Both the position numbers and the translations under genes were made by a program. A DNA stretch of 64,000 nt from Oryzomonas sagensis (GTDB lineage: Bacteria; Desulfobacterota; Desulfuromonadia; Geobacterales; Pseudopelobacteraceae), in contig NZ_VZRA01000002.1 of assembly GCF_008802355.1 (NCBI RefSeq), positions 1 to 64,000 on the forward strand, written 5' to 3'. The notes under the pieces are model-generated. The model saw only the letters and a list, made by a program, of their open reading frames with translations, searched no databases and had not been told where the DNA came from. Within the stretch, counting starts at the first letter, position 1. The number at the start of each line of letters is the position of its first letter. Below are positions 1 through 64,000 of the stretch, one piece after another.

Positions 1-645
1 AACACAGTACAGGGCATACCGTAGCGTATCTAACACCATGACATTGTTCGGGTACTTTTCAATGAACTGTTCCGGCGTCAACTCAATGAAGTCAAGCCCG
101 GCAAAAGCATCAAGCCTGCTCTCGGCGGCAACTATGACCCGATGGATCAATCCGACTGCTTCTATAGCCAACGTGTGGGTGTGAGTAAGGCGGGTGAAGG
201 CTTCAACCAGCTTCTGGCTGTCAACTTCAATCGTTCGGGCGTAGCAGTGGACAGGGTACACCAGGGCGAGGCACCCGTTACCGAAGGAGTTGCGATCTTG
301 GGCAATGGCCTGGATGGCGTCGAGATTGACGGGACCCTTTTTTATGAGGGACTTCATCAGGGAAAAATGGTCCTGCCACGTTTGGCCGTAACTTGTGGCC
401 CGGTGCCCGGCATAGTGGATTAAACACCAGTCGAGTAGCAGGCTGTTGATGGTGGTAAAGTTGTAGTCTGCGATGAAACGGCACCAGCAATTAACTATGT
501 CGCTTTCGTCGGTGCCATCCGGGTAGTGGTCAGCCCGGCTCATAATCTCGTCATAGGTGTAGCTGTTCAAGGTGGCCCCATTGGTTTCCCATGGAGCGCC
601 AACACTGTCACCAAGTTTAAATGCCTCAAGAATAGGACGTTTCAT
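1..645 (-). CDS. ADP-ribosylglycohydrolase-like protein, C-terminus off the window
   Basis: This leftward frame is open from an ATG at 645 to the window edge (215 codons, no stop). The family hydrolyses ADP-ribose from proteins, nucleic acids or small molecules with two metal ions. Motifs of the DraG fold are visible in order: GDSVGAPWE near residue 12, SFGNGCLALVYP near residue 125, and a THTHTLAIEA helix near residue 157. The usual metal-binding TDDT box is changed to GTDESD near residue 44, so catalysis may be altered or lost. It diverges from a second family member at 833. Family assignment is good; substrate and activity are unknown. Confidence 0.7.
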   Translation of the reverse strand, partial: MKRPILEAFKLGDSVGAPWETNGATLNSYTYDEIMSRADHYPDGTDESDIVNCWCRFIADYNFTTINSLLLDWCLIHYAGHRATSYGQTWQDHFSLMKSLIKKGPVNLDAIQAIAQDRNSFGNGCLALVYPVHCYARTIEVDSQKLVEAFTRLTHTHTLAIEAVGLIHRVIVAAESRLDAFAGLDFIELTPEQFIEKYPNNVMVLDTLRYALYCV

Positions 646-832
646 GTTTTCAGCATAGCAGGGTGGCGTGGGTGGCGCAATATTTGCAATGAGTTACATA
701 GAGTTAAACCCAATGAGATTATAGAGTTATCTCGGTTTTACGGCTTTTAAATGAGTAATATCAGTAGAACAAAGTAATGGTGCTGAATCCAACAAATTAT
801 CACTTTCTCACGCATGAGAGCAAAGGAGGCTT

Positions 833-1675
833 ATGGACAATAACGAAAAATTCAACAGGGTCGCCGGTAGCCTAATCGGGTTCGCCTGCGGTGACGCCTG
901 CGGGGCACTTGTGGAATTCATGACACCCGGAGAGATCAGAAAAAAATATGGTAGGGTTGTGGATATGCTCCCCGGTGGCTGGATTAAAGGCCGATTGGCT
1001 GGGGAGTGTACCGACGATACCCAAATGGCTCTTTGTGTCGCCCGGTCTCTGGTGTCAACGTGTGGGGAGCCGGACTACAAGGATATGTCCGACCGCCTCC
1101 TTGAATGGCTTGACTCAAAGCCGAAAGACGTGGGTAGCGCCTGCCGTAGAGGTTTGGAGGCATACCGAAAGACAGGCAGCCTCTGCAATGGGGATGATAC
1201 CACGCTTGGCAACGGTGGCCTTCTCCGCGTTCTTCCTTTCGCACTGGCTGGTAGAACGTGGCAGGAAGCCATGGGGCATGTTGAGCTTACCCACAACACC
1301 TCCCTACAGGCAAGGGCGGTCCAGTCGTATGTTTTGGCATTGCAGGCGGCGTCGGCGGGTGGAGATAAACGCGACATTGGTATGGAGATAAGAGGGATTG
1401 GAATCAGGCCCGTTGGGGTGAAAAACAACCGGGGGGATGTGAAAAACTCCCTGTCCTCTGCGCTGAATTGGTTCTTTACAACCGACACCTTTGAGGACTG
1501 CATTACTCAGGCAGTGAACGCTGGGCATGATGCGGATAGCGTGGCGGCCCTTGCTGGTGGGCTGGCTGGCTGCCACTACGGCCTTGCGGCAATTCCTGAG
1601 AGGTGGAGCAAGGCTCTTGACCCGGTTGTTCGTATCGAGGCTTTAGAACTAGCCGTATTACTAGGCAAATTTTAG
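833..1675 (+). CDS. ADP-ribosylglycohydrolase family protein
   Basis: The 280-residue product has the usual length and motif order of the DraG/ARH family: GDACGALVEF near residue 20, the metal-binding TDDT box near residue 60, GNGGLLRVLPFAL near residue 125, THNTSLQARA near residue 152, and a C-terminal GHDADS loop followed by an ALAGGLAG helix, which supplies the second group of metal ligands. Removal of ADP-ribose from a target is therefore the likely reaction. A strong site, AAAGGAGG, sits just before the ATG. It diverges from the partial relative at 1-645, an unusual pairing. No ADP-ribosyltransferase is seen in the window, so the target is unknown. Confidence 0.85.
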   Translation: MDNNEKFNRVAGSLIGFACGDACGALVEFMTPGEIRKKYGRVVDMLPGGWIKGRLAGECTDDTQMALCVARSLVSTCGEPDYKDMSDRLLEWLDSKPKDVGSACRRGLEAYRKTGSLCNGDDTTLGNGGLLRVLPFALAGRTWQEAMGHVELTHNTSLQARAVQSYVLALQAASAGGDKRDIGMEIRGIGIRPVGVKNNRGDVKNSLSSALNWFFTTDTFEDCITQAVNAGHDADSVAALAGGLAGCHYGLAAIPERWSKALDPVVRIEALELAVLLGKF

Positions 1676-1706
1676 CGGGTGATTAACTGAATGGCGGAGG
1701 TGAAAT

Positions 1707-2237
1707 GTGAAGATTTTTACATTGAATATTATCATTTTTACAATTATTTCCATGAGCGGTTGTGTTTCAAACTATTATATGCACCCTGACGCTGGAACAG
1801 AGCTAGAAGGGTATGTTGTTCCTATATTTCAAAATCGAAAAGTGACTTTAATAAATATGCAATCGTTTAATGATAATATAGTTATACTTAGGCGTGCCGG
1901 TAGCGTTGGATATGCAAATCCAAAGGAATTTACTGATACTGTTATTGCTATTACTGGGCGCGAGCTAATAAAACATGGACTCGATGTTTCTCAAAACGCG
2001 TCAAAGGTTATAAAAATATCCGTAGACTATATTGCTACAGACCTCGGCTGGAATATTGAATCAAAAGTAATAATGAGTGTCGAAACAGGTGATGGATACA
2101 CCTCAAAATACACTGGCATCGACTCAAAAACCAGTTGGGGGCCAAGAGGCGCGTCGGATCAATACAGTGTTGTCTTGATGAGAGCTGTGGGAGAGATGTT
2201 GTCAGATAAGAAAATAATCAATTATCTATCAAGCTGA
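1707..2237 (+). CDS. AT-rich predicted lipoprotein, unknown function
   Basis: The start is GTG, chosen because GGAGGTGAAAT sits directly before it. The 176-residue product opens with a lysine, a hydrophobic stretch and a lipobox-like SMSGC, so it should be lipidated and exported. The rest has no motif I recognise. Alternating beta and alpha segments ending in a MLSDKKI helix loosely recall YajG-type lipoproteins. Base composition is far more AT-rich than the glycohydrolase 31 bp upstream, a sign of separate transfer. It may share that gene's transcript. Confidence 0.65.
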   Translation: MKIFTLNIIIFTIISMSGCVSNYYMHPDAGTELEGYVVPIFQNRKVTLINMQSFNDNIVILRRAGSVGYANPKEFTDTVIAITGRELIKHGLDVSQNASKVIKISVDYIATDLGWNIESKVIMSVETGDGYTSKYTGIDSKTSWGPRGASDQYSVVLMRAVGEMLSDKKIINYLSS

Positions 2238-2254
2238 TGCCCACTTATTGTAGA

Positions 2255-2275
2255 GGGGCGGTAATGAGCCGCCCC
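2255..2275. terminator. Hairpin between convergent genes
   Basis: GGGGCGG and CCGCCCC flank a 7-base loop between the rightward lipoprotein gene and the leftward phage-like operon. No strong T-run follows, so it may be a weak bidirectional terminator. Confidence 0.5.
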
Positions 2276-2297
2276 GTTCTAATCCCTGAATTACATA

Positions 2298-2951
2298 TCA
2301 GTAACAAGGAACACTTAGGAAACCGGCTTTATCTTGCACAATTTTCCCAGCCTGCAACAGTTCGGCGATGATCCGCTCCAGGCGGTCACGACCGATTGAG
2401 CAGAAAGGCGCGGGCAGTTCCCCCCCCCGTGCATGAATCCCATTGCTGCCGGGTCTCCCCGTCTTGGTGTATGGTCTCCCCTGCTTTTGTGCCTCTGCTA
2501 AGGCTGCAATCAGGGGAGACCGATCAACAGGGGCGCTGCTTTTCGGCGGCCTCCTCTTGTTGCTGGGCTTGTCACTGGTTACTGCTTCAGTAACAACAGA
2601 ACCAGTGACAAGTGGTGAGACCAGCTTCTCCACCACCCCGGCAACCATGGTCTTCATTTCGGTCAACTCAGCTTTCATGCTTATCAACTCGGTAAGTATC
2701 CGCTCATCTGCCGGGATTGTGTCAAGGAAGACGTAGCCGTCCTTTTTTGACATGATGTTCGGGTGATCCTTCTGCAAGGCCGTAATATGCCTGCTCACAA
2801 TATCCCGCTTGTATCTTCCGCCCTTGCCCTTGCTCAGTCCGAGCAGTTCGCACAACTCAGGATTTGAAATGGCCTGATTGGGGTGATTCTTCAGATGCTG
2901 GTAAAGAACATCTCTATCAAAGATGGTCTTCGGGGTAATTACGCCACTCAT
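2298..2951 (-). CDS. Phage-type protein with two predicted winged-helix segments
   Basis: Unrecognised 217-residue protein, last of a leftward operon. Residues 1-75 (LYQHLKNHPNQAISNPELCELL, read as two parts around NPEL, then an IVSRHITALQK helix) look like a winged-helix DNA-binding fold. A coiled helix follows (TELISMKAELTEMKTMVAGVVEKL, near residues 88-112), then a lysine- and proline-rich linker. The C-terminal block, IGRDRLERIIAELLQAGKI, resembles a second wing-helix. The ATG overlaps the upstream stop as ATGA, so translation is probably coupled. A DNA-binding role in the element is inferred. Confidence 0.6.
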   Translation of the reverse strand: MSGVITPKTIFDRDVLYQHLKNHPNQAISNPELCELLGLSKGKGGRYKRDIVSRHITALQKDHPNIMSKKDGYVFLDTIPADERILTELISMKAELTEMKTMVAGVVEKLVSPLVTGSVVTEAVTSDKPSNKRRPPKSSAPVDRSPLIAALAEAQKQGRPYTKTGRPGSNGIHARGGELPAPFCSIGRDRLERIIAELLQAGKIVQDKAGFLSVPCY

Positions 2952-3241
2952 GCCTTGACTCCCTTCAGGCTGGTATCCCAGACCCGGCAGACTTCCTCAC
3001 GGGCGGCCTCAACAACGGACTTTAGTTCTGCCAGCGTTCGGGCGTCCGATGCTTTGACCTTCATGTCCATGATTCGGGTGAGGGCGTGTTCCAGCGTAGC
3101 CGGATAAATGAGCGGCACCCAAATATCCTGATCTGTTCCGGTAGCCTTGTCGGTCCGGGTACGCTGGCGGCATATCTCGTAACACATATCCGACGACCTC
3201 AGCAAAACGGGTTCACCATTTACATTGAATTTCAGCTCCAT
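2948..3241 (-). CDS. Small phage-like protein, unknown
   Basis: A 97-residue product with a clear AAGGAGCC site 12 bases before the ATG and a 4-base ATGA overlap with the next gene. It starts with a short beta-like segment (MELKFNVNGEPVLL) and ends in helices (LAELKSVVEAAREEV). No family is recognised. Its place in the tight operon supports expression. Confidence 0.55.
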   Translation of the reverse strand: MELKFNVNGEPVLLRSSDMCYEICRQRTRTDKATGTDQDIWVPLIYPATLEHALTRIMDMKVKASDARTLAELKSVVEAAREEVCRVWDTSLKGVKA

Positions 3242-3345
3242 TGTCTATCGGCTCCTTATGGTGATATGGGTTGACCTATGAAAATGTCTCCACCAGCCTA
3301 CACCAGCGCGAGATAGGTATTTTTGCAATCAGGCGGATATGGTTA

Positions 3346-4068
3346 TTACGGAGATAACCACCCGGCTGTCTGATTCGGGCTACTGTTCCAAGCAATCGCC
3401 CCCGAAGGGCTGACAGAGTAGCCATTAGGGCCAGATGATGCCCCGCTCATGATGTCAGTGTTGGACAAGGCCGGTTGATTCATGTAGTACGTTCCCACAG
3501 CCCCTGCCGCTCCCAGTCCCTTCCCGATCATCCCGAAGGTGGCCCCCCGGTCGGCCATACTGGCTTCGGCATTTGCCGCCTGTCTGGTGAGTGCGGCCTG
3601 GGTTGACCCTTCAGCAAGGCTCATCTGGCTATCAAGGGCGGCGGCTGACTGGCCCCGGCCCATGGAGACGGCTGCTGACAAGCCCTTCGCTGACTGATCC
3701 TGTGCCGTATTGCTGGCGGCGGTGTAACCTGCTGACAGGCCCCCGGAGAGCGCCGGGGTGACGTTGGTATTGTTGGCCCGTCCCGGATCAACGCCCGGAG
3801 TAGGATTCTGCCTGCTGGCTTCGGCCTGCATGACGTTGGCGTTGGTCTGGCCCTGGAGGCGGTTAGTCAGATTGGCCGGAGACTGGCTCACGTCCTTGAT
3901 AAACTGATTTTCACTCGGAGCCACCCTCGCTTGGTAGTCGTCCCACTGCTTGGCAGCGATCTGGGCGGCTGCCACTTGATCGGCGGTGATAATGCGCTGT
4001 TGGCTATTCCCGCCCTTGAAACATGTGCTACGTTCCATGAGGCGGTCGAAGAAATTCCAAGGTTTCAT
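3346..4068 (-). CDS. Low-complexity virion-like protein
   Basis: The start is the ATG at 4068 because AGGAGACCACCA sits before it; a longer frame lacks such a site. The 240-residue product is rich in Ala, Gln, Asn, Ser and Gly, has long amphipathic stretches (residues about 25-165), and carries a glycine-rich apolar segment MIGKGLGAAGAVG near residue 185. This composition is typical of podovirus internal or ejection proteins. No conserved motif proves the role. It overlaps the upstream stop as ATGA. If correct, it is the only structural-type gene visible, which points to a satellite or remnant. Confidence 0.5.
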   Translation of the reverse strand: MKPWNFFDRLMERSTCFKGGNSQQRIITADQVAAAQIAAKQWDDYQARVAPSENQFIKDVSQSPANLTNRLQGQTNANVMQAEASRQNPTPGVDPGRANNTNVTPALSGGLSAGYTAASNTAQDQSAKGLSAAVSMGRGQSAAALDSQMSLAEGSTQAALTRQAANAEASMADRGATFGMIGKGLGAAGAVGTYYMNQPALSNTDIMSGASSGPNGYSVSPSGAIAWNSSPNQTAGWLSP

Positions 4069-4448
4069 TGGTGGTCTCCTTCTGTGTGGAAGTGGCTGGC
4101 GACTTGCGTACACGCGGCAAACAGGCTTTCGCCGAATTCATCCCAGAGGCTTTGGGCGCTCAGTTCTCCGGCTTCAGAATATCCGTTGACGATATAAGCC
4201 GTGTCGCCTGTGCTGATGTTTTCGGGGTTCCACTGGATATCCTCAGAGAGGGGGATGTCTTCAGAGGGGATGGCCCACCACCAGAAGACGCGGGTAATCC
4301 TGCCGTTTGTGCGTTCAACAAAATACTGGCAGACTTCGAGACAACGGATAAGGCGCTGATAAAAAGGCAGCTCCACTTCAGGTGCCTTGCTGTAGAACAG
4401 GTCACAGATTTCCATATACAGCTCTCTCAAATCATCGTGGTTGCTCAT
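4065..4448 (-). CDS. Small acidic phage-like protein, unknown
   Basis: A 127-residue acidic protein, overlapping both neighbours by 4 bases (ATGA). It has an N-terminal helical region (DDLRELYMEICDLFYS) and a tryptophan-rich stretch, RVFWWWAIP, near residue 55. No family is recognised. Coupled translation with the virion-like gene suggests a joint role. Confidence 0.55.
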   Translation of the reverse strand: MSNHDDLRELYMEICDLFYSKAPEVELPFYQRLIRCLEVCQYFVERTNGRITRVFWWWAIPSEDIPLSEDIQWNPENISTGDTAYIVNGYSEAGELSAQSLWDEFGESLFAACTQVASHFHTEGDHQ

Positions 4449-4597
4449 TCTTTTTGGTCCTCTTTATTTTCATCAAAGTTGAACTCGGTCTGCCGCCAGC
4501 CGGACAGGTCAACCGTCTTGTCCTTGGTGCCCTTCCTCTGGTTACGCTGCCAGCGGGTCAGACTCTGGCGAATGCGGTCTTGATAGTTGATGATCAT
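4445..4597 (-). CDS. Very small basic protein, unknown
   Basis: A 50-residue basic product (MIINYQDRIRQSLTRW and a KGTKDK patch) whose stop overlaps the next ATG. The ATG at 4597 is preferred; an upstream TTG at 4630 would add 11 residues but begins inside a short repeated stretch (GACGGCAA units, about 4612-4660). Coding status rests mainly on the operon overlap. Confidence 0.4.
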   Translation of the reverse strand: MIINYQDRIRQSLTRWQRNQRKGTKDKTVDLSGWRQTEFNFDENKEDQKE

Positions 4598-4733
4598 AGA
4601 TTTCAATCTTTCGGCAAATGACGACGGCAAGTGACAATGGCAAATGACGACGGCAAACTATCTCTACCTCTACCTATATCTTTACTTCTGTCTTGGAGGG
4701 GGAACATGAATTGATATGTTTTTGTAGCTAATC

Positions 4734-5159
4734 TCACCCTGATTTTTTCCTTCTGCGTCCATTACAATCGTCAAGGGTGTTCAGGTACTGTTGGCGCAAA
4801 CCCCGGTTCAGCAGATAACATCTGTCTGGCGACACCTCCAGAAGGTTGACGTTGATGAGGGTTGACCTTGCGGCGGCCCACTCATCTTCGGTAAGTCTCA
4901 AATACGAGGTAATAATCTTGGAGAAGTCTGGCAATAATCCGTTCGACCGCCACAAAAGGGGCAGCAACCTCATAAAATTACCTTGGTCTTGGTTGCTGAG
5001 TTCTTGATATGCTTGGTCGGCTTCAAGCTGTTCTACAACTGGTGAATAGTACGGGAGGGTTCTTTCTTCTGGGCGTTTGATGCAAAGCTCCTCCAGGGAG
5101 ATAACTGGCGCTTGGCGTTCTTTATGACCAGGGTGTTTGTATGGTTCGAGGTCGAACAT
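4734..5159 (-). CDS. DUF1376 (YdaU)-like phage protein
   Basis: The 141-residue product contains FMRLLPLLWRSNGLLPDFSK near residue 63 and a helix ending in LLEVSPDRCYLLNRGL. This fits the DUF1376/YdaU family, found next to phage replication genes and thought to bind DNA. Its ATG shares one base with the upstream TAA, so translation is likely coupled. The match is from memory of the family pattern and is moderate. Confidence 0.55.
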   Translation of the reverse strand: MFDLEPYKHPGHKERQAPVISLEELCIKRPEERTLPYYSPVVEQLEADQAYQELSNQDQGNFMRLLPLLWRSNGLLPDFSKIITSYLRLTEDEWAAARSTLINVNLLEVSPDRCYLLNRGLRQQYLNTLDDCNGRRRKKSG

Positions 5160-5413
5160 TACTTTGCCCCCTTCACAGCAGCCGACGCCTCACGGAACAA
5201 CCGCGATCTGGCATTAAGTAGGCGTTTTGCGGGAAGTGCGGCCCCAGACTCATAGGCGATGATGGAACGGCTCAGTTCGGTAGACTCATGGAACAGGAAC
5301 AGAGCACGATTGCCAGCGGCATTGCGGCGGATGATAGGGGGGTAGCCGCTGGCGGCCAGGAAGGATGCAAGGTCTATGGACTCTGTTTCGAAAACTCTTT
5401 CACTGGGGGACAT
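5159..5413 (-). CDS. DUF5659-like small protein
   Basis: The 84-residue product has the layout of DUF5659 proteins from phage-like elements: an N-terminal ESIDLASFLAASGYPPII strand-helix, a basic middle (NRALFLFHES), then a C-terminal helix with LLNARSRLFRE. The family function is unknown. A GGAGGCGTAA site precedes the ATG, and only 3 bases separate it from the AlpA-like gene upstream. Confidence 0.55.
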   Translation of the reverse strand: MSPSERVFETESIDLASFLAASGYPPIIRRNAAGNRALFLFHESTELSRSIIAYESGAALPAKRLLNARSRLFREASAAVKGAK

Positions 5414-5416
5414 GGG

Positions 5417-5635
5417 TTACGCCTCCTTGGTATTGGCCAACCACGCCTCAACCTCTGAGCGGAGCCAGCCAACCGCCCTTTTTCCTATCTTCCTGCGGTG
5501 GGGGAACAACCCGGCTGCCTCAAGCCTGTAGATATTCGATCTTGACTGGCCGACAATGCCGGGGAGGTGCTGCATCCTGATGATGTGACTGGCCAGAGGT
5601 GCCGACCTCTGGCGTTCATGCTGTTTTGAATCCAT
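5417..5635 (-). CDS. AlpA-like excisionase/regulator
   Basis: The 72-residue product is a compact MerR/AlpA-type winged helix: MQHLPGIVGQSRSNIYRL forms the helix-turn-helix, PHRRKIGKRAVGWLRSEVEAWL the wing and last helix. AlpA proteins activate integrase or excision genes of P4-like elements. It is first in the leftward phage-type operon and has a good AGGAG site, so it probably controls this element's excision or operon expression. Confidence 0.8.
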   Translation of the reverse strand: MDSKQHERQRSAPLASHIIRMQHLPGIVGQSRSNIYRLEAAGLFPHRRKIGKRAVGWLRSEVEAWLANTKEA

Positions 5636-5860
5636 GATGTTCTCCTGACTGGTATTTGGGACCAGGGCAATAAAAAAGGCATGGGGGCATCTCGCAGAGT
5701 CAACTCTCAGCGATCAAACCTCGCATGCCTTCTATGTCCCAGTCGTGCTCTCATGGTCCCAATAATTACCAGGAGCACTCATGTCGTCAAGGAAAAAATT
5801 TCAATAAATTTAATTACTTGTAAGTATCGGAAGTGAACGGTGCTTAGCGCCAGGGGGGGC

Positions 5861-6178
5861 TTATGTGGCAACCCGTTTCTGCTCTGTGGCTGGTTTCACC
5901 GTCATGCGCAACCCCATAGCGTGCAGGACACTGGCAATGGTCTTGAATTCTGGATTACCTCGTTTCGATAGCATCTTGTAAAGGTTCTCCCGGCCCAAGT
6001 GCGCTTTCTCGGCTACCGTGGCCATGTCTCCCCGAGCTGTTACCACGTCTCGGAGCGCCAGAAGCATCACAGCCCTATCCCCGTCCTCAATGGCGGCATT
6101 GATGTACTCCGCTGCATTCCCTGCGTCCTGTAACCACTCTGAGAGTTCTTCTTTGCAGGGGATTGATTTATTACTCAT
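5861..6178 (-). CDS. HTH antitoxin of a RelE/HigB-type addiction module (orphan)
   Basis: The ATG at 6178 is chosen for its AGGTGACACC site. The 105-residue product matches the putative addiction-module antidote family: AAEYINAAIEDGD, then ALRDVVTARGDMATVAEKAHLG, the recognition helix RENLYKML, and a GNPEFKTIASVLHAMGLRM tail. It would bind its own operator and neutralise a ribosome-dependent RNase. The toxin gene that should precede it is reduced to a fragment (6183-6281), so this is an orphan antitoxin that might protect against related toxins. Confidence 0.8.
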   Translation of the reverse strand: MSNKSIPCKEELSEWLQDAGNAAEYINAAIEDGDRAVMLLALRDVVTARGDMATVAEKAHLGRENLYKMLSKRGNPEFKTIASVLHAMGLRMTVKPATEQKRVAT

Positions 6179-6182
6179 GGTG

Positions 6183-6281
6183 TCACCTCGCTTGATAATC
6201 CTGCCAGTACCGTTTTGCTGTCTCAATGTCCTTGCTCTGTGTTGACTTGCCGCTCATGGCGTAATAGACGCGACACCCCGG
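6183..6281 (-). pseudogene. Remnant of a RelE/HigB-type (Gp49-like) toxin
   Basis: In one frame this stretch reads PGCRVYYAM then SGKSTQSKDIETAKRYWQDYQAR and stop (shown here in two parts). Gp49-type toxins have GPGYRVYY, about 10-15 residues of beta strand, then GDKSTQ..DI..A..YW.DY. The fragment keeps both ends of this C-terminal part with the strand between them deleted, and the N-terminal half is missing. It begins one base after the integrase stop and ends 4 bases before the antitoxin start, as the toxin of a toxin-first operon should. Truncation probably accompanied a recombination event at the integrase 3' end. Confidence 0.75.
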
Positions 6282-6282
6282 T

Positions 6283-7602
6283 CTATGCAACCTTGCGGCG
6301 TAGCGCAATGACATTGCTTTCCGTCCCGGTGATGATGCTGTTCAGCTTCCGTTCCCAGGTCTCAAGCGCCGCCTGTTTTTCCTTGTCATAGCGATATTGG
6401 TTGTAAACCTTGATTACTCCCTGCTTGGCATGGTTCAGCACGGCGTCAATGACTTCATCCATTTCGCCGGATTTCGCCATGAAGGTCGCAGCCGTCCGAC
6501 GCAAGTCGTGCGGGGTAAAATGGTCAATGCTCAGGCGGTTCTCGGTAGCCGGTTTGCCATCCTTGGTGTAAAGCGGTTTGCCCTTGGCATCGGCCAGGGG
6601 ATAAGCCAGGTTCCGGCCAACGGCAATGGCAAGCGCCGTATCACCAAACGGCTTGATGATTTCCTTACCGGGCTGTTTTTTGGATTTTTTGACCGGGGAA
6701 GGGAAGATATAGCCCTTCGTCTTCATCTCGCCGGTTTTATCGTCTAGGACTTTAAGAGGCCCAATCAGTGCAAGAGCTGTAGCGGTCAAATATACGCGAT
6801 GCGTTTTCCCGTTCTTTGCTCTCTCCGCTGGAATTGTCCACCATTGGCCGTCAATCTCGCCGGAGTGCATCCCGATCACTTCCCCAGGACGCTGTGCTGT
6901 AACGAGTATCAGCTTCAAGGCCCGGCGTGCATCATCGGACATGCAGAGGTCGGTTCTGTCGAGGCTTGACCACAAGGTTTTTATTTCGGCCTCAGATAGT
7001 ACGCGGTCGCGTGACAGCTTAGGGGAGGGGAGCTTTACGCCGGTACAGGGGGTATGTGGGAGGATGTCCTGCTCTACAGCCCAGTTGAACATTTTGCGGA
7101 TGATCTGGAAGGTGTTGTTTGCCATTGCTGGCGCGTCACGGTCAACGATCTTTTCAAGCAACAGGATAACGTCCCGCTTAACAATGTCGGCGGCTTTGCG
7201 GTTGCCCCATGCTGTGACCACTTCCCGGTTAAGGATGCGCTCATCCTTTGCCCATGACCGTTTAAAGCGCTTGGCGTGACGGTCGATGTAGTCAGACACA
7301 AGGTCGGAAACCGTGGGGGCCTTCCGGCGCTCTTCTTTAGCTAGGCGGTCTGTAGCGCCGGGGTCAAATCCTTCTTGGTGCCTGTTATATGCAGCGTTGT
7401 AGCGTTTCCGAGCCTCCTTGAGAGTGACACCGGGGAGCTTGCCCAGGTTCATCTCTTTACGCTTGCCATCAAAGGTATAGACGTACAGCCACGTCATTAC
7501 ACCCGAAGGCATAACCCGAATTGTGAAACCGTTGGCCTCTCGTTTGTAGTATTTCTTTTCCTCTGGCTTGAGTGACTGGATGAAAAAGTCGGTAAATTTC
7601 AT
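6283..7602 (-). CDS. int: Tyrosine integrase, P4/DUF4102 type
   Basis: The start is the ATG at 7602 after GAAAGGGGGTCTT. The 439-residue protein has the N-terminal DUF4102 arm-binding domain (TDFFIQSLKPEEKKYY, then NGFTIRVMPSGV), a SAM-like core-binding domain (about residues 95-185), and the catalytic domain with Arg in TAQRPGEVIGM, HDLRR near residue 365, and the Tyr nucleophile in IKVYNQYRY near residue 405. It integrates and excises the element at a tRNA gene. The tRNA-Asn 3' half lies about 200 bp upstream, the usual position of attP relative to this family. The full catalytic set suggests activity. Confidence 0.93.
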   Translation of the reverse strand: MKFTDFFIQSLKPEEKKYYKREANGFTIRVMPSGVMTWLYVYTFDGKRKEMNLGKLPGVTLKEARKRYNAAYNRHQEGFDPGATDRLAKEERRKAPTVSDLVSDYIDRHAKRFKRSWAKDERILNREVVTAWGNRKAADIVKRDVILLLEKIVDRDAPAMANNTFQIIRKMFNWAVEQDILPHTPCTGVKLPSPKLSRDRVLSEAEIKTLWSSLDRTDLCMSDDARRALKLILVTAQRPGEVIGMHSGEIDGQWWTIPAERAKNGKTHRVYLTATALALIGPLKVLDDKTGEMKTKGYIFPSPVKKSKKQPGKEIIKPFGDTALAIAVGRNLAYPLADAKGKPLYTKDGKPATENRLSIDHFTPHDLRRTAATFMAKSGEMDEVIDAVLNHAKQGVIKVYNQYRYDKEKQAALETWERKLNSIITGTESNVIALRRKVA

Positions 7603-7630
7603 AAGACCCCCTTTCAGGGGTTGCATGGAG

Positions 7631-7654
7631 TTGTGCAACCTCTTGTGCAACCTC
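7631..7654. repeat. Tandem 12-bp repeat, probable integrase arm sites
   Basis: TTGTGCAACCTC occurs twice without a gap, with a partial inverted copy (GGTTGCA) just before at 7619-7625. It lies between the integrase start and the tRNA attachment core, where arm-type integrase and excisionase sites usually are. Confidence 0.5.
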
Positions 7655-7797
7655 ATTTGTGCTGGCTGTATTGAAATATCAAGAGATGATTTGAGACAAA
7701 GATTAATCCGCAAAAGCAGCATTGTCAAGATTATATGGGTATATCGTGGAATTTGCTTGGATGGGGTGAGATAGCTAGAAACGCAATGGCATGGTTA

Positions 7798-7842
7798 CTG
7801 TTAACCACCTTGTCCCTGGTTCGAGTCCGGGTTGGGGAGCCA
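7798..7842 (+). other. tRNA-Asn(GUU) 3' half, attachment site core
   Basis: From the anticodon loop CTGTTAA this reads as a tRNA 3' half: 3' anticodon stem CCACC, variable loop, T-arm CCTGG-TTCGAGT-CCGGG, acceptor strand TTGGGGA, G and encoded CCA. The 5' bases do not pair with CCACC and no 5' acceptor strand (TCCCCAA) or D-arm precedes it, so the gene is not intact. Such a half starting at the anticodon loop is the classic product of tyrosine-integrase insertion. It sits between a tyrosine integrase and a serine recombinase. Confidence 0.8.
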
Positions 7843-9456
7843 AATTGAACGCAGGCCGGTTTCCGAAGAGGAACCGGCCTGTTTTTGTTTATGCCGGTTA
7901 TTCGTAAGTGCTAGTAAATCGAATGGTTTTCGGTAACTGCAAACCAACTCGCCGTCCTTCCAAACCGAGTTCGAGTGTAAAATTTTAAGCAACTTCCTCT
8001 TTTCCTCCACGGGCTGCATTTTGTAAAGCATTCCGGCACGTTGCGAGAGTTCGAGCACTCGAACACCATCATCGATATATGACCGGCTAGCACCTTCCCG
8101 AATCTCCAGCTTCCGTCGGATATCATCCTGCTCCGCCCGCCACTCCCTGGTTTTCTTCTCGTAAAAATCACTCGAAATAACCCCGTCGAGTTTATCTGTG
8201 TACGCAGCTTCAAGGTAATCGCTCAATTTTTGCTTCCGAGCCAGCAAGGCCGAAACGACTTCCTGGTGTTCGCGCCTTTCGTCCGCGTAGCTTTCCTTGA
8301 GCGCAGCGACAACCCACTTGAGAACATCGTCACTCACCTTAATTGCCTCTATGGAAGCCAGGAATCGGCGCTCAAGTTCTTCTTCGCGTACATAGGGGGC
8401 AGGGCAGTTTCCACGGTTTTTGGTGCAGTGGTAGTAGATGTATTTGCCTTTTTTAATTTCAGCAACTAAAGCGCAACCGCAGTGACCGCAAGCAATAAGG
8501 CCCTGGAATAAGAAATGATGCTTAGCCGGTTGTGACGGGCAGCGGCCATTGCCGGAAAGCAACTGCTGAACTTTCTCGAACTGCTCGGGGGAGATTATTG
8601 ACTCATGAGAACCACTGTATTTGATTCCGTTCCAAAAGAAATCTCCGGTGTAAATGACACTGGTAAGTATCTTATGAATCAGGCTTTTCCCGAATTGCAC
8701 GGTCTCGGGGCCTTCTTCCAGTATCGTTTCACCGGTTGCATCTTGACGTTTCTTCTTTCTGCGGCGCATGCGGCTACGGTAATTGAGCCCGGACAACTGC
8801 TTTACAATCGTGTCCAAGGAATGATTTCCCGTAGCATAAAGGTCAAAAATCTTTGTGACGAGAGGAGCAGTGGTTTCATCTGGAACAATGACCTTCTTGC
8901 CGGATTTGCTGAGGACATTCTTGTATCCAAAAGGGGCGAAAGAGGGCCATAAGCCCTGCTGTGCCTTTTCCAGCATCCCCTTCCTGGTTTCCTCGCTCAG
9001 GTTCTCGACGTAGTTTTTGGCCATGACCACCCGGATGCCGTGCATTAGCTTTTCTGCAGAGCGCGAGTCGTCTGAGAGGACGCAGTTCTCTTTGACCAGA
9101 TGAATTTCCGCATGGAGGCCGTCGAGCGTGCTCCAGTCGCCAATGTTACGGTAAAGACGGTCAGTTTTTTCAGTGATGATAACCAAGGAGGCTGCAGGAT
9201 TCGCTTTCTGAGATTTCTTCAAGAAGCCAACCATTTCATTAAAGCCAAGCCTGCCGGTTCTTTTTGCTGTCTCAATATCTCTAAATTCTTTATCAATCAC
9301 TAATTTCCGGTCAGATGCATAGCTTGCAAGCAATTTGGTTTGCGCTTCTACTGAGAATCCTTCCTTTTCCTGCTCTTTGGAAGAAACCCGGACGTAGCTA
9401 ACCACTACACGATTAACAAAGCTATGTTTTTTATTGTTTGTACCAGTTCTTCTCAT
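7801..9456 (-). CDS. Large serine recombinase (phage-type integrase)
   Basis: The 551-residue protein has the resolvase domain with nucleophile Ser25 in YVRVSSKEQ, a recombinase domain (SFAPFGYKNV near residue 172), a zinc ribbon (ACGHCGCAL, then HCTKNRGNC, about residues 310-345) and a coiled-coil C-terminal part. It would catalyse directional integration at short att sites. The normal family end is near RKPFDLLAL. Here the frame continues about 30 codons, through the tRNA terminator and the antisense of the tRNA-Asn half, ending in WLPNPDSNQGQGG. This places its att site at the gene's own 3' end. The start lacks a strong ribosome site. Confidence 0.9.
   Translation of the reverse strand: MRRTGTNNKKHSFVNRVVVSYVRVSSKEQEKEGFSVEAQTKLLASYASDRKLVIDKEFRDIETAKRTGRLGFNEMVGFLKKSQKANPAASLVIITEKTDRLYRNIGDWSTLDGLHAEIHLVKENCVLSDDSRSAEKLMHGIRVVMAKNYVENLSEETRKGMLEKAQQGLWPSFAPFGYKNVLSKSGKKVIVPDETTAPLVTKIFDLYATGNHSLDTIVKQLSGLNYRSRMRRRKKKRQDATGETILEEGPETVQFGKSLIHKILTSVIYTGDFFWNGIKYSGSHESIISPEQFEKVQQLLSGNGRCPSQPAKHHFLFQGLIACGHCGCALVAEIKKGKYIYYHCTKNRGNCPAPYVREEELERRFLASIEAIKVSDDVLKWVVAALKESYADERREHQEVVSALLARKQKLSDYLEAAYTDKLDGVISSDFYEKKTREWRAEQDDIRRKLEIREGASRSYIDDGVRVLELSQRAGMLYKMQPVEEKRKLLKILHSNSVWKDGELVCSYRKPFDLLALTNNRHKQKQAGSSSETGLRSIWLPNPDSNQGQGG
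7853..7887 (+). terminator. Terminator after the tRNA fragment
   Basis: AGGCCGGTT and AACCGGCCT flank a 10-base loop, followed by GTTTTTG, 10 bases past the CCA end. This looks like the native terminator of the tRNA-Asn gene. The serine recombinase frame runs through it on the other strand. Confidence 0.75.
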
Positions 9457-9721
9457 TTATTTTTTCATCCCACTCATTCAATAATAATACAAAGTCAGTA
9501 ACATTACTTAGCATGTCACTGGCATCATACCCAGTTAACTCTATTTGAGTCATATTATACCACATTCTAATTGACTCAGATACCATTTTATGACTGAATT
9601 TCTCTCTCATGCACTTTTCCTTGAGATACGAAATCCATATTTATTGCGTGAAACTATATCTTGCAAAAATTGTTTAAAGTATATTTATCACTTAGAGAAC
9701 AAGCGTCTGGAGTTAATTAAA

Positions 9722-9760
9722 TAAAAAATCAAGGCTCATTTCGATATGCAAAATGAGCCT
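9722..9760 (-). terminator. Intrinsic terminator
   Basis: AGGCTCATTT and AAATGAGCCT flank a 9-base loop. On the minus strand it is followed by a T-run (forward AAAAAA at 9723-9728). It ends the small two-gene unit to its right. The rest of 9457-9783 is AT-rich and shows no further gene. Confidence 0.75.
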
Positions 9761-9783
9761 GAGTTACAGACAGACAGAACCTG

Positions 9784-9993
9784 TTACCGTGGAGAAAACT
9801 TGATTTTCGCCAAAGCATCGCGTACCGCGGACAAGGCATCCATCATATTGTATGCATCCTCCTCGTCCACAGCGTTGTCTCTGTACTGTTGCCACCGTGA
9901 GCGTTTGATAAATTGCGCGAGCGCCCACGCTTCCTGCTCCGTCATATCTACCGAGAATTGCACCATCTTCTGGGAATAAATTTTGGAAGGCAT
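9784..9993 (-). CDS. Small conserved-type protein (DUF7706-like)
   Basis: The 69-residue product follows a GAAAGGAGATG site. Its pattern, TEQEAWALAQFIKRSRW then NAVDEEDAYNMMDALSAVRDAL, is that of a small helical family I recall as DUF7706, often found in mobile DNA. No function is known. It is probably cotranscribed with the 67-residue gene 26 bases upstream. Confidence 0.55.
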   Translation of the reverse strand: MPSKIYSQKMVQFSVDMTEQEAWALAQFIKRSRWQQYRDNAVDEEDAYNMMDALSAVRDALAKIKFSPR

Positions 9994-10019
9994 ATCATCA
10001 TCTCCTTTCGTTCAGCAAA

Positions 10020-10226
10020 CTACTCTTGCGGGAAGTTTTCACGTATCCATTCGAACAGGTCTTCAGCTTTAATGGTTTTAATCATACGCCCCTTGTAGAA
10101 GTACGGAATACCCCTCCCCTGTTTTTCCAGTGCTTTGAGCCATTCAACAGTGACATAATTTTTCATTACTTCTACTGCTTCCTCCAGGCTGTAACAGGAT
10201 TTCGGTTCGTAAGTAATTGTTCTCAT
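10020..10226 (-). CDS. Small excisionase-like DNA-binding protein
   Basis: The ATG at 10226 is chosen for its GGGGGTGAAACC site. The 67-residue product contains YVTVEWLKALEKQGRGIPYF followed by YKGRMIKTIKAEDLFEWI, the helix-wing pattern of AlpA/Xis-like proteins. It may regulate the element. A terminator hairpin ends only about 27 bases before its start, leaving little room for a separate promoter, so its expression may depend on readthrough. Confidence 0.55.
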   Translation of the reverse strand: MRTITYEPKSCYSLEEAVEVMKNYVTVEWLKALEKQGRGIPYFYKGRMIKTIKAEDLFEWIRENFPQE

Positions 10227-10252
10227 GGTTTCACCCCCTTTCGTGGCAGAAT

Positions 10253-10290
10253 AAAAAAACCCGCTGACAGTGATGCCAGCGGGCTTTTTC
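10253..10290. terminator. Bidirectional intrinsic terminator
   Basis: CCCGCTG and CAGCGGG flank a 10-base loop, with A7 on the left and CTTTTTC on the right. On the minus strand it ends the restriction operon about 240 bases after the Res stop. Positions 10291-10532 hold no gene I can see. Confidence 0.75.
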
Positions 10291-10532
10291 AGAGCGCACG
10301 ACGGCAATAACTGTGACAGCGACACATTTATTGCCTAGCGGCGGCTTAGATATATTTTTTAAAGATTAACTATGAGTATAAAATATCCAATTTCCTTACC
10401 TCTTACCAAACGGCGAATCAAAACGCAAGAGGATTTTTACGAAAACCATTGGAAAAACAGCCCGATACGAGACCGAGTCAAGATGATTTAGTAGCCCCAT
10501 TCTCTGAAACTAACTTGAAAAAGTTTTTTCGC

Positions 10533-13511
10533 CTATACCTCATCCGCAGTGACAGCAACCGCGAATGGCACCCCTAACGCCTCGAAATGTTTAAGGCCAC
10601 ACCTCACCTTGTCTGCCTCGCTGGTCCGAAGTTTCAGAAAGTCCTTCGTTCCCTTAGTTTCTCGGACAAGGTAAAGAGCCTTGTCATCGTGTTTAAGGAT
10701 AGCCCAGTCAGGATTATAGCTGCCGACGGGGGTGTCCACCTTGAACCAGCCTGGGAGCTTGACGAAGAGCTTGATGTCATCCCGTTCATCGAGGCGTTTG
10801 GCAAACGCCCTCTCCACCTCGGAATCGTAAACCACATACTCGTAGACCGATTTATTAACCGGCAGGGCCGTCAGGTAGTTTATCAGCTCCTCGTTCTTGA
10901 AAAGCAGCATCTCCCATTCCGCTTCGCTTCCCCCGCCGTTAATGCGCTCGTATTTGATACCGTCCACCAGCAGCCGGTGAAGCTCATATTTGAGGATGGC
11001 AGCCACGGCATCCAGGAACCGCTGGGGGTTGTTGAAAAACTCCTCCAGGCGGCCAGATTCCTTCAGGATGCGAACAAGTGTTGAGCGAGTCAGCTCCGTC
11101 TCGTTCTGCAAGTATGCCAGCAGGTCCGGAATCGGTCGGTCGTGATAATCAACCTGCTCCTCCGCCACACTTACCGCTCGGGTACTGACGCCGCCTTTTT
11201 CAACCCCGAGCTGTCCAGCGCTTACCGTGATGTGGGGTTTCTCAATCCGCTCCATCCTCTTCAGGCTTGATACCGCTCGCATGACCAGCTCATCGGTGCC
11301 GAATTCCACCCGATAGGTGGTCTTCGGTTTGATGCTGTCCCATAGGGCGGAAAACTCGGGCGTCAGATAAACTTCCTTTTTCAGCTTGTTCGGTCCGTCG
11401 TCGCGCTCACGACGGATATGGCGCTCAATCTGATAACTGGCCAGCAGGTCAATTACGGCTGCAGTTAGGTCGCGGTGCTCCTCCGGCAGTTCAATCTTGA
11501 AATCTTTCCCTTTGGGATTGAAGGCAGGCTGAATCCGTCCCTCTGCATCGAGCATCCTTTGCGCAACTAACGCAGTCTTTATGACCTCTGCTGCATCGCG
11601 GCCAATGTGCTTCTCCTCGCCATCTACGACCTGCACAAGCTTGGCAATCGCGGTAATGGGCACCTTCCCAAAGCTGACGCCGCACTCCTCTTCATATTCG
11701 GTCTGGAGCGCCCGCGCAAAGTCCTCATAGCTCTCGTTAGCCATGACGTAGAGCTTGTTCACCGATTCATCGAAAACCCGCTTGCCGTCTTGGTCCACTG
11801 GCAGGCGTAATCCACGTCCAATCTCCTGACGTTTCTTCACTGCGCTTCTGGTTTCGTTCAGGGTGCATATCTGGAAGACGTTCGGGTTATCCCATCCCTC
11901 GCGCAAAGCTGAGTGCGAGAATATGAAGCGCAAAGGCTCGTCAAGGGAGAGCAACTGTTCCTTGTCCTTCATGATGAGGTTATACACCTCGTCGTCGGCC
12001 TGGGTATCGCCTCGGGTGTCCTTGAGGACTCCCTTTTTGTCCTGGGCAAAATAGCCGTTGTGGAGCTTCTCCATCGGCTGCTGTAGCCATTCAAGAGGCT
12101 TGTATCGCTCTTCCTTGGCCAACGCAGACAGTTCCGCCTCGAAGGCTGTGGCGAACTTCCCCTGCACCGGTTGTCCGGCCTCGTCGTAATCGCGATAATT
12201 GGCAACCCGGTCGATGAAGAACAGCGACAGCACCTTAATGCCACGTTCTCGCAGTTGCAGTTCTTTTTCGAGGTGACGCTTGACGGTGTGCTTAATCTGG
12301 GTCCGCCAGACATCATCTCGCATACCGCCGCTCTCTTCGCCGAGCCGCAGCGTCCGGCCATTGTTGAAACGGATATACTCATTGCCCGGTTCGGCATTGA
12401 TTTCAGCCACGGAATAGCCTTGGGCGTAGATGGCACGCTCCCCGGAAAGGGCGTATAAGTCTGCTCCTTGCTTGACAGTTACAGGCTTCTCTTTCGGCCC
12501 CTCGTCGGTCTGTACATGGATGCGCAGCTTGGCTTTGATGCCCTTCTTGTAGTCAATCTGCTCCACCCGGACAAAAGCATCATTGGCCGCGCCCTCTGCA
12601 GCAGCGCTGGCCACTACGATTTGTTTAACCAGCTTCAGCTCAAAGGCCCGCACCGGGTCCAGACGATAGACAAGGTTGTACGGGTTGCGGTGTGTGGCGG
12701 AATATCGCAACGTGCAGAGCGGGTTGAGCGCCTTGATGGCTTCCTGGGCCTTGTCGGTTGCATCGACGCTCTGCGGCTCGTCGATGATGACTATGGGGCG
12801 TGCTGCCTGGACGAACTCGATAGGCTGCCGACCGGAAAGCTTGTCACTTTCCTTGTAGATGACGTTGCTCTTCTGCTCGGCCTCGGTGCCGGTGAAGTTT
12901 TTTCTAAAGGCATCGATGTTGATAACAAGAATCTGCAGGGTGTTGCTGGTGGCGAACTGACGGAGGCGGTTCACCTTCTTCGCGTCGTACACGAAGTGCT
13001 CAAATGGCAGGTTGTTGTAAAGCGCCCGGAAGTGCTCTGCGGTTATTTCGATGTTCTTCAGAACACCTTCGCGGATGGCTACACTCGGCACAACGATGAT
13101 AAATTTCTGGAATCCATACTCCCGCGACAGCTCAAAGATGGTACGCAAATAGACGTAGGTCTTGCCGGTACCAGTTTCCATCTCTACGGAAAAATGGGGG
13201 CAACGTCGGGACCGATTGGCCGGGATGTCGAAAAGCTTCCATGATTCAAGCGGCGCGGCAATGTCGCCGCTTTCAATATCGTTCGTCGCTTGAATTGTCC
13301 GCACGTTCGAGGTCAATGCTGTCTCATCCAGCAGCAGCCGGTTTCCTACCCCCAGTTCGGTGCGGTCTATGCCAGCATACAGTTCACCATAGCTGTCCAC
13401 TTTAATAACCGCGAATTCGGGTGAACCTTGCGGTTGCCCCTCAAACAGCTCGGTCACAGCGGATACGGCATCCAGCTGGAACTGTTGGTTGGCATCAAAC
13501 TGTATCTTCAT
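10533..13511 (-). CDS. res: Type III restriction enzyme, Res subunit
   Basis: The 992-residue protein is an SF2 translocase fused to a nuclease. Walker A is METGTGKTYVYLRT (about residues 112-125), motif II VIIDEPQSVD near 247, motif III RYSATH near 272, then FSHSALREGWDNPN and the arginine-finger motif EIGRGLRLPV. The C-terminal PD-(D/E)xK nuclease is visible as NPDWAI and, after a short gap, VRETKGT near residue 955. With Mod it would cut unmethylated DNA. The start follows GAGGTAACAC, 8 bases after the mod stop. All catalytic motifs appear intact. Confidence 0.92.
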   Translation of the reverse strand: MKIQFDANQQFQLDAVSAVTELFEGQPQGSPEFAVIKVDSYGELYAGIDRTELGVGNRLLLDETALTSNVRTIQATNDIESGDIAAPLESWKLFDIPANRSRRCPHFSVEMETGTGKTYVYLRTIFELSREYGFQKFIIVVPSVAIREGVLKNIEITAEHFRALYNNLPFEHFVYDAKKVNRLRQFATSNTLQILVINIDAFRKNFTGTEAEQKSNVIYKESDKLSGRQPIEFVQAARPIVIIDEPQSVDATDKAQEAIKALNPLCTLRYSATHRNPYNLVYRLDPVRAFELKLVKQIVVASAAAEGAANDAFVRVEQIDYKKGIKAKLRIHVQTDEGPKEKPVTVKQGADLYALSGERAIYAQGYSVAEINAEPGNEYIRFNNGRTLRLGEESGGMRDDVWRTQIKHTVKRHLEKELQLRERGIKVLSLFFIDRVANYRDYDEAGQPVQGKFATAFEAELSALAKEERYKPLEWLQQPMEKLHNGYFAQDKKGVLKDTRGDTQADDEVYNLIMKDKEQLLSLDEPLRFIFSHSALREGWDNPNVFQICTLNETRSAVKKRQEIGRGLRLPVDQDGKRVFDESVNKLYVMANESYEDFARALQTEYEEECGVSFGKVPITAIAKLVQVVDGEEKHIGRDAAEVIKTALVAQRMLDAEGRIQPAFNPKGKDFKIELPEEHRDLTAAVIDLLASYQIERHIRRERDDGPNKLKKEVYLTPEFSALWDSIKPKTTYRVEFGTDELVMRAVSSLKRMERIEKPHITVSAGQLGVEKGGVSTRAVSVAEEQVDYHDRPIPDLLAYLQNETELTRSTLVRILKESGRLEEFFNNPQRFLDAVAAILKYELHRLLVDGIKYERINGGGSEAEWEMLLFKNEELINYLTALPVNKSVYEYVVYDSEVERAFAKRLDERDDIKLFVKLPGWFKVDTPVGSYNPDWAILKHDDKALYLVRETKGTKDFLKLRTSEADKVRCGLKHFEALGVPFAVAVTADEV

Positions 13512-13519
13512 GTGTTACC

Positions 13520-15445
13520 TCACACCGTCTTGAAGCTTATGACGCCCTTGGTCTTGAAAATTTGTACAGCATTGGCCTTGAGCTGGTCGTTGCCAGCAAA
13601 ACCTTCGTCAAGGCAGATAACACGCTCAGGTTGCGCCTCGGCCATAGCTCGAATCACTTCAATGGTGAGGGTTCGCTCAAGGCAAATAAGGAGTGCTCCA
13701 CCGGCAACGCTGAATACCGAGTTGTCACTGTAAGTTAGTTTTTCAACCGGAGTGGTGAGAGAAAAGCCACTCTTTAACAGGATTTCGTACAGAAGGTCAT
13801 CGGCTGTCCTGTCAGGGCGAATATGGTCGATATGGAGTTCAAGCTGTTGCTCCAGAGTTTGAGAATCGTGAGGGACATTTCCGTTCCAGGGTTTGAAATT
13901 CGACTCTGCGAGCTTCAAAACACGGAACCCGCGGTCTTGATTGGCGGTACCGTCGAGGTCGAGCTTACCAGCTCCGTCGTCCTCCAATTTCTTGATTACA
14001 CGTCGAACCCGTTCCTTAGTAATTTCTGCAATCGTTGGATAATCTGTTCTATCAGTGGGCTCTGGAAGTTGGACAAGGATAAACTTCCGGCTTCCCCCGT
14101 CGTTTTTATTTAAGTCGAGGACTGCATGTGCGGTGGTGCCGGACCCAGCAAAAAAATCAAGGACGATGCCATCTTTTCCTAGTGCTTGTTCGATGCAGTA
14201 TGTCAGGAGACCGACCGGTTTTGCAGTGTCAAACGTGGTCTTGCCAAGCAGCCTTTTTAACTCTAAGTTTCCGGCTTCGTTGGAAAACTCAGGCCCAATC
14301 CACACTGATTTAGGTTTGATTCTTTTCGCTCCATCAGAGTTTTCAGCGTAATCAATTTGGAAGACATCCCATCTCCCATCAGGTCCCACCCTAGATGCAC
14401 AAAGTTCAACCAGCCGGTCGCTTACAGTATCTCTCCCCCAGCGCCAACGTCCGTCTTCCCCATCAGAAAGTTTAGGTAAAACCTCAACATTAAATTGTTC
14501 GCCTCTAACAAGGGAAACCTTTTTGCTGTTTGTATCGACATAAATCGGGAAAAACATGTTAGGGCGGTCCACTCGTCTTGCACCAGCACCACGTTTCCTT
14601 AGACCCTGCAGGCGATATCTTCTGCCATCTTCGGCAATTTCAGGATATTCATCCAAATATTCTTCAGGCAAAGGAACACCATTGGTAGTAAAGCAGTCAT
14701 TACCATAGGCCAGGAGATAGTTATGTGCTGTAGCGTAATACTTGTCGTCGCTTCTTCCTTTCATATTGCTTACAACAGTGATGCATCCCAAGCGCCTGTC
14801 TTCTCCGAAGATTTCATCTAAAATACGAACAAGATTGTTTAGTTCGCAATCGTCAATGCTGACAAAAATAACTCCATCTTGTGTAAGGAGATTTTTTGCA
14901 AGGTATAACCTTGAATACATCATGTTAATCCATTTGGAGTGAAATCTTCCATCTGCGTCAGTATTGGTGCCAAACTTACGCCCTTCGGAGTCAACCTGCC
15001 CCGTGTACTGAAGGTATGTCTGCAAGGTTTCCGAAAAGTTATCAGGATATATAAAGTCGTTACCCGTGTTATATGGAGGGTCGATGTATATCATCTTGAC
15101 CTTGCCAAGGTAGGGTTTCTGTAACAGCTTCAGTACTTCGAGGTTGTCTCCCTCGATTATCAGATTTTCCGTAGCGTCAAAGTCAACGCTCTCTTTTCGG
15201 CATGGAAGCAGAGTTCCCATGCTTGGGGCTTGAATGGTATTAAAGCACTCGGCCTTACCCGGCCAATTCATGCTATAGCGCTCTTTACCAACATCAACCA
15301 GTTCGCCAAGCGCCAGCTTCAGGCGTTCAAAATCAATCTTGCCGCCTTCGGTGCGGATTTCCGGGAAGAGCCGCAGCAGTTCAAGGCGCTTCTCCTCGGC
15401 CATATCATGGGAAGCTAAATCTAGCTTTTCAGGTTCAACAGTCAT
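13520..15445 (-). CDS. mod: Type III DNA methyltransferase, Mod subunit
   Basis: The 641-residue protein has the beta-class order of motifs: DPPYNTGNDF (catalytic motif IV, near residue 121) before DFFAGSGTTAHA (AdoMet motif I, near residue 425). This is the usual order for N6-adenine methylases of type III systems. The region between is the target recognition domain, likely residues 190-390. It modifies host DNA and gives Res its specificity. A GGGAGAAATT site precedes the ATG. Lower GC in the recognition domain than in the ends fits domain exchange. Confidence 0.93.
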   Translation of the reverse strand: MTVEPEKLDLASHDMAEEKRLELLRLFPEIRTEGGKIDFERLKLALGELVDVGKERYSMNWPGKAECFNTIQAPSMGTLLPCRKESVDFDATENLIIEGDNLEVLKLLQKPYLGKVKMIYIDPPYNTGNDFIYPDNFSETLQTYLQYTGQVDSEGRKFGTNTDADGRFHSKWINMMYSRLYLAKNLLTQDGVIFVSIDDCELNNLVRILDEIFGEDRRLGCITVVSNMKGRSDDKYYATAHNYLLAYGNDCFTTNGVPLPEEYLDEYPEIAEDGRRYRLQGLRKRGAGARRVDRPNMFFPIYVDTNSKKVSLVRGEQFNVEVLPKLSDGEDGRWRWGRDTVSDRLVELCASRVGPDGRWDVFQIDYAENSDGAKRIKPKSVWIGPEFSNEAGNLELKRLLGKTTFDTAKPVGLLTYCIEQALGKDGIVLDFFAGSGTTAHAVLDLNKNDGGSRKFILVQLPEPTDRTDYPTIAEITKERVRRVIKKLEDDGAGKLDLDGTANQDRGFRVLKLAESNFKPWNGNVPHDSQTLEQQLELHIDHIRPDRTADDLLYEILLKSGFSLTTPVEKLTYSDNSVFSVAGGALLICLERTLTIEVIRAMAEAQPERVICLDEGFAGNDQLKANAVQIFKTKGVISFKTV

Positions 15446-15465
15446 AATTTCTCCCGATTAGGAAA

Positions 15466-16404
15466 TTAATCGTCGTAGGGTTCGCCAGTGTCTGTTATAG
15501 ACCCGCAACTGCAACATTGCCATTGATAGGTCCATCCACCGTATTGAGAGGGACGGGCAACTCCCGATGTGAATGATTCTGACCCACATTTAAAGCATCT
15601 AGTAGGCTGAAAGTGCTGGTCAACTTCTGGTCTTGTTTGTGTTATTTCAGACTTTTTAATGCTTTCCATTTCTTCAGGTGGTGGTAGAGTCTTTAACTTC
15701 TCTTTTACCATTGACTGATAGTGCTCCAATGCATCAGTGAGACGCTCGAAGCAATATATATCAATATTTTGTCCCGACTTCGCTTGAATCTCATCATTGA
15801 GCACCGGGTTGAGGTAGATTTTATCTTTATATTTCTCAGTGAAATCACCATCATTCGTCACTACCCACAATGCAGTCTTCCCGTCATGGGCATCCAGGAG
15901 TTGTTCCCAGGTAAGTTGGTCACCCAATGGATTATCAGGTTTGCCTGGGGGAGCCCCACTTTCTCTGCGCCACCGTGCTGCTTGAACCTGCTTGCCTTCT
16001 GGCACTAGCGCACGTGTGAAAATCGCTTCTAGCCCCTGTGATACCTCATCTTTTTTGTTAATTATGTTATCTGCAACATGTTCTATTATTTTATTTAAGT
16101 CCGCTGATAGCGACTTTACGCTTTCCCTGACTTCAGCTTCTTTTTTATTCCAGTCCTTGACTAAAGTTTCTCCTGATATGTCTAAGTGCTCTGGCAGCCG
16201 TATTCCTGGGCCTACGCATTTTTTAGCATATTCATTGAAATTAGCCAGTGCTACGTTCAACTTATTTCTGCTAACTTCATTTACCAATTGCTGAGTCACA
16301 AAGATGTTTTCCTTCAATTCATCCAATACAGGTAAAAGTTTTTTCATTTCAGGTTTACTACTTTTAAAAAATTCAAGATAGACGTTTGCATCTATGAATA
16401 TCAC
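15466..16404 (-). CDS. PIN-domain nuclease (DUF4935-like) with C-terminal zinc ribbon
   Basis: The GTG at 16404 is chosen for its AGGGAGG site at 5 bases; a longer frame from 16419 would cover that site. The 312-residue product opens with IFIDANVYLEFF, the first PIN acid, followed by LVNEVSR, then GDQLTWEQLL near residue 183 and VTNDGDF near residue 203, the remaining acidic residues of a PIN RNase. The C-terminus has two Cys pairs (CFKCGS and CCSCGS) typical of a zinc ribbon. It lies between the SNF2 helicase and mod in one operon and is more AT-rich than either. A nucleic-acid-cleaving effector role is inferred. Confidence 0.75.
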   Translation of the reverse strand: MIFIDANVYLEFFKSSKPEMKKLLPVLDELKENIFVTQQLVNEVSRNKLNVALANFNEYAKKCVGPGIRLPEHLDISGETLVKDWNKKEAEVRESVKSLSADLNKIIEHVADNIINKKDEVSQGLEAIFTRALVPEGKQVQAARWRRESGAPPGKPDNPLGDQLTWEQLLDAHDGKTALWVVTNDGDFTEKYKDKIYLNPVLNDEIQAKSGQNIDIYCFERLTDALEHYQSMVKEKLKTLPPPEEMESIKKSEITQTRPEVDQHFQPTRCFKCGSESFTSGVARPSQYGGWTYQWQCCSCGSITDTGEPYDD

Positions 16405-16478
16405 TGTAGCCTCCCTCACAAATATTTTCAGAATTTATGGTAATAACTCATTGCTTACACTGAAAGTTTCAGCTACAG

Positions 16479-19361
16479 CTATTTCAAGGTCCATCGAAGC
16501 ATAAATAAATATTCCTGCTCTAATTTTTGCTCTAACCGCCTGCTTATCTCATCAAGCAATGCATCTTTTTGGCGGTCAACATCCCGGCTGGCTTGGTCAT
16601 ACGCCCGCCAAGCTTCATCTCGTTTCGTTTCCAGCGTCCTAACTGACCGCTGCCGCTCCAATTTATCCGGTAGAGTCGGCGCAAGCCGCGCTGATTTCTT
16701 GGCTTCTTTCAGCATCTCATCAAGCTCAGCCAGTTCGGATTTGAGAGATGTTCGTCGGTCATCAGCCCACTTGTCGAGCTTCTCCATTTCGGTATCGAAC
16801 CAGTGGCCATTGCGAGCCGTCATTTCATCGAGAAGTTCTTGTCGCCGCCGTGCCGATTCCAGCTCCAGCTTTTCTGCAGCGGATTTTGGTACCGTACAGC
16901 CGTTGCCTTCAACTGCCGGTAAATCGAAAAACCTCCGACACTGAGAGTCATCAAGGATATCCCCATCGTCGGTCACGGCGCTCAGAATAAGCTGGTCTTC
17001 CGTCTCAAGGGCGCTCATGGTAAGCCGCGAACAGGAGAGCCATCCAGATTTACCTCTGAACCGATTGAGGATGGCGATGTTTTTCCCGCCGTCCGAAAGG
17101 TCAAAGGTTACGTCAGCGGGTGTAGGAGACAGCGCCATTCCTTGCTGAAGCACCCGTTGTGCAAGGGGGTGGCCGACACGATAAGTATTGGCATCCTCAA
17201 TTGATTTTCCCATGCGGTACGGGCCGGGATGGATTGTCTCGCCTGGGAATGGGTTCGTGTGGAGGGTGAAACTATAGGCGCTCTCTTCAAAGCTGGCGTA
17301 TTTCTCAAGGAGAAAGGTGGTGAGCTGCCATAGCTGCTCATTGAAACGGTCTAGTAAGTCATGGCTCTGAACACGGACCTTTTCCACGACTTCCTGGTCG
17401 AAATTGTCGAGGAGCTTTTCACGGGCATCTCGTTGGCCTGCCGATATTTCGGTCTCCAACTCGCGTTGAAGCTGGTCGAACTCGAACTGTATCTGTTCGG
17501 GTGAGCGGCACTGCTGGTAGATGGCGGCGATTCTCTTTTCAAAATCGACCCCTGATTCCACGGCTCCGAGCACTTCGTCACTGGCACCAAAAACTCCGTT
17601 GAACAACCGAAACTTCTCATCGAGAAGCTGGTACACGCGCTGGTCGGCTGCGTTGCCCTGGTTGATGAAGTTGACGACTACGACATCGAAACGCTGTCCG
17701 TAGCGGTGGCATCTGCCGATGCGCTGTTCTATGCGCTGCGGGTTCCAGGGCATGTCGTAGTTGACGACTAAATTGCAGAACTGGAGGTTAATTCCTTCGG
17801 CTGCTGCTTCGGTGGCTATCAGAATCGAGGCGTTATCTCGGAAATTTTCCACCAAGGCGGCACGCATATCTGCCGATGGCGAGCCGGTTACTCGGTCGGT
17901 CCCGGCGTGCTGCTGTAACCATCTCTGATAGATAGCCTTCGATAGAGGGTCGTTGTTGGTGCCATTGAAGAGCATGACCTTGCCTGCAAACTCAGTCTGC
18001 TCAAGGATGTTAAGCAAGTATTCCTGGGTGCGGCGGGATTCGGTGAAGATAATCGCCTTTTGCTGTAGGGTGGCTGCGCCTTGTCCTTGTTGAGCCTCAG
18101 CAGACGCAGCGAATCCGCGCCGCAAGGCCGTAAGTAGGACTTCCCCCTTAGAGTTCCTGACTATGGACGTTGCCAGGCGGTGAAACTCCCGTAGTTGCTC
18201 CATTTCTTCATTCAGCTCGGCAAGTTGGTCCGGTGTCAGCCGGGCCTTTTCTCCTGGTACTGTTTCATCGCCGTCGCCATCCCACTCGTCGGTCAACTCA
18301 TCCATTTCGTCCAGGTCTCGCGGCAGCTCTTCTGGCACGGTATCGACGGCTGCTGCTTCGCTTGCGGCGGCCTCAAGCTTTCTGACAAGCCCCTCCAGTG
18401 TTCCTGAAATGGCGTAGGTTGAGGAAGCCAAAAGCTTTCGCAGTATGAGGGTCATCAGTTGGCGCTGGCTCGCAGGTAAGGCATACAGCGTTTGCCCCTG
18501 CAGGTACTCCGAAACGAGGTCGTACAATCTCTGCTCATCGTCGGTCGGGGTGAACTCCTGCACCAAGGCGTGACGATTGGTGTATTTGACGTACTCAAGA
18601 ACCTGACGGCGCAGGGTTCGCTTACAAAGGGGCTTGAGGCGTTCCTTGAGGTCTTCAAAATCGGCATCATTACCGAGACGGGCGAAGCGGGCACGGTAGC
18701 TCTTGAAATCGCCAAAGGCAAAATCGTCGATGATGCTCACAAGGCCATACAGCTCAAGCAGCGAGTTTTGCAACGGCGTTGCGGTTAAAAGTACCTTTGG
18801 GAATGCCGCTATCGCATTTTTGATGGCGTTGGCTATCTTGTTGCTGCTCTTGTAGACGTTCCGCAGGCGGTGTGCCTCGTCGATGACAACGAGGTCCCAT
18901 GACGTTTGCCGCAGGTACGGCTCCTTTGCCCGTGCGAACTGGTATGAACAAAGGATGATGCCGTCTTGGCTGAAAGGATTGAGATTTCCCGCCCGGATTG
19001 CCTCGTTGAATGTCTTATTTTCAAGAACGACGGAGGGAAGATAGAACTTGTCGGCCAGTTCCTGGCTCCACTGCTTCCGCAGGTTGGCGGGTACAATGAC
19101 CAGCAGGCGGCGCTTCCGCTCTGCCCATTTCTGCGCCAGCAACAGACCGGCTTCGATGGTCTTGCCAAGGCCGACTTCATCGGCCAGGATTGCTCCCTTG
19201 GAAAATGGACTGCGGAAGGCGAAAAGCGCGGCCTCAACCTGGTGAGGGTTCAGGTCCACCTGAGCGTCAGCCAGAACGGATGCCAGTTTCTCTACGCTGT
19301 CAGACGCACAGCGCTTGGTGAGTTCGTGGGCAAAGTATGTGGCATGGAAAGGGGTGTTCAC
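16479..19361 (-). CDS. SNF2-family helicase, RapA-like, with long coiled coil
   Basis: A GTG-start product of 960 residues and first gene of the operon. SNF2 motifs are complete: DEVGLGKTIEAGLL (Walker A), VVIDEAHRLRN, LTATPLQN, and in lobe 2 GINLQFCNLVVNYDMPWNPQRIEQRIGR (shown in parts: GINLQFCNL, PWNPQRIEQRIGR). An acidic spacer with DEMDELTDEWDGDGDE separates the lobes. The last about 150 residues are a charged coiled coil. Such ATPases move along double-stranded DNA. Here it heads a type III restriction operon and probably helps the complex find or clear DNA. Function is inferred from context. Confidence 0.88.
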   Translation of the reverse strand: MNTPFHATYFAHELTKRCASDSVEKLASVLADAQVDLNPHQVEAALFAFRSPFSKGAILADEVGLGKTIEAGLLLAQKWAERKRRLLVIVPANLRKQWSQELADKFYLPSVVLENKTFNEAIRAGNLNPFSQDGIILCSYQFARAKEPYLRQTSWDLVVIDEAHRLRNVYKSSNKIANAIKNAIAAFPKVLLTATPLQNSLLELYGLVSIIDDFAFGDFKSYRARFARLGNDADFEDLKERLKPLCKRTLRRQVLEYVKYTNRHALVQEFTPTDDEQRLYDLVSEYLQGQTLYALPASQRQLMTLILRKLLASSTYAISGTLEGLVRKLEAAASEAAAVDTVPEELPRDLDEMDELTDEWDGDGDETVPGEKARLTPDQLAELNEEMEQLREFHRLATSIVRNSKGEVLLTALRRGFAASAEAQQGQGAATLQQKAIIFTESRRTQEYLLNILEQTEFAGKVMLFNGTNNDPLSKAIYQRWLQQHAGTDRVTGSPSADMRAALVENFRDNASILIATEAAAEGINLQFCNLVVNYDMPWNPQRIEQRIGRCHRYGQRFDVVVVNFINQGNAADQRVYQLLDEKFRLFNGVFGASDEVLGAVESGVDFEKRIAAIYQQCRSPEQIQFEFDQLQRELETEISAGQRDAREKLLDNFDQEVVEKVRVQSHDLLDRFNEQLWQLTTFLLEKYASFEESAYSFTLHTNPFPGETIHPGPYRMGKSIEDANTYRVGHPLAQRVLQQGMALSPTPADVTFDLSDGGKNIAILNRFRGKSGWLSCSRLTMSALETEDQLILSAVTDDGDILDDSQCRRFFDLPAVEGNGCTVPKSAAEKLELESARRRQELLDEMTARNGHWFDTEMEKLDKWADDRRTSLKSELAELDEMLKEAKKSARLAPTLPDKLERQRSVRTLETKRDEAWRAYDQASRDVDRQKDALLDEISRRLEQKLEQEYLFMLRWTLK

Positions 19362-19881
19362 ATTGGATTCCGCTTAGAGCCTTGAAATTGTCTATTCTTA
19401 GCAGATATTTACCCCTTTTTCCATTAATAACATTTTAATAAGCCTGAAATCCGCGGTCGGCAGGAAGCTGGCAATAAGGGCACTTCCCATAGGGGCTGCA
19501 CGCATTTTAGCAAGATTGGAATTGTGTAGATGAGGCAACTTATAAATACTTCTATTTATCTTACGGATTTGAGCAAGACCTACGCCAGAAAATGAGCAAA
19601 TCCCTGGGGTTTGGCTCAATGCTTTGGGAAGCTTTCGACCGCAGCCATTTTGCCCGCTGGTGGGTGCTGCGAACGGTCGGTTTTGAGACAGAATCATCAG
19701 AAGGGATGTAATGGAGAGTTATCGAGGGGCGTAATTCCCTCTGTGCGGACTTATGCCTATTCCAGTATCCTGAGTCCACTAAATACAAACTTCAGTTTAC
19801 TGGCCGCGACTGAGTCTAATTTTCTGCCGTTCTTCACCTCCAGAAGGTCCCATCGATGGCAAGAAAATGTGCTCCACGATA
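19362..19881. other. Intergenic region upstream of the helicase operon
   Basis: About 520 bases with no convincing gene. The left part is AT-rich and should hold the promoter of the helicase operon, though no good -35/-10 pair stands out. Short open frames here have no protein-like pattern. Confidence 0.4.
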
Positions 19882-19914
19882 CAAAAAAACGCCACCTAAA
19901 CTGTCGGGTGGCGT
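19882..19914 (-). terminator. Intrinsic terminator of the lipoprotein gene
   Basis: ACGCCACC and GGTGGCGT flank a 10-base loop, with A7 on the forward strand giving T7 in the leftward transcript, 27 bases past the lipoprotein stop. Confidence 0.8.
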
Positions 19915-19940
19915 TCTGCAAGCGGCGCTTTGCCTCTTCT

Positions 19941-20378
19941 TCAATTTTCCTTCAAGAACCGTTGAAAGCTCACGATGTCGTTCTGTACTGAGTTTTCGAA
20001 TGATACCTTCTGCAGCAATCCGGTGTTTGTGACAAACTGCCTATTGCCGAAGTTGATAAATGTCGATGCCGCGACTATGGTGCCGCTACTTGGCTCGTAC
20101 GTCTGCAGCATATACCAGTACTGCGCGGTGTTGTTATCGGTCACGATTTGCACGTTCGAGTCGCCTGCTAGCTTGTCAGCTATGAACTTATAAACCGCAC
20201 CTGAGTCCGCAGGGTTTTTCATCTGCCCGATGAGGATGGCGACCTTTTTGACACCGGAACTGCTGGAATTGGCGGACTTCTCTGGGCTTGTTTTGCTTTC
20301 TGAAGCTTTTGAGCAAGCCGCCACAGATAAGAGCAACCCCGCGACCAAAACGACTCTCCAAATCACGCCTCTCCGCAT
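19941..20378 (-). CDS. Predicted lipoprotein, unknown function
   Basis: The 145-residue product has a signal peptide (basic MRRGVIWR, hydrophobic core) and lipobox SVAAC near residue 22, then a serine-rich linker (residues 24-42). The mature part has beta strands such as KVAILIGQM and QIVTDN. It recalls small periplasmic alpha/beta domains, but I do not recognise the family. It diverges from an XRE regulator at 20508, which may control it. It ends at its own terminator. Confidence 0.65.
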   Translation of the reverse strand: MRRGVIWRVVLVAGLLLSVAACSKASESKTSPEKSANSSSSGVKKVAILIGQMKNPADSGAVYKFIADKLAGDSNVQIVTDNNTAQYWYMLQTYEPSSGTIVAASTFINFGNRQFVTNTGLLQKVSFENSVQNDIVSFQRFLKEN

Positions 20379-20507
20379 AAACAGCCCCCTCTATTAGCCA
20401 TAAGATTAAAAATGCACGCTATTATATAGCCTAAAGACTATGTTTTCAACATCAACATAGCCGATAGTTTATTAAAATGTGTCTTAATTTAGCCTATCTT
20501 CGGGGGC

Positions 20508-20849
20508 ATGGAATGTGCCGACTTACTAAAGGTGTTGGGTGAGAGAGTACGGGCGATTCGGAAGACCAGGAAGGTCTCTCAGGAGAGACTTGCGGAACTG
20601 GCGGGTTTGCACCCGGTATTCATTAGCAAACTGGAAACAGGTAAGGCGAAAGCCTCAATCTGCACCTTTTACGCAATAGCGACTGCGTTGGACATGACGC
20701 TCGCTGAGCTTGTGGAACTGCCAAGGGAAGGAGAGGCGTGGAACAGCGACCTTTCCGAGCTTTTCCAGGCAGCGAAACGGCTTGAACAAGGAAAGCAAGG
20801 CATATTCGTCGAAACCGTCAGAGGTCTACTGAGTGGGCTGGCAGGATAG
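20508..20849 (+). CDS. XRE-family transcriptional regulator
   Basis: The 113-residue product has a standard Cro/CI helix-turn-helix in residues 7-65: LGERVRAIRKTRKVSQERLAE (in two parts around KTRKVS), HPVFISKLETGKAKAS, then TFYAIATALDMTLAELV. The C-terminal 45 residues are helical and may dimerise. It diverges from the lipoprotein gene, with an AT-rich 130-bp promoter region between them, and probably represses one or both. Control of the nearby defence genes is possible but not shown. Confidence 0.85.
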   Translation: MECADLLKVLGERVRAIRKTRKVSQERLAELAGLHPVFISKLETGKAKASICTFYAIATALDMTLAELVELPREGEAWNSDLSELFQAAKRLEQGKQGIFVETVRGLLSGLAG

Positions 20850-20957
20850 GAATCTCGGCCTCAACCTCCTCATTCTCTCGCCAACCTCGCGTTCTTCTTG
20901 GTCGGCAGCTTCGAGCTGCAGGCATCCCGCTAGGGGGCTTCTCGCCCCCCCTCGTCA

Positions 20958-21167
20958 CTATCTCCGTAGCTGTTTATGCGGTTGTCTCAGAAATTCCGGC
21001 GCGGTCCACAGAATAAGGTCTACTGCTTGACAGACAAAGTGCTGCATCTCCTGTCTTTCTTTTTCACTCATAGTGTCGAAATCGACTCTAGATAGGACAT
21101 GATTAAGCAGCTCGCTTCGCTGTACTTGGGCTGATACTCTCACCTTGTATGCATATGCTATAGTCAT
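20958..21167 (-). CDS. Small protein, unknown
   Basis: A 69-residue product (MTIAYAYKVRVSAQV start) with a helical middle (SEKERQEMQHFVCQAVDLIL). The start is uncertain. A perfect AAGGAGGTG runs straight into the ATG at 21167, too close for normal spacing; an ATA two codons later would be at ideal distance, and a TTG lies upstream at 21191. No family is recognised. Confidence 0.45.
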   Translation of the reverse strand: MTIAYAYKVRVSAQVQRSELLNHVLSRVDFDTMSEKERQEMQHFVCQAVDLILWTAPEFLRQPHKQLRR

Positions 21168-21254
21168 CACCTCCTTCTTTCCCCAATTCAATTGTGTTTT
21201 ACTCTTTTTTATGAGGTAATTTTAGCATAAAAAGCCAGTTGTGTCAATATTTTC

Positions 21255-21282
21255 TTGTTAAAACGCGTAGTTATGCTATAAT
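21255..21282 (+). promoter_or_regulatory. Predicted sigma70 promoter of the resolvase gene
   Basis: TTGTTA (21255-21260) and a perfect TATAAT (21277-21282) are 16 bases apart, about 150 bases before the resolvase start. Confidence 0.6.
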
Positions 21283-21324
21283 GACGTTCGTGGATTTCTT
21301 GAATTGCGCCTGCAATTAACTATC

Positions 21325-21338
21325 ATAACGACCGTTAT
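21325..21338. promoter_or_regulatory. Perfect palindrome, possible resolvase site
   Basis: ATAACG-AC-CGTTAT lies between the promoter and the start of the small serine recombinase. A 2-bp centre is typical of serine recombinase crossover sites. It could also be an operator. Confidence 0.4.
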
Positions 21339-21434
21339 TAGTAATCAGTGGTTGCCTATCTTAATGGATTGAAAGAGTTGTCAGTTTCTGTTCTTCAGTG
21401 TCGATTTTGGGGTTTTCATAGACAGGGGGCTAAA

Positions 21435-22052
21435 ATGGGGAAGACACTGGCTTATGTTCGGGTATCCACAGTTCAACAGGATGTCTCTAACCAACGCCTC
21501 GAAATCTTGGAGTACGCACGCCGCCACGACATGCAGGTTGCCGACTACATCGAAGTCGAGATGTCAAGCCGCCGTGACCGGGCCAGTCGCCGTATTGATG
21601 AACTGCTTGGTCGGGTGGAGCGTGGAGATACTATAATCGTGTCTGAGCTTTCCCGGCTGGGAAGGTCCACTGTCGAGGTTGTCGAACTCGTCAACGAGCT
21701 GGTAGCTACCGGAATCGGGCTGGTGTGCATAAAGCAAGGGCTGCGGATTGCCAGCGACCTGGGCAAAATGGACATGCAGTCTAAAGTGACCATTACGATG
21801 TTCAGCCTGTTTGCTGAGCTTGAGCGCGACCTTCTCAGCGAGAGGACAAAGCAAGCCTTGGCATCGAAAAGAAGCCAGGGGGTGAAGCTTGGTAAGCCAC
21901 GGGGAACAATTCAGCGGAGTAAGCTGGATGACCGAAGGGAGGCAATTCAGGAGTTGCTGCGACACAAGGTCAGCAAGTCCGCAGTTGCGCGGATGATGGG
22001 GGTAAGTCGTACGGCCCTTGCCAGCTATGTTGAATCGCGGGGCATAGCTTAG
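21435..22052 (+). CDS. Small serine recombinase (resolvase/invertase)
   Basis: The ATG at 21435 begins MGKTLAYVRVSTVQQD, with nucleophile Ser in RVST near residue 11. The 205-residue product has the family length, with ELSRLGRS near residue 70 and the FAELERDLLSERTKQAL helix near residue 130. A C-terminal helix-turn-helix (SKSAVARMMGVSRTALASY) binds the site. It would resolve or invert DNA between short repeats. Its stop overlaps the end of the convergent reverse transcriptase gene by 4 bases. Confidence 0.9.
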   Translation: MGKTLAYVRVSTVQQDVSNQRLEILEYARRHDMQVADYIEVEMSSRRDRASRRIDELLGRVERGDTIIVSELSRLGRSTVEVVELVNELVATGIGLVCIKQGLRIASDLGKMDMQSKVTITMFSLFAELERDLLSERTKQALASKRSQGVKLGKPRGTIQRSKLDDRREAIQELLRHKVSKSAVARMMGVSRTALASYVESRGIA

Positions 22053-22945
22053 GTTTTCCTCGCAGGGCACGCGCCTTCTTTAACTGTGAGCCTCTTGACG
22101 GCATTCGCATAAATGCCTTGGCTGTTACTCCTGGTCTGAGCGCGTAGCCATTCCTCTTCCGATAATTCTCCGGCAGCAAACCTCTGTTTGCTCCTATGCA
22201 GCTCTGCCCGCCATATTTTCCTTGTCTTACCGACTGTCGCGCCGTGGGCTATGTTGATGCCGGTGACCATCTGACTTGAAGACTTATTGTAAACTCCGCC
22301 CTTGGTCGGGTGAAGCCGGTAGCCTTCTGACCGTACTATCATTTTTACATCGGCGACAACCCTCTCAGGGATATCCGCGCCGGAAACGGTAACGTCGTCA
22401 GCATAGATGGTGAACTTAAGCCCCCAACGCCTTGCCAGCCCCAATAGCCTCCGCTGCAGGCGGATAGTTACGATGTTGGCGATATCCGTGCTGGTCGGGG
22501 CTCCCTGTGGGAGCTGAAAGTCGCACGTGGCCAGTTTTGTAAGCAGGGATGCTAAATCTGCAGGGCAGCCAAGCTCGTCAATCAAGGCCCTGTTCACCCT
22601 CTCCGGTCTAATTGAAGGGAAAAATGACTTGAGGTCAAAGGTGAAAATGAGGGGGTTTCCTAAGTGTTCACAGGCATTGGTGATATTCGACTTGCCTTTG
22701 ATGCCGTAATGGGAAGTCGTGCTAGTTTCAATCTTTGAGAACACCAGCTTGTGAAGTTTCTTTTGAATGGCCTTCAGGGAGGGGAATGGGGCGGAGAAAT
22801 TTCTAAGTCCACCGGAAGGTTTTGGCTCGCTCCATCTGCTGTACGTCTTGCTGGTATTGCGGGCGGCTCGCCACAGCTCATTTATTGGGATGCCAAGCAA
22901 GGTCGCCAATTCTGAAACGGACTGGATTGGCAACCGGCAATTCAT
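22049..22945 (-). CDS. Retron reverse transcriptase
   Basis: The 298-residue protein has RT motifs in order: retron region X NAxxH as NACEHL followed by the catalytic TFDLKSFFPSI, LPQGAPTS near residue 148, the YADD box near residue 185, and retron region Y as MVTG near residue 233. NAxxH and VTG separate retron RTs from group II intron and DGR enzymes; no maturase domain follows. It would copy the msd part of an adjacent structured RNA into 2',5'-linked msDNA. Its ATG overlaps the HTH gene stop (ATGA), so the two are coupled. Confidence 0.92.
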   Translation of the reverse strand: MNCRLPIQSVSELATLLGIPINELWRAARNTSKTYSRWSEPKPSGGLRNFSAPFPSLKAIQKKLHKLVFSKIETSTTSHYGIKGKSNITNACEHLGNPLIFTFDLKSFFPSIRPERVNRALIDELGCPADLASLLTKLATCDFQLPQGAPTSTDIANIVTIRLQRRLLGLARRWGLKFTIYADDVTVSGADIPERVVADVKMIVRSEGYRLHPTKGGVYNKSSSQMVTGINIAHGATVGKTRKIWRAELHRSKQRFAAGELSEEEWLRAQTRSNSQGIYANAVKRLTVKEGACPARKT

Positions 22946-23241
22946 GCTGCTTTTCCACTCTGGAACAGCAGAAGAGACGCAACATTTTCCTGAAGCTTTC
23001 TATAATTGATGGCGTTTTCTGGGTCAAGTTCGCCAGGGATGTCTGTTGAAAGGAAATTTAAGGCATCTTTTGAAATGTTAAATTGACCGGCTACACGTTC
23101 AACAATGTCAGCACTCGGAACCTTCTTGCCAGTTTCAATCTGGCAAAGATAGTTCGTACTTATGTCCAGCTTCTCAGCTAAATCCTTTTGTTGCCAGCCA
23201 AAGCTGATTCTTAGGGATTTAATAAGTCTTCCGAGTTTCAT
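22942..23241 (-). CDS. XRE-type HTH protein of the retron operon
   Basis: The 99-residue product has a Cro/CI HTH: LGRLIKSLRISFGWQQKDLA, LDISTNYLCQIETGKKVPS, and VERVAGQFNISKDALNFL. The C-terminal 35 residues (NAINYRKLQENVASLLLFQSG) are helical. An AGGTGGGCA site precedes the ATG. Small HTH partners define one retron class, which I recall as type VI, where the protein may be an effector or a regulator. Coupling to the RT favours a working part of the system. Confidence 0.85.
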   Translation of the reverse strand: MKLGRLIKSLRISFGWQQKDLAEKLDISTNYLCQIETGKKVPSADIVERVAGQFNISKDALNFLSTDIPGELDPENAINYRKLQENVASLLLFQSGKAA

Positions 23242-23293
23242 TGCCCACCTATGAATGCATGTGATTAAAGGTTGAAAAAAACGATTGATTAGT

Positions 23294-23593
23294 TTACCTC
23301 AGAAAGTGTTCGATTACCTGCTTTGCTTCTGCCAAAAGCTCTGTCAGGAGCTTTACTGATGGCATAAGCAATGGCGCAAAGACAAAAAGCCGTTTATACT
23401 TGGATGCTTTTTGCTCTTCTGGTAATGATTGAACAACCTCCTTTTCCATTTCCCTGATGAAAACATCTACTTTCGCCAAGGTCTCTCTGGTTGAGGAAAC
23501 AGGGCCTACTGACCCACTTATCGCGGTAACAAGCTTCTTCGATTCTTCTACGGTTTCCAGCACAACTTCTACTTTCAGCTCCCTACGTACCAT
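23294..23593 (-). CDS. Retron-associated small helical protein, unknown
   Basis: The ATG at 23593 is chosen for AAAGGAGGTGAGAG just before it. The 99-residue product has a beta-like start (RRELKVEVVLETVEE), a long helical middle (TRETLAKVDVFIREMEKEVV) and a C-terminal apolar helix (LFVFAPLLMPSVKLLTELL) that might contact a membrane or a partner. It is the first coding gene after the predicted ncRNA, 52 bases before the HTH gene. It is a candidate effector; no family is recognised. Confidence 0.6.
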   Translation of the reverse strand: MVRRELKVEVVLETVEESKKLVTAISGSVGPVSSTRETLAKVDVFIREMEKEVVQSLPEEQKASKYKRLFVFAPLLMPSVKLLTELLAEAKQVIEHFLR

Positions 23594-23676
23594 GTCTCTC
23601 ACCTCCTTTCGTTGTGAAATAAAGACGAAAAAAGGATGACTGCTCCAGCAAGCTACTGTCATCCACCCCAATCACG

Positions 23677-23992
23677 ATTGCATCGCTCCTTGGGCCTTTT
23701 CGTCAATCGTATTTTCGGAGCAACAAAGTCCGTTGCTCCTTGTCGAACACAATGAATGTGCACGACTCACAACGTGGCACTGTGTACCGTGGCACGTGCG
23801 ACAGCTCCGCTTTCAGCGGAGAGCGAGAAACAGCAACCCCGGACAACCACGACACGACCGGTGCGTCGCGATGGGGGGATTTAGCCGCCTTCTCAGGGAG
23901 GTGAATGAACCGCAGCAACTAAGAGACATGTTTGGCCGCGATAAATGATTCAGTTGTCAAGGAACAACTTCGCGAAGCGCGAAGGATGCAAT
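23677..23992 (-). ncRNA. Predicted retron msr-msd RNA
   Basis: The stretch is bounded by complementary 8-mers, ATTGCATC (a1; forward 23985-23992) and GATGCAAT (a2; forward 23677-23684). Inside, read leftwards: a hairpin with 7-bp stem CTTCGCG/CGCGAAG, a hairpin with stem AGTTGT/ACAACT, a hairpin CTCCGCT/AGCGGAG near 23812-23828, a repeat of GTGCCACG, and a hairpin GGAGCAAC/GTTGCTCC near 23716-23738. Two short hairpins right after a1 fit an msr; the rest fits an msd. A predicted promoter puts its start at a1. At about 316 bases it is longer than most retron RNAs. Exact boundaries are inferred. Confidence 0.55.
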
Positions 23993-23998
23993 GGTGGC

Positions 23999-24027
23999 CT
24001 TATACACGAGTACGAAACAGAAGTCAA
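23999..24027 (-). promoter_or_regulatory. Predicted sigma70 promoter of the retron
   Basis: On the minus strand TTGACT and TATAAG are 17 bases apart. The expected start, about 7 bases past the -10, falls on the a1 repeat of the predicted retron RNA. The extended -35 TTGACTTCTGT is repeated at 24244 on the other strand. Confidence 0.65.
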
Positions 24028-24243
24028 CAAAATTTGACTGTGAGTTGTATTTTTATGACTCCGGCGACCATCGGCAGCCCTGTATTTCAAATTTATTCGT
24101 CATATTTTTGTCCTTGCAGTTATGCCCTCGCATTGACGTAACTAATGGTATCACTGTCATAATTTGCTGGCACAGCTGCAGTGCGAATTATAACTTTTGC
24201 TATACAAGTATTTGATATTTAAGGATAAAATCAAATTTTTTCA

Positions 24244-24272
24244 TTGACTTCTGTCCGTGAGTCCTGTATGAT
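24244..24272 (+). promoter_or_regulatory. Predicted sigma70 promoter facing away from the retron
   Basis: TTGACT and TATGAT are 17 bases apart, with the same extended -35 TTGACTTCTGT as the retron promoter. A 14-bp repeat, AACTTTTGCTATAC, lies on both sides (near 24192 and 24411). Confidence 0.6.
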
Positions 24273-24779
24273 TTTTACAAAAATAACTGTATTAGCCTTC
24301 GAGTGCATTATTACCATGCTCGACTTTGTCTTACTATAGATGGGTTAAAAACACGTAATACCTGGGGATAGCTATATCTCCGTTTAAAAAAAAGCTGTCG
24401 GCGTTACAACTTTTGCTATACCAGCCGCCAGTGAGTTTTTATACGGAGAAAGAATGACAGTAGTTACCCCCCATACATTCAATAAAACTTCAGCTTCTTC
24501 CTCTTCAGCTCTCCTTAAGCACCCGCTCGCCAGACAATTTCCAGTAGGTTTTACCAGACGTTTGCCGCATATGCCTCACGCGGCATTGCCGTCTTGCCGC
24601 TGCAAAGCCCCCTCTGTCGCGTTACACCGTTCGGGTCTTCTCTCCGAGTATCCTTTCATTTTCGGGCTACCTCCTCCTTTCAAGCCATTCGTGGATTCCG
24701 ATTCCGTAGCCATTCGGTTTGTAACGAACCTGCACCGGGGAGGGAACCCCTGCCCGTATTACGAAAGGAGTATATCTAT
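24273..24779 (+). other. Long leader of unclear nature
   Basis: About 500 bases separate the predicted promoter from the next good start codon. A 111-codon frame (24454-24789) has an ATG after GGAGAAAGA, but its product (serine-, proline- and histidine-rich) does not look like a folded protein. The stretch may be a structured leader RNA or a second ncRNA. Confidence 0.35.
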
Positions 24780-25211
24780 ATGGAACTGACCGTTAGTTTG
24801 GATGACGCATTGGTAGCAAGCTTGACAAGGCGTGGGGCACCTCCTCAGGGCTATACCGTTGAGGAGGCTCTGCGGGACAATAACAAGCTCGTGGACCTCG
24901 CGTTGAACGAGATTAGGGGCTTTTTTACGAAGGGTGAAATCTGCCTCATTGCCGATGTCTGCAACGGCTATTGGTACACCGTGGACAATCCCAAGGTTCA
25001 GTTGTGTCTTGAGGTGAGTGACGCGATTGAGTTGGAAGCCCTCGACGAAAAGTGGGGCGTTGAGAAAGAGACGTTCTTGGGCAAGCTGACCTCCTTGTGT
25101 CACTTTCACGCTCACGTGGTCATTACAATGGTGCGTAGGTGCTGGGACATGTCGGCCAATAACAACCTGATTGACCTGCTGGAAGAGCATTTCCTGGTGA
25201 AAAGCTCTTAG
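24780..25211 (+). CDS. Unknown 143-residue protein next to the retron
   Basis: The ATG at 24780 follows GAAAGGAG; the longer frame upstream is not supported. The product opens MELTVSLDDALVASLTRRG, has a beta-rich middle (GEICLIADVCNGYWY), and a C-terminal part with HFHAHVVITMVRRCWD and a final helix (LIDLLEEHFL). The first 45 residues could bind DNA or a partner. No family is recognised. The shared promoter element suggests expression together with the retron. It ends at a strong terminator. Confidence 0.6.
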   Translation: MELTVSLDDALVASLTRRGAPPQGYTVEEALRDNNKLVDLALNEIRGFFTKGEICLIADVCNGYWYTVDNPKVQLCLEVSDAIELEALDEKWGVEKETFLGKLTSLCHFHAHVVITMVRRCWDMSANNNLIDLLEEHFLVKSS

Positions 25212-25304
25212 AGCTAAGTTGTAGCAGTGAAGGACAAAAAAATAATAAAAAAACGGGGAGATGGAGCGCTCCCCGGCATGAAGGTGATGTTACAGGTGAT
25301 TATC

Positions 25305-25338
25305 AACGGCTGCCGGAGCGTCCGGCAGCCGTTTCTTA
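25305..25338. terminator. Strong terminator between convergent genes
   Basis: A perfect 13-bp stem (AACGGCTGCCGGA and its complement) with loop GCG, followed by TTTCTT. It serves the unknown gene on the left and possibly the small membrane gene on the right. It may mark the end of the accessory region. Confidence 0.85.
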
Positions 25339-25349
25339 TTGCAATTGTA

Positions 25350-25592
25350 TTAGTAGCGCCTTCTGGTACGGTCCCCCACGATGACCACGGGGACCGCATA
25401 CCTTTCCCTACAGAAGGTCAGGACAAGGAGCGCCACCGCGCCGAAAGCGGACCCTAATGCAGCCTCGACCCAAGGTATTCCACCCTGGCGCTCGAAGAGC
25501 GCCTGTTGAATGACGCACGCAGCGAAGAAGACTGCCCACCATTTAAACAGCCACGTCACGATAGCCACAAACCAAGCGATAGCTCTGTCCAT
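25350..25592 (-). CDS. Small two-helix membrane protein, unknown
   Basis: The 80-residue product has two hydrophobic helices: FVAIVTWLFKWWAVFFAACV (residues 8-27) and ALGSAFGAVALLVLTF (45-60), with a basic C-terminus (GDRTRRRY) likely in the cytoplasm. A GGAGGTGTAA site precedes the ATG. The helix pair resembles small holin-like or phage-shock-type proteins, but I do not recognise it. Confidence 0.55.
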   Translation of the reverse strand: MDRAIAWFVAIVTWLFKWWAVFFAACVIQQALFERQGGIPWVEAALGSAFGAVALLVLTFCRERYAVPVVIVGDRTRRRY

Positions 25593-25797
25593 TTACACCT
25601 CCGCGAATGTTGGTACTGCAGGTTGTCCGATGAGAGGGCCTAGGGGAAGGAGGGGCCGAAGTCGAAATCATTGCAGGGGAAAAAAGTTCTAAGTTCGTCC
25701 ACAACGGGGAGCCAAACAAAACCATGGCCGATTTCTTTGATGAAATCGGCCATTTGCTTCTGATATTCTATCCGGTTGAACGGCGTGTCCCAGCCCC

Positions 25798-26811
25798 CTA
25801 CGGCCGTATCTCGACAACCGTATTGAGCGGCACCAGCTTGTAGATCTCCTCGATCTCCTCGTCGGTTACGGCGATGCACCCTTTCGTCCAATCCTTGTTT
25901 GCCTGAAGATCGCCAACCCACGAGAGGCCTGCCTTGATCCCGTGGATCATGATGTCTCCGCCGGGAGAAACGCCCAGTTCCTTTGCCCGCTTCTTGTCCC
26001 GCTCGTTTGGATAGGAGACATGGAGGGCTTGGTGGTACTGGCTGTTCTTGTTCTTCCCGTCGATGACGTAGGTCCCCTCGGGGGTTTTGTTGTCCCCCTG
26101 CCGCTCCTTGGGGCCATCCGGATTCCCCCCCAAGGCTATCCTGTAGGTTTTGAGCACCTCACCCGTTGAGATCAGCATCAGCCGCCGTTCTTTTTTTTCT
26201 ATCACGATCCGGTCTACCGATCTCTTCCGGGTGGCGAAATCCAGAACATTCTGTTCGAGCGCTATTATCCTTTGGTGCAGCGTAGCTACTTCATTCTCCT
26301 TGCCTTTTGCCTCTTGATGGAGAACCCCGATTTGTGCCTGCTGCTCGGCAATCAATCGGTCCTTGAAAATAACATTGTTGATGGTAAAGACCATCATTTC
26401 GCTGTTTGGCCGGTAGTCACTCCCCGGATATCCCGTGATGAGCTTTTGGAAACAGTCCAGGGATTTCGCATAATCCTTGTGTTCGTTCTTGGGGTGGGAA
26501 TAAATGACACCCATTTCAAACAGAACCCGGTCTCTCGCAGTGGGCTCTTTTTCCAGCATCTGCCCGTATTTGTCCAGGGATGCCTGGTACTTCCCCTGGC
26601 TGAAGAGATCATTGGCCTCTTCGAAGGCGGCCTTGTCGTGGAATCCTCCCTGCATGCCGCTGCATCCGACCATGAGCATCGGCGTCAGTACGATGCAGAC
26701 AAGGAACAAGAAAAGGCGTCCATTCCTCTCCCCCTGTTTCCCGGCCCCAGATGCCGAAGACCGTCTGAAGCCATCAGACCGCATGATTTGGCAGGCTCTC
26801 GGTTGCCCCAT
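25798..26811 (-). CDS. L,D-transpeptidase (YkuD) lipoprotein
   Basis: The 337-residue product starts after AGGGGGTTAAAAG. Its signal segment (RLFLFLVCIVLTPMLMVGC, residues 32-50) ends in a lipobox-like Cys. Residues 60-130 look like TPR repeats (FEEANDLFSQGKYQASLDKY), followed by a coiled coil (about 155-195). The C-terminal YkuD domain has the HGIK motif and the nucleophile Cys in WTKGCIAVTDEE near residue 313. It would form 3-3 cross-links or attach proteins to peptidoglycan in the periplasm. The OprI-like lipoprotein gene lies just upstream, a possible substrate. Confidence 0.85.
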   Translation of the reverse strand: MGQPRACQIMRSDGFRRSSASGAGKQGERNGRLFLFLVCIVLTPMLMVGCSGMQGGFHDKAAFEEANDLFSQGKYQASLDKYGQMLEKEPTARDRVLFEMGVIYSHPKNEHKDYAKSLDCFQKLITGYPGSDYRPNSEMMVFTINNVIFKDRLIAEQQAQIGVLHQEAKGKENEVATLHQRIIALEQNVLDFATRKRSVDRIVIEKKERRLMLISTGEVLKTYRIALGGNPDGPKERQGDNKTPEGTYVIDGKNKNSQYHQALHVSYPNERDKKRAKELGVSPGGDIMIHGIKAGLSWVGDLQANKDWTKGCIAVTDEEIEEIYKLVPLNTVVEIRP

Positions 26812-26870
26812 CTTTTAACCCCCTGGCGGATACAACGGGACCAGCCTGTCCCGATGCGCATACATGGCGA

Positions 26871-26912
26871 ATAATGAAGCGGCAGGGGGGGGAGACCCTG
26901 CCGCTTCATTAT
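26871..26912 (-). terminator. Terminator after the OprI-like gene
   Basis: A perfect 17-bp stem (ATAATGAAGCGGCAGGG and its complement) with an 8-base loop, just past the stop of the alanine-rich lipoprotein gene. Its strength fits the very high expression usual for such lipoproteins. Confidence 0.85.
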
Positions 26913-26936
26913 CCTAAGCAGTCATCTGGAGTCGAC

Positions 26937-27239
26937 TCATTTCCTCATGGATCTCTGGAACACCGCGTCGGCTTTTTTTGCCTTCTCATCGGCGATCTTT
27001 TCCCGTGCCTCAGCCTCCTTGGTCGCTGCATCGGCGCGGGCTGCGGCGGCATCTGCATTTAACTTGGCCGCATCGGCCGCCGCCTTGGCAGCCTGCGCAT
27101 CCCGCAACGCCTGATCAGCTTTCGCATCAATCAGTTTTTGCTGGGCCTGCATTTTCTCCAGGTCACCGGTCGTGGCACAACTCATCAACGTTATCGCGGG
27201 GAAAAACATCATTGCCACCAGTAAAATACCTTTTTTCAT
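26937..27239 (-). CDS. OprI/Lpp-like alanine-zipper lipoprotein
   Basis: The 100-residue product has a lipobox-type signal (LMSC at about residue 21) and a mature part of heptad alanine repeats (AKADQALRDAQAAKAAADAA and on), ending in FQRSMRK. This matches OprI-like murein lipoproteins, which form trimeric helices and can be linked to peptidoglycan through the C-terminal Lys. A GGGAGGTAATTAG site precedes the ATG. It lies between two L,D-transpeptidase genes, the enzyme type that makes this link. Confidence 0.85.
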   Translation of the reverse strand: MKKGILLVAMMFFPAITLMSCATTGDLEKMQAQQKLIDAKADQALRDAQAAKAAADAAKLNADAAAARADAATKEAEAREKIADEKAKKADAVFQRSMRK

Positions 27240-27318
27240 CTCTAATTACCTCCCTTTCGTTGGTTTGCCCTGCTGCAATGTGTGACTTCAAAACAGGGCC
27301 CTGCTCCATACACACGAT

Positions 27319-28638
27319 TCACATCTTCCCGACCGGCTCAATCACGATACCGTCCATATCCAGATCAAGTTTCAGGCGTCTGGTCGCCTCCCTGGCCTCG
27401 CCGGCGGTGTTGAAGGGACCGGCGATAACACGGTAACTGTTGTTCTTCGGTATAACCTGCGCCGGGATCGGCGGCCCCTGGTGGTTGATAATGGCGGCCA
27501 TTCTCCGGGCGTCGATCTCGTCATGCACATCGGCGGCCAGCACATACCACGCCGCCATGTTCAGCTCCGGCGGCTCCGGCTTGCCGTACAGTTTTGCCGG
27601 GTGTTCGACCTCCACCAGTTTGGGAATCCCGTCTTCGCTCCCTGGGCTTATTTCGAAGATGGGAACCGGAATCCCCCTGGCTTCGGCCTGTACCTTCCTG
27701 ATCTTTTCCCAGTCGAGCGGGCGCGCCGACTTTTTTTCAATGGCTTTCAATTTTTCATAGATTCTCTGCAACTCTGCGGCGCCCGAGTCTTCCTGGGGCG
27801 TATGGGCTTCCAGGTACAGCACGCCATTGCGTTGGCCAAGGAGGTAGGGCTGATTGACAATGACGACCGGTGTAGAAACCGGGGTGTCGCTGAAGAGCGT
27901 CTTGATGTTTTCCGGGTAGAGCCTCATGCAGCCGTTGGTTGCCTTGAGGCCGATACTGGCCGGTTTATTGGTGCCGTGGATCAGATACCCCGATTTGCTG
28001 AGATAGAGCGCGTATTCTCCCAAGGGATTCTGCGGTCCCGGCGGGACTGCCGCAGGCAGGATGTCCCCTTTTTTTCTATGATCCGCGGCAATCGAAGCGG
28101 GCACATGCCAGGTCGGCCGGGCTGCCTTGCGCTCCACGCGCATGGGGCCTTGGGGGGTGGGTCGCTCTCTGGTCCCGACCCCGACCGGGTAGGTGGACAC
28201 CACCGGCGACGTGCCATCCCCCTTATACTGAAAGAGCCTCATGGTGGCCAGGTTGACCACGATGCCTTTTCTCGGAGCGTTCGGCAGGATAAAGCTCAGG
28301 GGTAACATGGTACGCACACCGGCCTCGGGCGCCCAGACATCCACCCCCGGATTGGCGGCGCTGACGGCATTGAGCCCCACGCCGAAGTGTCGGGCGATAT
28401 CCGGCAGCGTATCCCCCTTTTCCAGTCTGACGACCGCCAGCCGACCAACGACGTCGTCCCCTTTGGCGACCGGAAACCTGTTTCGTTCGATCTCCTTTTC
28501 CATGTGGTCCGGGGCAAGCCATGAGTCCTCCTGGGGAGCTTTTACCGCCGCACATCCCGGGAGAGCTACGATGAATAACCATAGAGCCATAAGGCGAAAC
28601 CACTGGGGCAAGCGTGACGGGGCAACGATTCGGCGCAT
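27319..28638 (-). CDS. L,D-transpeptidase with LysM and SPOR domains
   Basis: The 439-residue product has a signal peptide with lipobox-like ALPGC (near residue 28), a LysM-like domain (VVRLEKGDTLPDIARHF, residues 65-110), a YkuD domain (residues 125-265) with HGTNKP and nucleophile Cys in ATNGCMRLYP near residue 238, and a C-terminal SPOR-like domain (SYRVIAGPFNTAGEAREATRRL, in parts). It would act on peptidoglycan in the periplasm, SPOR directing it to denuded strands. Two tandem riboswitches precede it, so its expression should follow a cyclic dinucleotide signal. Confidence 0.88.
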   Translation of the reverse strand: MRRIVAPSRLPQWFRLMALWLFIVALPGCAAVKAPQEDSWLAPDHMEKEIERNRFPVAKGDDVVGRLAVVRLEKGDTLPDIARHFGVGLNAVSAANPGVDVWAPEAGVRTMLPLSFILPNAPRKGIVVNLATMRLFQYKGDGTSPVVSTYPVGVGTRERPTPQGPMRVERKAARPTWHVPASIAADHRKKGDILPAAVPPGPQNPLGEYALYLSKSGYLIHGTNKPASIGLKATNGCMRLYPENIKTLFSDTPVSTPVVIVNQPYLLGQRNGVLYLEAHTPQEDSGAAELQRIYEKLKAIEKKSARPLDWEKIRKVQAEARGIPVPIFEISPGSEDGIPKLVEVEHPAKLYGKPEPPELNMAAWYVLAADVHDEIDARRMAAIINHQGPPIPAQVIPKNNSYRVIAGPFNTAGEAREATRRLKLDLDMDGIVIEPVGKM

Positions 28639-28759
28639 GGGTAATATGGTACCTTTCTCACTGGTCTATACGTTATGCCGACAACAGCTTCCCCTTGGGG
28701 GGGGAGGGCCGCAATGTCCGGGGCCGGGCACAAAAAAACCGGGGCCGGAAAAGAGGTGA

Positions 28760-28837
28760 ATTTCGGCAACCCGGCTGTCTCAGTGAGACCCTGTAGGCTT
28801 TCCGCCCCATCCTCGCGGATGGTTGAGTATTATCGTG
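28760..28837 (-). promoter_or_regulatory. GEMM-I riboswitch (cGAMP type), proximal copy
   Basis: Minus-strand RNA carries the GEMM-I core: ACGATAATACTCAACC, P2 with a GCGA tetraloop and GGATGGGGCGG, AAAGCCTACAGGG, P3, then GACAGCCGGGTTGCCGAAAT. This is very close to the Geobacter GEMM-Ib aptamers I remember as binding 3',3'-cGAMP, with A where c-di-GMP binders have G. The expression platform has diverged: only a short CCGGG/CCCGG pairing can form before a T7 run, unlike the other two copies. It lies about 120 bases before the L,D-transpeptidase gene. Confidence 0.85.
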
Positions 28838-28949
28838 TACCACCAAGCAGGTGTATGTCGTTTTCCGCCATCGACGGGAACCGGCATACGACGACGCCCT
28901 ATAAAGGTGCACCTCGTGTTGACGCGGCCTCCAGTGTCGTTTTGATGAC

Positions 28950-28995
28950 AAAAAAACCGGGTTGCCGAATATCTCGTGATATTTCGGCAACCCGG
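28950..28995 (-). terminator. Riboswitch expression-platform terminator
   Basis: CCGGGTTGCCGAAATAT, shared with P1 of the distal aptamer, pairs with ATATTCGGCAACCCGG, followed by T7. This long stem gives a clear ligand-relieved terminator. Confidence 0.85.
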
Positions 28996-29057
28996 CTGTC
29001 TCAGTAAGACCCTATAGGCTTTCCGCCCCATCCTTGCGAATGGTTAAGTATTATCGT
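28980..29057 (-). promoter_or_regulatory. GEMM-I riboswitch (cGAMP type), distal copy
   Basis: A second aptamer in the same orientation, about 140 bases upstream of the first: ACGATAATACTTAACC, the P2 hairpin, GGATGGGGCGGAAAGCC, P3 and GCCGGGTTGCCGAAATAT. The 3' strand of P1 pairs either in the aptamer or with the terminator that follows, so ligand binding should turn transcription on. Confidence 0.88.
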
Positions 29058-29340
29058 CTATCTCTAAAATTTGGGCCTTTCTACCAGTTCCACGGGGCGT
29101 TGTCAATTTTATTCTAAAGATAAGGTTGATTTGACGCACCCGTCACAAGCGTCCGTGAATAAAATACCCTTGTATTTCGTAATGCGTCAGAAGGTTTCAT
29201 GACAGGAGAGGGGGGTGGAAACAGGTGTTCAGATCTTGGGTGATTCTTCTTGCATGGGGGCATGGGGGACTCGAAATGGCAGGCGAAAAAGTTTTGCTGA
29301 GCGTAACGTTTGTGGAGCTATATTTTATTTAAAATAAAAG

Positions 29341-29410
29341 TGTCGACAGAATTGTCTTGAAATTACTTTTTTTGGGGTATAGTATTTCTTAGAAGAGAAA
29401 GGTGTCGACA
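29341..29410. promoter_or_regulatory. Two TGTCGACA palindromes before the GntR-type gene
   Basis: TGTCGACA occurs at 29341-29348 and 29403-29410, centres 62 bp apart, the second 2 bases before the ATG. Between them TTGAAA and TATAGT may form a promoter. The pair fits autoregulation by the FadR-type protein with DNA looping. The extended match is GTGTCGACA. Confidence 0.55.
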
Positions 29411-29412
29411 TT

Positions 29413-30117
29413 ATGACCGCGTTAAGTAACGAAACGAGCTCGCTATCGGCCCCCCTGACCGATCGTATTTTTGATCTGCTGCAGGATTCGATAATCAAGG
29501 GAGAGATCCCCGCGGGGAGCAAAATTTCAGAACCGGAACTGGCCAAGGCGTATGGTGTCAGTCGCGGGACCTTACGCGAAGCTTTGAGCCGCCTTGAAGA
29601 ACGGCACCTCATCGTTCGGTCGCCAAACCATGGGGCAAGGGTCATATCGCTTTCTTACGAGGAACTGATCGATACCTACCAGATCCGTGAAGTCCTGGGA
29701 GGGTTGGCGTGCAGTCTCGCCGCCCAAAACATGACTGGGGATGAAATCGGAGAGCTGCGAAGGCTTCTTGATGAGCATGAGAAGAGTATCGAGGAGGACC
29801 ATGGGCTCTCCTATTATCAGAAAGAAGGAGAACTTGACTTCCATTACCGGATTTTGCAGGGGAGCCGCAACAAAAAGCTTCTCGTCATCCTCGATGGCGG
29901 CCTTTACCAGTTGATCCGCATGTACCGGTATCAGTTCAGCACGGCAAGTCCCCGGCCCTATCTGGCCTTGAAAGAGCATCGCCGCATTGTCGATGCAATC
30001 GAAGAGCGCGATTCCGAGCTTGCCGACCTCCTGATGCGTCGCCACATAAGAACCGCACGCATGAACGTCGAGGAACGGCACAAAAGTGCGATGACCAAGG
30101 ATGCGGACAATGGCTGA
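29413..30117 (+). CDS. GntR/FadR-family regulator (FCD domain)
   Basis: The 234-residue product has an N-terminal winged helix (LTDRIFDLLQDSIIKGEIPAG, SEPELAKAYGVSRGTLREAL, in parts; residues 15-80) and a C-terminal FCD ligand domain (ELIDTYQIREVLGGLACSLAA, with metal-binding residues such as DFHYRIL and EHRRIVDAI). It likely senses a small carboxylate. It precedes the acetate CoA-transferase and permease genes, so control of acetate use is the natural guess. Confidence 0.88.
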   Translation: MTALSNETSSLSAPLTDRIFDLLQDSIIKGEIPAGSKISEPELAKAYGVSRGTLREALSRLEERHLIVRSPNHGARVISLSYEELIDTYQIREVLGGLACSLAAQNMTGDEIGELRRLLDEHEKSIEEDHGLSYYQKEGELDFHYRILQGSRNKKLLVILDGGLYQLIRMYRYQFSTASPRPYLALKEHRRIVDAIEERDSELADLLMRRHIRTARMNVEERHKSAMTKDADNG

Positions 30118-30288
30118 TCACGACTCCGCGGGGAATCTTTTCAGGCGGGCAATCACCTCGGAAAAACAAACACGCAAGCAGAAGATTGGGGCTTTCCGTC
30201 CACGCACCAGCGTAGTGATTTGCTTGAATTCAGCCACGGTTTATTAGTCGCTTTGTTGTATACACCAAAATAGAACAGGAGGCAGGGC

Positions 30289-31884
30289 ATGTCTGAATAC
30301 GGGACGTTGCAAGAACGGGTACGCTGTAGATCGCTGTTGGACCGGGTGATGAAACCGGAGGAAACCATTCAGTTTTTCAAGGATGGGATGAGTCTTGGCT
30401 GGTCCGGTTTCACCCCGGCGGGTTATCCCAAGGCGGTGCCGATCGCCCTTGCGGACCATGTGGAGAAGAACCATCTTCAGGGTAAAATGCGGTTTAGCAT
30501 CTTCAGCGGCGCATCCGTCGGTGCGGAAACGGAGGACCGCTGGGCGACCCTCGATATGATTGACCGGCGCTGGCCCTACCAGACCGGCAAGAACATTGCG
30601 GCAGGCATCAACGAGGGGCGTATCCGGATGGGAGACAAACACCTCTCCCTGTTCGCCCAGGATCTCGGCTATGGGTTTTATACCAAGGATACGCAAAGCG
30701 GAAAGTTGGACCTGGCCATTATCGAGGTCTCCGCCATCACGGAAGATGGCGGGCTTGTGCCGACATCATCCGGCGGGGTTATCCCGGAAATCCTCATGGC
30801 GTGTGATCGCGTCATCGTCGAGGTCAATTTGGGGCAACCGTCCTTTGAGGGTATGCATGACAACATCGTCTGCAATAATCCACCGCACCGTCAGGTTCTC
30901 GCTATCACCAGGGCGGATTCAAGGATCGGCACCAGCTACGTCCCGTGTGATCCGGCCAAGATCATTGCGGTCGTGGAATCACGGTATCGCGACAACGGGC
31001 GCGCCTTTTCCGAACAGGACACCACATCCGAGGCGATAGCAAATCATATCATTGACTTCTTCACCCATGAAGTCAAGGCGGGGCGGCTGCCAAAGAACCT
31101 CCTGCCGCTCCAGTCCGGGGTCGGGTCCATCGCCAATGCGGTTATCGGCGGCTTGGCCAAGGGGCCGTTCACCAACCTCAGTGTCTACACCGAAGTGTTG
31201 CAGGACACCATGCTGGATCTGATCGACTCGGGCAAGCTGGATTGCGCTTCGTCCTGTTCGCTCTCCCTCTCCAAGGACGAAGGCTTCCCGCGCTTCTTTG
31301 CCAACATGGATAAATATTCCGGGAAGATCCTCCTGCGGCCGCTTGCGGTCTCCAACGCACCGGAACCGATCCGGCGCCTGGGGGTCATCGCCATGAATAC
31401 CCCGGTGGAGATCGATATCTACGCCCACGCCAACTCCACCTTGGTCGGGGGGACCAGGATGATCAACGGGATCGGCGGTTCCGGCGATTTTCTGCGCAAC
31501 GGGTTCCTGAAGATCATGCATACCCCGTCCAGCCGGCCATCGAAAATCGATCCGAACGGCATCACCTGCGTTGTGCCCCACTGCTCCCATATCGACCACA
31601 CCGAACACGATCTTGACTGTGTGGTAACCGAGCAGGGACTGGCCGATGTGCGGGGGATGGCGCCGAAAGAGCGCGCGAAACGCATCATCGAAAAATGCGC
31701 CCATCCCGACTATAAGCCGATCCTCTCCGAGTACCTGGAGATTGCGACCAAAGATTGTATCGCACGGAAAGTCGGCCATGAGCCCCAGTTGTGGGATAGG
31801 GCCTTCAAGATGCAGCTGAATCTGGCCCAAAACGGCACCATGAAAATAAAGAACTGGGACGTGAAAATAGATTTGTGTGAATAG
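30289..31884 (+). CDS. Acetyl-CoA hydrolase/transferase (succinyl-CoA:acetate type)
   Basis: The 531-residue product has the family length and motifs: [12 protein letters not shown] near residue 37, the catalytic Glu in [10 protein letters not shown] near residue 302, and [13 protein letters not shown] near residue 395. Enzymes of this kind in Geobacter move CoA from succinyl-CoA to acetate, replacing succinyl-CoA synthetase when the TCA cycle oxidises acetate. An AGGAGGCAGGGC site precedes the ATG. The acetate permease gene follows 68 bases on. Confidence 0.9.
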
Positions 31885-31952
31885 GATCGCGGCACGGATG
31901 GATGGTCAAGCAGGACTTCGCACAACAACGACAGAAAGGGAGACTCATCGAT

Positions 31953-32564
31953 ATGACCGCAAACACGCAAGATGCTGCCAACGTTGTCGCAATCAACGAC
32001 ACTACGGCAAATCCGGCCCCCCTCGGACTGCTCGGCTTCGGCATGACGACCATTCTGCTTAACCTGCACAATGCGGGACTGTTTCCCATGGATTCCATGA
32101 TACTCAGCATGGGTATCTTCTACGGAGGCCTCGGCCAGATCATTGTCGGCATTATGGAATGGAAGAAAAACAATACCTTTGGTGCGACCGCATTTACCTC
32201 CTACGGCCTTTTCTGGCTGACCCTGGTGGCCCTGATCATCCTGCCCAAGACGGGAAGCGTACCGGCGCCTGGCGACTCGGCAATGACCGCCTACCTCGTG
32301 ATGTGGGGCGCTTTTACCGGGGTGCTCTTTATCGGCACCTTTCGAATGAACAGGGCCATGCAGGTCGTGTTCGGTTCGTTGACGGTACTGTTTTTTCTCC
32401 TCGCAGCCGGAGATATGACCGGAAACCACATGATCAAATTCATTGCCGGCTGCGAAGGGATCTTCTGCGGCATATCTGCCGTGTACGCCGGACTGGCGCA
32501 GGTGATTAACGAGGTCTATGGCAGAACGGTCGCCCCCCTCGGACTGGTTCGGCAACCGGGCTAA
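31953..32564 (+). CDS. satP: Acetate permease, GPR1/FUN34/YaaH (SatP) family
   Basis: The ATG at 31953 follows AAAGGGAGAC; an upstream ATG in frame is unlikely. The 203-residue inner-membrane protein has six predicted helices and the family signature [14 protein letters not shown] with [15 protein letters not shown]. It would take up acetate or succinate with protons. With the CoA-transferase it forms an acetate entry and activation unit. It ends at a terminator. Confidence 0.9.
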
Positions 32565-32603
32565 AAACGCGGTTCGTCAGGCCCTTCTCCATGCTGCATG
32601 CCT

Positions 32604-32637
32604 AAGCCTTCTCGTGGTGTCATAACGAGAAGGCTTT
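32604..32637 (+). terminator. Terminator of the acetate operon
   Basis: AAGCCTTCTCGT and ACGAGAAGGCTT pair perfectly around a 9-base loop, followed by TTCGCG with a weak T-run. Confidence 0.75.
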
Positions 32638-32756
32638 CGCGTCATTGGGGGGGCAAGGGGATCGTTATCTGGTCATCCGGCTTGTTGCCGCGTGCTCCTC
32701 AGAGAAAGGGCATGCCATGAATACGCAGGAATTCCGCGACCGGTTTCCCGATGGGG

Positions 32757-32791
32757 AAAACGGCCGCCACGAGAGGAGCCCGGGGCGGCCG
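32757..32791 (-). terminator. Terminator of the efflux operon
   Basis: CGGCCGCC and GGCGGCCG flank a 15-base loop, with AAAA on the forward side giving TTTT in the leftward transcript, 10 bases past the fusion protein stop. Confidence 0.65.
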
Positions 32792-32800
32792 AACGGAATG

Positions 32801-33694
32801 CTAGTGGGACGATGCGGCCTTTTTAGGAGGAAGGGGGGGACAAACGATGACGGTACAGGTCATGCCGGCTGCGATTTGAACTCCCGCGGGAAGCGGATCG
32901 AGTCGAATCCGCACCGGTAGCCGCTGTGCCAGCCGCACCCAGTTGAAAACAGGATTGACGTCGGAGAGGAGTTCGCGGCTCGTGGGATTGTCATGGTCGG
33001 AGATACCGCGGGCCAGGCTCTCGATATGTCCTTTCAGAACCGGGGCGTTGCCCAGAAGACGGATGTCGACCTGATCCCCCTGGTGCAGCAGGTGAAGTTT
33101 CGTCTCCTCGAAATAGCCGTAGACCCAGAACGAATTCCTGTCGATAACGGCCAGCTTTGCCTCCCCCGCCGTCGCAAAGTCACCGGGGTGAACGCTCAGG
33201 TTCGTGATGTAGCCCTCCACCGGTGAGCGCACTTCAGTACGGTTGAGGTTCAGTTTTGCCGTTTCCGCCATCACCAGGGCCTCCTGATACAGCGCCGCGG
33301 CAGAATCGGCCTGAGACCTGGAATTTTCAAGGATTTCGGTGGAAACGACGACGTTTTCCAGGCCCTCGCGTCGCCGCGCTTCCTGCTGCCGCATCGACAT
33401 ATCCGCTTTCCGGGCCGCAAGAACGGCATTGGCCCTCTCCCATGCCAGCCGGTAGCGCTCCCGGTCAACGGTAAACAGGAGGTCCCCCTTGTGGACCAGC
33501 TGGTTGTCCTTGACGGCAACATGCACAACAATGCCGGACACGTCGGCCGCGACCCTGACCACGTCGGCACGAACCCTTCCGTCACGGGTCCAGGGGGAGT
33601 TCATGTATCTATTCCACAACGCTCTGCTGCACAGCACGGCTGCACCGAGAATGAGAATCGTGCACGCAAATTGAAACAACGGCCTAAGCTTCAT
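32801..33694 (-). CDS. HlyD/AaeA-type membrane fusion protein
   Basis: The 297-residue product has one N-terminal membrane helix (FACTILILGAAVLCSRALW), the signature NSPWTRDGRVRADVVRVAADVSG (in parts), a hairpin coiled coil (about residues 90-150), the lipoyl second half (RTEVRSPVEGYITNLSVHPGDFA, in parts) and a beta barrel. It would link the FUSC inner-membrane pump to the outer-membrane channel. AAAGAGGTTTCCC precedes the ATG. Last gene of the operon. Confidence 0.88.
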   Translation of the reverse strand: MKLRPLFQFACTILILGAAVLCSRALWNRYMNSPWTRDGRVRADVVRVAADVSGIVVHVAVKDNQLVHKGDLLFTVDRERYRLAWERANAVLAARKADMSMRQQEARRREGLENVVVSTEILENSRSQADSAAALYQEALVMAETAKLNLNRTEVRSPVEGYITNLSVHPGDFATAGEAKLAVIDRNSFWVYGYFEETKLHLLHQGDQVDIRLLGNAPVLKGHIESLARGISDHDNPTSRELLSDVNPVFNWVRLAQRLPVRIRLDPLPAGVQIAAGMTCTVIVCPPLPPKKAASSH

Positions 33695-33736
33695 GGGAAA
33701 CCTCTTTAATTAAATTGTGTCGTAACGTACCGCGCC

Positions 33737-33937
33737 CTAGCGGAGGACCAACAGCCCGAACGCGCCGAAGATGCAGACGAAGACGCTGAGCCGGAACAGC
33801 GGTGGATGCCAGACGTGCCGATAGATTCCGCATCGCCCCATGATCCTGTCCAGTAAGGTATGGGAAACGACGCTCACCAGAAACGCCAGAAACAGGGTGG
33901 GCACAAGTGCGTCAAGCAGGGCAAATTCACGCGGCAT
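33737..33937 (-). CDS. DUF1656 (AaeX-like) membrane protein
   Basis: The 66-residue product starts PREFALLDALVPTLFLAFLV and has two membrane helices with a short basic loop (YRHVWHPPLFRLS). DUF1656 proteins sit between FUSC and fusion protein genes in aae-type operons; their role is unknown. It overlaps the FUSC gene by 11 bases and has a GGAGTG site. Confidence 0.85.
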   Translation of the reverse strand: MPREFALLDALVPTLFLAFLVSVVSHTLLDRIMGRCGIYRHVWHPPLFRLSVFVCIFGAFGLLVLR

Positions 33938-36113
33938 GGGGGATCACTCCTAAAAGGTTGGCCGACGGACTGTCGGCCGTAACGGCAACAAGGACATCCT
34001 CGTCCAGCAGCGCAGTCCGGATGAGGTGCAGCGAAGCAAGCATACGATTCAGGACATTCCGGGGGCATGCGCATGCTGCTGCTGATTCGGTTTCGAGGCG
34101 GATGGTCTTGATGGCACTGGTCACGCGGTCAAGGGCGGCATCATGAAAGGTTGCAGTCGGCCGTCTGAAAAAGAGCGCCGTGGAGGACAACACGTCCTGC
34201 ACGCTGTCGGCCAGCGGTTGAGGCATCCGGAGCGACCCGGCATCCTGGCGCAGGTGGATTACGGCCCGGCCGATTTCGACGACCGAGAACATCAGGGCCA
34301 GCAGTCTCCGGTCCTGCTCATCCGCTATTTTCTGCACGGCAGCCTGTTTATGCAGCAAATCACGGGTGCCGCTTTCGAAGCGATTCCTGAGACCGGCAAG
34401 GGGGGCAAAGCAGGCCATGATCACCTGATGGCGAATCTGGCGGGCCAAGCGCCGCTTGAGCCAGGAACCGGACACGGGTATCAGCGTGCGGTACAGGACC
34501 CCCGCCACCACTACCCCCACGAGAACGCCACAACCGTCATTGATAAAGTCCACCGGGTTGAATTGCATGGTATTGCTGGGGTTTGTCATCTGGATGAAAA
34601 AAACGGTGTAACCGAAGCCGATATCGACGAGGCCGGGGCGGGTGCGGAGATACAGTCCGACCATCAGAAAAGGAAGCATACTTGCGCAGAGGAGTGCAAA
34701 TCCGTCCATGTCGGGCATGACAAGGAACTTGTACGCGAATGCGGCAACGAGGCCGGCCAGGTGGCCGATGAACATCCTGTTGGTGTTTCTCGATGGATCG
34801 GGGGCCGAGGCGAACAGGGCGCTGGCGATGGCGACAAAGGTGAGGGCGCTGGTGCCATAGGGCCATGCGGAAGCGATCCAGAACCACCCGATCACGATGA
34901 TCCCGACAAAGGCCCTTCCCCCCGACAAGAGAGCGACTACCGGGTCGGTTCGAACGGAAAAGTCGATATCGTCCGGGGTATTCGGTTCATTTTCAGCGTT
35001 CGGCAGGGTGGCGTAGGTTTGGGTGTAAGCATGCAACTCCCGCAGGAAGCGATGCAGAAGTTCCACGGCTGTCGCAAAATCCAGCGCGGTTTGGGGGTCA
35101 CCATCAGCCGTGATGTTTTTCCGCACTTCCTCGATGCGGCGTCCCAGCACTGCGCGGAAGGCGGCGATCCGTCGTGCGGCCTGATGCGCCGCATCGGCAT
35201 TCGCCGGGATCTCACCTTTGGTAACGACCGTCTCGCCGAATGATTCCCACAGGCCGGTGAGAGCCAGACCCGCTGGGGTTGCGTTTTTCGTCAGCCTCTT
35301 CAAAAGGTGCTGGAATGAGCTGAAGGTGGTGGTTACCGCCATGAATTCACTGTTGAGCTTCCGCAGCCTGAGGTCGCGGCCCCGTACTTCCGGGTCTTCC
35401 AGGACCGCATTGCTGCGGATCGATTCGAGTGAGAGCACATTGCCGACCAGTCGGAGTCGCATACTGTCGAGCTCGGCCCGTCCGGCCGCGCCGGAGAGCG
35501 ATGCCCGGATGAAAGCGATGAATTCCCTGTAGCGGTTCTGGACGTTGCTGGTAATGGCATCGGAAAGGCGCCGCGGGAAGACGACGTCGCTGACGACGCC
35601 GGCACACAGGATACCCAGGGTGATCTCGGTAAGCCGGGTGGAGGCGATGGAGAAGAATGCCGTGGGCTCCGGTATGGAGAATTGGCCCATCATGGCCGCC
35701 GAATACCCGGCCAGGACGCAGCCATAGGACCTGAAATTGCGGTAGAAAGCCGAGCCGGCGGTACAGAGCCCGACCCACACGGCCAGCCCGAGTACATAGA
35801 GCACCGGCTCCTGGGCAAACAGGCCCAAAAGCAGGAGGCCGACGAGAATGCCGGCAATCGTGGCGCCGATGCGATAGATGCTCTTCACCAGGACCAGGCC
35901 GGTTTGCTGCTGCATGACGATGACTGCGGTCATCATGGCCGTGCGCGGCTGATCGAGCCGCAGTTGCATGGATATCCACATCGCCAGGAATGCGGCCAGG
36001 ATGATCTTGAACACGAAGATCCAATCCAAGCCGTCGGTCCTGCCCCAAAAGAGCAGTTCCCGCCATACCGTGCCGAACGGGGATTTTACGGTATCCGCCC
36101 CGCAAACGCTCAT
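33927..36113 (-). CDS. FUSC/AaeB-type efflux protein
   Basis: The 728-residue product has two halves, each with a membrane bundle followed by a cytoplasmic helical part: helices in residues about 30-170 (IILAAFLAMWISMQLRLDQP) and again in 385-520 (ALLSGGRAFVGIIVIGWFW). Charged coiled helices fill 175-350 and 540-700. AaeB relatives export aromatic acids and similar compounds. Its ATG overlaps the OMF stop by 4 bases. The substrate is not evident. Confidence 0.88.
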   Translation of the reverse strand: MSVCGADTVKSPFGTVWRELLFWGRTDGLDWIFVFKIILAAFLAMWISMQLRLDQPRTAMMTAVIVMQQQTGLVLVKSIYRIGATIAGILVGLLLLGLFAQEPVLYVLGLAVWVGLCTAGSAFYRNFRSYGCVLAGYSAAMMGQFSIPEPTAFFSIASTRLTEITLGILCAGVVSDVVFPRRLSDAITSNVQNRYREFIAFIRASLSGAAGRAELDSMRLRLVGNVLSLESIRSNAVLEDPEVRGRDLRLRKLNSEFMAVTTTFSSFQHLLKRLTKNATPAGLALTGLWESFGETVVTKGEIPANADAAHQAARRIAAFRAVLGRRIEEVRKNITADGDPQTALDFATAVELLHRFLRELHAYTQTYATLPNAENEPNTPDDIDFSVRTDPVVALLSGGRAFVGIIVIGWFWIASAWPYGTSALTFVAIASALFASAPDPSRNTNRMFIGHLAGLVAAFAYKFLVMPDMDGFALLCASMLPFLMVGLYLRTRPGLVDIGFGYTVFFIQMTNPSNTMQFNPVDFINDGCGVLVGVVVAGVLYRTLIPVSGSWLKRRLARQIRHQVIMACFAPLAGLRNRFESGTRDLLHKQAAVQKIADEQDRRLLALMFSVVEIGRAVIHLRQDAGSLRMPQPLADSVQDVLSSTALFFRRPTATFHDAALDRVTSAIKTIRLETESAAACACPRNVLNRMLASLHLIRTALLDEDVLVAVTADSPSANLLGVIPHAA

Positions 36114-37549
36114 TGCCGCATCCCCTTCGCTGGCGGCGGCGTGACCGGTATCCCTCCTCCGATCGCTTGCATCAAGGCGGCGTATGCGTCGAGAAAGCGC
36201 GCCTCCACCTGCGCCTTGCGCTGGGCTTCGATCAGCGTCTGGTTCTGGGCATTGAGGACATTGAAGTAATCGGTCATCCCGGAACGGAAAGCCTGGAGCG
36301 CTATGTCGTAGGTGCGCTTTGCAAGATCATGGGCATTGTTCGACTCCCTGCGCTGCGTTTCCAGGGAGCGCAGGGTGACAATCTGATTGGCGACGTTTTC
36401 CAGGGCCCGGATCAGGGTGCTGTTGTACGATTCCACCGCGATGTCGTAATCGGCAGTTGAAACGGCAAGCTGGCTGCGGAGCCGCCCGCCCTCGAAGATC
36501 GGCAGTGAAATCGCCGGGCCGAAGCCTGCGATCAACGACCCCGGAGAGAGGAATTGGGCAAAGCTGAGGGACTGCCATCCGGCAAAAGCCGTCAGGTTGA
36601 TGTTCGGGTAGAACGCCGCCTTGGCGACGTCGATCCCGTTACCGGCCGCCTCGACCATCCAGCATTGGGCTACCACGTCTGGCCGGCGTCCCAGCAGATC
36701 GGCGGGCAAGACGGCCGGCAGGCCGATCGGCACGTTGAGGGACAGGGATGGCCGGTGGATACTCTCCCCATCACCCGGCCCTTTGCCGGTAAGCGCACTC
36801 AACTGATTGCGCAACAACTCGATCGACTCGGAAATACGCTCGATCTCCGCCCGTGCCGCCGGCAACGGCGTTTCCGTCTGCCTCAGGTCGAGTTCCGTCG
36901 CGAGCCCCGCGGTCAGGCGCTTCCGGGTGATATCGAAGATGTTCTGGCGTTGGTGCAGCGTCGAGCGGGCGATGTCCAACAGAACATGCTGGAGCGACAG
37001 CTGCACGTAAACCCGTACCACCGCTGTCTGGAGGGCCAGGCGGGTCTCCTGGGCCTCGGCCGTTGCCACCTGGACGTAATCCAGGGATGCCGCAAGCGCT
37101 TTGCGGTTTTTCCCCCACAGGTCGAGTTCGTAGAAAAGATCGAGTGTCGCCCGATTGTTCCATGACCAGTTGCCGGCATAGGGCGCCGGAATGAATTGAT
37201 GCTCCGTGAACTGCTCCCGGGTGAAGGCGGCGTCGGCCTGGAGGGAGGGGAACTGTGCCGATCCCGCAATCCCGCTCAGTGCCTGCGTTTTTGCAACGCG
37301 GGCCTGCGCCATGCGTATGCTCGGATTCCCGGAGGTCGCCTCCTCGACCAGACGGTCAAGCTGCGGATCGGCATACGCCTTCCACCATTGCTGCGATGGC
37401 CACGGGATCGGCTGTTTTGCGGCCGATTTCAGCGTGCTGCCTGCATTCAGCTGATTGGGATCGAGCATGTGCGAACGCGGTGCGGTATTGGGAGCATTGT
37501 GAGGCAAGCTGGCACAGCCGCCGATGACAAGCACCAGTGCCGCTTTCAA
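36110..37549 (-). CDS. NodT-type outer-membrane efflux lipoprotein
   Basis: About 479 residues with a lipobox (LVIGGC), WWKAYADPQLDRLVEEA, ELDLWGKNRKALAA and LLGRRPDVVA, all signature positions of the NodT/OprM family; it forms the trimeric outer-membrane channel. The TTG at 37549 lacks a ribosome site. A CTG at 37588 lies 6 bases after AGGAG in the same frame and would give a better signal peptide (FSPRNKINAVSCLKAALVLV), so translation may start there. First gene of the efflux operon, preceded by a TTAAC-N3-GTTAG site. Confidence 0.88.
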   Translation of the reverse strand: MKAALVLVIGGCASLPHNAPNTAPRSHMLDPNQLNAGSTLKSAAKQPIPWPSQQWWKAYADPQLDRLVEEATSGNPSIRMAQARVAKTQALSGIAGSAQFPSLQADAAFTREQFTEHQFIPAPYAGNWSWNNRATLDLFYELDLWGKNRKALAASLDYVQVATAEAQETRLALQTAVVRVYVQLSLQHVLLDIARSTLHQRQNIFDITRKRLTAGLATELDLRQTETPLPAARAEIERISESIELLRNQLSALTGKGPGDGESIHRPSLSLNVPIGLPAVLPADLLGRRPDVVAQCWMVEAAGNGIDVAKAAFYPNINLTAFAGWQSLSFAQFLSPGSLIAGFGPAISLPIFEGGRLRSQLAVSTADYDIAVESYNSTLIRALENVANQIVTLRSLETQRRESNNAHDLAKRTYDIALQAFRSGMTDYFNVLNAQNQTLIEAQRKAQVEARFLDAYAALMQAIGGGIPVTPPPAKGMRQ

Positions 37550-37551
37550 AC

Positions 37552-37568
37552 AACTAACTGCGTTAATT
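37552..37568 (-). promoter_or_regulatory. Putative TetR operator before the efflux operon
   Basis: On the minus strand ATTAACGCAGTTAGTT, i.e. TTAAC-GCA-GTTAG, one mismatch from the perfect palindrome before the squalene-hopene cyclase gene. It lies at the 5' end of the channel gene. Confidence 0.6.
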
Positions 37569-37952
37569 TTGTTTCGAGGGGAAAACAGACTGATCTCCTA
37601 AGGGTTTTGACGGCCGATACATCTTTGGAATGTAAACCGCGCGGTTTTGGGAACGATTCATGGGAATGGCTGTGGCCGGCTGATGTCAAGAACGGTTGGC
37701 CGGCCACATGCTCTGCGTATCTGCATGGGCTGTCGTACACTGAAATACGGGGGGCTGATGCGGCATGATATTGGTGGTGCCGCTACAAAAAGTGCATACG
37801 GCAACCGCCATTACTTCATACGTTGTGCGGCAGTCCCGCTTAAGCGGCGTATGCCGGCAAGCAGCGGGGCAGCTTCAGCTTTAGGGCTGGTACAACATTC
37901 CAGCATGTGTGCCTCGGTTATAGGCTGAAGCCAAAATCATGCCAAAATATAA

Positions 37953-38070
37953 ATTGCAATAATTTTAAGATGATATATTGTTATGCCATTGCTAAACAGT
38001 AATATGCTGCTAATATTATTGCAATATGTTGCTAATAGTATAATAATTGCAAAATATTGCGTTAAATTGC
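37953..38070 (+). promoter_or_regulatory. AT-rich promoter region with ATTGCAA repeats
   Basis: ATTGCAAT occurs at 37953 and 38018 and ATTGCAAA at 38046, with TATGCTGCTAATA (about 38002) and TATGTTGCTAATA (about 38025) between them. The array lies 40-150 bases before the sigma54 activator gene and is far more AT-rich than its surroundings. The rest of 37590-37950 holds no gene; it has a 9-bp inverted repeat GTGGCCGGC (about 37669-37708). Confidence 0.5.
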
Positions 38071-38106
38071 GCGGCCGCACACCAGCAAGCCGGAAAGAGA
38101 GGCCAC

Positions 38107-39660
38107 ATGGCTAACCGGGACGATTTCTTTAGAGAGGTTACGATCAGGATCTGCAGCAGCCTCGATATAAAAACAGCGCTCAGGAATGCCTTCGACTATC
38201 TGAAGCTTTACTTCCCCCTGGACACCCTCAGCCTGACCATTCACGATGTCAATATCTCATCCATCAGGAGAATCGCCAACGTCGCGGCGGACAATGTGGA
38301 TCTTCCGGATGAGATCATTGCCATTCCCAAGAAACTTTGGAAACAGGTACAAGCGTGGAAGCCCACGGTTCCTACCATTATAAGCTCTGATCGCGACGAT
38401 TTTTTCCGCATATTGGCACCATTCATCAAGCTTGAGGGGAATTCAAAGATTCTCGTGCCGCTCCTGATCGAGGGAAAATCACTGGGGTCGCTGATATTAT
38501 GCGCGCGTGGCGAGGGAAGATATAACGCCAAACATGTAGGGCTCCTGGCGACGGTCGCCACCCCCTTTGCCATCGCCCTGGCCAATGCCTTGTCGTACGA
38601 AAAGCTTTTGAAATATCGGGATCGCCTTATCGACGACAACCACTTTCTGAACAAGGAACTCTCCACACGAGCCGGCGGCCAAATAATCGGAGAGGATTCG
38701 GGGTTGAAAAACGTCCTGGATATGGTCCAGCACGTGGCGCCGCTCAACAACACAGTATTGCTTCTGGGGGAAACGGGGACCGGCAAGGAAGTGATCGCCA
38801 ACGCAATTCATTTTGCCTCGCCGCGCAAAAACGGACCATTCATCAAGGTCAACTGCGGGGCGATCCCGGGGAGCCTTATCGACAGCGAACTGTTCGGCCA
38901 CGAAAAGGGGGCATTTACCGGAGCGGTCGATGAAAGGCGCGGACGCTTCGAACGCGCCGACGGCGGGACCATCTTTCTGGATGAAATCGCGGAATTGCCG
39001 CCCCCTGCCCAAGTGCGCCTGCTTCGCGTCCTCCAGAATCGCGAAATCGAACGGGTCGGGGGCAACAAATCAATCCCCGTCGATATCCGCGTGATCGCCG
39101 CAACCCACCGCAACCTGGGAAACATGGTTTCGGAAAACAGATTCAGGGAGGATCTCTGGTTCAGGCTGAATGTCTTTCCCATTATCATACCGCCGCTCCG
39201 GCAGCGCAAAGAAGACATTCCGCTCCTGGCGCGCTATTTTGTGCGGGCAAAGGCCATGGAATTGGGTTTTGCCCTCATGCCCGCCATTGCCCCGGGAGCT
39301 ATGGCGCGCCTGGTGAATTACGATTGGCCCGGCAACGTCCGCGAATTGGAAAACCTGATGGAGCGCGAGGTGATACTGCACCAGGGAGGGCAATTGATGT
39401 TCGATACGCTGCTGCCGGGGGGAAGAAAAAGCGAAAACGCGGTCCCCAAAGAGGTAAGCAACTCCCCCGCCCCCTTGAGGCTTGACGAAGCGATGGCCTT
39501 GCACCTCAGTGATGTCATGCGAGTGGCCAATGGCAGGATTCATGGACCTGGCGGTGCGGCTGAATTGCTTGGTATCAATCCGAGCACCTTGCGGTGGCGG
39601 CTGGATAAGCTCGGCATAAGGCACGGCCGCTCTAAAAAAGTATCTGAGCCGTTACCATGA
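38107..39660 (+). CDS. Sigma54-dependent activator with GAF-like domain
   Basis: The ATG at 38107 follows AAAGAGAGG. The 517-residue product has an N-terminal GAF-like sensor (about residues 1-165), a sigma54 AAA+ domain (about 180-410) with GETGTGKE (Walker A), GAFTGA (sigma54 contact) and GGTIFLDE (Walker B), and a Fis-type HTH (GAAELLGINPSTLRWRLDKL, near 480). It resembles FhlA/NorR-type activators responding to a small molecule. No -24/-12 promoter was found nearby, so its targets are unknown. Confidence 0.9.
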   Translation: MANRDDFFREVTIRICSSLDIKTALRNAFDYLKLYFPLDTLSLTIHDVNISSIRRIANVAADNVDLPDEIIAIPKKLWKQVQAWKPTVPTIISSDRDDFFRILAPFIKLEGNSKILVPLLIEGKSLGSLILCARGEGRYNAKHVGLLATVATPFAIALANALSYEKLLKYRDRLIDDNHFLNKELSTRAGGQIIGEDSGLKNVLDMVQHVAPLNNTVLLLGETGTGKEVIANAIHFASPRKNGPFIKVNCGAIPGSLIDSELFGHEKGAFTGAVDERRGRFERADGGTIFLDEIAELPPPAQVRLLRVLQNREIERVGGNKSIPVDIRVIAATHRNLGNMVSENRFREDLWFRLNVFPIIIPPLRQRKEDIPLLARYFVRAKAMELGFALMPAIAPGAMARLVNYDWPGNVRELENLMEREVILHQGGQLMFDTLLPGGRKSENAVPKEVSNSPAPLRLDEAMALHLSDVMRVANGRIHGPGGAAELLGINPSTLRWRLDKLGIRHGRSKKVSEPLP

Positions 39661-39876
39661 TAGGTCGTCTCAGGGGCAACCCCGCCATTCGCCGGAACAT
39701 CGGGGTATTGGCTTTCCTCTTTTTCTTTTCATCCCCCTCCTGATGTCCTTCGCCCACGCGGCGGGGCGGGAGGCCCGGTTGGGGCCGCCACCGCGCTGCC
39801 GAACCGGGGCTCTGGTTCCTTCTCTTGCCATATCTGCTCCGGTGTGATATCAAGTACGTTACTTTTGGTAATTACA

Positions 39877-39890
39877 GTTAACGGTGTTAA
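39877..39890 (+). promoter_or_regulatory. Putative TetR operator at its own gene
   Basis: TTAAC-GGT-GTTAA (with a leading G) directly overlaps the start of the TetR gene, as expected for autorepression. Confidence 0.6.
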
Positions 39891-40504
39891 TGATGGGGCT
39901 GAAGGAACGGCGCATACAACACAAGGAACAGTTCCGGGCGGAGATCCTGGCCGCAGCGCGGGAACTCTTTTCCCAGGAGGGGTACTCCCAGTTCTCCATG
40001 CGCAAGCTGGCCGCCCGGATCGAGCATTCCCCGACCACGATCTACCTCTATTTCCGCGACAAGGACGATCTGCTCTTTTATATCTGTGAAGAACTCTATG
40101 CCGCTTTTCTCAAAGCTGTGGTCGAAATCAGGCAGGCCGAGCCCGACCCGGGCCAAGCGCTCCGCCTCATCCTCCATCAGTACATTCGGTTCGGCGTCTC
40201 CCATCCCGAGCAATACAAAACGGTATTCTTCACCAGCCCGGTCGTCTATGGCTCGCCGGACAGCTTTATGACCAGGGACACGGTCGCCTTACGCTCGTAC
40301 CGGGCTTTTCTCGACCTCATCAGCGAGTGCATCCAGTGCGGTGTCCTGCGGAAAAACGACTGCAATACGCTCGCGATGGTGTTCTGGAGCGCTATGCACG
40401 GCTTGGTGACCAGCATCATCTTCACCAGGGACTTCCCCATGCCCGATACCGCGCTCATGGCCGACATCCTGATAGACGGGCTCTTGAAAGGGCACGCCGC
40501 ATAA
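39890..40504 (+). CDS. TetR/AcrR-family regulator
   Basis: The 204-residue product has the TetR HTH in residues 12-60 (RAEILAAARELFSQEGY, FSMRKLAARIEHSPTTIYLYF, in parts) and a helical ligand domain. Start codons GTG 39884, ATG 39890 and ATG 39893 are all possible; none has a clear ribosome site. Its own start overlaps a TTAAC-N3-GTTAA palindrome also found before the cyclase and the efflux operon, so it probably represses all three. A hydrophobic ligand is likely. Confidence 0.88.
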   Translation: MMGLKERRIQHKEQFRAEILAAARELFSQEGYSQFSMRKLAARIEHSPTTIYLYFRDKDDLLFYICEELYAAFLKAVVEIRQAEPDPGQALRLILHQYIRFGVSHPEQYKTVFFTSPVVYGSPDSFMTRDTVALRSYRAFLDLISECIQCGVLRKNDCNTLAMVFWSAMHGLVTSIIFTRDFPMPDTALMADILIDGLLKGHAA

Positions 40505-40519
40505 TTTTTTGCCCATCTG

Positions 40520-40535
40520 GTTAACGCAGTTAATT
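40520..40535 (+). promoter_or_regulatory. Putative TetR operator before shc
   Basis: A perfect TTAAC-GCA-GTTAA palindrome, 35 bases before the cyclase start and 16 bases after the tetR stop. Confidence 0.6.
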
Positions 40536-40569
40536 ACGGATAGCTGTGTTATTCAACGGAGAAACAGAC

Positions 40570-42723
40570 ATGATGCATAGCAAAACGAAAACGAAACTGA
40601 ATGTCATAGAGGGGGGCAGGGGAGCCAAACAGGCGGAGGCGGGAGTATCCGCAAACACCTTCCTGCATGTCGAGTCGGTCTTGGAAAAGGCCGCGCACCA
40701 GCTCGCCGCATTGCAAAACGACGACGGGCACTGGGTGTTCGAACTGGAAGCGGATGTCACCATCCCCTCGGAATACATCATGCTGCAGCGGTTTCTCGGC
40801 CGCAGCGTCGACGAAAAAACCGCTTCCCGCCTCTCCTCCTATCTCCTCGACCGGCAACTGCCGGACGGCAGCTGGCCCTTGTACGCCGTGGACGGCAATG
40901 CCAACATCAGCGCTTCGGTAAAAGCCTACTTTGCCCTCAAACTGCTCGGCCATGACAAAAATGCGCCGTACATGGTAAAGGCGCGGCAGATCATCCTCTC
41001 CCTCGGCGGCGCGGCGCGGTGCAACGTCTTCACCAGGATCACCCTGGCGCTCTTCGGCCAGGTCCCCTGGCATACGCCACCCGCCATGCCGATAGAGATC
41101 ATGCTGCTCCCGCGCTGGTTCTTTTTCCATCTCAGCAAAATATCCTACTGGTCGAGAACGGTTATCGTGCCGCTGTTGATCCTCTACGCGAAACAGCCGG
41201 TCTGTGCGCTGCGCCATGACGAGGGGATAACCGAACTGTTTACCACGCCTCCCGATATGCTGGGCAACCTGGATCACTTCCGGCACCGGGCCTGGCGAAA
41301 GAATGTCTTTATCATCCTCGACCGCGTTCTCAAGCGCACGATGCACTACATCCCGAAAAGGATCAGCGCCCACGCCCTGCGCCAGGCCGAACAATGGACC
41401 CGCGAGCGCATGCAGGGGGAGGGGGGCATCGGGGCCATCTACCCGGCCATGGCCAACGCCGTGATGGCGTTGAAAACCCTCGGCTGCCGGGAGGACGATC
41501 CCGACTATGTGCGGGGGCTAGCGGCTCTCGACGATCTGCTGATTCATCGGACGCCTGCTCCCGACGCTGTTCCAAGCCTCCAGAGCCCCTTCGGGGGAGG
41601 GATCGACCGCTCTTCGGCGGCCCCCGACCTCCTGCCGTCGCGGCATGCAGCGACAGCCCGGGATGACCATTTCAGTCTCTGCCAGCCGTGCAACTCCCCG
41701 GTATGGGATACCTGCCTGAGCCTGTCGGCCCTGGTGGAAGCGGGTATACCGGGAAACCTGTTCTCCGCGGACGAGGCCATGAAGTGGCTTTTCGACCGCC
41801 AGATCAGCACGCCGGGCGACTGGTCGGGCAAGTGCCCCGGCCTGGCGTGCGGCGGTTGGGCGTTCCAGTACGAAAACACCCTGTATCCCGATGTTGACGA
41901 CACCTCCAAGGTTCTGATGGGGCTGTTCCGGGCCGGAGCGCTGGAGCGGGAGGAATACCGGGAAAAGATCGCCAAGGCGGTCAGGTGGGTCATTGGGATG
42001 CAGAATTCCGACGGCGGCTGGGGGGCCTTCGATGTCGACAACGACTACCTGTATCTGAACGATATCCCCTTTGCCGACCATGGCGCCTTGCTCGACCCCA
42101 GCACCTCCGACCTCACCGGGCGCTGTATCGAAATGCTGGGGATGCTCGGTTACGGCCCGGATTTCCCGCCGATAGCCAGGGGGCTCGCCTATCTGGAAGA
42201 GGAGCAGGAGGCGTTTGGCGGCTGGTTCGGCCGGTGGGGGGTCAACTATCTCTACGGCACCTGGTCCGTGCTCTCCGGTCTGCATGAGGTGGGAGAGGAT
42301 ATGCAGAAGCCGTATGTCAGGAAGGCGGTGGAATGGCTCGTGGGGTGCCAGAACGGGGATGGCGGCTGGGGAGAGACCTGCGCCAGTTACGATGACCCGT
42401 CATTGGCCGGCAGCGGCGCCAGCACCCCGTCCCAGACCGCCTGGGCGCTCCTGGCGCTCATGGCTGCCGGCGAAACGGACCGCCCGGAGGTCCAGCGGGG
42501 CATGCAGTACCTGGTCGATCGCTACCACAACGGCTGGGAGGAACGGCATTTTACCGGGACCGGCTTCCCACGGGTCTTCTATCTGCGCTACCACGGCTAC
42601 CGGCTCTTCTTCCCCGTGTGGGCCCTGGGGGCGTACCTGCGGCGCCGGAGAGGGGCGACCACGGTACAGGACGCGGTGCGCAGAAAATATATGGGGGGAG
42701 TTTCCTGGCTCAAGCTGCAGTAA
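40570..42723 (+). CDS. shc: Squalene-hopene cyclase
   Basis: The ATG at 40570 follows ACGGAG. The 717-residue product cyclises squalene to hopene, the first hopanoid step, at the inner membrane. The catalytic DxDD acid is DVDD in YPDVDDTSK near residue 441; QW repeats are visible (QNSDGGWGAF, QNGDGGWGE, LDRQLPDGSW). An unusual, proline- and serine-rich stretch of about 40 residues (about 324-365, from HRTPAPDAVP to TARDDH) sits between LDDLL and the QPCNSPVWDT motif, where relatives have a short loop. A TetR operator precedes it. Confidence 0.93.
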   Translation: MMHSKTKTKLNVIEGGRGAKQAEAGVSANTFLHVESVLEKAAHQLAALQNDDGHWVFELEADVTIPSEYIMLQRFLGRSVDEKTASRLSSYLLDRQLPDGSWPLYAVDGNANISASVKAYFALKLLGHDKNAPYMVKARQIILSLGGAARCNVFTRITLALFGQVPWHTPPAMPIEIMLLPRWFFFHLSKISYWSRTVIVPLLILYAKQPVCALRHDEGITELFTTPPDMLGNLDHFRHRAWRKNVFIILDRVLKRTMHYIPKRISAHALRQAEQWTRERMQGEGGIGAIYPAMANAVMALKTLGCREDDPDYVRGLAALDDLLIHRTPAPDAVPSLQSPFGGGIDRSSAAPDLLPSRHAATARDDHFSLCQPCNSPVWDTCLSLSALVEAGIPGNLFSADEAMKWLFDRQISTPGDWSGKCPGLACGGWAFQYENTLYPDVDDTSKVLMGLFRAGALEREEYREKIAKAVRWVIGMQNSDGGWGAFDVDNDYLYLNDIPFADHGALLDPSTSDLTGRCIEMLGMLGYGPDFPPIARGLAYLEEEQEAFGGWFGRWGVNYLYGTWSVLSGLHEVGEDMQKPYVRKAVEWLVGCQNGDGGWGETCASYDDPSLAGSGASTPSQTAWALLALMAAGETDRPEVQRGMQYLVDRYHNGWEERHFTGTGFPRVFYLRYHGYRLFFPVWALGAYLRRRRGATTVQDAVRRKYMGGVSWLKLQ

Positions 42724-42874
42724 CCCGGAACAGAGGCAGAAGAAGGCCCAGGACTTTTTTGACACGGCAAAGAATCTGGAGAAGGCCCTGTCCTGGGGCG
42801 TGCCATACGAGACTGATGCTTTCTCAGCCCCTGGATGCCCCCGGATGGCTGCAAACTCGAACGTTAGCTCGTTC

Positions 42875-42910
42875 AGGCCTGTTCCCCGCGAAGGTTCGGG
42901 CCTTTCTTTT
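42875..42910 (+). terminator. Terminator after shc
   Basis: AGGCCTG and CGGGCCT pair (one G-U) around a 15-base loop, followed by TTTCTTTT, about 150 bases past the cyclase stop. Confidence 0.65.
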
Positions 42911-42968
42911 ATTGCCTGCCGGAACGCACGTAAGGTTGGCGACCGGATTCAGGGCCGTGGTGGAACCC

Positions 42969-43406
42969 CTAACGCTGTTGCCGGAACCACGCAAGCAGGG
43001 CCTCAACGCTCTGCGCCCCGGCGAGCCGGGCGACGACCCTGCCGTTGCGAAGCAGCACGACGTCCGGTATGCCCCGCACGCCGAACCGTCCCGCCAGGGC
43101 CGGATTCTGCTGGGTATCGACCTGGCAGACGGCCGCCTTTCCCGCCAATCTCTCCGCTGCCGTTCGCACCGCCGGTGCGAATGAGACGCAGTGCGGTCAC
43201 CATGGTGCCCAGAACTCCACCAGTACCGGCCCCGGGTAGTTCTGCACGAAGGCGTCGAAGGAGTGCTCCGTGAGCTGCTGCGGGTGGTGGTACAACGGCG
43301 GGAGGGTGGCGCGGCAGGTGCCGCAACGTCCCTGTTTCCCCTCCTTGTCGGCGGGGATTCTGTTGGCTGCGCCGCAGGATGTGCAGGTGACGATATAGTC
43401 GGACAT
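42969..43406 (-). CDS. trxC: Selenocysteine-containing thioredoxin, TrxC type
   Basis: One frame runs from the ATG at 43406 (after GAGGAGAACG) to 42969, interrupted only by a TGA at 43197-43199 (codon 70). The TGA falls exactly at the first catalytic Cys: VEFWAPW-U-PHC, where thioredoxin-2 proteins have WAPWCGPC. The N-terminus has the TrxC zinc ribbon (CTSCGAANR, then CGTCRATLP). A hairpin suited to a bacterial SECIS follows the TGA. The 145-residue product should be a Sec-dependent disulfide reductase. Gene callers would split it in two. Confidence 0.85.
43163..43181 (-). promoter_or_regulatory. Predicted bacterial SECIS hairpin
   Basis: On the coding strand TTCGCACC and GGTGCGAA form a perfect 8-bp stem with loop GGC, starting 15 bases after the UGA codon. 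Position and a G at the start of the loop fit SelB-bound SECIS elements. Confidence 0.7.
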
Positions 43407-43662
43407 CGTACGTTCTCCTCGAGCCATTATTTTCGCCCAAACCCGGTCCTGCGGTCAAGGGGGGCACGCAAAAAATCCGGCCCAGGGCCTGTTCGCGCCG
43501 GAAGTGGCCGGGGGGGAGCGCCATTTGGGGCGCGGCCCATGTTTGCCCTTGCAACGATCCCGGAGGTGTTGCAAAATAGTCAGCCGACTTTTCAGCCGAA
43601 GGAGAGAGGTCGGCTTGCATGGTAACAGCCGATGGACGTAAACTTGCGAACAGGGAGCAGAG

Positions 43663-44196
43663 ATGGCGGCTAGCAAAAAGAGTGCGCTCATGGTGGAGCT
43701 GGTGGTGTCGGCCGGGCTTGTGTGCTGTCTTGCCGCCTGCATGGGCGACCTCGTCTACCGGCCGGAAAAGAAGATCGCACCGGTCGCCCCCACGGTCGCG
43801 AAGTTGCACCCCCACCTGCCGCCCATGCCGGATATGGCGGCCAACAACGCCACCCCGGCGGGGATCGATACCAGCGGCAGCGGCGTGCGTGACGATGTGC
43901 AGATCTGGATCTATACAAACTATACGACGAATGTGAAGCGCACTGTTCTCATGACCATGGCCAAGACCCTTCAGGATGTGATGGCCGCCCCGCCAAAGAC
44001 GGCTGAAGAGGCGAAAAACCTGGATCAGTCCTTCAGGGATGCGGCCATGATGCTCAAGATCGTTCGGGGCCTCACGCGGCGCGAGGCCGACGAGATGGAT
44101 CGGCTCCTCTATACGCAGACGGTCAATACGCCGGAACGCCTGAAGGTCTATCTGCAGTACAATTTGCTGCTGGGTGGCGGTACGGCCAAGCACTGA
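43663..44196 (+). CDS. Predicted lipoprotein, unknown
   Basis: The 177-residue product has a signal segment with lipobox-like LAAC (residues 23-26), a proline-rich linker, then GIDTSGSGVRDDVQIWIYTNYT, a pattern seen in small exported Geobacter proteins (acidic turn followed by a helix), and helical C-terminal parts. GGGAGCAGAG precedes the ATG. A perfect 15-bp terminator follows. Function unknown. Confidence 0.65.
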   Translation: MAASKKSALMVELVVSAGLVCCLAACMGDLVYRPEKKIAPVAPTVAKLHPHLPPMPDMAANNATPAGIDTSGSGVRDDVQIWIYTNYTTNVKRTVLMTMAKTLQDVMAAPPKTAEEAKNLDQSFRDAAMMLKIVRGLTRREADEMDRLLYTQTVNTPERLKVYLQYNLLLGGGTAKH

Positions 44197-44221
44197 AAGT
44201 GGATCGGCCCGTCGGATTTCA

Positions 44222-44258
44222 CACAAGACCCCCGCCAGGCACGGCGGGGGTCTTGTGA
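44222..44258. terminator. Bidirectional terminator
   Basis: A perfect 15-bp stem (CACAAGACCCCCGCC and its complement) with a 6-base loop between two convergent genes. Confidence 0.8.
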
Positions 44259-44274
44259 TTCGGGGCGGTTGTTT

Positions 44275-44877
44275 TTAGTTGAAAAAGTATCTCGCGCCAA
44301 AGGTCGTGGAGATGCTCATGGGGTCGATATTGCCGACTTTATTGCCCTGGTAGTTGATATCGGCGTTGGGCGCCAGGATTGCCTTGAGCTGGGCGGTCAG
44401 GGCCACCTGTTTGGTCACGAAATAGTCGACGCCGCCGCTGATATGGACGCCCAGGCTGGTGTCAACGTCGGTTCTGGTCCCGTCGGAGTAGGTGAAGTCG
44501 TTGACCAGGATATCCAGGCCGGCGCCCACATAGGGGGTCAGCCGGGGGACCGCGACGTCAAAACGGTATTGGGCGCCCAAGGAGAAGTTGTTGGTTTCGG
44601 CGTTGCCGCTCTCGCCGTAGCCGTGGACATCGTAGTCGGTGTGGGTGATATCGAATTCCGCCGCGATGTTTTTGGTTATGCCGTAGATGAACCCGCCGCC
44701 GCCGACGAAAGCGGTATCCGTACTGGCGCTACGTCCCGATAGCTCGCTGTCGGCAGGGACCAGAAAGCCGAGTCTGCCGGTGACGCCGAGCCTTCCCCTG
44801 ATATCGTCCGCCATGGCGGGGTTGGCGGCAAAAAACAGCGACAAGGCCAAACAACAGGAATAGATGGTCTTCTTCAT
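44275..44877 (-). CDS. OmpW-like outer-membrane beta-barrel protein
   Basis: The ATG at 44877 follows AAAGGAGAAC; a longer frame runs into the riboswitch. The 200-residue product has a signal peptide (KKTIYSCCLALSLFFAANPAMA) and alternating amphipathic strands (GRLGFLVP, FSLGAQYRFDV, YVGAGLDIL, ISTTFGARYFFN), as in 8-stranded OmpW/OmpA-like barrels. The leader holds a cGAMP-type riboswitch and terminator, so its amount should rise with the dinucleotide. Confidence 0.82.
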   Translation of the reverse strand: MKKTIYSCCLALSLFFAANPAMADDIRGRLGVTGRLGFLVPADSELSGRSASTDTAFVGGGGFIYGITKNIAAEFDITHTDYDVHGYGESGNAETNNFSLGAQYRFDVAVPRLTPYVGAGLDILVNDFTYSDGTRTDVDTSLGVHISGGVDYFVTKQVALTAQLKAILAPNADINYQGNKVGNIDPMSISTTFGARYFFN

Positions 44878-44940
44878 AATGTTCTCCTTTGGGGATAGTG
44901 TTTGTTCACCCCCCCATCGTGTCACGGGTGGGATGAAATG

Positions 44941-44985
44941 AAAAAACCGGGCTGCCGAATATCTATGATATTTCGGCAACCCGGC
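44941..44985 (-). terminator. Riboswitch terminator before the barrel gene
   Basis: CCGGGTTGCCGAAATAT pairs with ATATTCGGCAGCCCGG (one G-U), followed by T6. The stem uses P1 of the aptamer, as in the distal copy at 28950. Confidence 0.82.
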
Positions 44986-45046
44986 TGTCTCGGTGAGACC
45001 CTGTAGGCTTTCCGCCCCATTCTCGCGAATGGTTGAGTAGTATCGG
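44970..45046 (-). promoter_or_regulatory. GEMM-I riboswitch (cGAMP type)
   Basis: Third copy of the aptamer in the window: CCGATACTACTCAACC, P2 with GCGA loop, GAATGGGGCGGAAAGCC, P3 and GCCGGGTTGCCGAAAT. It differs at one spot in the first strand (ACTACT where the others have AATACT), near the position that sets ligand choice. Confidence 0.85.
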
Positions 45047-45210
45047 TTATCACATGCGCTTGTTTTCAGCGGCGACTATTTATGCACATGAGGCGCCGAA
45101 TGTCAATGGCCGGGGCGCGTTCTTTTTTGTCCCTCTTTTGGCGAATCTTTGTTTATAATGGTATTCTTATTAGTAACGGGTTGGATTACTGAGAAAAAGG
45201 GAGACGCGCA

Positions 45211-45651
45211 ATGAAAACAATATTCTTCGGACTCCTTCTCCTGTTCTCCGCCGCTTCGGCCTTCGCTGCGCCGACGGACGTGATCGGTCATGTACAGACC
45301 ATGAAAGGGTCCGCGTCTTTTCTGCGGGGCACCCTTACGCAACCTGCCGTAATCGGGGGGGGGGTACATCGGGGCGACGTGGTCAGAACCGCAAAGGACG
45401 GCTCTTTGGGTATTGTCTTGGCGGATGACACGACGCTTTCCCTGGGCCCCAACAGCGAACTCGCCATAAAGGAGTACGTTTTCGACCCCAAGGACGGTAA
45501 ATTCACGTTCCTGGCGCGGATGGCCAAGGGGACCTTTGTCTATCTCTCCGGGCTCATGGCGAAGCTGGCCCCGCACGCCATTCGGCTGGAAATCCCCGAG
45601 GCGACCATTGCCGTGCGGGGGACCAGGCTGCTGATCGAGGTTCAGGAGTAG
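45211..45651 (+). CDS. FecR-domain exported protein
   Basis: The 146-residue product has a signal peptide ending near AFAAP and a FecR-like beta domain: IGHVQTMKGSASF, VHRGDVVRTAKDGSLGIVL, DDTTLSLGPNSELAI, and TIAVRGTRLLIEV. There is no membrane helix after it, so it is periplasmic, unlike anti-sigma FecR. GGGAGACGCGC precedes the ATG. FecR-like, OmpA and CHASE2 proteins are commonly found in one operon, probably as a sensory unit in the envelope. Confidence 0.85.
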   Translation: MKTIFFGLLLLFSAASAFAAPTDVIGHVQTMKGSASFLRGTLTQPAVIGGGVHRGDVVRTAKDGSLGIVLADDTTLSLGPNSELAIKEYVFDPKDGKFTFLARMAKGTFVYLSGLMAKLAPHAIRLEIPEATIAVRGTRLLIEVQE

Positions 45652-46283
45652 TGCCGCGCAACGATGGCCATACCGGGCCGACGACAGTCATCCTGTCGGG
45701 CGTGCTGATGGTGGCGCTCCTGGCTTTGGCAGGCGGCTGCGCCTCCCGGCGGGCGGTCGTTCTGATGCCCGACCCGGACGGACATGTGGGCAAGGCGGAG
45801 GTGAGCACCGAAGGGGGGAAGCAACTGCTGGGAAAGGCCCATGAGATGACCATCGTCTCCGGCCGCTCAAATGCCCCCTCTCCCCCGGCACCGGCCGACC
45901 CTTCCTATATTGCCGCGACCTTTGCCGAGGCATTGGCGGTCGAACCGCTCCCGTCGGAAAAATTCATCCTCTTTTTCGAAACGGGCAAGACCTGCCTGAT
46001 GGCCGAGTCCCAGGCCGTCATCCCCACCATCCTTACCGCCATCAAGCGGCGCAACGCCATCAACATCAGCATCAGCGGGCATACCGACGCGGTCGGCTCG
46101 GTCCCGTTCAACGACAGGCTTGCCTACGAACGTGCCCAGGCGATCAGGGACCTGCTGGTACGGAAGGGGGTCGATCCGCAGCGCCTGACCGTATCCTCCC
46201 ATGGCAAGGGCAACCCTCGAATCCCAACGCCCGACGGAGTTGCTGAACCCCGGAACCGGCGCGTTGAGGTTATCGTGCGCTAG
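45651..46283 (+). CDS. OmpA-family lipoprotein
   Basis: A GTG start shares one base with the FecR stop (TAGTG) after AGGAG, so translation is coupled. The 210-residue product has a signal peptide with lipobox-like LAGGC (near residue 30) and a C-terminal OmpA domain (about 100-210): FFETGKTCL, SISGHTDAVGS, NDRLAYERAQAIRDLL, and RNRRVEVIV. This domain binds peptidoglycan. It bridges the FecR protein and the downstream CHASE2 protein in the operon. Confidence 0.88.
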   Translation: MPRNDGHTGPTTVILSGVLMVALLALAGGCASRRAVVLMPDPDGHVGKAEVSTEGGKQLLGKAHEMTIVSGRSNAPSPPAPADPSYIAATFAEALAVEPLPSEKFILFFETGKTCLMAESQAVIPTILTAIKRRNAINISISGHTDAVGSVPFNDRLAYERAQAIRDLLVRKGVDPQRLTVSSHGKGNPRIPTPDGVAEPRNRRVEVIVR

Positions 46284-46294
46284 GCGTAGCCGGT

Positions 46295-48313
46295 ATGTTC
46301 CCTGCCGCCGCCCCCTCCCGCACCACCCCCCAACGCCTCCTGCCGCTCCGGGGAGGGCGTCCCGTGCTGATTGCCGCGGGCCTTGCCCTTACGCTCTGCG
46401 CCGGATTGCTTCTCATCTTCTCGCCGCTGTTCATACAGGAGACGGAACTGCGCCTCTACGATCTCATGCTCGCCGGACGGGCCGCTCCCCAGAAAAGCGG
46501 CGTTCCGGTGATCGTGGGGATCGATGAGGAGAGCCTCAAGGCCTACGGGCAGTGGCCCTGGCCCCGTTACCGCCTGGCCCGCCTCGTGGAGCGGCTTGGG
46601 GCGTTGGGGGCGAAGGTCGTCGTGCTCGACTTCCTGATGCCGGAGCCGGACCGTACCTCTCCCGATGTCATCATGGCGGAACGGCGGCGCGACCTTGGGC
46701 CGTCCCCATCCCCACCCCCGGCCGCCGTCACGGACGTCAACTCCCAGCGCCTGGCCAAGGCCCTGGCGGGAGGGCCTACCATCCTCGGATACTATCTGGA
46801 CCTTGCCACGGCAGTGAGGGCGGGAGCCGGAGGCGCTCCCCGCCTGCCCGCCGGCATGGTCGTGGCGGCCATGCCCGGAGCCGGTGCCCGGTGGCCGACG
46901 CCCACCGGGATGATCAGGGGGATTGGGACGCTGACCGCCGCAGCCGGGGCCGAGGGGTTCACCAATGCCCAACACGACCTGGACGGGGTCCTCAGGCGGG
47001 TTCCCCTGCTGATGCACTACGAAGGTGCCTATTACCCCTCCCTGGCCCTGGGGGCCGTCCTGCTCGCATCCCAAGAACGCCGTCTCCGCATCGACCGCGA
47101 CGCGTCCGAGACCGTGCTTAGCTGGGGAGAGCGCCGTATCCCCCTGGACCGCCTGGGTGACGCCTTGATCGACTTCCGTACCCGGGATTCCTTCCCCTAT
47201 TTTTCGGCACGGGCGATTCTGGACGGTCACCCGGCGGCCGGGAGCCTGCGGGGAAAGATCGTCCTGATCGGCGCCTGGGCCAAAGGGCTGGGCGATGTCC
47301 ATCAAGTCCCGTCCGGGCAGGAACTCCACGGGGTCGAGGCCCATGCCGCCGTTATCGACACGATCCTGTCCGGCACGTTCATCGCCCAGCCCACATGGGC
47401 GCGAGGCGCCGGGCTGTTTGCCGTCCTCCTGCTGGGGGGGCTGAGCACCTGGCTGCTCAGCCGCCCCGGATACGTGCTGTCGCTTCTGGCCGTTATGGGG
47501 ATGAGCGGCGGGTGCTACTGGGGGGCGCGGGCGCTTTTGCTGTCCCGGGAAGGACTGTTCATTCCGCCGCTCATCCCCATGGCGACGCCTCTTCTCGTGA
47601 TGACGGCCTTGAGTCTCATGAAATACGGGATCGAGGCCCGCAAGGTGCAGCAGCGCAACCGCGACCTGATGCAGGCCCAGGATACGATCATCGTCAGCAT
47701 GTCGACCCTCACCGCGGCCCGGGACAAGGAATCGGGACAGCACATCCTGCGGACGCAGCGCTACGTGGAGGTTCTTGCCCGGCAACTGGCCACGCTTCCC
47801 GGCTATGCCGCCCTGGACGAAGCGAATATAAAACTCCTCGCGAAATCCGCGCCGCTCCACGATATCGGCAAGGTCGGCATCCCGGACCACATCCTGTGCA
47901 AACCGGGTGCGCTGACCCCCGAAGAGTACGACATCATGAAGACCCACACGCTCATCGGCGCCCAGGCCCTGTCCAAAACCATGGGCGGGACCGAGCACCC
48001 GGAGAAGCTGGCCTTCCTCAATTACGCGCTCCAGATGGCCGCATCGCACCACGAAAAATGGGACGGCAGCGGTTATCCCCTCGGATTGAGCGGCACGGAT
48101 ATCCCCCTGGCCGGCCGGCTGATGGCCCTGGCGGATGTGTACGACGCCCTAGTCAGCAGGCGCGTCTACAAACGTGATTTCTCCCATGAAGAGGCTAAGG
48201 AGTGGATTCTGGCGAGGTCGGGCAGCCACTTCGATCCCGAGGTGGTCGGGGCGTTCGTGGCCCAAAGCGGGGAGTTCATCCGTATTGCCCGGGAGCTTGC
48301 CGACGAGGAGTGA
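46295..48313 (+). CDS. CHASE2 sensor with HD-GYP phosphodiesterase domain
   Basis: The 672-residue product has one N-terminal membrane helix, a periplasmic CHASE2 domain (about residues 45-345: VIVGIDEESLKAYGQWPWPR, then KIVLIGAWAKG), three membrane helices (about 360-440), and an HD-GYP domain (about 470-670) with HDIGKVGIPDHIL and HHEKWDGSGYP. HD-GYP enzymes cleave c-di-GMP or, in some Geobacter-related groups, 3',3'-cGAMP. All metal-binding motifs look intact. Position near three cGAMP-type riboswitches makes the second substrate worth testing. Confidence 0.9.
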   Translation: MFPAAAPSRTTPQRLLPLRGGRPVLIAAGLALTLCAGLLLIFSPLFIQETELRLYDLMLAGRAAPQKSGVPVIVGIDEESLKAYGQWPWPRYRLARLVERLGALGAKVVVLDFLMPEPDRTSPDVIMAERRRDLGPSPSPPPAAVTDVNSQRLAKALAGGPTILGYYLDLATAVRAGAGGAPRLPAGMVVAAMPGAGARWPTPTGMIRGIGTLTAAAGAEGFTNAQHDLDGVLRRVPLLMHYEGAYYPSLALGAVLLASQERRLRIDRDASETVLSWGERRIPLDRLGDALIDFRTRDSFPYFSARAILDGHPAAGSLRGKIVLIGAWAKGLGDVHQVPSGQELHGVEAHAAVIDTILSGTFIAQPTWARGAGLFAVLLLGGLSTWLLSRPGYVLSLLAVMGMSGGCYWGARALLLSREGLFIPPLIPMATPLLVMTALSLMKYGIEARKVQQRNRDLMQAQDTIIVSMSTLTAARDKESGQHILRTQRYVEVLARQLATLPGYAALDEANIKLLAKSAPLHDIGKVGIPDHILCKPGALTPEEYDIMKTHTLIGAQALSKTMGGTEHPEKLAFLNYALQMAASHHEKWDGSGYPLGLSGTDIPLAGRLMALADVYDALVSRRVYKRDFSHEEAKEWILARSGSHFDPEVVGAFVAQSGEFIRIARELADEE

Positions 48314-48383
48314 GGGACGCTCCGCCAAGGCCCCAAGAGGCACTAGCGTATCGTAATTTTCAAGACACGTCAGGAGACGCGGC

Positions 48384-49157
48384 ATGACACAACAAACCGC
48401 CGGTAGGGTGGCGCTGGTGACGGGGGGCGGTCAGGGGATCGGCAAGGGGATCGCCAAGCGGTTGCTGGAAGAGGGGATGGCGGTGGTCATCGCCGACAGG
48501 GACACGGAGGCGGCCCAGGAAACGGCCGGAGAGTTCGGCCCCCTGGGAGACGTGCATGCCGTGACGCTGGACGTGGCCGACGAAGCGGCGGTGGCAGGGG
48601 CGCTGGCCCAGACGCTCTCCCGTTTCGGCCGCCTGGACGCCCTCATCAACAATGCGGGCCACGGCAGTTCGCCTCCCGGCCCGGTAGAACTGCTGGAACT
48701 CTCGGAGTGGAACCGGGTCCTGGGGACCAACCTCACCGGAGCGTTTCTCTGCACCAAGCACGCGGTGCCGGCCCTGCGGAGCGCCGGGGGGGCCATCGTC
48801 AACATCGCCTCGACCCGGGCCCTCCAGTCCGAAGCCGATACGGAGGCCTACTCCGCCAGCAAAGGGGGGCTGGTGGCCCTTACCCACGCCCTGGCCGTCA
48901 GCCTGGGGCCGCACATCCGGGTCAACTGCGTCAGCCCCGGCTGGATCGCCGTGGACGACTGGAAAAAAAGCGGCAGGCGCACGGCGCCGGAACTGCGTCC
49001 GGAGGATCACGGCCAACATCCGGCGGGGCGCGTCGGGCGGCCCGAGGATATCGCCGGGATGGTGGCCTACCTGGTCTCGCCCCAGGCCGGGTTCGTCACC
49101 GGCCAGAATTTTATCGTGGATGGCGGGATGACCCGCAAGATGATCTACGTTCCCTAG
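48384..49157 (+). CDS. Short-chain dehydrogenase/reductase
   Basis: The 257-residue product has the classical SDR pattern: TGGGQGIG (nucleotide binding, near residue 13), NNAG near 90, the catalytic Ser in NIASTRA near 139, YSASK near 153, and a GGPEDIAGM-like region (GRPEDIAGMVAYLVSP) near 225. It would oxidise or reduce an alcohol or ketone with NAD(P). The site before the ATG, CAGGAGACGCGGC, is good. The substrate cannot be named. Confidence 0.9.
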   Translation: MTQQTAGRVALVTGGGQGIGKGIAKRLLEEGMAVVIADRDTEAAQETAGEFGPLGDVHAVTLDVADEAAVAGALAQTLSRFGRLDALINNAGHGSSPPGPVELLELSEWNRVLGTNLTGAFLCTKHAVPALRSAGGAIVNIASTRALQSEADTEAYSASKGGLVALTHALAVSLGPHIRVNCVSPGWIAVDDWKKSGRRTAPELRPEDHGQHPAGRVGRPEDIAGMVAYLVSPQAGFVTGQNFIVDGGMTRKMIYVP

Positions 49158-49221
49158 GAACGAGGCGCAGGGACGCCTCCGGCGCCGCGTCAGCCGGTCG
49201 AGCCGCCCTCCATGCGCTATC

Positions 49222-49566
49222 TTACTGAAACAGCGGGGCCTGTTCCCGTTGGATCATGATATCCCGCAGCCGCTCTTCCCCGATTCTGCGGGTGTCCTTC
49301 TGGCGCTGCTGTTCCAGGATCACTTCCTGCCGGTAGCGTTCCTGACTGAACTGCCGCCGTTGCTGCTGCCGCACCAACTCCTGCACGGCATCCTCCTGCC
49401 GTAGCCTGGCCTGGTGCGTCGGCTGGAGCAGCTCTTCCAGATCCGGTTGCTGCTGTGCCTGCTGCCGGGCTGCCCGCAGATTCAACTGAACCAGGTCGTT
49501 GTTGTCCAGGGCATACGCTCCGCTTGAAGACGCGAGCAGCGCCACTACCAACGCCATCCTCAGCAT
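49222..49566 (-). CDS. Glutamine-rich periplasmic protein, unknown
   Basis: The ATG at 49566 follows GAGGGGGTTGAT. The 114-residue product has a signal peptide (LRMALVVALLASSSGAYA) and a mature helical part very rich in Gln and Arg (QQAQQQPDLEELLQ, LVRQQQRRQFSQERY). It probably forms a coiled coil. No family is recognised. Confidence 0.6.
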   Translation of the reverse strand: MLRMALVVALLASSSGAYALDNNDLVQLNLRAARQQAQQQPDLEELLQPTHQARLRQEDAVQELVRQQQRRQFSQERYRQEVILEQQRQKDTRRIGEERLRDIMIQREQAPLFQ

Positions 49567-49808
49567 ATCAACCCCCTCTCGTCGCACATGATACTCCATC
49601 CCGCCGTGTCCACACTATAGCAGATTGCGGTCATGGCGGCCATTGTTCTTTGCGTCGATGTTCGCCGTCTCCCATGACCGTGGTGCGGCCGCATCCCGCC
49701 GTGGAAAGGTGGTATAACCAATTTATTGTCCTTGTCCGAATTTTATGAGAAACTGAAGCCATGTGTGGTTGAACCGGTGTGAATGTGCGGCGCGAAAGGG
49801 CCCATCTT

Positions 49809-50207
49809 ATGCGCGAAAAGAGATCATCCCGCCGGATCGTTTTTGTGGCCAATGGGGTGTTGCAGTACCAAAGCCAGCGTTTCCCCTGTTATGTTGAAAA
49901 TATTTCCCTGCACGGGGCGCTGGTCAGTTCGGACGACGCTGCCTGTGATGTGGTCCGCCAGGGAGAACGGTGCGTGCTGACGCTGCAGCAGGGCGACGGT
50001 CTCCCCCCGCTCGATGTGGCAGCCCAGATCATCCACTACGGGTTTGGCCTGGTCGGCCTGAAATTTGGCGAACCGGATGCCGCCCTGGAAACCGCCCTGA
50101 CGGCCATTGTGGGGCGGGCGGTTCAGGAAGAGGTGGCGGGCGGCAAGGATTCCTCCCGCCTGTACACCCGCCTGGGGATCAATACGGACCGGGGCCGCTG
50201 GAGATAA
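49809..50207 (+). CDS. PilZ-domain protein
   Basis: The ATG at 49809 is preferred over an in-frame GTG at 49779. The 132-residue product has the c-di-GMP-binding pattern KRSSRR near residue 4 and ENISLHGALV near residue 38 (consensus RxxxR and D/NxSxxG). It would bind c-di-GMP and act on a partner. The histidine kinase gene starts 4 bases after its stop, so a link between second messenger and phosphorelay is likely. Confidence 0.8.
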   Translation: MREKRSSRRIVFVANGVLQYQSQRFPCYVENISLHGALVSSDDAACDVVRQGERCVLTLQQGDGLPPLDVAAQIIHYGFGLVGLKFGEPDAALETALTAIVGRAVQEEVAGGKDSSRLYTRLGINTDRGRWR

Positions 50208-50211
50208 CGAC

Positions 50212-51999
50212 GTGACCTTGGGAGACATACTACCATTGCGCAACGGTATGCCCTTCTTATCCCGGTTTGCCGCCGCGCTCTTCATGGCCGCGGCGACCAT
50301 TACCAGTCTGCTTTCCGGCGCCGCCCTGGCCGATACGCTCCAGGGCACTCCCCAGAAGGTGATCATCGTCGGCGGGGACCGGGAGTACCCCCCCTACGAG
50401 TTCATCGACAAGAACGGCCAGCCCTCGGGGTATAACGTGGAGTTGACCCGCGCCATCGCCGATGTCATGGGGATGAAGGTCGAATTTCGGCTCACCGGCT
50501 GGGCGGAGATGCGTACTGCCCTTCAGGCTGGAAAGGTCGACGTGCTCCAGGGGATGTCCTACTCGGAGGAACGCTCCCGCGAGGTGGATTTCTCCCTCCC
50601 CCACACCATCGTGAACCACGCCGTCTTCGCCCGCCGGGAGTCCCCCATGATCAACACCTTCGACGAGATCGAAGGGAAGGCGGTGGCGGTCCACCGGGGC
50701 GGGATCATGCACGACTATCTGGTCAAAAAGGGGTTCAGCGGCAAGCTGATCCTGACCGCCACGCCGGCCGACGCCCTGCGTCTTCTGGCCGCCGGCAAGA
50801 CCGACTTCGCCATCGTCGCCATCGTGCCGGGGATGTACATCATCCGCGAACTGAAGCTCACCAACCTGATTCCGGTGGTCCGTAACGTGGCCACCCACCG
50901 CTATTGTTACGCCGTGAACCGGGGCAATGAGGAGCTGATCTCCCGCTTCAACGAAGGACTGGCCATCCTCAGGAAGACCGGGCAATACCAGGCCATCTAT
51001 GAAAAGTGGCTCGGCGTGCTGGAGCCGAACCGCGTGGAATGGGCCACCGTCACCCGGTACGCCGCCATCGTGGGGATACCGCTGGTGCTCCTCTTGGGCG
51101 GTTTTGCCCTCTGGTCCCGCACCCTGCACCGCCAGGTGGCCCTGCGCACCGCCGACCTGACCCGGGAGATCGCCGAGCGGCGCCATGCCGAGGAGGAGTT
51201 GCTCCTCAACCAGCAGCAACTGGTCCAGGCGGACAAGATGGCCGCCCTGGGGGTCCTGGTCTCCGGCGTCGCCCACGAGATCAACAACCCCACCGGCCTG
51301 ATCCTCCTGGAGGTCCCGATCCTCAGGCGGTTTTTCCAGGACGCCTCCAAGGTGCTGGAGCGGTACTATCAGGAAAACGGCGATTTCACCTGCGGCGGGC
51401 TCCGCTATTCGCGCATGCGGGAGGAGATGCCCCGCAGCCTGGAAAAGCTCCAGGAAGCGGGTAAGCGCATCAAGCGGATCGTGGACGACCTGAAGGATTT
51501 TGCCCGGCGCGACGATACCGCCTTCAACGACACCATCGACCTGAACGCCGTGGCCCAGGCCGCCGTCCGGCTGGTCGAACCCTCCATCCGCAAGGCGACC
51601 AACCGGTTCAGCACCGGGTATGCCGAGGGGCTCCCCGCGGTCCGGGGCAATGCCCAGCGCATCGAGCAGGTGCTGGTAAATCTGATCATCAACGCCTGCC
51701 AGGCCCTGCCGGATACCGGGCGGGGCATCGAACTCGCCACCCTGTACGATGCCCCCCGCGGTGCCGTCATCTTCCGCCTGCGGGACGAGGGGAGCGGGAT
51801 CTCCCCCGAGCACCTGTCGCGCCTGACCGACCCGTTTTTCACCACCAAGCGGGACATGGGCGGGACCGGCCTCGGTCTCTCCGTCTCGGCCGGGATCGTG
51901 AAGGAGCACGGCGGTACCCTGGAGTTCGATTCGACCCCGGGCAGCGGGACCACCGTCACCCTGACCCTGCCCGAATACCGGAAGGAGAACGTAACGTGA
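50212..51999 (+). CDS. Histidine kinase with periplasmic solute-binding domain
   Basis: The GTG at 50212 follows GGAG at 8 bases. The 595-residue product has a signal peptide, a type 3 solute-binding domain (about 45-275: YPPYEFIDKNGQPSGYNVEL, FAIVAIVPGMYII), one membrane helix (about 290), a HisKA domain with VAHEINNPTG (phosphorylated His near residue 358), and an HATPase domain with NLIINACQAL and GGTGLGLSV. It would sense an amino-acid-like or sulfur solute in the periplasm. It overlaps the response regulator gene by 4 bases. Confidence 0.92.
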   Translation: MTLGDILPLRNGMPFLSRFAAALFMAAATITSLLSGAALADTLQGTPQKVIIVGGDREYPPYEFIDKNGQPSGYNVELTRAIADVMGMKVEFRLTGWAEMRTALQAGKVDVLQGMSYSEERSREVDFSLPHTIVNHAVFARRESPMINTFDEIEGKAVAVHRGGIMHDYLVKKGFSGKLILTATPADALRLLAAGKTDFAIVAIVPGMYIIRELKLTNLIPVVRNVATHRYCYAVNRGNEELISRFNEGLAILRKTGQYQAIYEKWLGVLEPNRVEWATVTRYAAIVGIPLVLLLGGFALWSRTLHRQVALRTADLTREIAERRHAEEELLLNQQQLVQADKMAALGVLVSGVAHEINNPTGLILLEVPILRRFFQDASKVLERYYQENGDFTCGGLRYSRMREEMPRSLEKLQEAGKRIKRIVDDLKDFARRDDTAFNDTIDLNAVAQAAVRLVEPSIRKATNRFSTGYAEGLPAVRGNAQRIEQVLVNLIINACQALPDTGRGIELATLYDAPRGAVIFRLRDEGSGISPEHLSRLTDPFFTTKRDMGGTGLGLSVSAGIVKEHGGTLEFDSTPGSGTTVTLTLPEYRKENVT

Positions 52000-53417
52000 G
52001 CGAGCCCCTGTATCCCGATTTCGGCATCCTCCTGGTGGACGACGAGCCGGACTGGCTCAGTTCCCTCTCCCTGACCCTGGAGTCGTGCGCCGGCATCACC
52101 AACATCGCCACCTGCAACGACAGCCGCCAGGTCATGGCCATCCTGGACCAGGGCAAGATCGGCCTGGTGCTGCTGGACCTCACCATGCCGCACCTGTCGG
52201 GGGAAGAACTTTTGGAGCAGATCGCCGAGCGCCATCCCGAGATCGCCTCCATCGTCATCAGCGGCTTGAACCAGGTGGAGACCGCCGTCAACTGCATGCG
52301 GCGGGGGGCGTTCGACTACTTCGTGAAGACCGACGACGATGACCGCATGGTGAACGGCGTGCTCCGGGCCGTGCGCATGCAGGAGCTGCAGCGGGACCAC
52401 CGGGAGTTGGCCAGCCGGTTCGGTTCGCCCGAGGTCCGTCACCCCGAGGCCTTCAGCGCCATCGTCACCAACGACCGGGGGATGCAGGCGGTCTTCACCT
52501 ACGCCGAGGCGGTGGCCCGAAGCCCCCAGCCGCTTCTGATCACCGGCGAGAGCGGCGTGGGCAAGGAACTCGTCGCCCGCGCGGTCCACGCCCTGAGCGG
52601 CTGCCGGGGCAAGCTGGTGACGGTGAACGTTGCCGGGCTGGACGATACGGTCTTCGCCGACACCCTGTTCGGCCACGTGCGGGGGGCCTTTACCGGCGCC
52701 GAGCAGGCGCGGCGCGGCATGGTGGAGGAGGCGGCCGACGGCACCCTGTTTCTGGACGAGATCGGCGACCTGAGCATCCCCTCCCAGGTAAAGCTGCTGC
52801 GGCTGCTCCAGGAGGGGGAGTATTTCCCCCTGGGGTGCGACCTGCCGAAGCGGCTCAAGGCCCGCATCGTCGTCGCCACCCATCAGGACCTGACGGCCAA
52901 GGAGGCGGCGGGGACCTTCCGCCGGGACCTGTACTACCGGCTGCGAACCCACCAGCTTCATGTGCCGCCGCTGCGGGAACGGCGCGGGGACATCCCCCTG
53001 CTGCTGGACCATTTTCTGGAGGAGTCGGCCCGGGCCCTGGACAAGAAGAAGCCGACCCCGCCAAAGGGCTTGGCGCAGTTCCTCGCCACCTACACCTTCC
53101 CCGGCAATGTGCGGGAACTCAAGGCCATGGTCTACGACGCCGTCAGCGTGCACCGGGACCGGATGCTCTCCATGGAGTCGTTCATCAAGGCCGTGGAACG
53201 CTCCCAGAAGCAGGGCGGGGGGGGCGCGGTGGCCCCGGCGGCCCGGCAGAACCCCTTTGCCGGGTTCGACGAACTGCCCACGTTCAGCGATGCCGCCGCC
53301 TTCCTGGTCATGGAGGCGCTGGACCGGGCCAACGGCAATCAGACCCTGGCCGCGCGGCTTCTGGGCATATCCCAGCCGGCGCTCTCCAAACGCTTGAAGA
53401 TGCGGCAGCCGGGCTAA
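51996..53417 (+). CDS. Sigma54-dependent response regulator
   Basis: The 473-residue product has a receiver domain (residues 8-125) with VDDEP, phosphorylated Asp in LLDLTMP near 62, and VKTDDDD; an AAA+ domain (about 150-380) with GESGVGKE, GAFTGA and GTLFLDE; and a Fis-like HTH (NQTLAARLLGISQPALSKRL). The GTG start overlaps the kinase stop. It would activate sigma54 promoters in answer to the kinase; the TauE-like exporter that follows is a likely target, though no -24/-12 site is evident. Confidence 0.92.
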   Translation: MSEPLYPDFGILLVDDEPDWLSSLSLTLESCAGITNIATCNDSRQVMAILDQGKIGLVLLDLTMPHLSGEELLEQIAERHPEIASIVISGLNQVETAVNCMRRGAFDYFVKTDDDDRMVNGVLRAVRMQELQRDHRELASRFGSPEVRHPEAFSAIVTNDRGMQAVFTYAEAVARSPQPLLITGESGVGKELVARAVHALSGCRGKLVTVNVAGLDDTVFADTLFGHVRGAFTGAEQARRGMVEEAADGTLFLDEIGDLSIPSQVKLLRLLQEGEYFPLGCDLPKRLKARIVVATHQDLTAKEAAGTFRRDLYYRLRTHQLHVPPLRERRGDIPLLLDHFLEESARALDKKKPTPPKGLAQFLATYTFPGNVRELKAMVYDAVSVHRDRMLSMESFIKAVERSQKQGGGGAVAPAARQNPFAGFDELPTFSDAAAFLVMEALDRANGNQTLAARLLGISQPALSKRLKMRQPG

Positions 53418-53474
53418 ACGTAAGAACGAAGGAGAACAGCCATTCTGCTCACCACCACCATCGAGATATTCGTC

Positions 53475-54278
53475 ATGGCCATCGGGGCCGGGATCGTCGG
53501 TTCGGTCCTGGGGCTCGGCGGCGGCATCATCATCGTCCCCGCCCTGACCATCCTGTTCGGCGTGTCCATGCGCACGGCCGTGGCCGCCTCCACGGTCTCC
53601 ATCATCGCCACCTCCACCGGCGCTGCGGTGGCCTTTCTGCGGGATAGGCTGACCAACACCCGGGTGGCCATGTGGCTGGAGATGGGCACCTCCGCCGGGG
53701 CCCTGAGCGGGGCTCTGATCGCCGGCTACCTGCACCAGCGCTTCCTGTACATCATGTTCGGCCTGCTTCTGGCCTATTCGGGCTACAACATGTTCAGGAC
53801 CCGCAAGGCCGAATTGCCGGGCGAGGTCGTGCCCGACCGCCTGTCGCGAAAGCTGAACCTGGCCGGTTCCTACTACGACCGCATGCTGGGCCGCCGGGTG
53901 GAGTACCAGGTCACCCGGACCCTGCCCGGGCTGGTCCTCATGTATTTTTCCGGGGCCGCGGCCGGACTCCTGGGCATCGGCGCCGGCATCTTCAAAGTGC
54001 CGGCCATGGACCAGGTCATGCGCATGCCGTTCAAGGCCTCCACCGCTACCTCCAACTTCATGATCGGGGTCACGGCGGCCTCCGGCGCAGTGGTCTATTT
54101 TGCCCGGGGCGACGTCAAGCCGCTGGTGGCCGGGCCGGTGGTGCTGGGGGTGCTGCTGGGGGCGGTAGTGGGCGCCCGGCTGATGGTCCGGCTGAAAACC
54201 TCCACCATCCGCAAGCTCTTCATCCCGCTGATCGTCTACACGGCCATCGAGATGATCTACCGGGGGGTAAAGGGATGA
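53475..54278 (+). CDS. TauE/SafE-family permease
   Basis: The 267-residue protein has about eight membrane helices with the family repeat: GIVGSVLGLGGGIIIVPAL near residue 8 and AAGLLGIGAGIFKVPAM near residue 158. Relatives export or import sulfite, taurine breakdown products or other organic anions. The ATG at 53475 lacks a ribosome site; AAGGAG lies 40 bases upstream at 53430, so the true start may differ. The kinase system upstream probably controls it. Confidence 0.85.
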   Translation: MAIGAGIVGSVLGLGGGIIIVPALTILFGVSMRTAVAASTVSIIATSTGAAVAFLRDRLTNTRVAMWLEMGTSAGALSGALIAGYLHQRFLYIMFGLLLAYSGYNMFRTRKAELPGEVVPDRLSRKLNLAGSYYDRMLGRRVEYQVTRTLPGLVLMYFSGAAAGLLGIGAGIFKVPAMDQVMRMPFKASTATSNFMIGVTAASGAVVYFARGDVKPLVAGPVVLGVLLGAVVGARLMVRLKTSTIRKLFIPLIVYTAIEMIYRGVKG

Positions 54279-54601
54279 CGACCGAAACGCACCACGAGAC
54301 CCCGTCCCCCCACGAGCCGATCGAACTGGTCCTGGCGCGCCTGTTGCGCATCGGCTCCATCATCGCCGCCATCCTCCTGGCCCTGGGGATCGGCGCCATG
54401 CTGCTGGGGGGGCATGCGGTGGTTGGCCCGCGCCTGATCACCGCCGGCCTGCTGGCGCTTCTGGCAACGCCGATCATGCGGGTGATGGTGGCGGGGGTGA
54501 TCTTTGCCCGGGAAAAGGATTGGCGCTTCGCTTTCTTCTGCCTGGTGGTGCTCTGCTCCATCGTTGCCGGCATCCTGCTGGGGCATGAACATGGGGGGTA
54601 G
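54275..54601 (+). CDS. DUF1634 membrane protein
   Basis: The ATG overlaps the TauE stop (ATGA). The 108-residue product has three membrane helices (IGSIIAAILLALGIGAML, LITAGLLALLATPIMRVMV, FAFFCLVVLCSIVAGILL). DUF1634 proteins are usual partners of TauE/SafE genes and may be a subunit of the carrier. Confidence 0.85.
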   Translation: MTTETHHETPSPHEPIELVLARLLRIGSIIAAILLALGIGAMLLGGHAVVGPRLITAGLLALLATPIMRVMVAGVIFAREKDWRFAFFCLVVLCSIVAGILLGHEHGG

Positions 54602-54646
54602 TGCCCCATATTATGTGAATCCCGTAACCATGCGACAGGTGGCCCC

Positions 54647-55168
54647 ATGATAGACAAGGAAACGATAACGACACTGTTCCACAGGTTCGGGGTATTCACG
54701 GTTCTGCAAAATGCCGTGGTCTGCTTGGTGGCCTACCCCTGCGGGGAATACTCCACCGGCATCTTCCACGGCGAGTCGGCAAGCATGGGAGGGCTCTGGT
54801 CGCTCATCTCCGGGCTCGTGGTGCTCCAGGCCACGACCCGCGACACCTGGACGTCGGCAGGGCTCCGGGTGCTCGGAACCTTTATCGGTGCGTTCGTCAG
54901 CGGGCTGTATCTCTCCTTTATGCCCTTCAGTCCGGTCGGCATGGCCGTATCCATCGGCGTGACCATTGCGCTGTGCCAGATCCTGAAGGTGCCGGAACAC
55001 AGTCGTCTCGCCGCCATAACCGTGGCGGTCATCATGGTGATTTCGCATATGAATCCTACGCTTAACCCGGCCATGAATGCGGTGTTGCGTTTCGGCGAGG
55101 CGTGCATCGGCTCCGTCGCCGCCCTGGCCATCGTCTTCGTGACACCCCGGTCTGAAACCCGATCCTGA
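54647..55168 (+). CDS. FUSC-like small membrane protein (aromatic acid exporter type)
   Basis: The 173-residue product has five or six membrane helices: FTVLQNAVVCLVAYPCGEY, GGLWSLISGLVVLQATTRDTW, AGLRVLGTFIGAFVSGLYL and more. The motif W-x2-IS-x3-VLQ-x8-S/T is typical of the N-terminal half of FUSC/ArAE proteins. It lacks the cytoplasmic half, so it may work as a dimer or with a partner. No ribosome site stands out. Confidence 0.7.
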   Translation: MIDKETITTLFHRFGVFTVLQNAVVCLVAYPCGEYSTGIFHGESASMGGLWSLISGLVVLQATTRDTWTSAGLRVLGTFIGAFVSGLYLSFMPFSPVGMAVSIGVTIALCQILKVPEHSRLAAITVAVIMVISHMNPTLNPAMNAVLRFGEACIGSVAALAIVFVTPRSETRS

Positions 55169-55204
55169 AGAGGCAAAGCGACGCCGGTGCAAAGGGGGCT
55201 GGAT

Positions 55205-56404
55205 ATGCAGCTGGACAAGGCGGAAATCCTGATCGTGGGGGCGGGGATCATCGGGCTGACCATTGCCCGGGAACTGGTCCGGGCCGGGTACGGCGACATC
55301 GTGATCATCGACAAGGAGCCGGAGTTGGGCAGGCACGCCTCGGGGCGCAACAGCGGCGTCCTCCATGCCGGGATCTACTATTCCCCCGACAGCCTCAAGG
55401 CCAGATCGTGCCTGAACGGCAACTTCCTGATGCGCGCCTACTGCAAGGAAAAGGGGCTCCCCCTGCTGGAAAACGGCAAGGTGATCGTGGCCCGCACGGC
55501 TGAGGAGTTGCCGACGCTGGACGAACTCCACAGCCGGGCCACGGCCAACGGCGCCAAGGTGGAGATGATCGACGAACACCAGCTGGCGGAGATCGAGCCC
55601 AACGCCCGGACCGTGGAGCGTGCCCTGTTCTCCCACTACACGGCGGTGGTTGACCCCAAGGCGGTGTTGAAGAGCCTTAAAAGCGACCTGGAAGAGAGCG
55701 GCCGGGTGCGCTTTCACCTGGAGTGCCCCCTGACCGGGTTGAGGGGGAGCGGCACCGCCCGGACCGGCAAGGGGGAAATCGGTTTCAGCCGCTTCGTCAA
55801 CGCGGCGGGCGCTTACTGCGACAAGGTGGCCCGGCTGTTCGGCGTGGCGGGGGATCTCCGCCTCATCCCCTTCAAGGGGCTCTACCGGCTGCTGCGCAAA
55901 GAGGCCCCCTTCACGGTCAACTCCAGCATCTACCCGGTGCCGGACATCCGCAACCCCTTCCTGGGGGTCCACTTCACCCGCAGCGTCCACGGCGACGTCT
56001 ACCTGGGGCCCACGGCCATCCCCGCCTTCGGCCGGGAGAACTATGGCATCCTGGCCGGGATCGACCGGGAGGGGTTCGGCATCGCCCTGGAAGACCTGAC
56101 CCTGTTCCTGGCCAATCCCCTGTTCCGCAGCGTGGCCCTGAGCGAACCGCTGAAGTATCTCCCCTCCTGCTTCTACCGGGATGCGGCCCGGCTGGTGAAG
56201 GAACTCTCCCCCACGGACGTGCTCCCCTCCGCCAAGGTCGGCATCCGGCCCCAACTGGTGGACTGGGAGACCAAGCAGATGATCATGGATTTCCTGGTGG
56301 TGGCGGACGGTTCTTCGCTCCACGTCTTGAACCCCATCTCCCCGGCCTTCACCTCGTCCATGGACCTGGCGCAAGGGATCGTGGCGGCGCATTTCAGGGG
56401 GTAG
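55205..56404 (+). CDS. lhgO: L-2-hydroxyglutarate oxidase family flavoprotein
   Basis: The ATG at 55205 follows AAAGGGGGC. The 399-residue product has the DAO-type FAD fold: IVGAGIIGLTIARELVRAGY, IDKEPELGRHASGRNSGVLHAGIYY (in parts; a hallmark of LhgO), FVNAAGAYCDKVA near residue 200, and the VGIRPQLVD end near 350. It oxidises L-2-hydroxyglutarate to 2-oxoglutarate and passes electrons to quinone. Length and motifs agree well with E. coli LhgO. Confidence 0.88.
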   Translation: MQLDKAEILIVGAGIIGLTIARELVRAGYGDIVIIDKEPELGRHASGRNSGVLHAGIYYSPDSLKARSCLNGNFLMRAYCKEKGLPLLENGKVIVARTAEELPTLDELHSRATANGAKVEMIDEHQLAEIEPNARTVERALFSHYTAVVDPKAVLKSLKSDLEESGRVRFHLECPLTGLRGSGTARTGKGEIGFSRFVNAAGAYCDKVARLFGVAGDLRLIPFKGLYRLLRKEAPFTVNSSIYPVPDIRNPFLGVHFTRSVHGDVYLGPTAIPAFGRENYGILAGIDREGFGIALEDLTLFLANPLFRSVALSEPLKYLPSCFYRDAARLVKELSPTDVLPSAKVGIRPQLVDWETKQMIMDFLVVADGSSLHVLNPISPAFTSSMDLAQGIVAAHFRG

Positions 56405-56423
56405 GGGCGCATTTTGAAACCCG

Positions 56424-57017
56424 CTATTTCACGGCAAAGCCTCTATAGTCGGTGAAATCCTTATGATGCCCCTCTGTCAACTCCCGCTCATAATCGGCAA
56501 CGGCCTCCTTGTACTCATCATGTGTCAAATTGTCCCCCATATCCTTACTGTCCATCTCGTAAAGGGTACATCCATCCGACCCGATCTCTGACAAGAGCTG
56601 TTCCTGCGACAGAGGAGTCAAGGTGACCCGTGCCACGACCCAGCCTATCCGTGGCGATTGCTGCACATAGTAGATGTGATCGGGTTCAAAGTTGATCTTC
56701 GCCTCTTCAAGGCTTTCCGTTCGCGCAATGAGGTATTTTACGCCGGGTTCAATGTCGTATTTAACAATGCAGCTTTTGCCTTTTGTCACACCGATGATGC
56801 TCTGGTCGAGATAGGTGTGGAAGTTTACCGCCCCTCCGAATGACGTTGTCCTGGCGATTACCAAGGCCGCTTTGCCGGCAGTGGGTTTTACGGTTTTGAT
56901 ATCGAAGTTGTCCTGTTTCAGAACCATGTGTGCCGGCGTACATGCCGTTAGCAGAAGAATAAACGGAATGACCAGCCACAATCTTTTTCCTCTCGACTGC
57001 TCGCAATGATTTTTCAT
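56424..57017 (-). CDS. Predicted lipoprotein (DUF2846-like)
   Basis: The 197-residue product has a signal peptide (LWLVIPFILLLTAC) and lipobox Cys near residue 26. The mature part, KAALVIARTTSFGGAVNFHTYLD then IEPGVKYLIARTESLEEAKI and HIYYVQQ, has the beta pattern of DUF2846 lipoproteins. The C-terminal 60 residues are charged and helical. The function is unknown. Composition is more AT-rich than its neighbours. Confidence 0.7.
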   Translation of the reverse strand: MKNHCEQSRGKRLWLVIPFILLLTACTPAHMVLKQDNFDIKTVKPTAGKAALVIARTTSFGGAVNFHTYLDQSIIGVTKGKSCIVKYDIEPGVKYLIARTESLEEAKINFEPDHIYYVQQSPRIGWVVARVTLTPLSQEQLLSEIGSDGCTLYEMDSKDMGDNLTHDEYKEAVADYERELTEGHHKDFTDYRGFAVK

Positions 57018-57170
57018 GGGCTCGCTCCTCCTCGCATTGAGAGACGTTCACTCTACTGCTTAACGTTGTTGCCACTGAACCAAGAACACTTGCGAATCGA
57101 CTTTAGGGCGAGGCCAGGGGGCTGGTCGCCAAATTCCAAAATTCGAGAGACCCGCCCCACCTTGCCTCAT

Positions 57171-57476
57171 TTATGCCTCCGGCCTGACCGGCGAAGTCGC
57201 GTCCTCGCCGACGACCGTTGTCCAGGGGCGCACGCGCCAGCTCGTGACGAGACCGTTTTTAACGTAGGGATCGGCAGATGCGAACCGCTTGGCCACATCG
57301 TCCGACTCCCCTTTGAACAGCAGGACCGAAGCGTCCACCGGGTCGGCCAGCGCCCCGCCGAGGACGAGTTCGCCCCGCTCCTGGGCCTGCCAGGCAAGGG
57401 CGAGATGTTCCGCCCGGAATTCGGCCCGGCGCTCCAGGTAGTCGGAGGAAACGTTGTAGAACAGTAGGTAGTGCAT
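57171..57476 (-). CDS. YciI-like protein
   Basis: The ATG at 57476 follows CAAGGAGGCC. The 101-residue product fits the YciI ferredoxin-like fold: MHYLLFYNVSSDYLERRAEF, EHLALAWQAQERGELVLGGAL, VLLFKGES and FASADPYVKNGLV with the conserved DPY. The family has a putative His-Asp active site (H near residue 24, D near 72) and unknown or hydrolytic function. Confidence 0.85.
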   Translation of the reverse strand: MHYLLFYNVSSDYLERRAEFRAEHLALAWQAQERGELVLGGALADPVDASVLLFKGESDDVAKRFASADPYVKNGLVTSWRVRPWTTVVGEDATSPVRPEA

Positions 57477-57571
57477 ACGGCCTCCTTGAAAAATTATTAT
57501 GGTGTCGCCCGTTAAAAGGCTGGCCTGCCGATTTTGAATTTGTGGGCCAATCCCTCTTTCCCCCTCCGGAT

Positions 57572-57868
57572 TCAAGCGGCCCGTTTCCAGGGATTGATCC
57601 GGGCCAGTTCCTCCGATGCCCCCCGCTCCGCCTCTTCCGTATCGAAATCGGCCTGCAGTCCCAGCCAGAACCCGGCGGTCGTGCCGAAGAACCTGGCCAG
57701 CCGGACGGCCGTATCGGCGCCGATGGCCCGCTTGCCTTGGCAGATGGCGGAAATTCTGGACTCGGGCACGCCGATCTCCTTTGCCAGCCGGTACTGGCTG
57801 ATGCCCATGGGTGCCAGGAATTCCTCTTTCAGCACTTCGCCCGGATGAATGTTCGGCAGTTTGTCCAT
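57572..57868 (-). CDS. higA: HigA-family antitoxin
   Basis: The 98-residue product has the HigA pattern: NIHPGEVLKEEFLAPMGISQYRLAKEIGVPESRISAI (in parts) as HTH, then ARFFGTTAGFWLGLQADFDT. GAGGTAACAGGT precedes the ATG. It binds HigB and represses the operon. It follows the toxin gene by 26 bases, the normal higBA order. Confidence 0.92.
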   Translation of the reverse strand: MDKLPNIHPGEVLKEEFLAPMGISQYRLAKEIGVPESRISAICQGKRAIGADTAVRLARFFGTTAGFWLGLQADFDTEEAERGASEELARINPWKRAA

Positions 57869-57894
57869 ACCTGTTACCTCAAGATGCGTCGTTG

Positions 57895-58176
57895 TTAATG
57901 ATAGTCACAGATCTCGACGCGGGATGCTGTGCCGTTTTCCCACACAAAGCAGATGCGCCATTGGTCGTTGATCCTGATGCTCCACCGCCCTTCCCGGTCG
58001 CGGGCAAGTTTCTCCAACCTGTTGTTGGGCGGGACGCGGAGGTCTTCGATTACTCTTGCGTTGTTCAGCATCCTGAGTTTGCGCCGCGCCACCGCCTGGA
58101 TGTCGTGGGGCAGCTTGCGGGAGAATTCGCCCACCCAGATTTTCAACGTCTCGTTGTCATGGAAGCTCTGGATCAT
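57895..58176 (-). CDS. higB: HigB-family toxin
   Basis: The 93-residue product has the RelE-fold HigB pattern: FHDNETLKIWVGEFSRKLP, ARRKLRMLNNARVIEDLRVP, and catalytic-side residues in GRWSIRINDQWRICFVW and VEICDYH. It is a ribosome-dependent mRNA endonuclease. All usual motifs are present, so the module should be functional, unlike the truncated toxin at 6183. Confidence 0.92.
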   Translation of the reverse strand: MIQSFHDNETLKIWVGEFSRKLPHDIQAVARRKLRMLNNARVIEDLRVPPNNRLEKLARDREGRWSIRINDQWRICFVWENGTASRVEICDYH

Positions 58177-58236
58177 GAAACATAATACTACCGCAGGGCG
58201 GAAGTATTTGCAAGGATGGTAATTCGCTTCAGGATA

Positions 58237-59748
58237 TCAGGTCATGCCAACAAAAAACGCGGCATGATTGGAGGTGAACAGGGGCGGGTCGTTCCTCATG
58301 ATCGCCCCTACGGCCGGGTCGCGCTTGAACTCCCTGTCCAGGAAGCCCCGCACCTGTTTGCGGCCCCAGCCGTTGGGATGGCGGAACGCGGTGTAGAGGG
58401 ACAGGTCTCCCTCGTAGAACGGGTCGATGCCGTAGCCGGCCGCCTCGTCGCCGCAGATCGGCATGTTGAACAGGGCCAGGTTCATGAAGGTGACGGCCTC
58501 GTGGTGGCGCACCACGAACTCCAACGTGTGCCTGGCCTCGGCCTCGGTCTCGGCCGGGGTGCCGAACAAGAGATACAGGTAGACCCCGATCCCCGCCGCG
58601 TGCAGGTTGCGCAGCACCACCGACGCCTCCCCGATATCGATCCCCTTGTGCAGCCGGTCCAGCACCCCCTGATCCCCCGATTCCAGCCCGAGTTTGAGCA
58701 TCACGCACCCCGAACGCTTCAGGGCACGGCAGAAATCCGGGTCGGCCAACTCCGGGCCGAAGCGGGCGAAGCCGTACCAGGGAACGCCGGGCGGGTCCGC
58801 GGCCAGGGCCCGCAGGAACGCCGGGCTTAGGGCGTTGTCCAGCAGGTGCAGCAACACCGGCTTGGTGTGGGCCGTCAGCGCGTGCAGGTCGGCCAGGGCC
58901 TCCGATACCGGCAGCGGCGTGTAGCGGTTCCCCTCGGCCCGCTCCGGGCAAAAGGAACAGCGGTTCCAGTAGCAGCCGCCGGCAGTCGCGTAGGGGAGGA
59001 TGAAGCCGGGCGCGAGGTAGTCGCCCATGGGCAGCAGGGTGTAGTCGGGCCTGACGCGCCCCTGGTCCGGGGCGGCGGAGCCCAGGAGTTCCAGCAGGGG
59101 GAGCTCCCCCGGTCCCGCTATCAGGTGGTCCACCAGCCCGCCGAAGGGGTTCCGCCACCCCGGCTGGCGCAGCCAGGAGGTGACCAAGCCGCCCCCCAGG
59201 ACGACTCGCAGGTTGGGGAAGCGTTTCCTCACCTGGCCGATCATGGCAAAGGTGGTGAGCGCCTGGCTCAGGTAGTTGAGGGAAAAGCCGACCGTGGCGA
59301 TGCCGTCGAGCCATGCCTCGAAACCGGCGCTGAACCAGGGATAAAAGGGGCTCTGCTCGGGATGTTGGGCGGCGAAGAGCAGGTCCGCGCTCCGCAGGGG
59401 GGAGAGGTGGGCGTGCTGGTAGTCCGCCAGGCCGACGACCGCGCCGCTTGCCTGGCCGGCCACGGCCAGCAGGCGGTTCAGGTCGCGCACGGCCCGGCTG
59501 TAGCGGTCGGGGGAGCGGTACAGGCCGCCGCCCCGCAGGTCGGCCAGGTGGCGGGCGCGCCCCTTGGCGGCCCGGCGGCTCCAGGTATCGTCGGTTGCGG
59601 CGGGCTGTTCCAGCAGCCAGAGCAAGCCCTCCAGGTTGGCGTCCAGCACTCGGCAGGGGAGGCCGCGGCCGTGCAGGGCGGCCGCCAGTTGGACGATGCC
59701 GGCCGGCGGTTCGCACGGCTTGGCTACGGGGGGGAATATGAGGAGCAT
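58237..59748 (-). CDS. B12-binding-type radical SAM protein
   Basis: The ATG at 59748 gives MLLIFPPVAKPCEPPAGI, the usual start of this group; an ATG at 59778 is possible. The 503-residue product has an N-terminal cobalamin-binding-like part (about 1-220, with VVLGGGLV) and a radical SAM domain with CYWNRCSFC near residue 268. The cluster motif is C-x4-C-x2-C, one residue longer than usual. VMLKLGLESGDQGVL and GTPAETEAEA follow. The substrate is unknown; no partner gene is adjacent. Confidence 0.8.
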   Translation of the reverse strand: MLLIFPPVAKPCEPPAGIVQLAAALHGRGLPCRVLDANLEGLLWLLEQPAATDDTWSRRAAKGRARHLADLRGGGLYRSPDRYSRAVRDLNRLLAVAGQASGAVVGLADYQHAHLSPLRSADLLFAAQHPEQSPFYPWFSAGFEAWLDGIATVGFSLNYLSQALTTFAMIGQVRKRFPNLRVVLGGGLVTSWLRQPGWRNPFGGLVDHLIAGPGELPLLELLGSAAPDQGRVRPDYTLLPMGDYLAPGFILPYATAGGCYWNRCSFCPERAEGNRYTPLPVSEALADLHALTAHTKPVLLHLLDNALSPAFLRALAADPPGVPWYGFARFGPELADPDFCRALKRSGCVMLKLGLESGDQGVLDRLHKGIDIGEASVVLRNLHAAGIGVYLYLLFGTPAETEAEARHTLEFVVRHHEAVTFMNLALFNMPICGDEAAGYGIDPFYEGDLSLYTAFRHPNGWGRKQVRGFLDREFKRDPAVGAIMRNDPPLFTSNHAAFFVGMT

Positions 59749-59815
59749 GGAGCCATTATGATGAATAGAGGGCGTCATGGCAAGCGCCGTGAAAGGCTAC
59801 CACCCCCGGCCCTTT

Positions 59816-60030
59816 AGGCCCCAGAGGGTCCTCCTAAACGAGGAGGGGAGGAACACGCCTCTTCCCCCTCCTCGATAAGGAGGGGGTTAGGGGGTGGTAG
59901 CTTGATTTAAACCCCCATAACCAACGGTTATATCGTAACCTTTGGTTATGGGGGTAGCTATCCTGCTGAAATGACAATGTCTACGGAACGCTGCGCCGCT
60001 CAGTCATAACAAAAGGTTATGGCGGTTCAT
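59816..60030. repeat. Hairpin-rich intergenic region with TAACC-N3-GGTTA repeats
   Basis: The left part has CCTCCT/AGGAGG and CCCCCTCCT/AGGAGGGGG hairpins near 59832-59893. The right part has three 13-bp palindromes: TAACCAACGGTTA (59918), TAACCTTTGGTTA (59936) and TAACAAAAGGTTA (60007). The first two are inside a longer inverted repeat with 20-bp arms (one mismatch, 59911-59955). They lie before the dicarboxylate carrier gene and after the divergent radical SAM start, and look like operator copies. Confidence 0.55.
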
Positions 60031-60185
60031 GTGCGCGCATTGGGGTGATATCTACATTTATATAACAATATCGGTATGTTGATGAATAATTGCCGCGCTG
60101 GCATTGACTGTGCTTAAGCAAGGGATAGAGTTTACAAGCGGATCATGTGAATCCGCTAATCAATCCCTCAAGGTGGAGGTTCGTC

Positions 60186-61514
60186 ATGGCAATGTTCTGG
60201 ATCCAATTTGTGCTCGTACTAGGTGCCGTACTCATCGGCATCCGCAGAGGTGGCGTTGCGCTTGGTATGATCGGCGGTCTGGGCGTGTCACTGCTGGTGC
60301 TGGGTTTCCGCAGCGCCCCCTCCGAGCCCCCCATCGCCGTCATGCTGATCATCCTGGCGGTGGTTACGGCGTCTGCGACCCTGCAGGTTGCCGGCGGCCT
60401 CGATTATCTGGTGCAACTGACCGAGAAGATGCTGCGCGCCCATCCCAAATACGTGACCATCCTGGCGCCGCTCTCCACCTTCTTCCTGACGGTCTGCTGC
60501 GGCACCGGCCATGCCGTGTACGCCCTGCTCCCGGTCATCTCCGACGTGGCCCTGAAGACCAAGATCCGCCCCGAACGCCCCATGGCCATCTCCAGCGTCG
60601 CCTCCCAGATGGGCATCACCGCCAGCCCGGTTGCGGCGGCCGTGACCTTCTTCCTGGGGTTTGCCGCCAAGGCCGGACACCCGGTCACCCTGATCGACAT
60701 CATCATGGTCACCATGCCGGCCGGCATCATCGGCGTCCTGGCCGCCGCCGCCTGGAGCTTCAACCGCGGCAAGGACCTGGACAAGGACCCCGACTTCCAG
60801 GCACGGCTGCAGGACCCTGACTTCAAAAAGAACCTGGACGCCGATGTCACGACCCTGGGCAAAGAGATCTCCACCACCGCGAAGATTTCGGTGCTCCTGT
60901 TCTTCGCCGGCGTCGGCTCCATCATCCTGCTGGCAAGCTGTCCCCAACTGCTCCCCCTGGGGATGGACAAAAAGCCGATTCCCATGACCACGGTGGTCCA
61001 GTTCGTCATGCTTGGCTACGGCGCCTTCATCATGTTCACCGCCAACGTCAAGGCCAAGGATATCGCCCACTCCAGCGTGTTCATCGCCGGTATGATCGCG
61101 GTCGTGTCCATCTTCGGCATCGCCTGGATGAGTGATACCTTCATCACCGCCAACAAGAAGTTTCTGGTGGAGAACATCGGCATCATGGTCAAGATGGCCC
61201 CCTGGACCTTCGCCATCGCCACCTTCTGCATCTCCGCCTTTGTGAAGAGCCAGGCCGCCACCCTCGCCATCACGCTCCCCCTGGGCCTGGCGCTCGGCCT
61301 GCCGATCCCGCTGCTCCTGGGCCTGATGCCGGCCAGCTACGCCTATTTCTTCTTCGCCTTCTACCCCAGCGACCTGGCCGCCATCAACATGGACCGCACC
61401 GGTACGACCCATATCGGCAAGTACCTGCTCAATCACAGCTTCATGATCCCCGGTTTGATCGGTGTCTCGGTATCGACCGTGGTGGCCTATACCATCTCGC
61501 AGGTCATGTTCTAG
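60186..61514 (+). CDS. Anaerobic C4-dicarboxylate carrier (DcuA/DcuB family)
   Basis: The ATG at 60186 follows GGTGGAGG; a longer frame is unlikely. The 442-residue protein has 10-12 membrane helices and family motifs GIRRGGVALGMIGGLGV, CCGTGHAVYALLPVI near residue 110, RPERPMAISSVASQMGITASPV and YFFFAFYPSDLAAI. It exchanges fumarate, succinate, malate or aspartate across the inner membrane. In Geobacter such carriers allow fumarate respiration. It ends at a terminator. Confidence 0.92.
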   Translation: MAMFWIQFVLVLGAVLIGIRRGGVALGMIGGLGVSLLVLGFRSAPSEPPIAVMLIILAVVTASATLQVAGGLDYLVQLTEKMLRAHPKYVTILAPLSTFFLTVCCGTGHAVYALLPVISDVALKTKIRPERPMAISSVASQMGITASPVAAAVTFFLGFAAKAGHPVTLIDIIMVTMPAGIIGVLAAAAWSFNRGKDLDKDPDFQARLQDPDFKKNLDADVTTLGKEISTTAKISVLLFFAGVGSIILLASCPQLLPLGMDKKPIPMTTVVQFVMLGYGAFIMFTANVKAKDIAHSSVFIAGMIAVVSIFGIAWMSDTFITANKKFLVENIGIMVKMAPWTFAIATFCISAFVKSQAATLAITLPLGLALGLPIPLLLGLMPASYAYFFFAFYPSDLAAINMDRTGTTHIGKYLLNHSFMIPGLIGVSVSTVVAYTISQVMF

Positions 61515-61595
61515 ACCGGGATTTCATCCGCGGCCCGGGGCCGCCTGTTTGTCCCGAACATGGGAGATCACAACGGAGTTGATCGCTCCATATTG

Positions 61596-61630
61596 AAAAG
61601 GTGGGCACGACAACGTGCCCACCTTTTTTT
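61596..61630 (+). terminator. Terminator of the dicarboxylate carrier gene
   Basis: AAGGTGGGCAC and GTGCCCACCTT flank a 6-base loop, followed by T7. Confidence 0.85.
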
Positions 61631-61674
61631 GGCCGAAAATGGAATCCGTACCCCCGGGGGGGCGATAAGACAAT

Positions 61675-61822
61675 ATGCATCTGCTCACCCAAAAGCACGT
61701 CTCCGTGGCCGAGGTCAACGGCAAGGAGATGCTCCACGTAGACCCCGCAAGACACCACCCTGCTTGCCAATACCGTCATGCGGGATGTGAGCTTCATGCT
61801 CCGAACGGCACAGCGTGCCGTC
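61675..61822 (+). pseudogene. N-terminal fragment of a class I fumarase
   Basis: From an ATG at 61675 the sequence reads HLLTQKHVSVAEVNGKEML then HVDP, and after a +1 shift near 61745 DTTLLANTVMRDVSFMLRTAQ. Class I fumarases have YLLTSEHVSVSEFEG.EIL.VAPEALTLLA....DASFMLRPAH at their N-terminus. The match ends there; the catalytic Fe-S part is absent. This is the relic of a fumarase gene behind the Dcu carrier gene. Confidence 0.75.
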
Positions 61823-61968
61823 ACACAAAATGACAAGTGGCAAATCTTTAGTATCATCTCTTCATCGCCGTTGCTGACGGCATGCCGTGATCGGGATGCA
61901 CCGCCTGTAGCGCCTGACCCGGATAACGCATCGGAATGATACCACATCACCATTTGACGGAGGTTCGC

Positions 61969-63666
61969 ATGGGCATGACAGGTAGCAAAATCAGTTTTTC
62001 CGCCAAGATACTCATCATGGTGCTGGCATCCAGCATCGGCCTGGCCGCGGTCACGGGCCTGATCGCCCTGAAGCAGTACCATGCCGGCTACACCAGCTTT
62101 CTGAAGTCCTACCGCCAGTCGCTCTTCAACGATTTCGATTCCCAGGCCAAAAGCGAGGTGGAAACGGCCGTAACCCTTTTGAAACGGCTCCACGAACGGA
62201 GCCTGAAAGGGGAGATCACCCTCGATGAGGCCAAGTCCCAAGGGGCCGACCTGCTCCGGTCGCTTCGGTACGGTAAGGAGGGCTATTTCTGGGCCGACAC
62301 CACCCAGGGGGTCAATGTGGTCCTGCTTGGCGGCCCTGCCGAAGGCAAGAGCCGCATCAACAAAAAGGACGCCAAGGGGAAGTACAATATCCAGGAGATT
62401 ATCAAAGCCGGGATGCAGCCGGGCGGCGGCTTCAGCGACTACTTCACCACCAAGAAGGACAGCACGGTGCCCCAGGCGAAACGAAGCTATTCGCTCCTGT
62501 TCGAGCCCTTCGGCTGGGTGGTCGGGACCGGCAACTATGTGGGCGACCTGGAGGCGTTGGTCGCAAAGGCTACCGAAGAAAATCGCAAGCAATTGATGGC
62601 GGGCATCTACACCATTGTGACGGTGATCGTGGCTCTGGTTATCCTCATCTCATTTTTGTCGGTGTTCATGACCCGACGCCTGCTCAGCTCCCTGGGCACC
62701 GAGCCGGATTATCTGGCCGAGATTTCCGGGCGGGTGGCGGAGGGGGACCTGACGCTGCACCTGGAGGCCGGACGGGGCGGGGTCTACGAGTCTATGCGGC
62801 GCATGGTGGAGAACCTGCGGCAGATCATGGAGCGGGTCAACCAAAACGCCCAGACCGTTTCATCTTCGTCGGAGACGCTTCAGAACACCGCCGGGCAGAC
62901 CGCCGCCAGTTCCCTGCGGGTGGTCGGTCAGGCCACCGCCGTGGCTACCGCCAGTGAAGAAATGTCCGCCACCAGCTCGGATATCGCCAACAACTGCCAC
63001 ATGGCGGCGGAAAGCTCCAACCGGGCCAGCGCCACCGCCCAGCAGGGGGCCGGCATCGTGGAGGCGACCATCGAGGGCATGGGGCGCATCGCCGATAAGG
63101 TCCGCGGCACGGCCCAGGTCGTGGACAAGCTGGGCACGCGCTCCGACCAGATCGGCGAGATTGTGGCGACCATCGAGGATATCGCCGACCAGACCAACCT
63201 GTTGGCCCTGAACGCGGCCATCGAGGCGGCCCGGGCCGGCGAGCAGGGGCGCGGCTTCGCCGTGGTGGCCGACGAGGTGCGGGCACTGGCCGAACGGACC
63301 ACGCGGGCGACTCGGGAGATCGGAGAGATGATCAAGGCAATCCAGTCCGAGACCAAACAGGCCGTTGCCGCCATGGAGGAAGGGGTCACCGAGGTGGAAA
63401 AGGGCACCACCGAGGCCGCCCGCTCCGGGCAGGCGTTGTCCGAGATCCTTGGCCAGATCAACGAGGTGACCCAGCAGATCAGCCAGATCGCTACGGCCGC
63501 GGAGGAACAGACCGCCACCACCCGGGAAATCAGCAGTAACATCCAGGATATTTCCGATACCATCCAGAAGAGCGCCCAGAGTTCCCAGGAGGTCAGTCAG
63601 GCGTCCTCGCAGCTTTCCCGTCTGTCGGTGGAGTTGCAGGATGTGGTCGCCAGCTTCAAACTGTAG
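61969..63666 (+). CDS. Methyl-accepting chemotaxis protein with sCache-like sensor
   Basis: The ATG at 61969 follows GGAGG at 6 bases. The 565-residue product has a membrane helix ([19 protein letters not shown]), a periplasmic Cache-like domain (about 40-200: [33 protein letters not shown]), a second helix (about 207-230), a HAMP-like part and the signalling domain, with the hairpin tip [38 protein letters not shown] (shown in parts elsewhere; near residue 405). It has no C-terminal CheR pentapeptide. Cache domains of this type bind small carboxylates. Confidence 0.9.
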
Positions 63667-63692
63667 GCAGGGCAGCCGGGGCGGGATACGAC

Positions 63693-63727
63693 AAAAAAAT
63701 CCCCGCGATCAGGAGGGGACCGCGGGG
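63693..63727 (-). terminator. Hairpin after the chemoreceptor gene
   Basis: CCCCGCG and CGCGGGG flank a 13-base loop, with A7 on the left, so the T-run is on the minus strand. It could end a leftward transcript from the right or act weakly for the chemoreceptor gene. Confidence 0.6.
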
Positions 63728-63902
63728 TGCCGTATGGGCCAGTCGTGTTATGTAAGGTAGACGATTCGTTTCTCGTTTTGGTTACAAAAAAGTTGCAGTG
63801 TCATGATTTTTTCCCGCGTGGCCGGAAAAGCGCAGCCGGGAACTGCCAGACAGTTGCCGGAGCTGCGATAATGCTCTATTATAGTACTACGTTGGAAAAA
63901 CG

Positions 63903-63935
63903 GCCTGCCTCCGAAGAGCTGTCTTCGGTGCAGGC
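63903..63935 (+). promoter_or_regulatory. Hairpin in the leader of the last gene
   Basis: GCCTGC-CT-CCGAAGA and TCTTCGG-T-GCAGGC form a stem with one internal bulge and loop GCTG, ending 14 bases before the ATG and just before the ribosome site. A -10-like TATTAT (about 63877) lies upstream. It may control translation. Confidence 0.4.
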
Positions 63936-63949
63936 GAGAGGATTCCTCT

Positions 63950-64000
63950 ATGAACGAAAGCGAAAAAAGCGGCGCAGCCATTACCCCGCACGATACGAGA
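63950..64000 (+). CDS. Start of a gene cut by the window edge
   Basis: An ATG after GAGAGGATTCC opens a 17-codon frame (MNESEKSGAAITPHDTR) that runs off the right edge. Too short to identify. Confidence 0.5.
   Translation, partial: MNESEKSGAAITPHDTR

Follow-up and report, generated by a model that had tools for sequence, protein, structure and literature searches.

A zinc-ribbon thioredoxin gene of Oryzomonas sagensis with a UGA codon very probably decoded as selenocysteine

Does an in-frame TGA in a thioredoxin gene of Oryzomonas sagensis encode selenocysteine (Sec), or does it end, interrupt or otherwise alter the product? The question arises from a window of 64,000 nucleotides (contig NZ_VZRA01000002.1, positions 1 to 64,000), taken from a source genome of 3.61 Mb in 18 contigs (designated G000). 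A preliminary description had placed a thioredoxin with Sec instead of the first active-site cysteine at 42969-43406. These coordinates are correct, and the gene, whose strand had been left unstated, is coded on the minus strand; the plus strand of the same interval was also read, and no thioredoxin is there. The comparison of the codon among relatives, the conserved hairpin, the machinery genes, and the predicted fold together lead to the reading of a selenothioredoxin with a bacterial SECIS. On this sequence evidence, the product is with very high probability a thioredoxin of the zinc-ribbon (Trx2) type, with Sec inserted at UGA codon 70 through the SECIS hairpin and the Sel machinery. The direct basis of the reading is the codon, the hairpin and the selection on it, the exchange of Sec and Cys, the machinery genes, and the predicted fold.

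The gene, its surroundings and the predicted protein

The selenothioredoxin CDS (42969-43406, minus strand) codes for 145 aa, from the ATG at 43406 to the TAG stop at 42969-42971. A Shine-Dalgarno-like run GAGGAG, read directly in the sequence, is located at 43415-43420 on the same strand, 8 bases 5' of the ATG. Codon 70 (TGA, 43197-43199, minus strand) stands at the first active-site position and is the sole internal stop of the frame. As the preliminary description had it, this TGA occupies the place of the first Cys of WCxxC (WAPW-U-PHC) in a frame otherwise complete from the zinc ribbon to the C-terminus, and the zinc-ribbon cysteines C8, C11, C28, and C31, W66, C73, and I113-P114 all share the single frame with it. 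With TGA as U, the minus strand reads MSDYIVTCTSCG...VLVEFWAPWUPHCVSFAPAVR...GIPDVVLL... In the list of ORFs predicted with table 11, the gene is split at the TGA into two pieces, one ORF ending at 43197 and the other at 42969-43169, and routine annotation would thus probably truncate the gene at the TGA or divide it.

The gene seems to stand alone. A convergent ORF on the plus strand, which we take from its sequence to be squalene-hopene-cyclase-like, ends at 42723; the start of a divergent ORF is at 43663. Elsewhere in the window, two tandem c-di-GMP-I riboswitches at 28762-28838 and 28983-29059 (minus strand) are located upstream of a 439-aa ORF at 27319-28638, LysM/L,D-transpeptidase-like as named by eye. 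One more c-di-GMP-I riboswitch, at 44972-45048 on the minus strand, lies just upstream of the ORF 44275-44979, a predicted small outer-membrane-type protein, with the type again assigned by eye.

The protein matched the Pfam families PF00085 Thioredoxin (90.8 bits, cut-off 23.5, E 6.5e-26) and PF21352 Zn_ribbon_Thio2 (34.2 bits, cut-off 27.1), the latter representing the N-terminal zinc ribbon of residues 7-33 (43308-43388, minus strand). The best NCBIfam match was the TrxC equivalog NF008229, with 107.4 bits and under its cut-off of 125. When the Oryzomonas protein and 26 orthologues were aligned (27 sequences), C8, C28, and C31 were invariant and C11 nearly so. Also invariant were Cys73 of WUPHC (TGC, 43188-43190, minus strand), for which a resolving role may be assumed, and I113 with P114; Pro114 (43065-43067, minus strand) is presumably the cis-proline of thioredoxins. 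PHC had been pointed out earlier as a departure from the usual GPC, and UPHC is confirmed, with H72 invariant in the 27 sequences.

The same alignment was the input of AlphaFold2. The model, with pLDDT 95.1 and pTM 0.88, is a confidently predicted zinc ribbon plus thioredoxin, and residue 70 comes immediately before the helix 71-86. Among thioredoxins, the top match of the predicted model was 4ulx, with Z 20.7 and an rmsd of 1.0 over 105 residues (rows less than 1 Z apart are taken as ties), and the comparison with 2ppt (thioredoxin-2) gave Z 19.8 and rmsd 3.7 over 127 residues. At the profile level, the match to the solved Trx-2 chain 2ppt spans positions 5-141.

Codon 70 and the hairpin in related genomes

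From 141 genomes of the order, loci were taken that matched the whole protein at E 1e-25 or better, which gave 89 orthologous loci in 84 genomes. The U70 column has TGA in 77 loci, TGC in 8, and TGT in 4, and no other codon. The preliminary description had proposed a comparison with orthologues having TGC or TGT, and the outcome, 12 Cys loci against 77 TGA loci, is strong support for Sec. It had also named orthologues ending at the TGA as counter-evidence; homology runs on past codon 70 in all 89 loci and none ends there, with the qualification that a truncated orthologue could have escaped a selection by whole-protein similarity. One TGA locus (L155, genome G096) has two additional internal stops and looks like a decayed gene, possibly a pseudogene, and another (L185) runs off its contig. 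In 76 TGA loci, mean identity to the Oryzomonas protein is 62% after the TGA vs. 66% before it. The residues beyond the UGA are thus about as conserved as those in front of it, which argues that selection maintains the full-length protein.

A tree was computed from 87 loci, all of the 89 except L155 and L191, with residues 70-82 masked. On it, the Cys state requires three changes and the Cys rows are nested among the Sec rows, although the columns are few, many forks are weak, and the tree has no inferred root. Within the family, 76 genomes yielded 56 matching rows in 44 genomes. Of these, 41 rows with E <1e-45 (40 genomes) were kept, and 15 rows of E about 1e-21, with a match in the thioredoxin domain only and no stop, were set aside as paralogues. 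One TGA is present in 30 of the 41 kept rows and no stop in 11. At 1e-30, matches were found in 96 of the 277 genomes of the class, and 12 of these 96 lie outside the order: three of them have one TGA (E <1e-69) and nine have no stop (3.1e-31 to 7.4e-35). One of these three TGA loci (L234) was read in sequence; its TGA is in the same place and is followed by a hairpin with a GTC loop.

The hairpin of the Oryzomonas gene, UUCGCACC-GGC-GGUGCGAA, is located at 43163-43181 (minus strand; loop 43171-43173), which is +16 to +34 after the UGA. The perfect 8-bp stem and the 15 bases between UGA and stem agree with what was first described. Excerpts of PMC13188914 quote as limits of bSECIS elements a loop of 3-9 nt, a stem of 4-16 bp, G in the first two loop positions, a UGA-to-loop distance of 16-37 nt, and an MFE of at most -7.5 kcal/mol. 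The Oryzomonas hairpin is inside all of them (loop 3, stem 8, GG, UGA-to-loop 23 nt, MFE -10.9 kcal/mol), and the earlier suggestion that it sits where a bacterial SECIS belongs is borne out by these limits and by its conservation in TGA orthologues. In ViennaRNA, the 19-mer folds at -10.9 kcal/mol with 7 of 8 pairs formed, and with two extra bases on each side at -11.4 with all 8.

Taken by itself, the hairpin is just moderately surprising, because among the 2008 TGA triplets that the window has on its two strands, 11 (0.55%, own case counted) are followed by a perfect Watson-Crick 8-bp hairpin of the same geometry. The same geometry follows 0.40% of all window positions. The stability of the 53- to 93-base region is not unusual when compared with shuffles (z -0.69, -0.68, and +0.91). 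Since the GC-rich background also folds well, conservation, not folding energy, was used as proof. A covariance model of the hairpin (R1), run genome-wide, found one confident match, its own gene; weaker matches were the reverse complement of the same hairpin at E 0.6 and six more at E 1.3-7.2. The model thus gives no cross-check against other SECIS elements of the Oryzomonas genome.

Pairs in orthologues were counted with G-U allowed. All eight are formed in 70 of the 77 TGA loci, seven in six loci, and six in one. Among the Cys loci, 8/8 pairs are found in two of 12 (L007 and L183), and the other group of ten rows has 3 to 7 of 8. When the frame was slid from -9 to +26 in the TGA loci, the mean was at most 5.4 pairs vs. 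7.9 at the true position. The covariation set consisted of 63 distinct TGA rows, with L155 and duplicates dropped; 98.4% of its cells are paired and three pairs have two-sided changes, compared with 35-62% of cells paired in the slid versions. In the 12 Cys rows, 69.8% of cells are paired and there are zero two-sided changes. Judged from these alignments, cross-species conservation puts the hairpin far beyond chance.

Codon usage points in the same direction. Mean normalised codon entropy over 76 TGA loci (L155 left out) is 0.13 for the five scorable hairpin codons vs. 0.75 for 45 other conserved codons. In these loci, P78 is coded by CCG in 76/76, V80 by GTG in 76/76, and A77 by GCA in 74/76. 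The protein sequence alone does not account for hairpin codons so nearly fixed.

A full hairpin in single Cys rows, as in L007 and L183, is expected of a recent Sec-to-Cys change. The locus L007 (G053:C35:26660-27091), from an Oryzomonas MAG, has TGT at the codon and keeps the full hairpin, with SelA and SelB present, and it looks like such a recent change. Remnant SECIS elements in Cys homologues are described in an excerpt of PMC1794560.

Selenocysteine machinery and the decoding of UGA

A check for the Sec machinery, whose absence would have spoken against Sec, had been proposed in the preliminary description, and all its components are present in the source genome: SelA (E 8.2e-153), SelB (E 4.2e-102), SelD (E 4.2e-106), and a tRNA-Sec with TCA anticodon (79.5 bits). 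The survey of other genomes used thresholds of E 1e-80 for SelB, E 1e-11 with stricter filters for tRNA-Sec, and E 1e-3 for SelA, the last one covering 9 of the 76 family genomes. Among family genomes with a TGA orthologue, SelB was found at 1e-80 in 26 of 29, with G005, G017, and G040 as exceptions. G005 is 52% complete and lacks SelB at 1e-80, yet has SelA and tRNA-Sec. In G017 (96% complete) and G040 (92%), no SelB (1e-80), tRNA-Sec (1e-11), or SelA (1e-3) was found, a result that counts against the reading but is likely due to missing contigs or incomplete binning. Family genomes with a Cys orthologue have SelB in 9 of 11 cases, and the exceptions, G024 and G027, yielded neither tRNA-Sec nor SelA at the survey thresholds.

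Several features of the machinery genes were observed besides. The SelD gene (L048, G000 C2:131004-131927) has an in-frame TGA near the N-terminus, followed by the stretch GGGCCCTGCGGGCC. Three tRNA-Sec genes score above the gathering score (L032-L034; G000 C2:464003-464096, C4:151198-151291, and C5:45573-45666), all with TCA anticodon. Between the C2 and C4 copies, one D-stem pair is swapped with pairing kept, a compensatory change. The C5 copy is more divergent, and several of its D-stem pairs are non-standard in the register of the Rfam model; a shifted register pairs when aligned by eye. In excerpts of PMC5330540, two tRNA-Sec genes with compensatory mutations are reported for eight bacterial genomes, and two complete operons for Photobacterium profundum 3TCK; three tRNA-Sec copies in one bacterium are not mentioned in these excerpts.

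There are also two SelB genes, 74.6% identical, at G000 C5:43308-44420 (L040/L198) and C1:1051814-1052971 (L041/L199). One of them is about 1 kb from a tRNA-Sec gene, and close to the other is a gene that by eye resembles formate dehydrogenase. The pair occurs in three of six Oryzomonas genomes (G000, G051, and G052), and because G051 and G052 are single-contig genomes, an assembly artefact is unlikely. Outside Oryzomonas, two SelB rows were found among the 76 genomes in G043 alone, a genome of another genus. The idea that the copies differ chiefly at the SECIS-binding end is not supported by block identities, which are 0.93, 0.79, 0.75, 0.72, 0.67, and 0.58 per 100 alignment columns and 0.86 in the last short block. 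The extreme C-terminus is thus conserved, which gives no support for a differing SECIS specificity.

As to Sec insertion itself, the catalytic cycle, and the substrates, we infer the following course. Sec-tRNA-Sec would be made by SelA and SelD, and SelB would bind the hairpin 16-34 bases 3' of the UGA and bring the charged tRNA to the ribosome. The product would have its UPHC active site where helix alpha-2 begins. The selenolate of Sec70 would attack substrate disulfides, Cys73 would resolve the mixed selenosulfide, and a thioredoxin reductase would probably reduce the protein again.

Other explanations of the TGA have to be weighed against the same counts. The TGA is extremely unlikely to be an artefact of sequencing or the nonsense mutation of a thioredoxin gene in decay: extra stops do occur in one orthologue (L155), and 57 of 141 order genomes are without a match at E 1e-25, so that the gene can be lost, but the TGA recurs in the same column of 77 of 89 loci, with the frame otherwise open in all except L155 and the residues beyond it still conserved. 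Decoding of UGA as Trp or Cys, by a change of the code or near-cognate readthrough, is very improbable. With Cys the site would be WCPHC and likewise functional, as in the 12 Cys orthologues among 89, but of the 88 loci in which a further stop is visible downstream of codon 70, 48 have TGA as the next one (one of the 48 is the extra internal stop of the decayed L155), so UGA serves as an ordinary stop and is not simply reassigned. Moreover, a hairpin of SECIS type is selected in TGA loci and degraded in 10 of 12 Cys loci, and a tRNA-Sec with TCA anticodon is present together with SelA, SelB, and SelD.

Termination could also prevail at the UGA and give a 69-residue zinc-ribbon peptide, with the Sec product minor or regulated, a reading that overlaps with Sec decoding. 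Sec insertion competes with termination in general, and the N-terminal zinc ribbon could perhaps fold by itself. However, conservation is at about the same level on both sides of the UGA, and predominant termination is unlikely.

Comparison with known thioredoxins

By analogy, the Pro-His dipeptide probably makes the UPHC protein less reducing than a CGPC thioredoxin. Selenium should shift the redox potential in the opposite direction to the Pro-His effect. According to excerpts of PMC4395160, the potential of an archaeal thioredoxin rose by 66 mV when CPHC was put in, and the resulting -221 mV is still a long way from DsbA; the XX dipeptide is argued not to be the main determinant of redox potential. 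These findings are a weak basis for the lower reducing power expected of UPHC. The Oryzomonas genome has another thioredoxin, with a WCAPC site, and the UPHC protein thus need not be the general reductase. The zinc-ribbon UPHC selenothioredoxins of the order might even form a separate redox class, cytosolic, combining Sec with the dipeptide of DsbA and tuned to exchange disulfides fast and in a comparatively oxidising way instead of serving as general reductases. In Oryzomonas, two SelB and up to three tRNA-Sec might then make up a duplicated Sec system for their decoding, with specialised copies; this proposal is speculative and rather doubtful.

The locus represents a clean case of Sec decoding: at one and the same codon, related genomes have either TGA or TGC/TGT, and most of the Cys genes carry a degraded hairpin. 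If the redox properties of UPHC are unusual, the protein could be a useful biochemical subject, though its kind is established. Selenothioredoxins of Geobacter relatives are already in print, and the kind has been known since about 2005. In the excerpts of these papers, thioredoxin is among the selenoproteins of G. sulfurreducens, G. metallireducens, and G. uraniumreducens (PMC1794560, 2006), the TGA thioredoxin GSU3446 is listed (PMC1914089, 2007), and a row of Geobacter sulfurreducens has a hit to 'thiol-disulfide isomerase and thioredoxins' (PMC1242214). Excerpts of PMC9312934 and PMC13188914 list Trx UxxC as an experimentally verified selenoprotein family. The Oryzomonas protein resembles this bacterial Sec thioredoxin (PF00085, UxxC) in having Sec at the first active-site position of a thioredoxin, and many genomes of the order have a Sec orthologue of it. 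The likeness to the Geobacter selenothioredoxins such as GSU3446 follows the published listing, as excerpted, and concerns the Sec thioredoxin as such.

Oryzomonas is not named for a selenothioredoxin in the excerpts of PMC1794560, PMC1914089, and PMC13188914. In a literature search on selenoproteins of Oryzomonas and Geomonas, neither genus name was found among the matches listed, and one on TrxC, zinc, and selenoproteins gave just one paper, on mercury stress of E. coli. The listed text matches for UPHC used the letters for other things. None of this implies that the type is absent from print.

Thioredoxin 2/TrxC is similar in its N-terminal zinc ribbon fused to a thioredoxin, with PF21352 and PF00085 both above cut-off. 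The active site of TrxC is CGPC, whereas the Oryzomonas protein has UPHC and scores under the TrxC equivalog cut-off. With DsbA, whose active site is CPHC (excerpt of PMC4395160), the protein shares Pro-His between the two active-site residues. None of the six Pfam families matched by the Oryzomonas protein is a DsbA domain, and the Dsb matches in NCBIfam were DsbE and DsbC alone, weak and far under cut-offs. It differs from DsbA in its zinc-ribbon architecture and in having no signal peptide recognizable by eye, and the UPHC motif together with the zinc ribbon makes the Oryzomonas protein slightly unusual.
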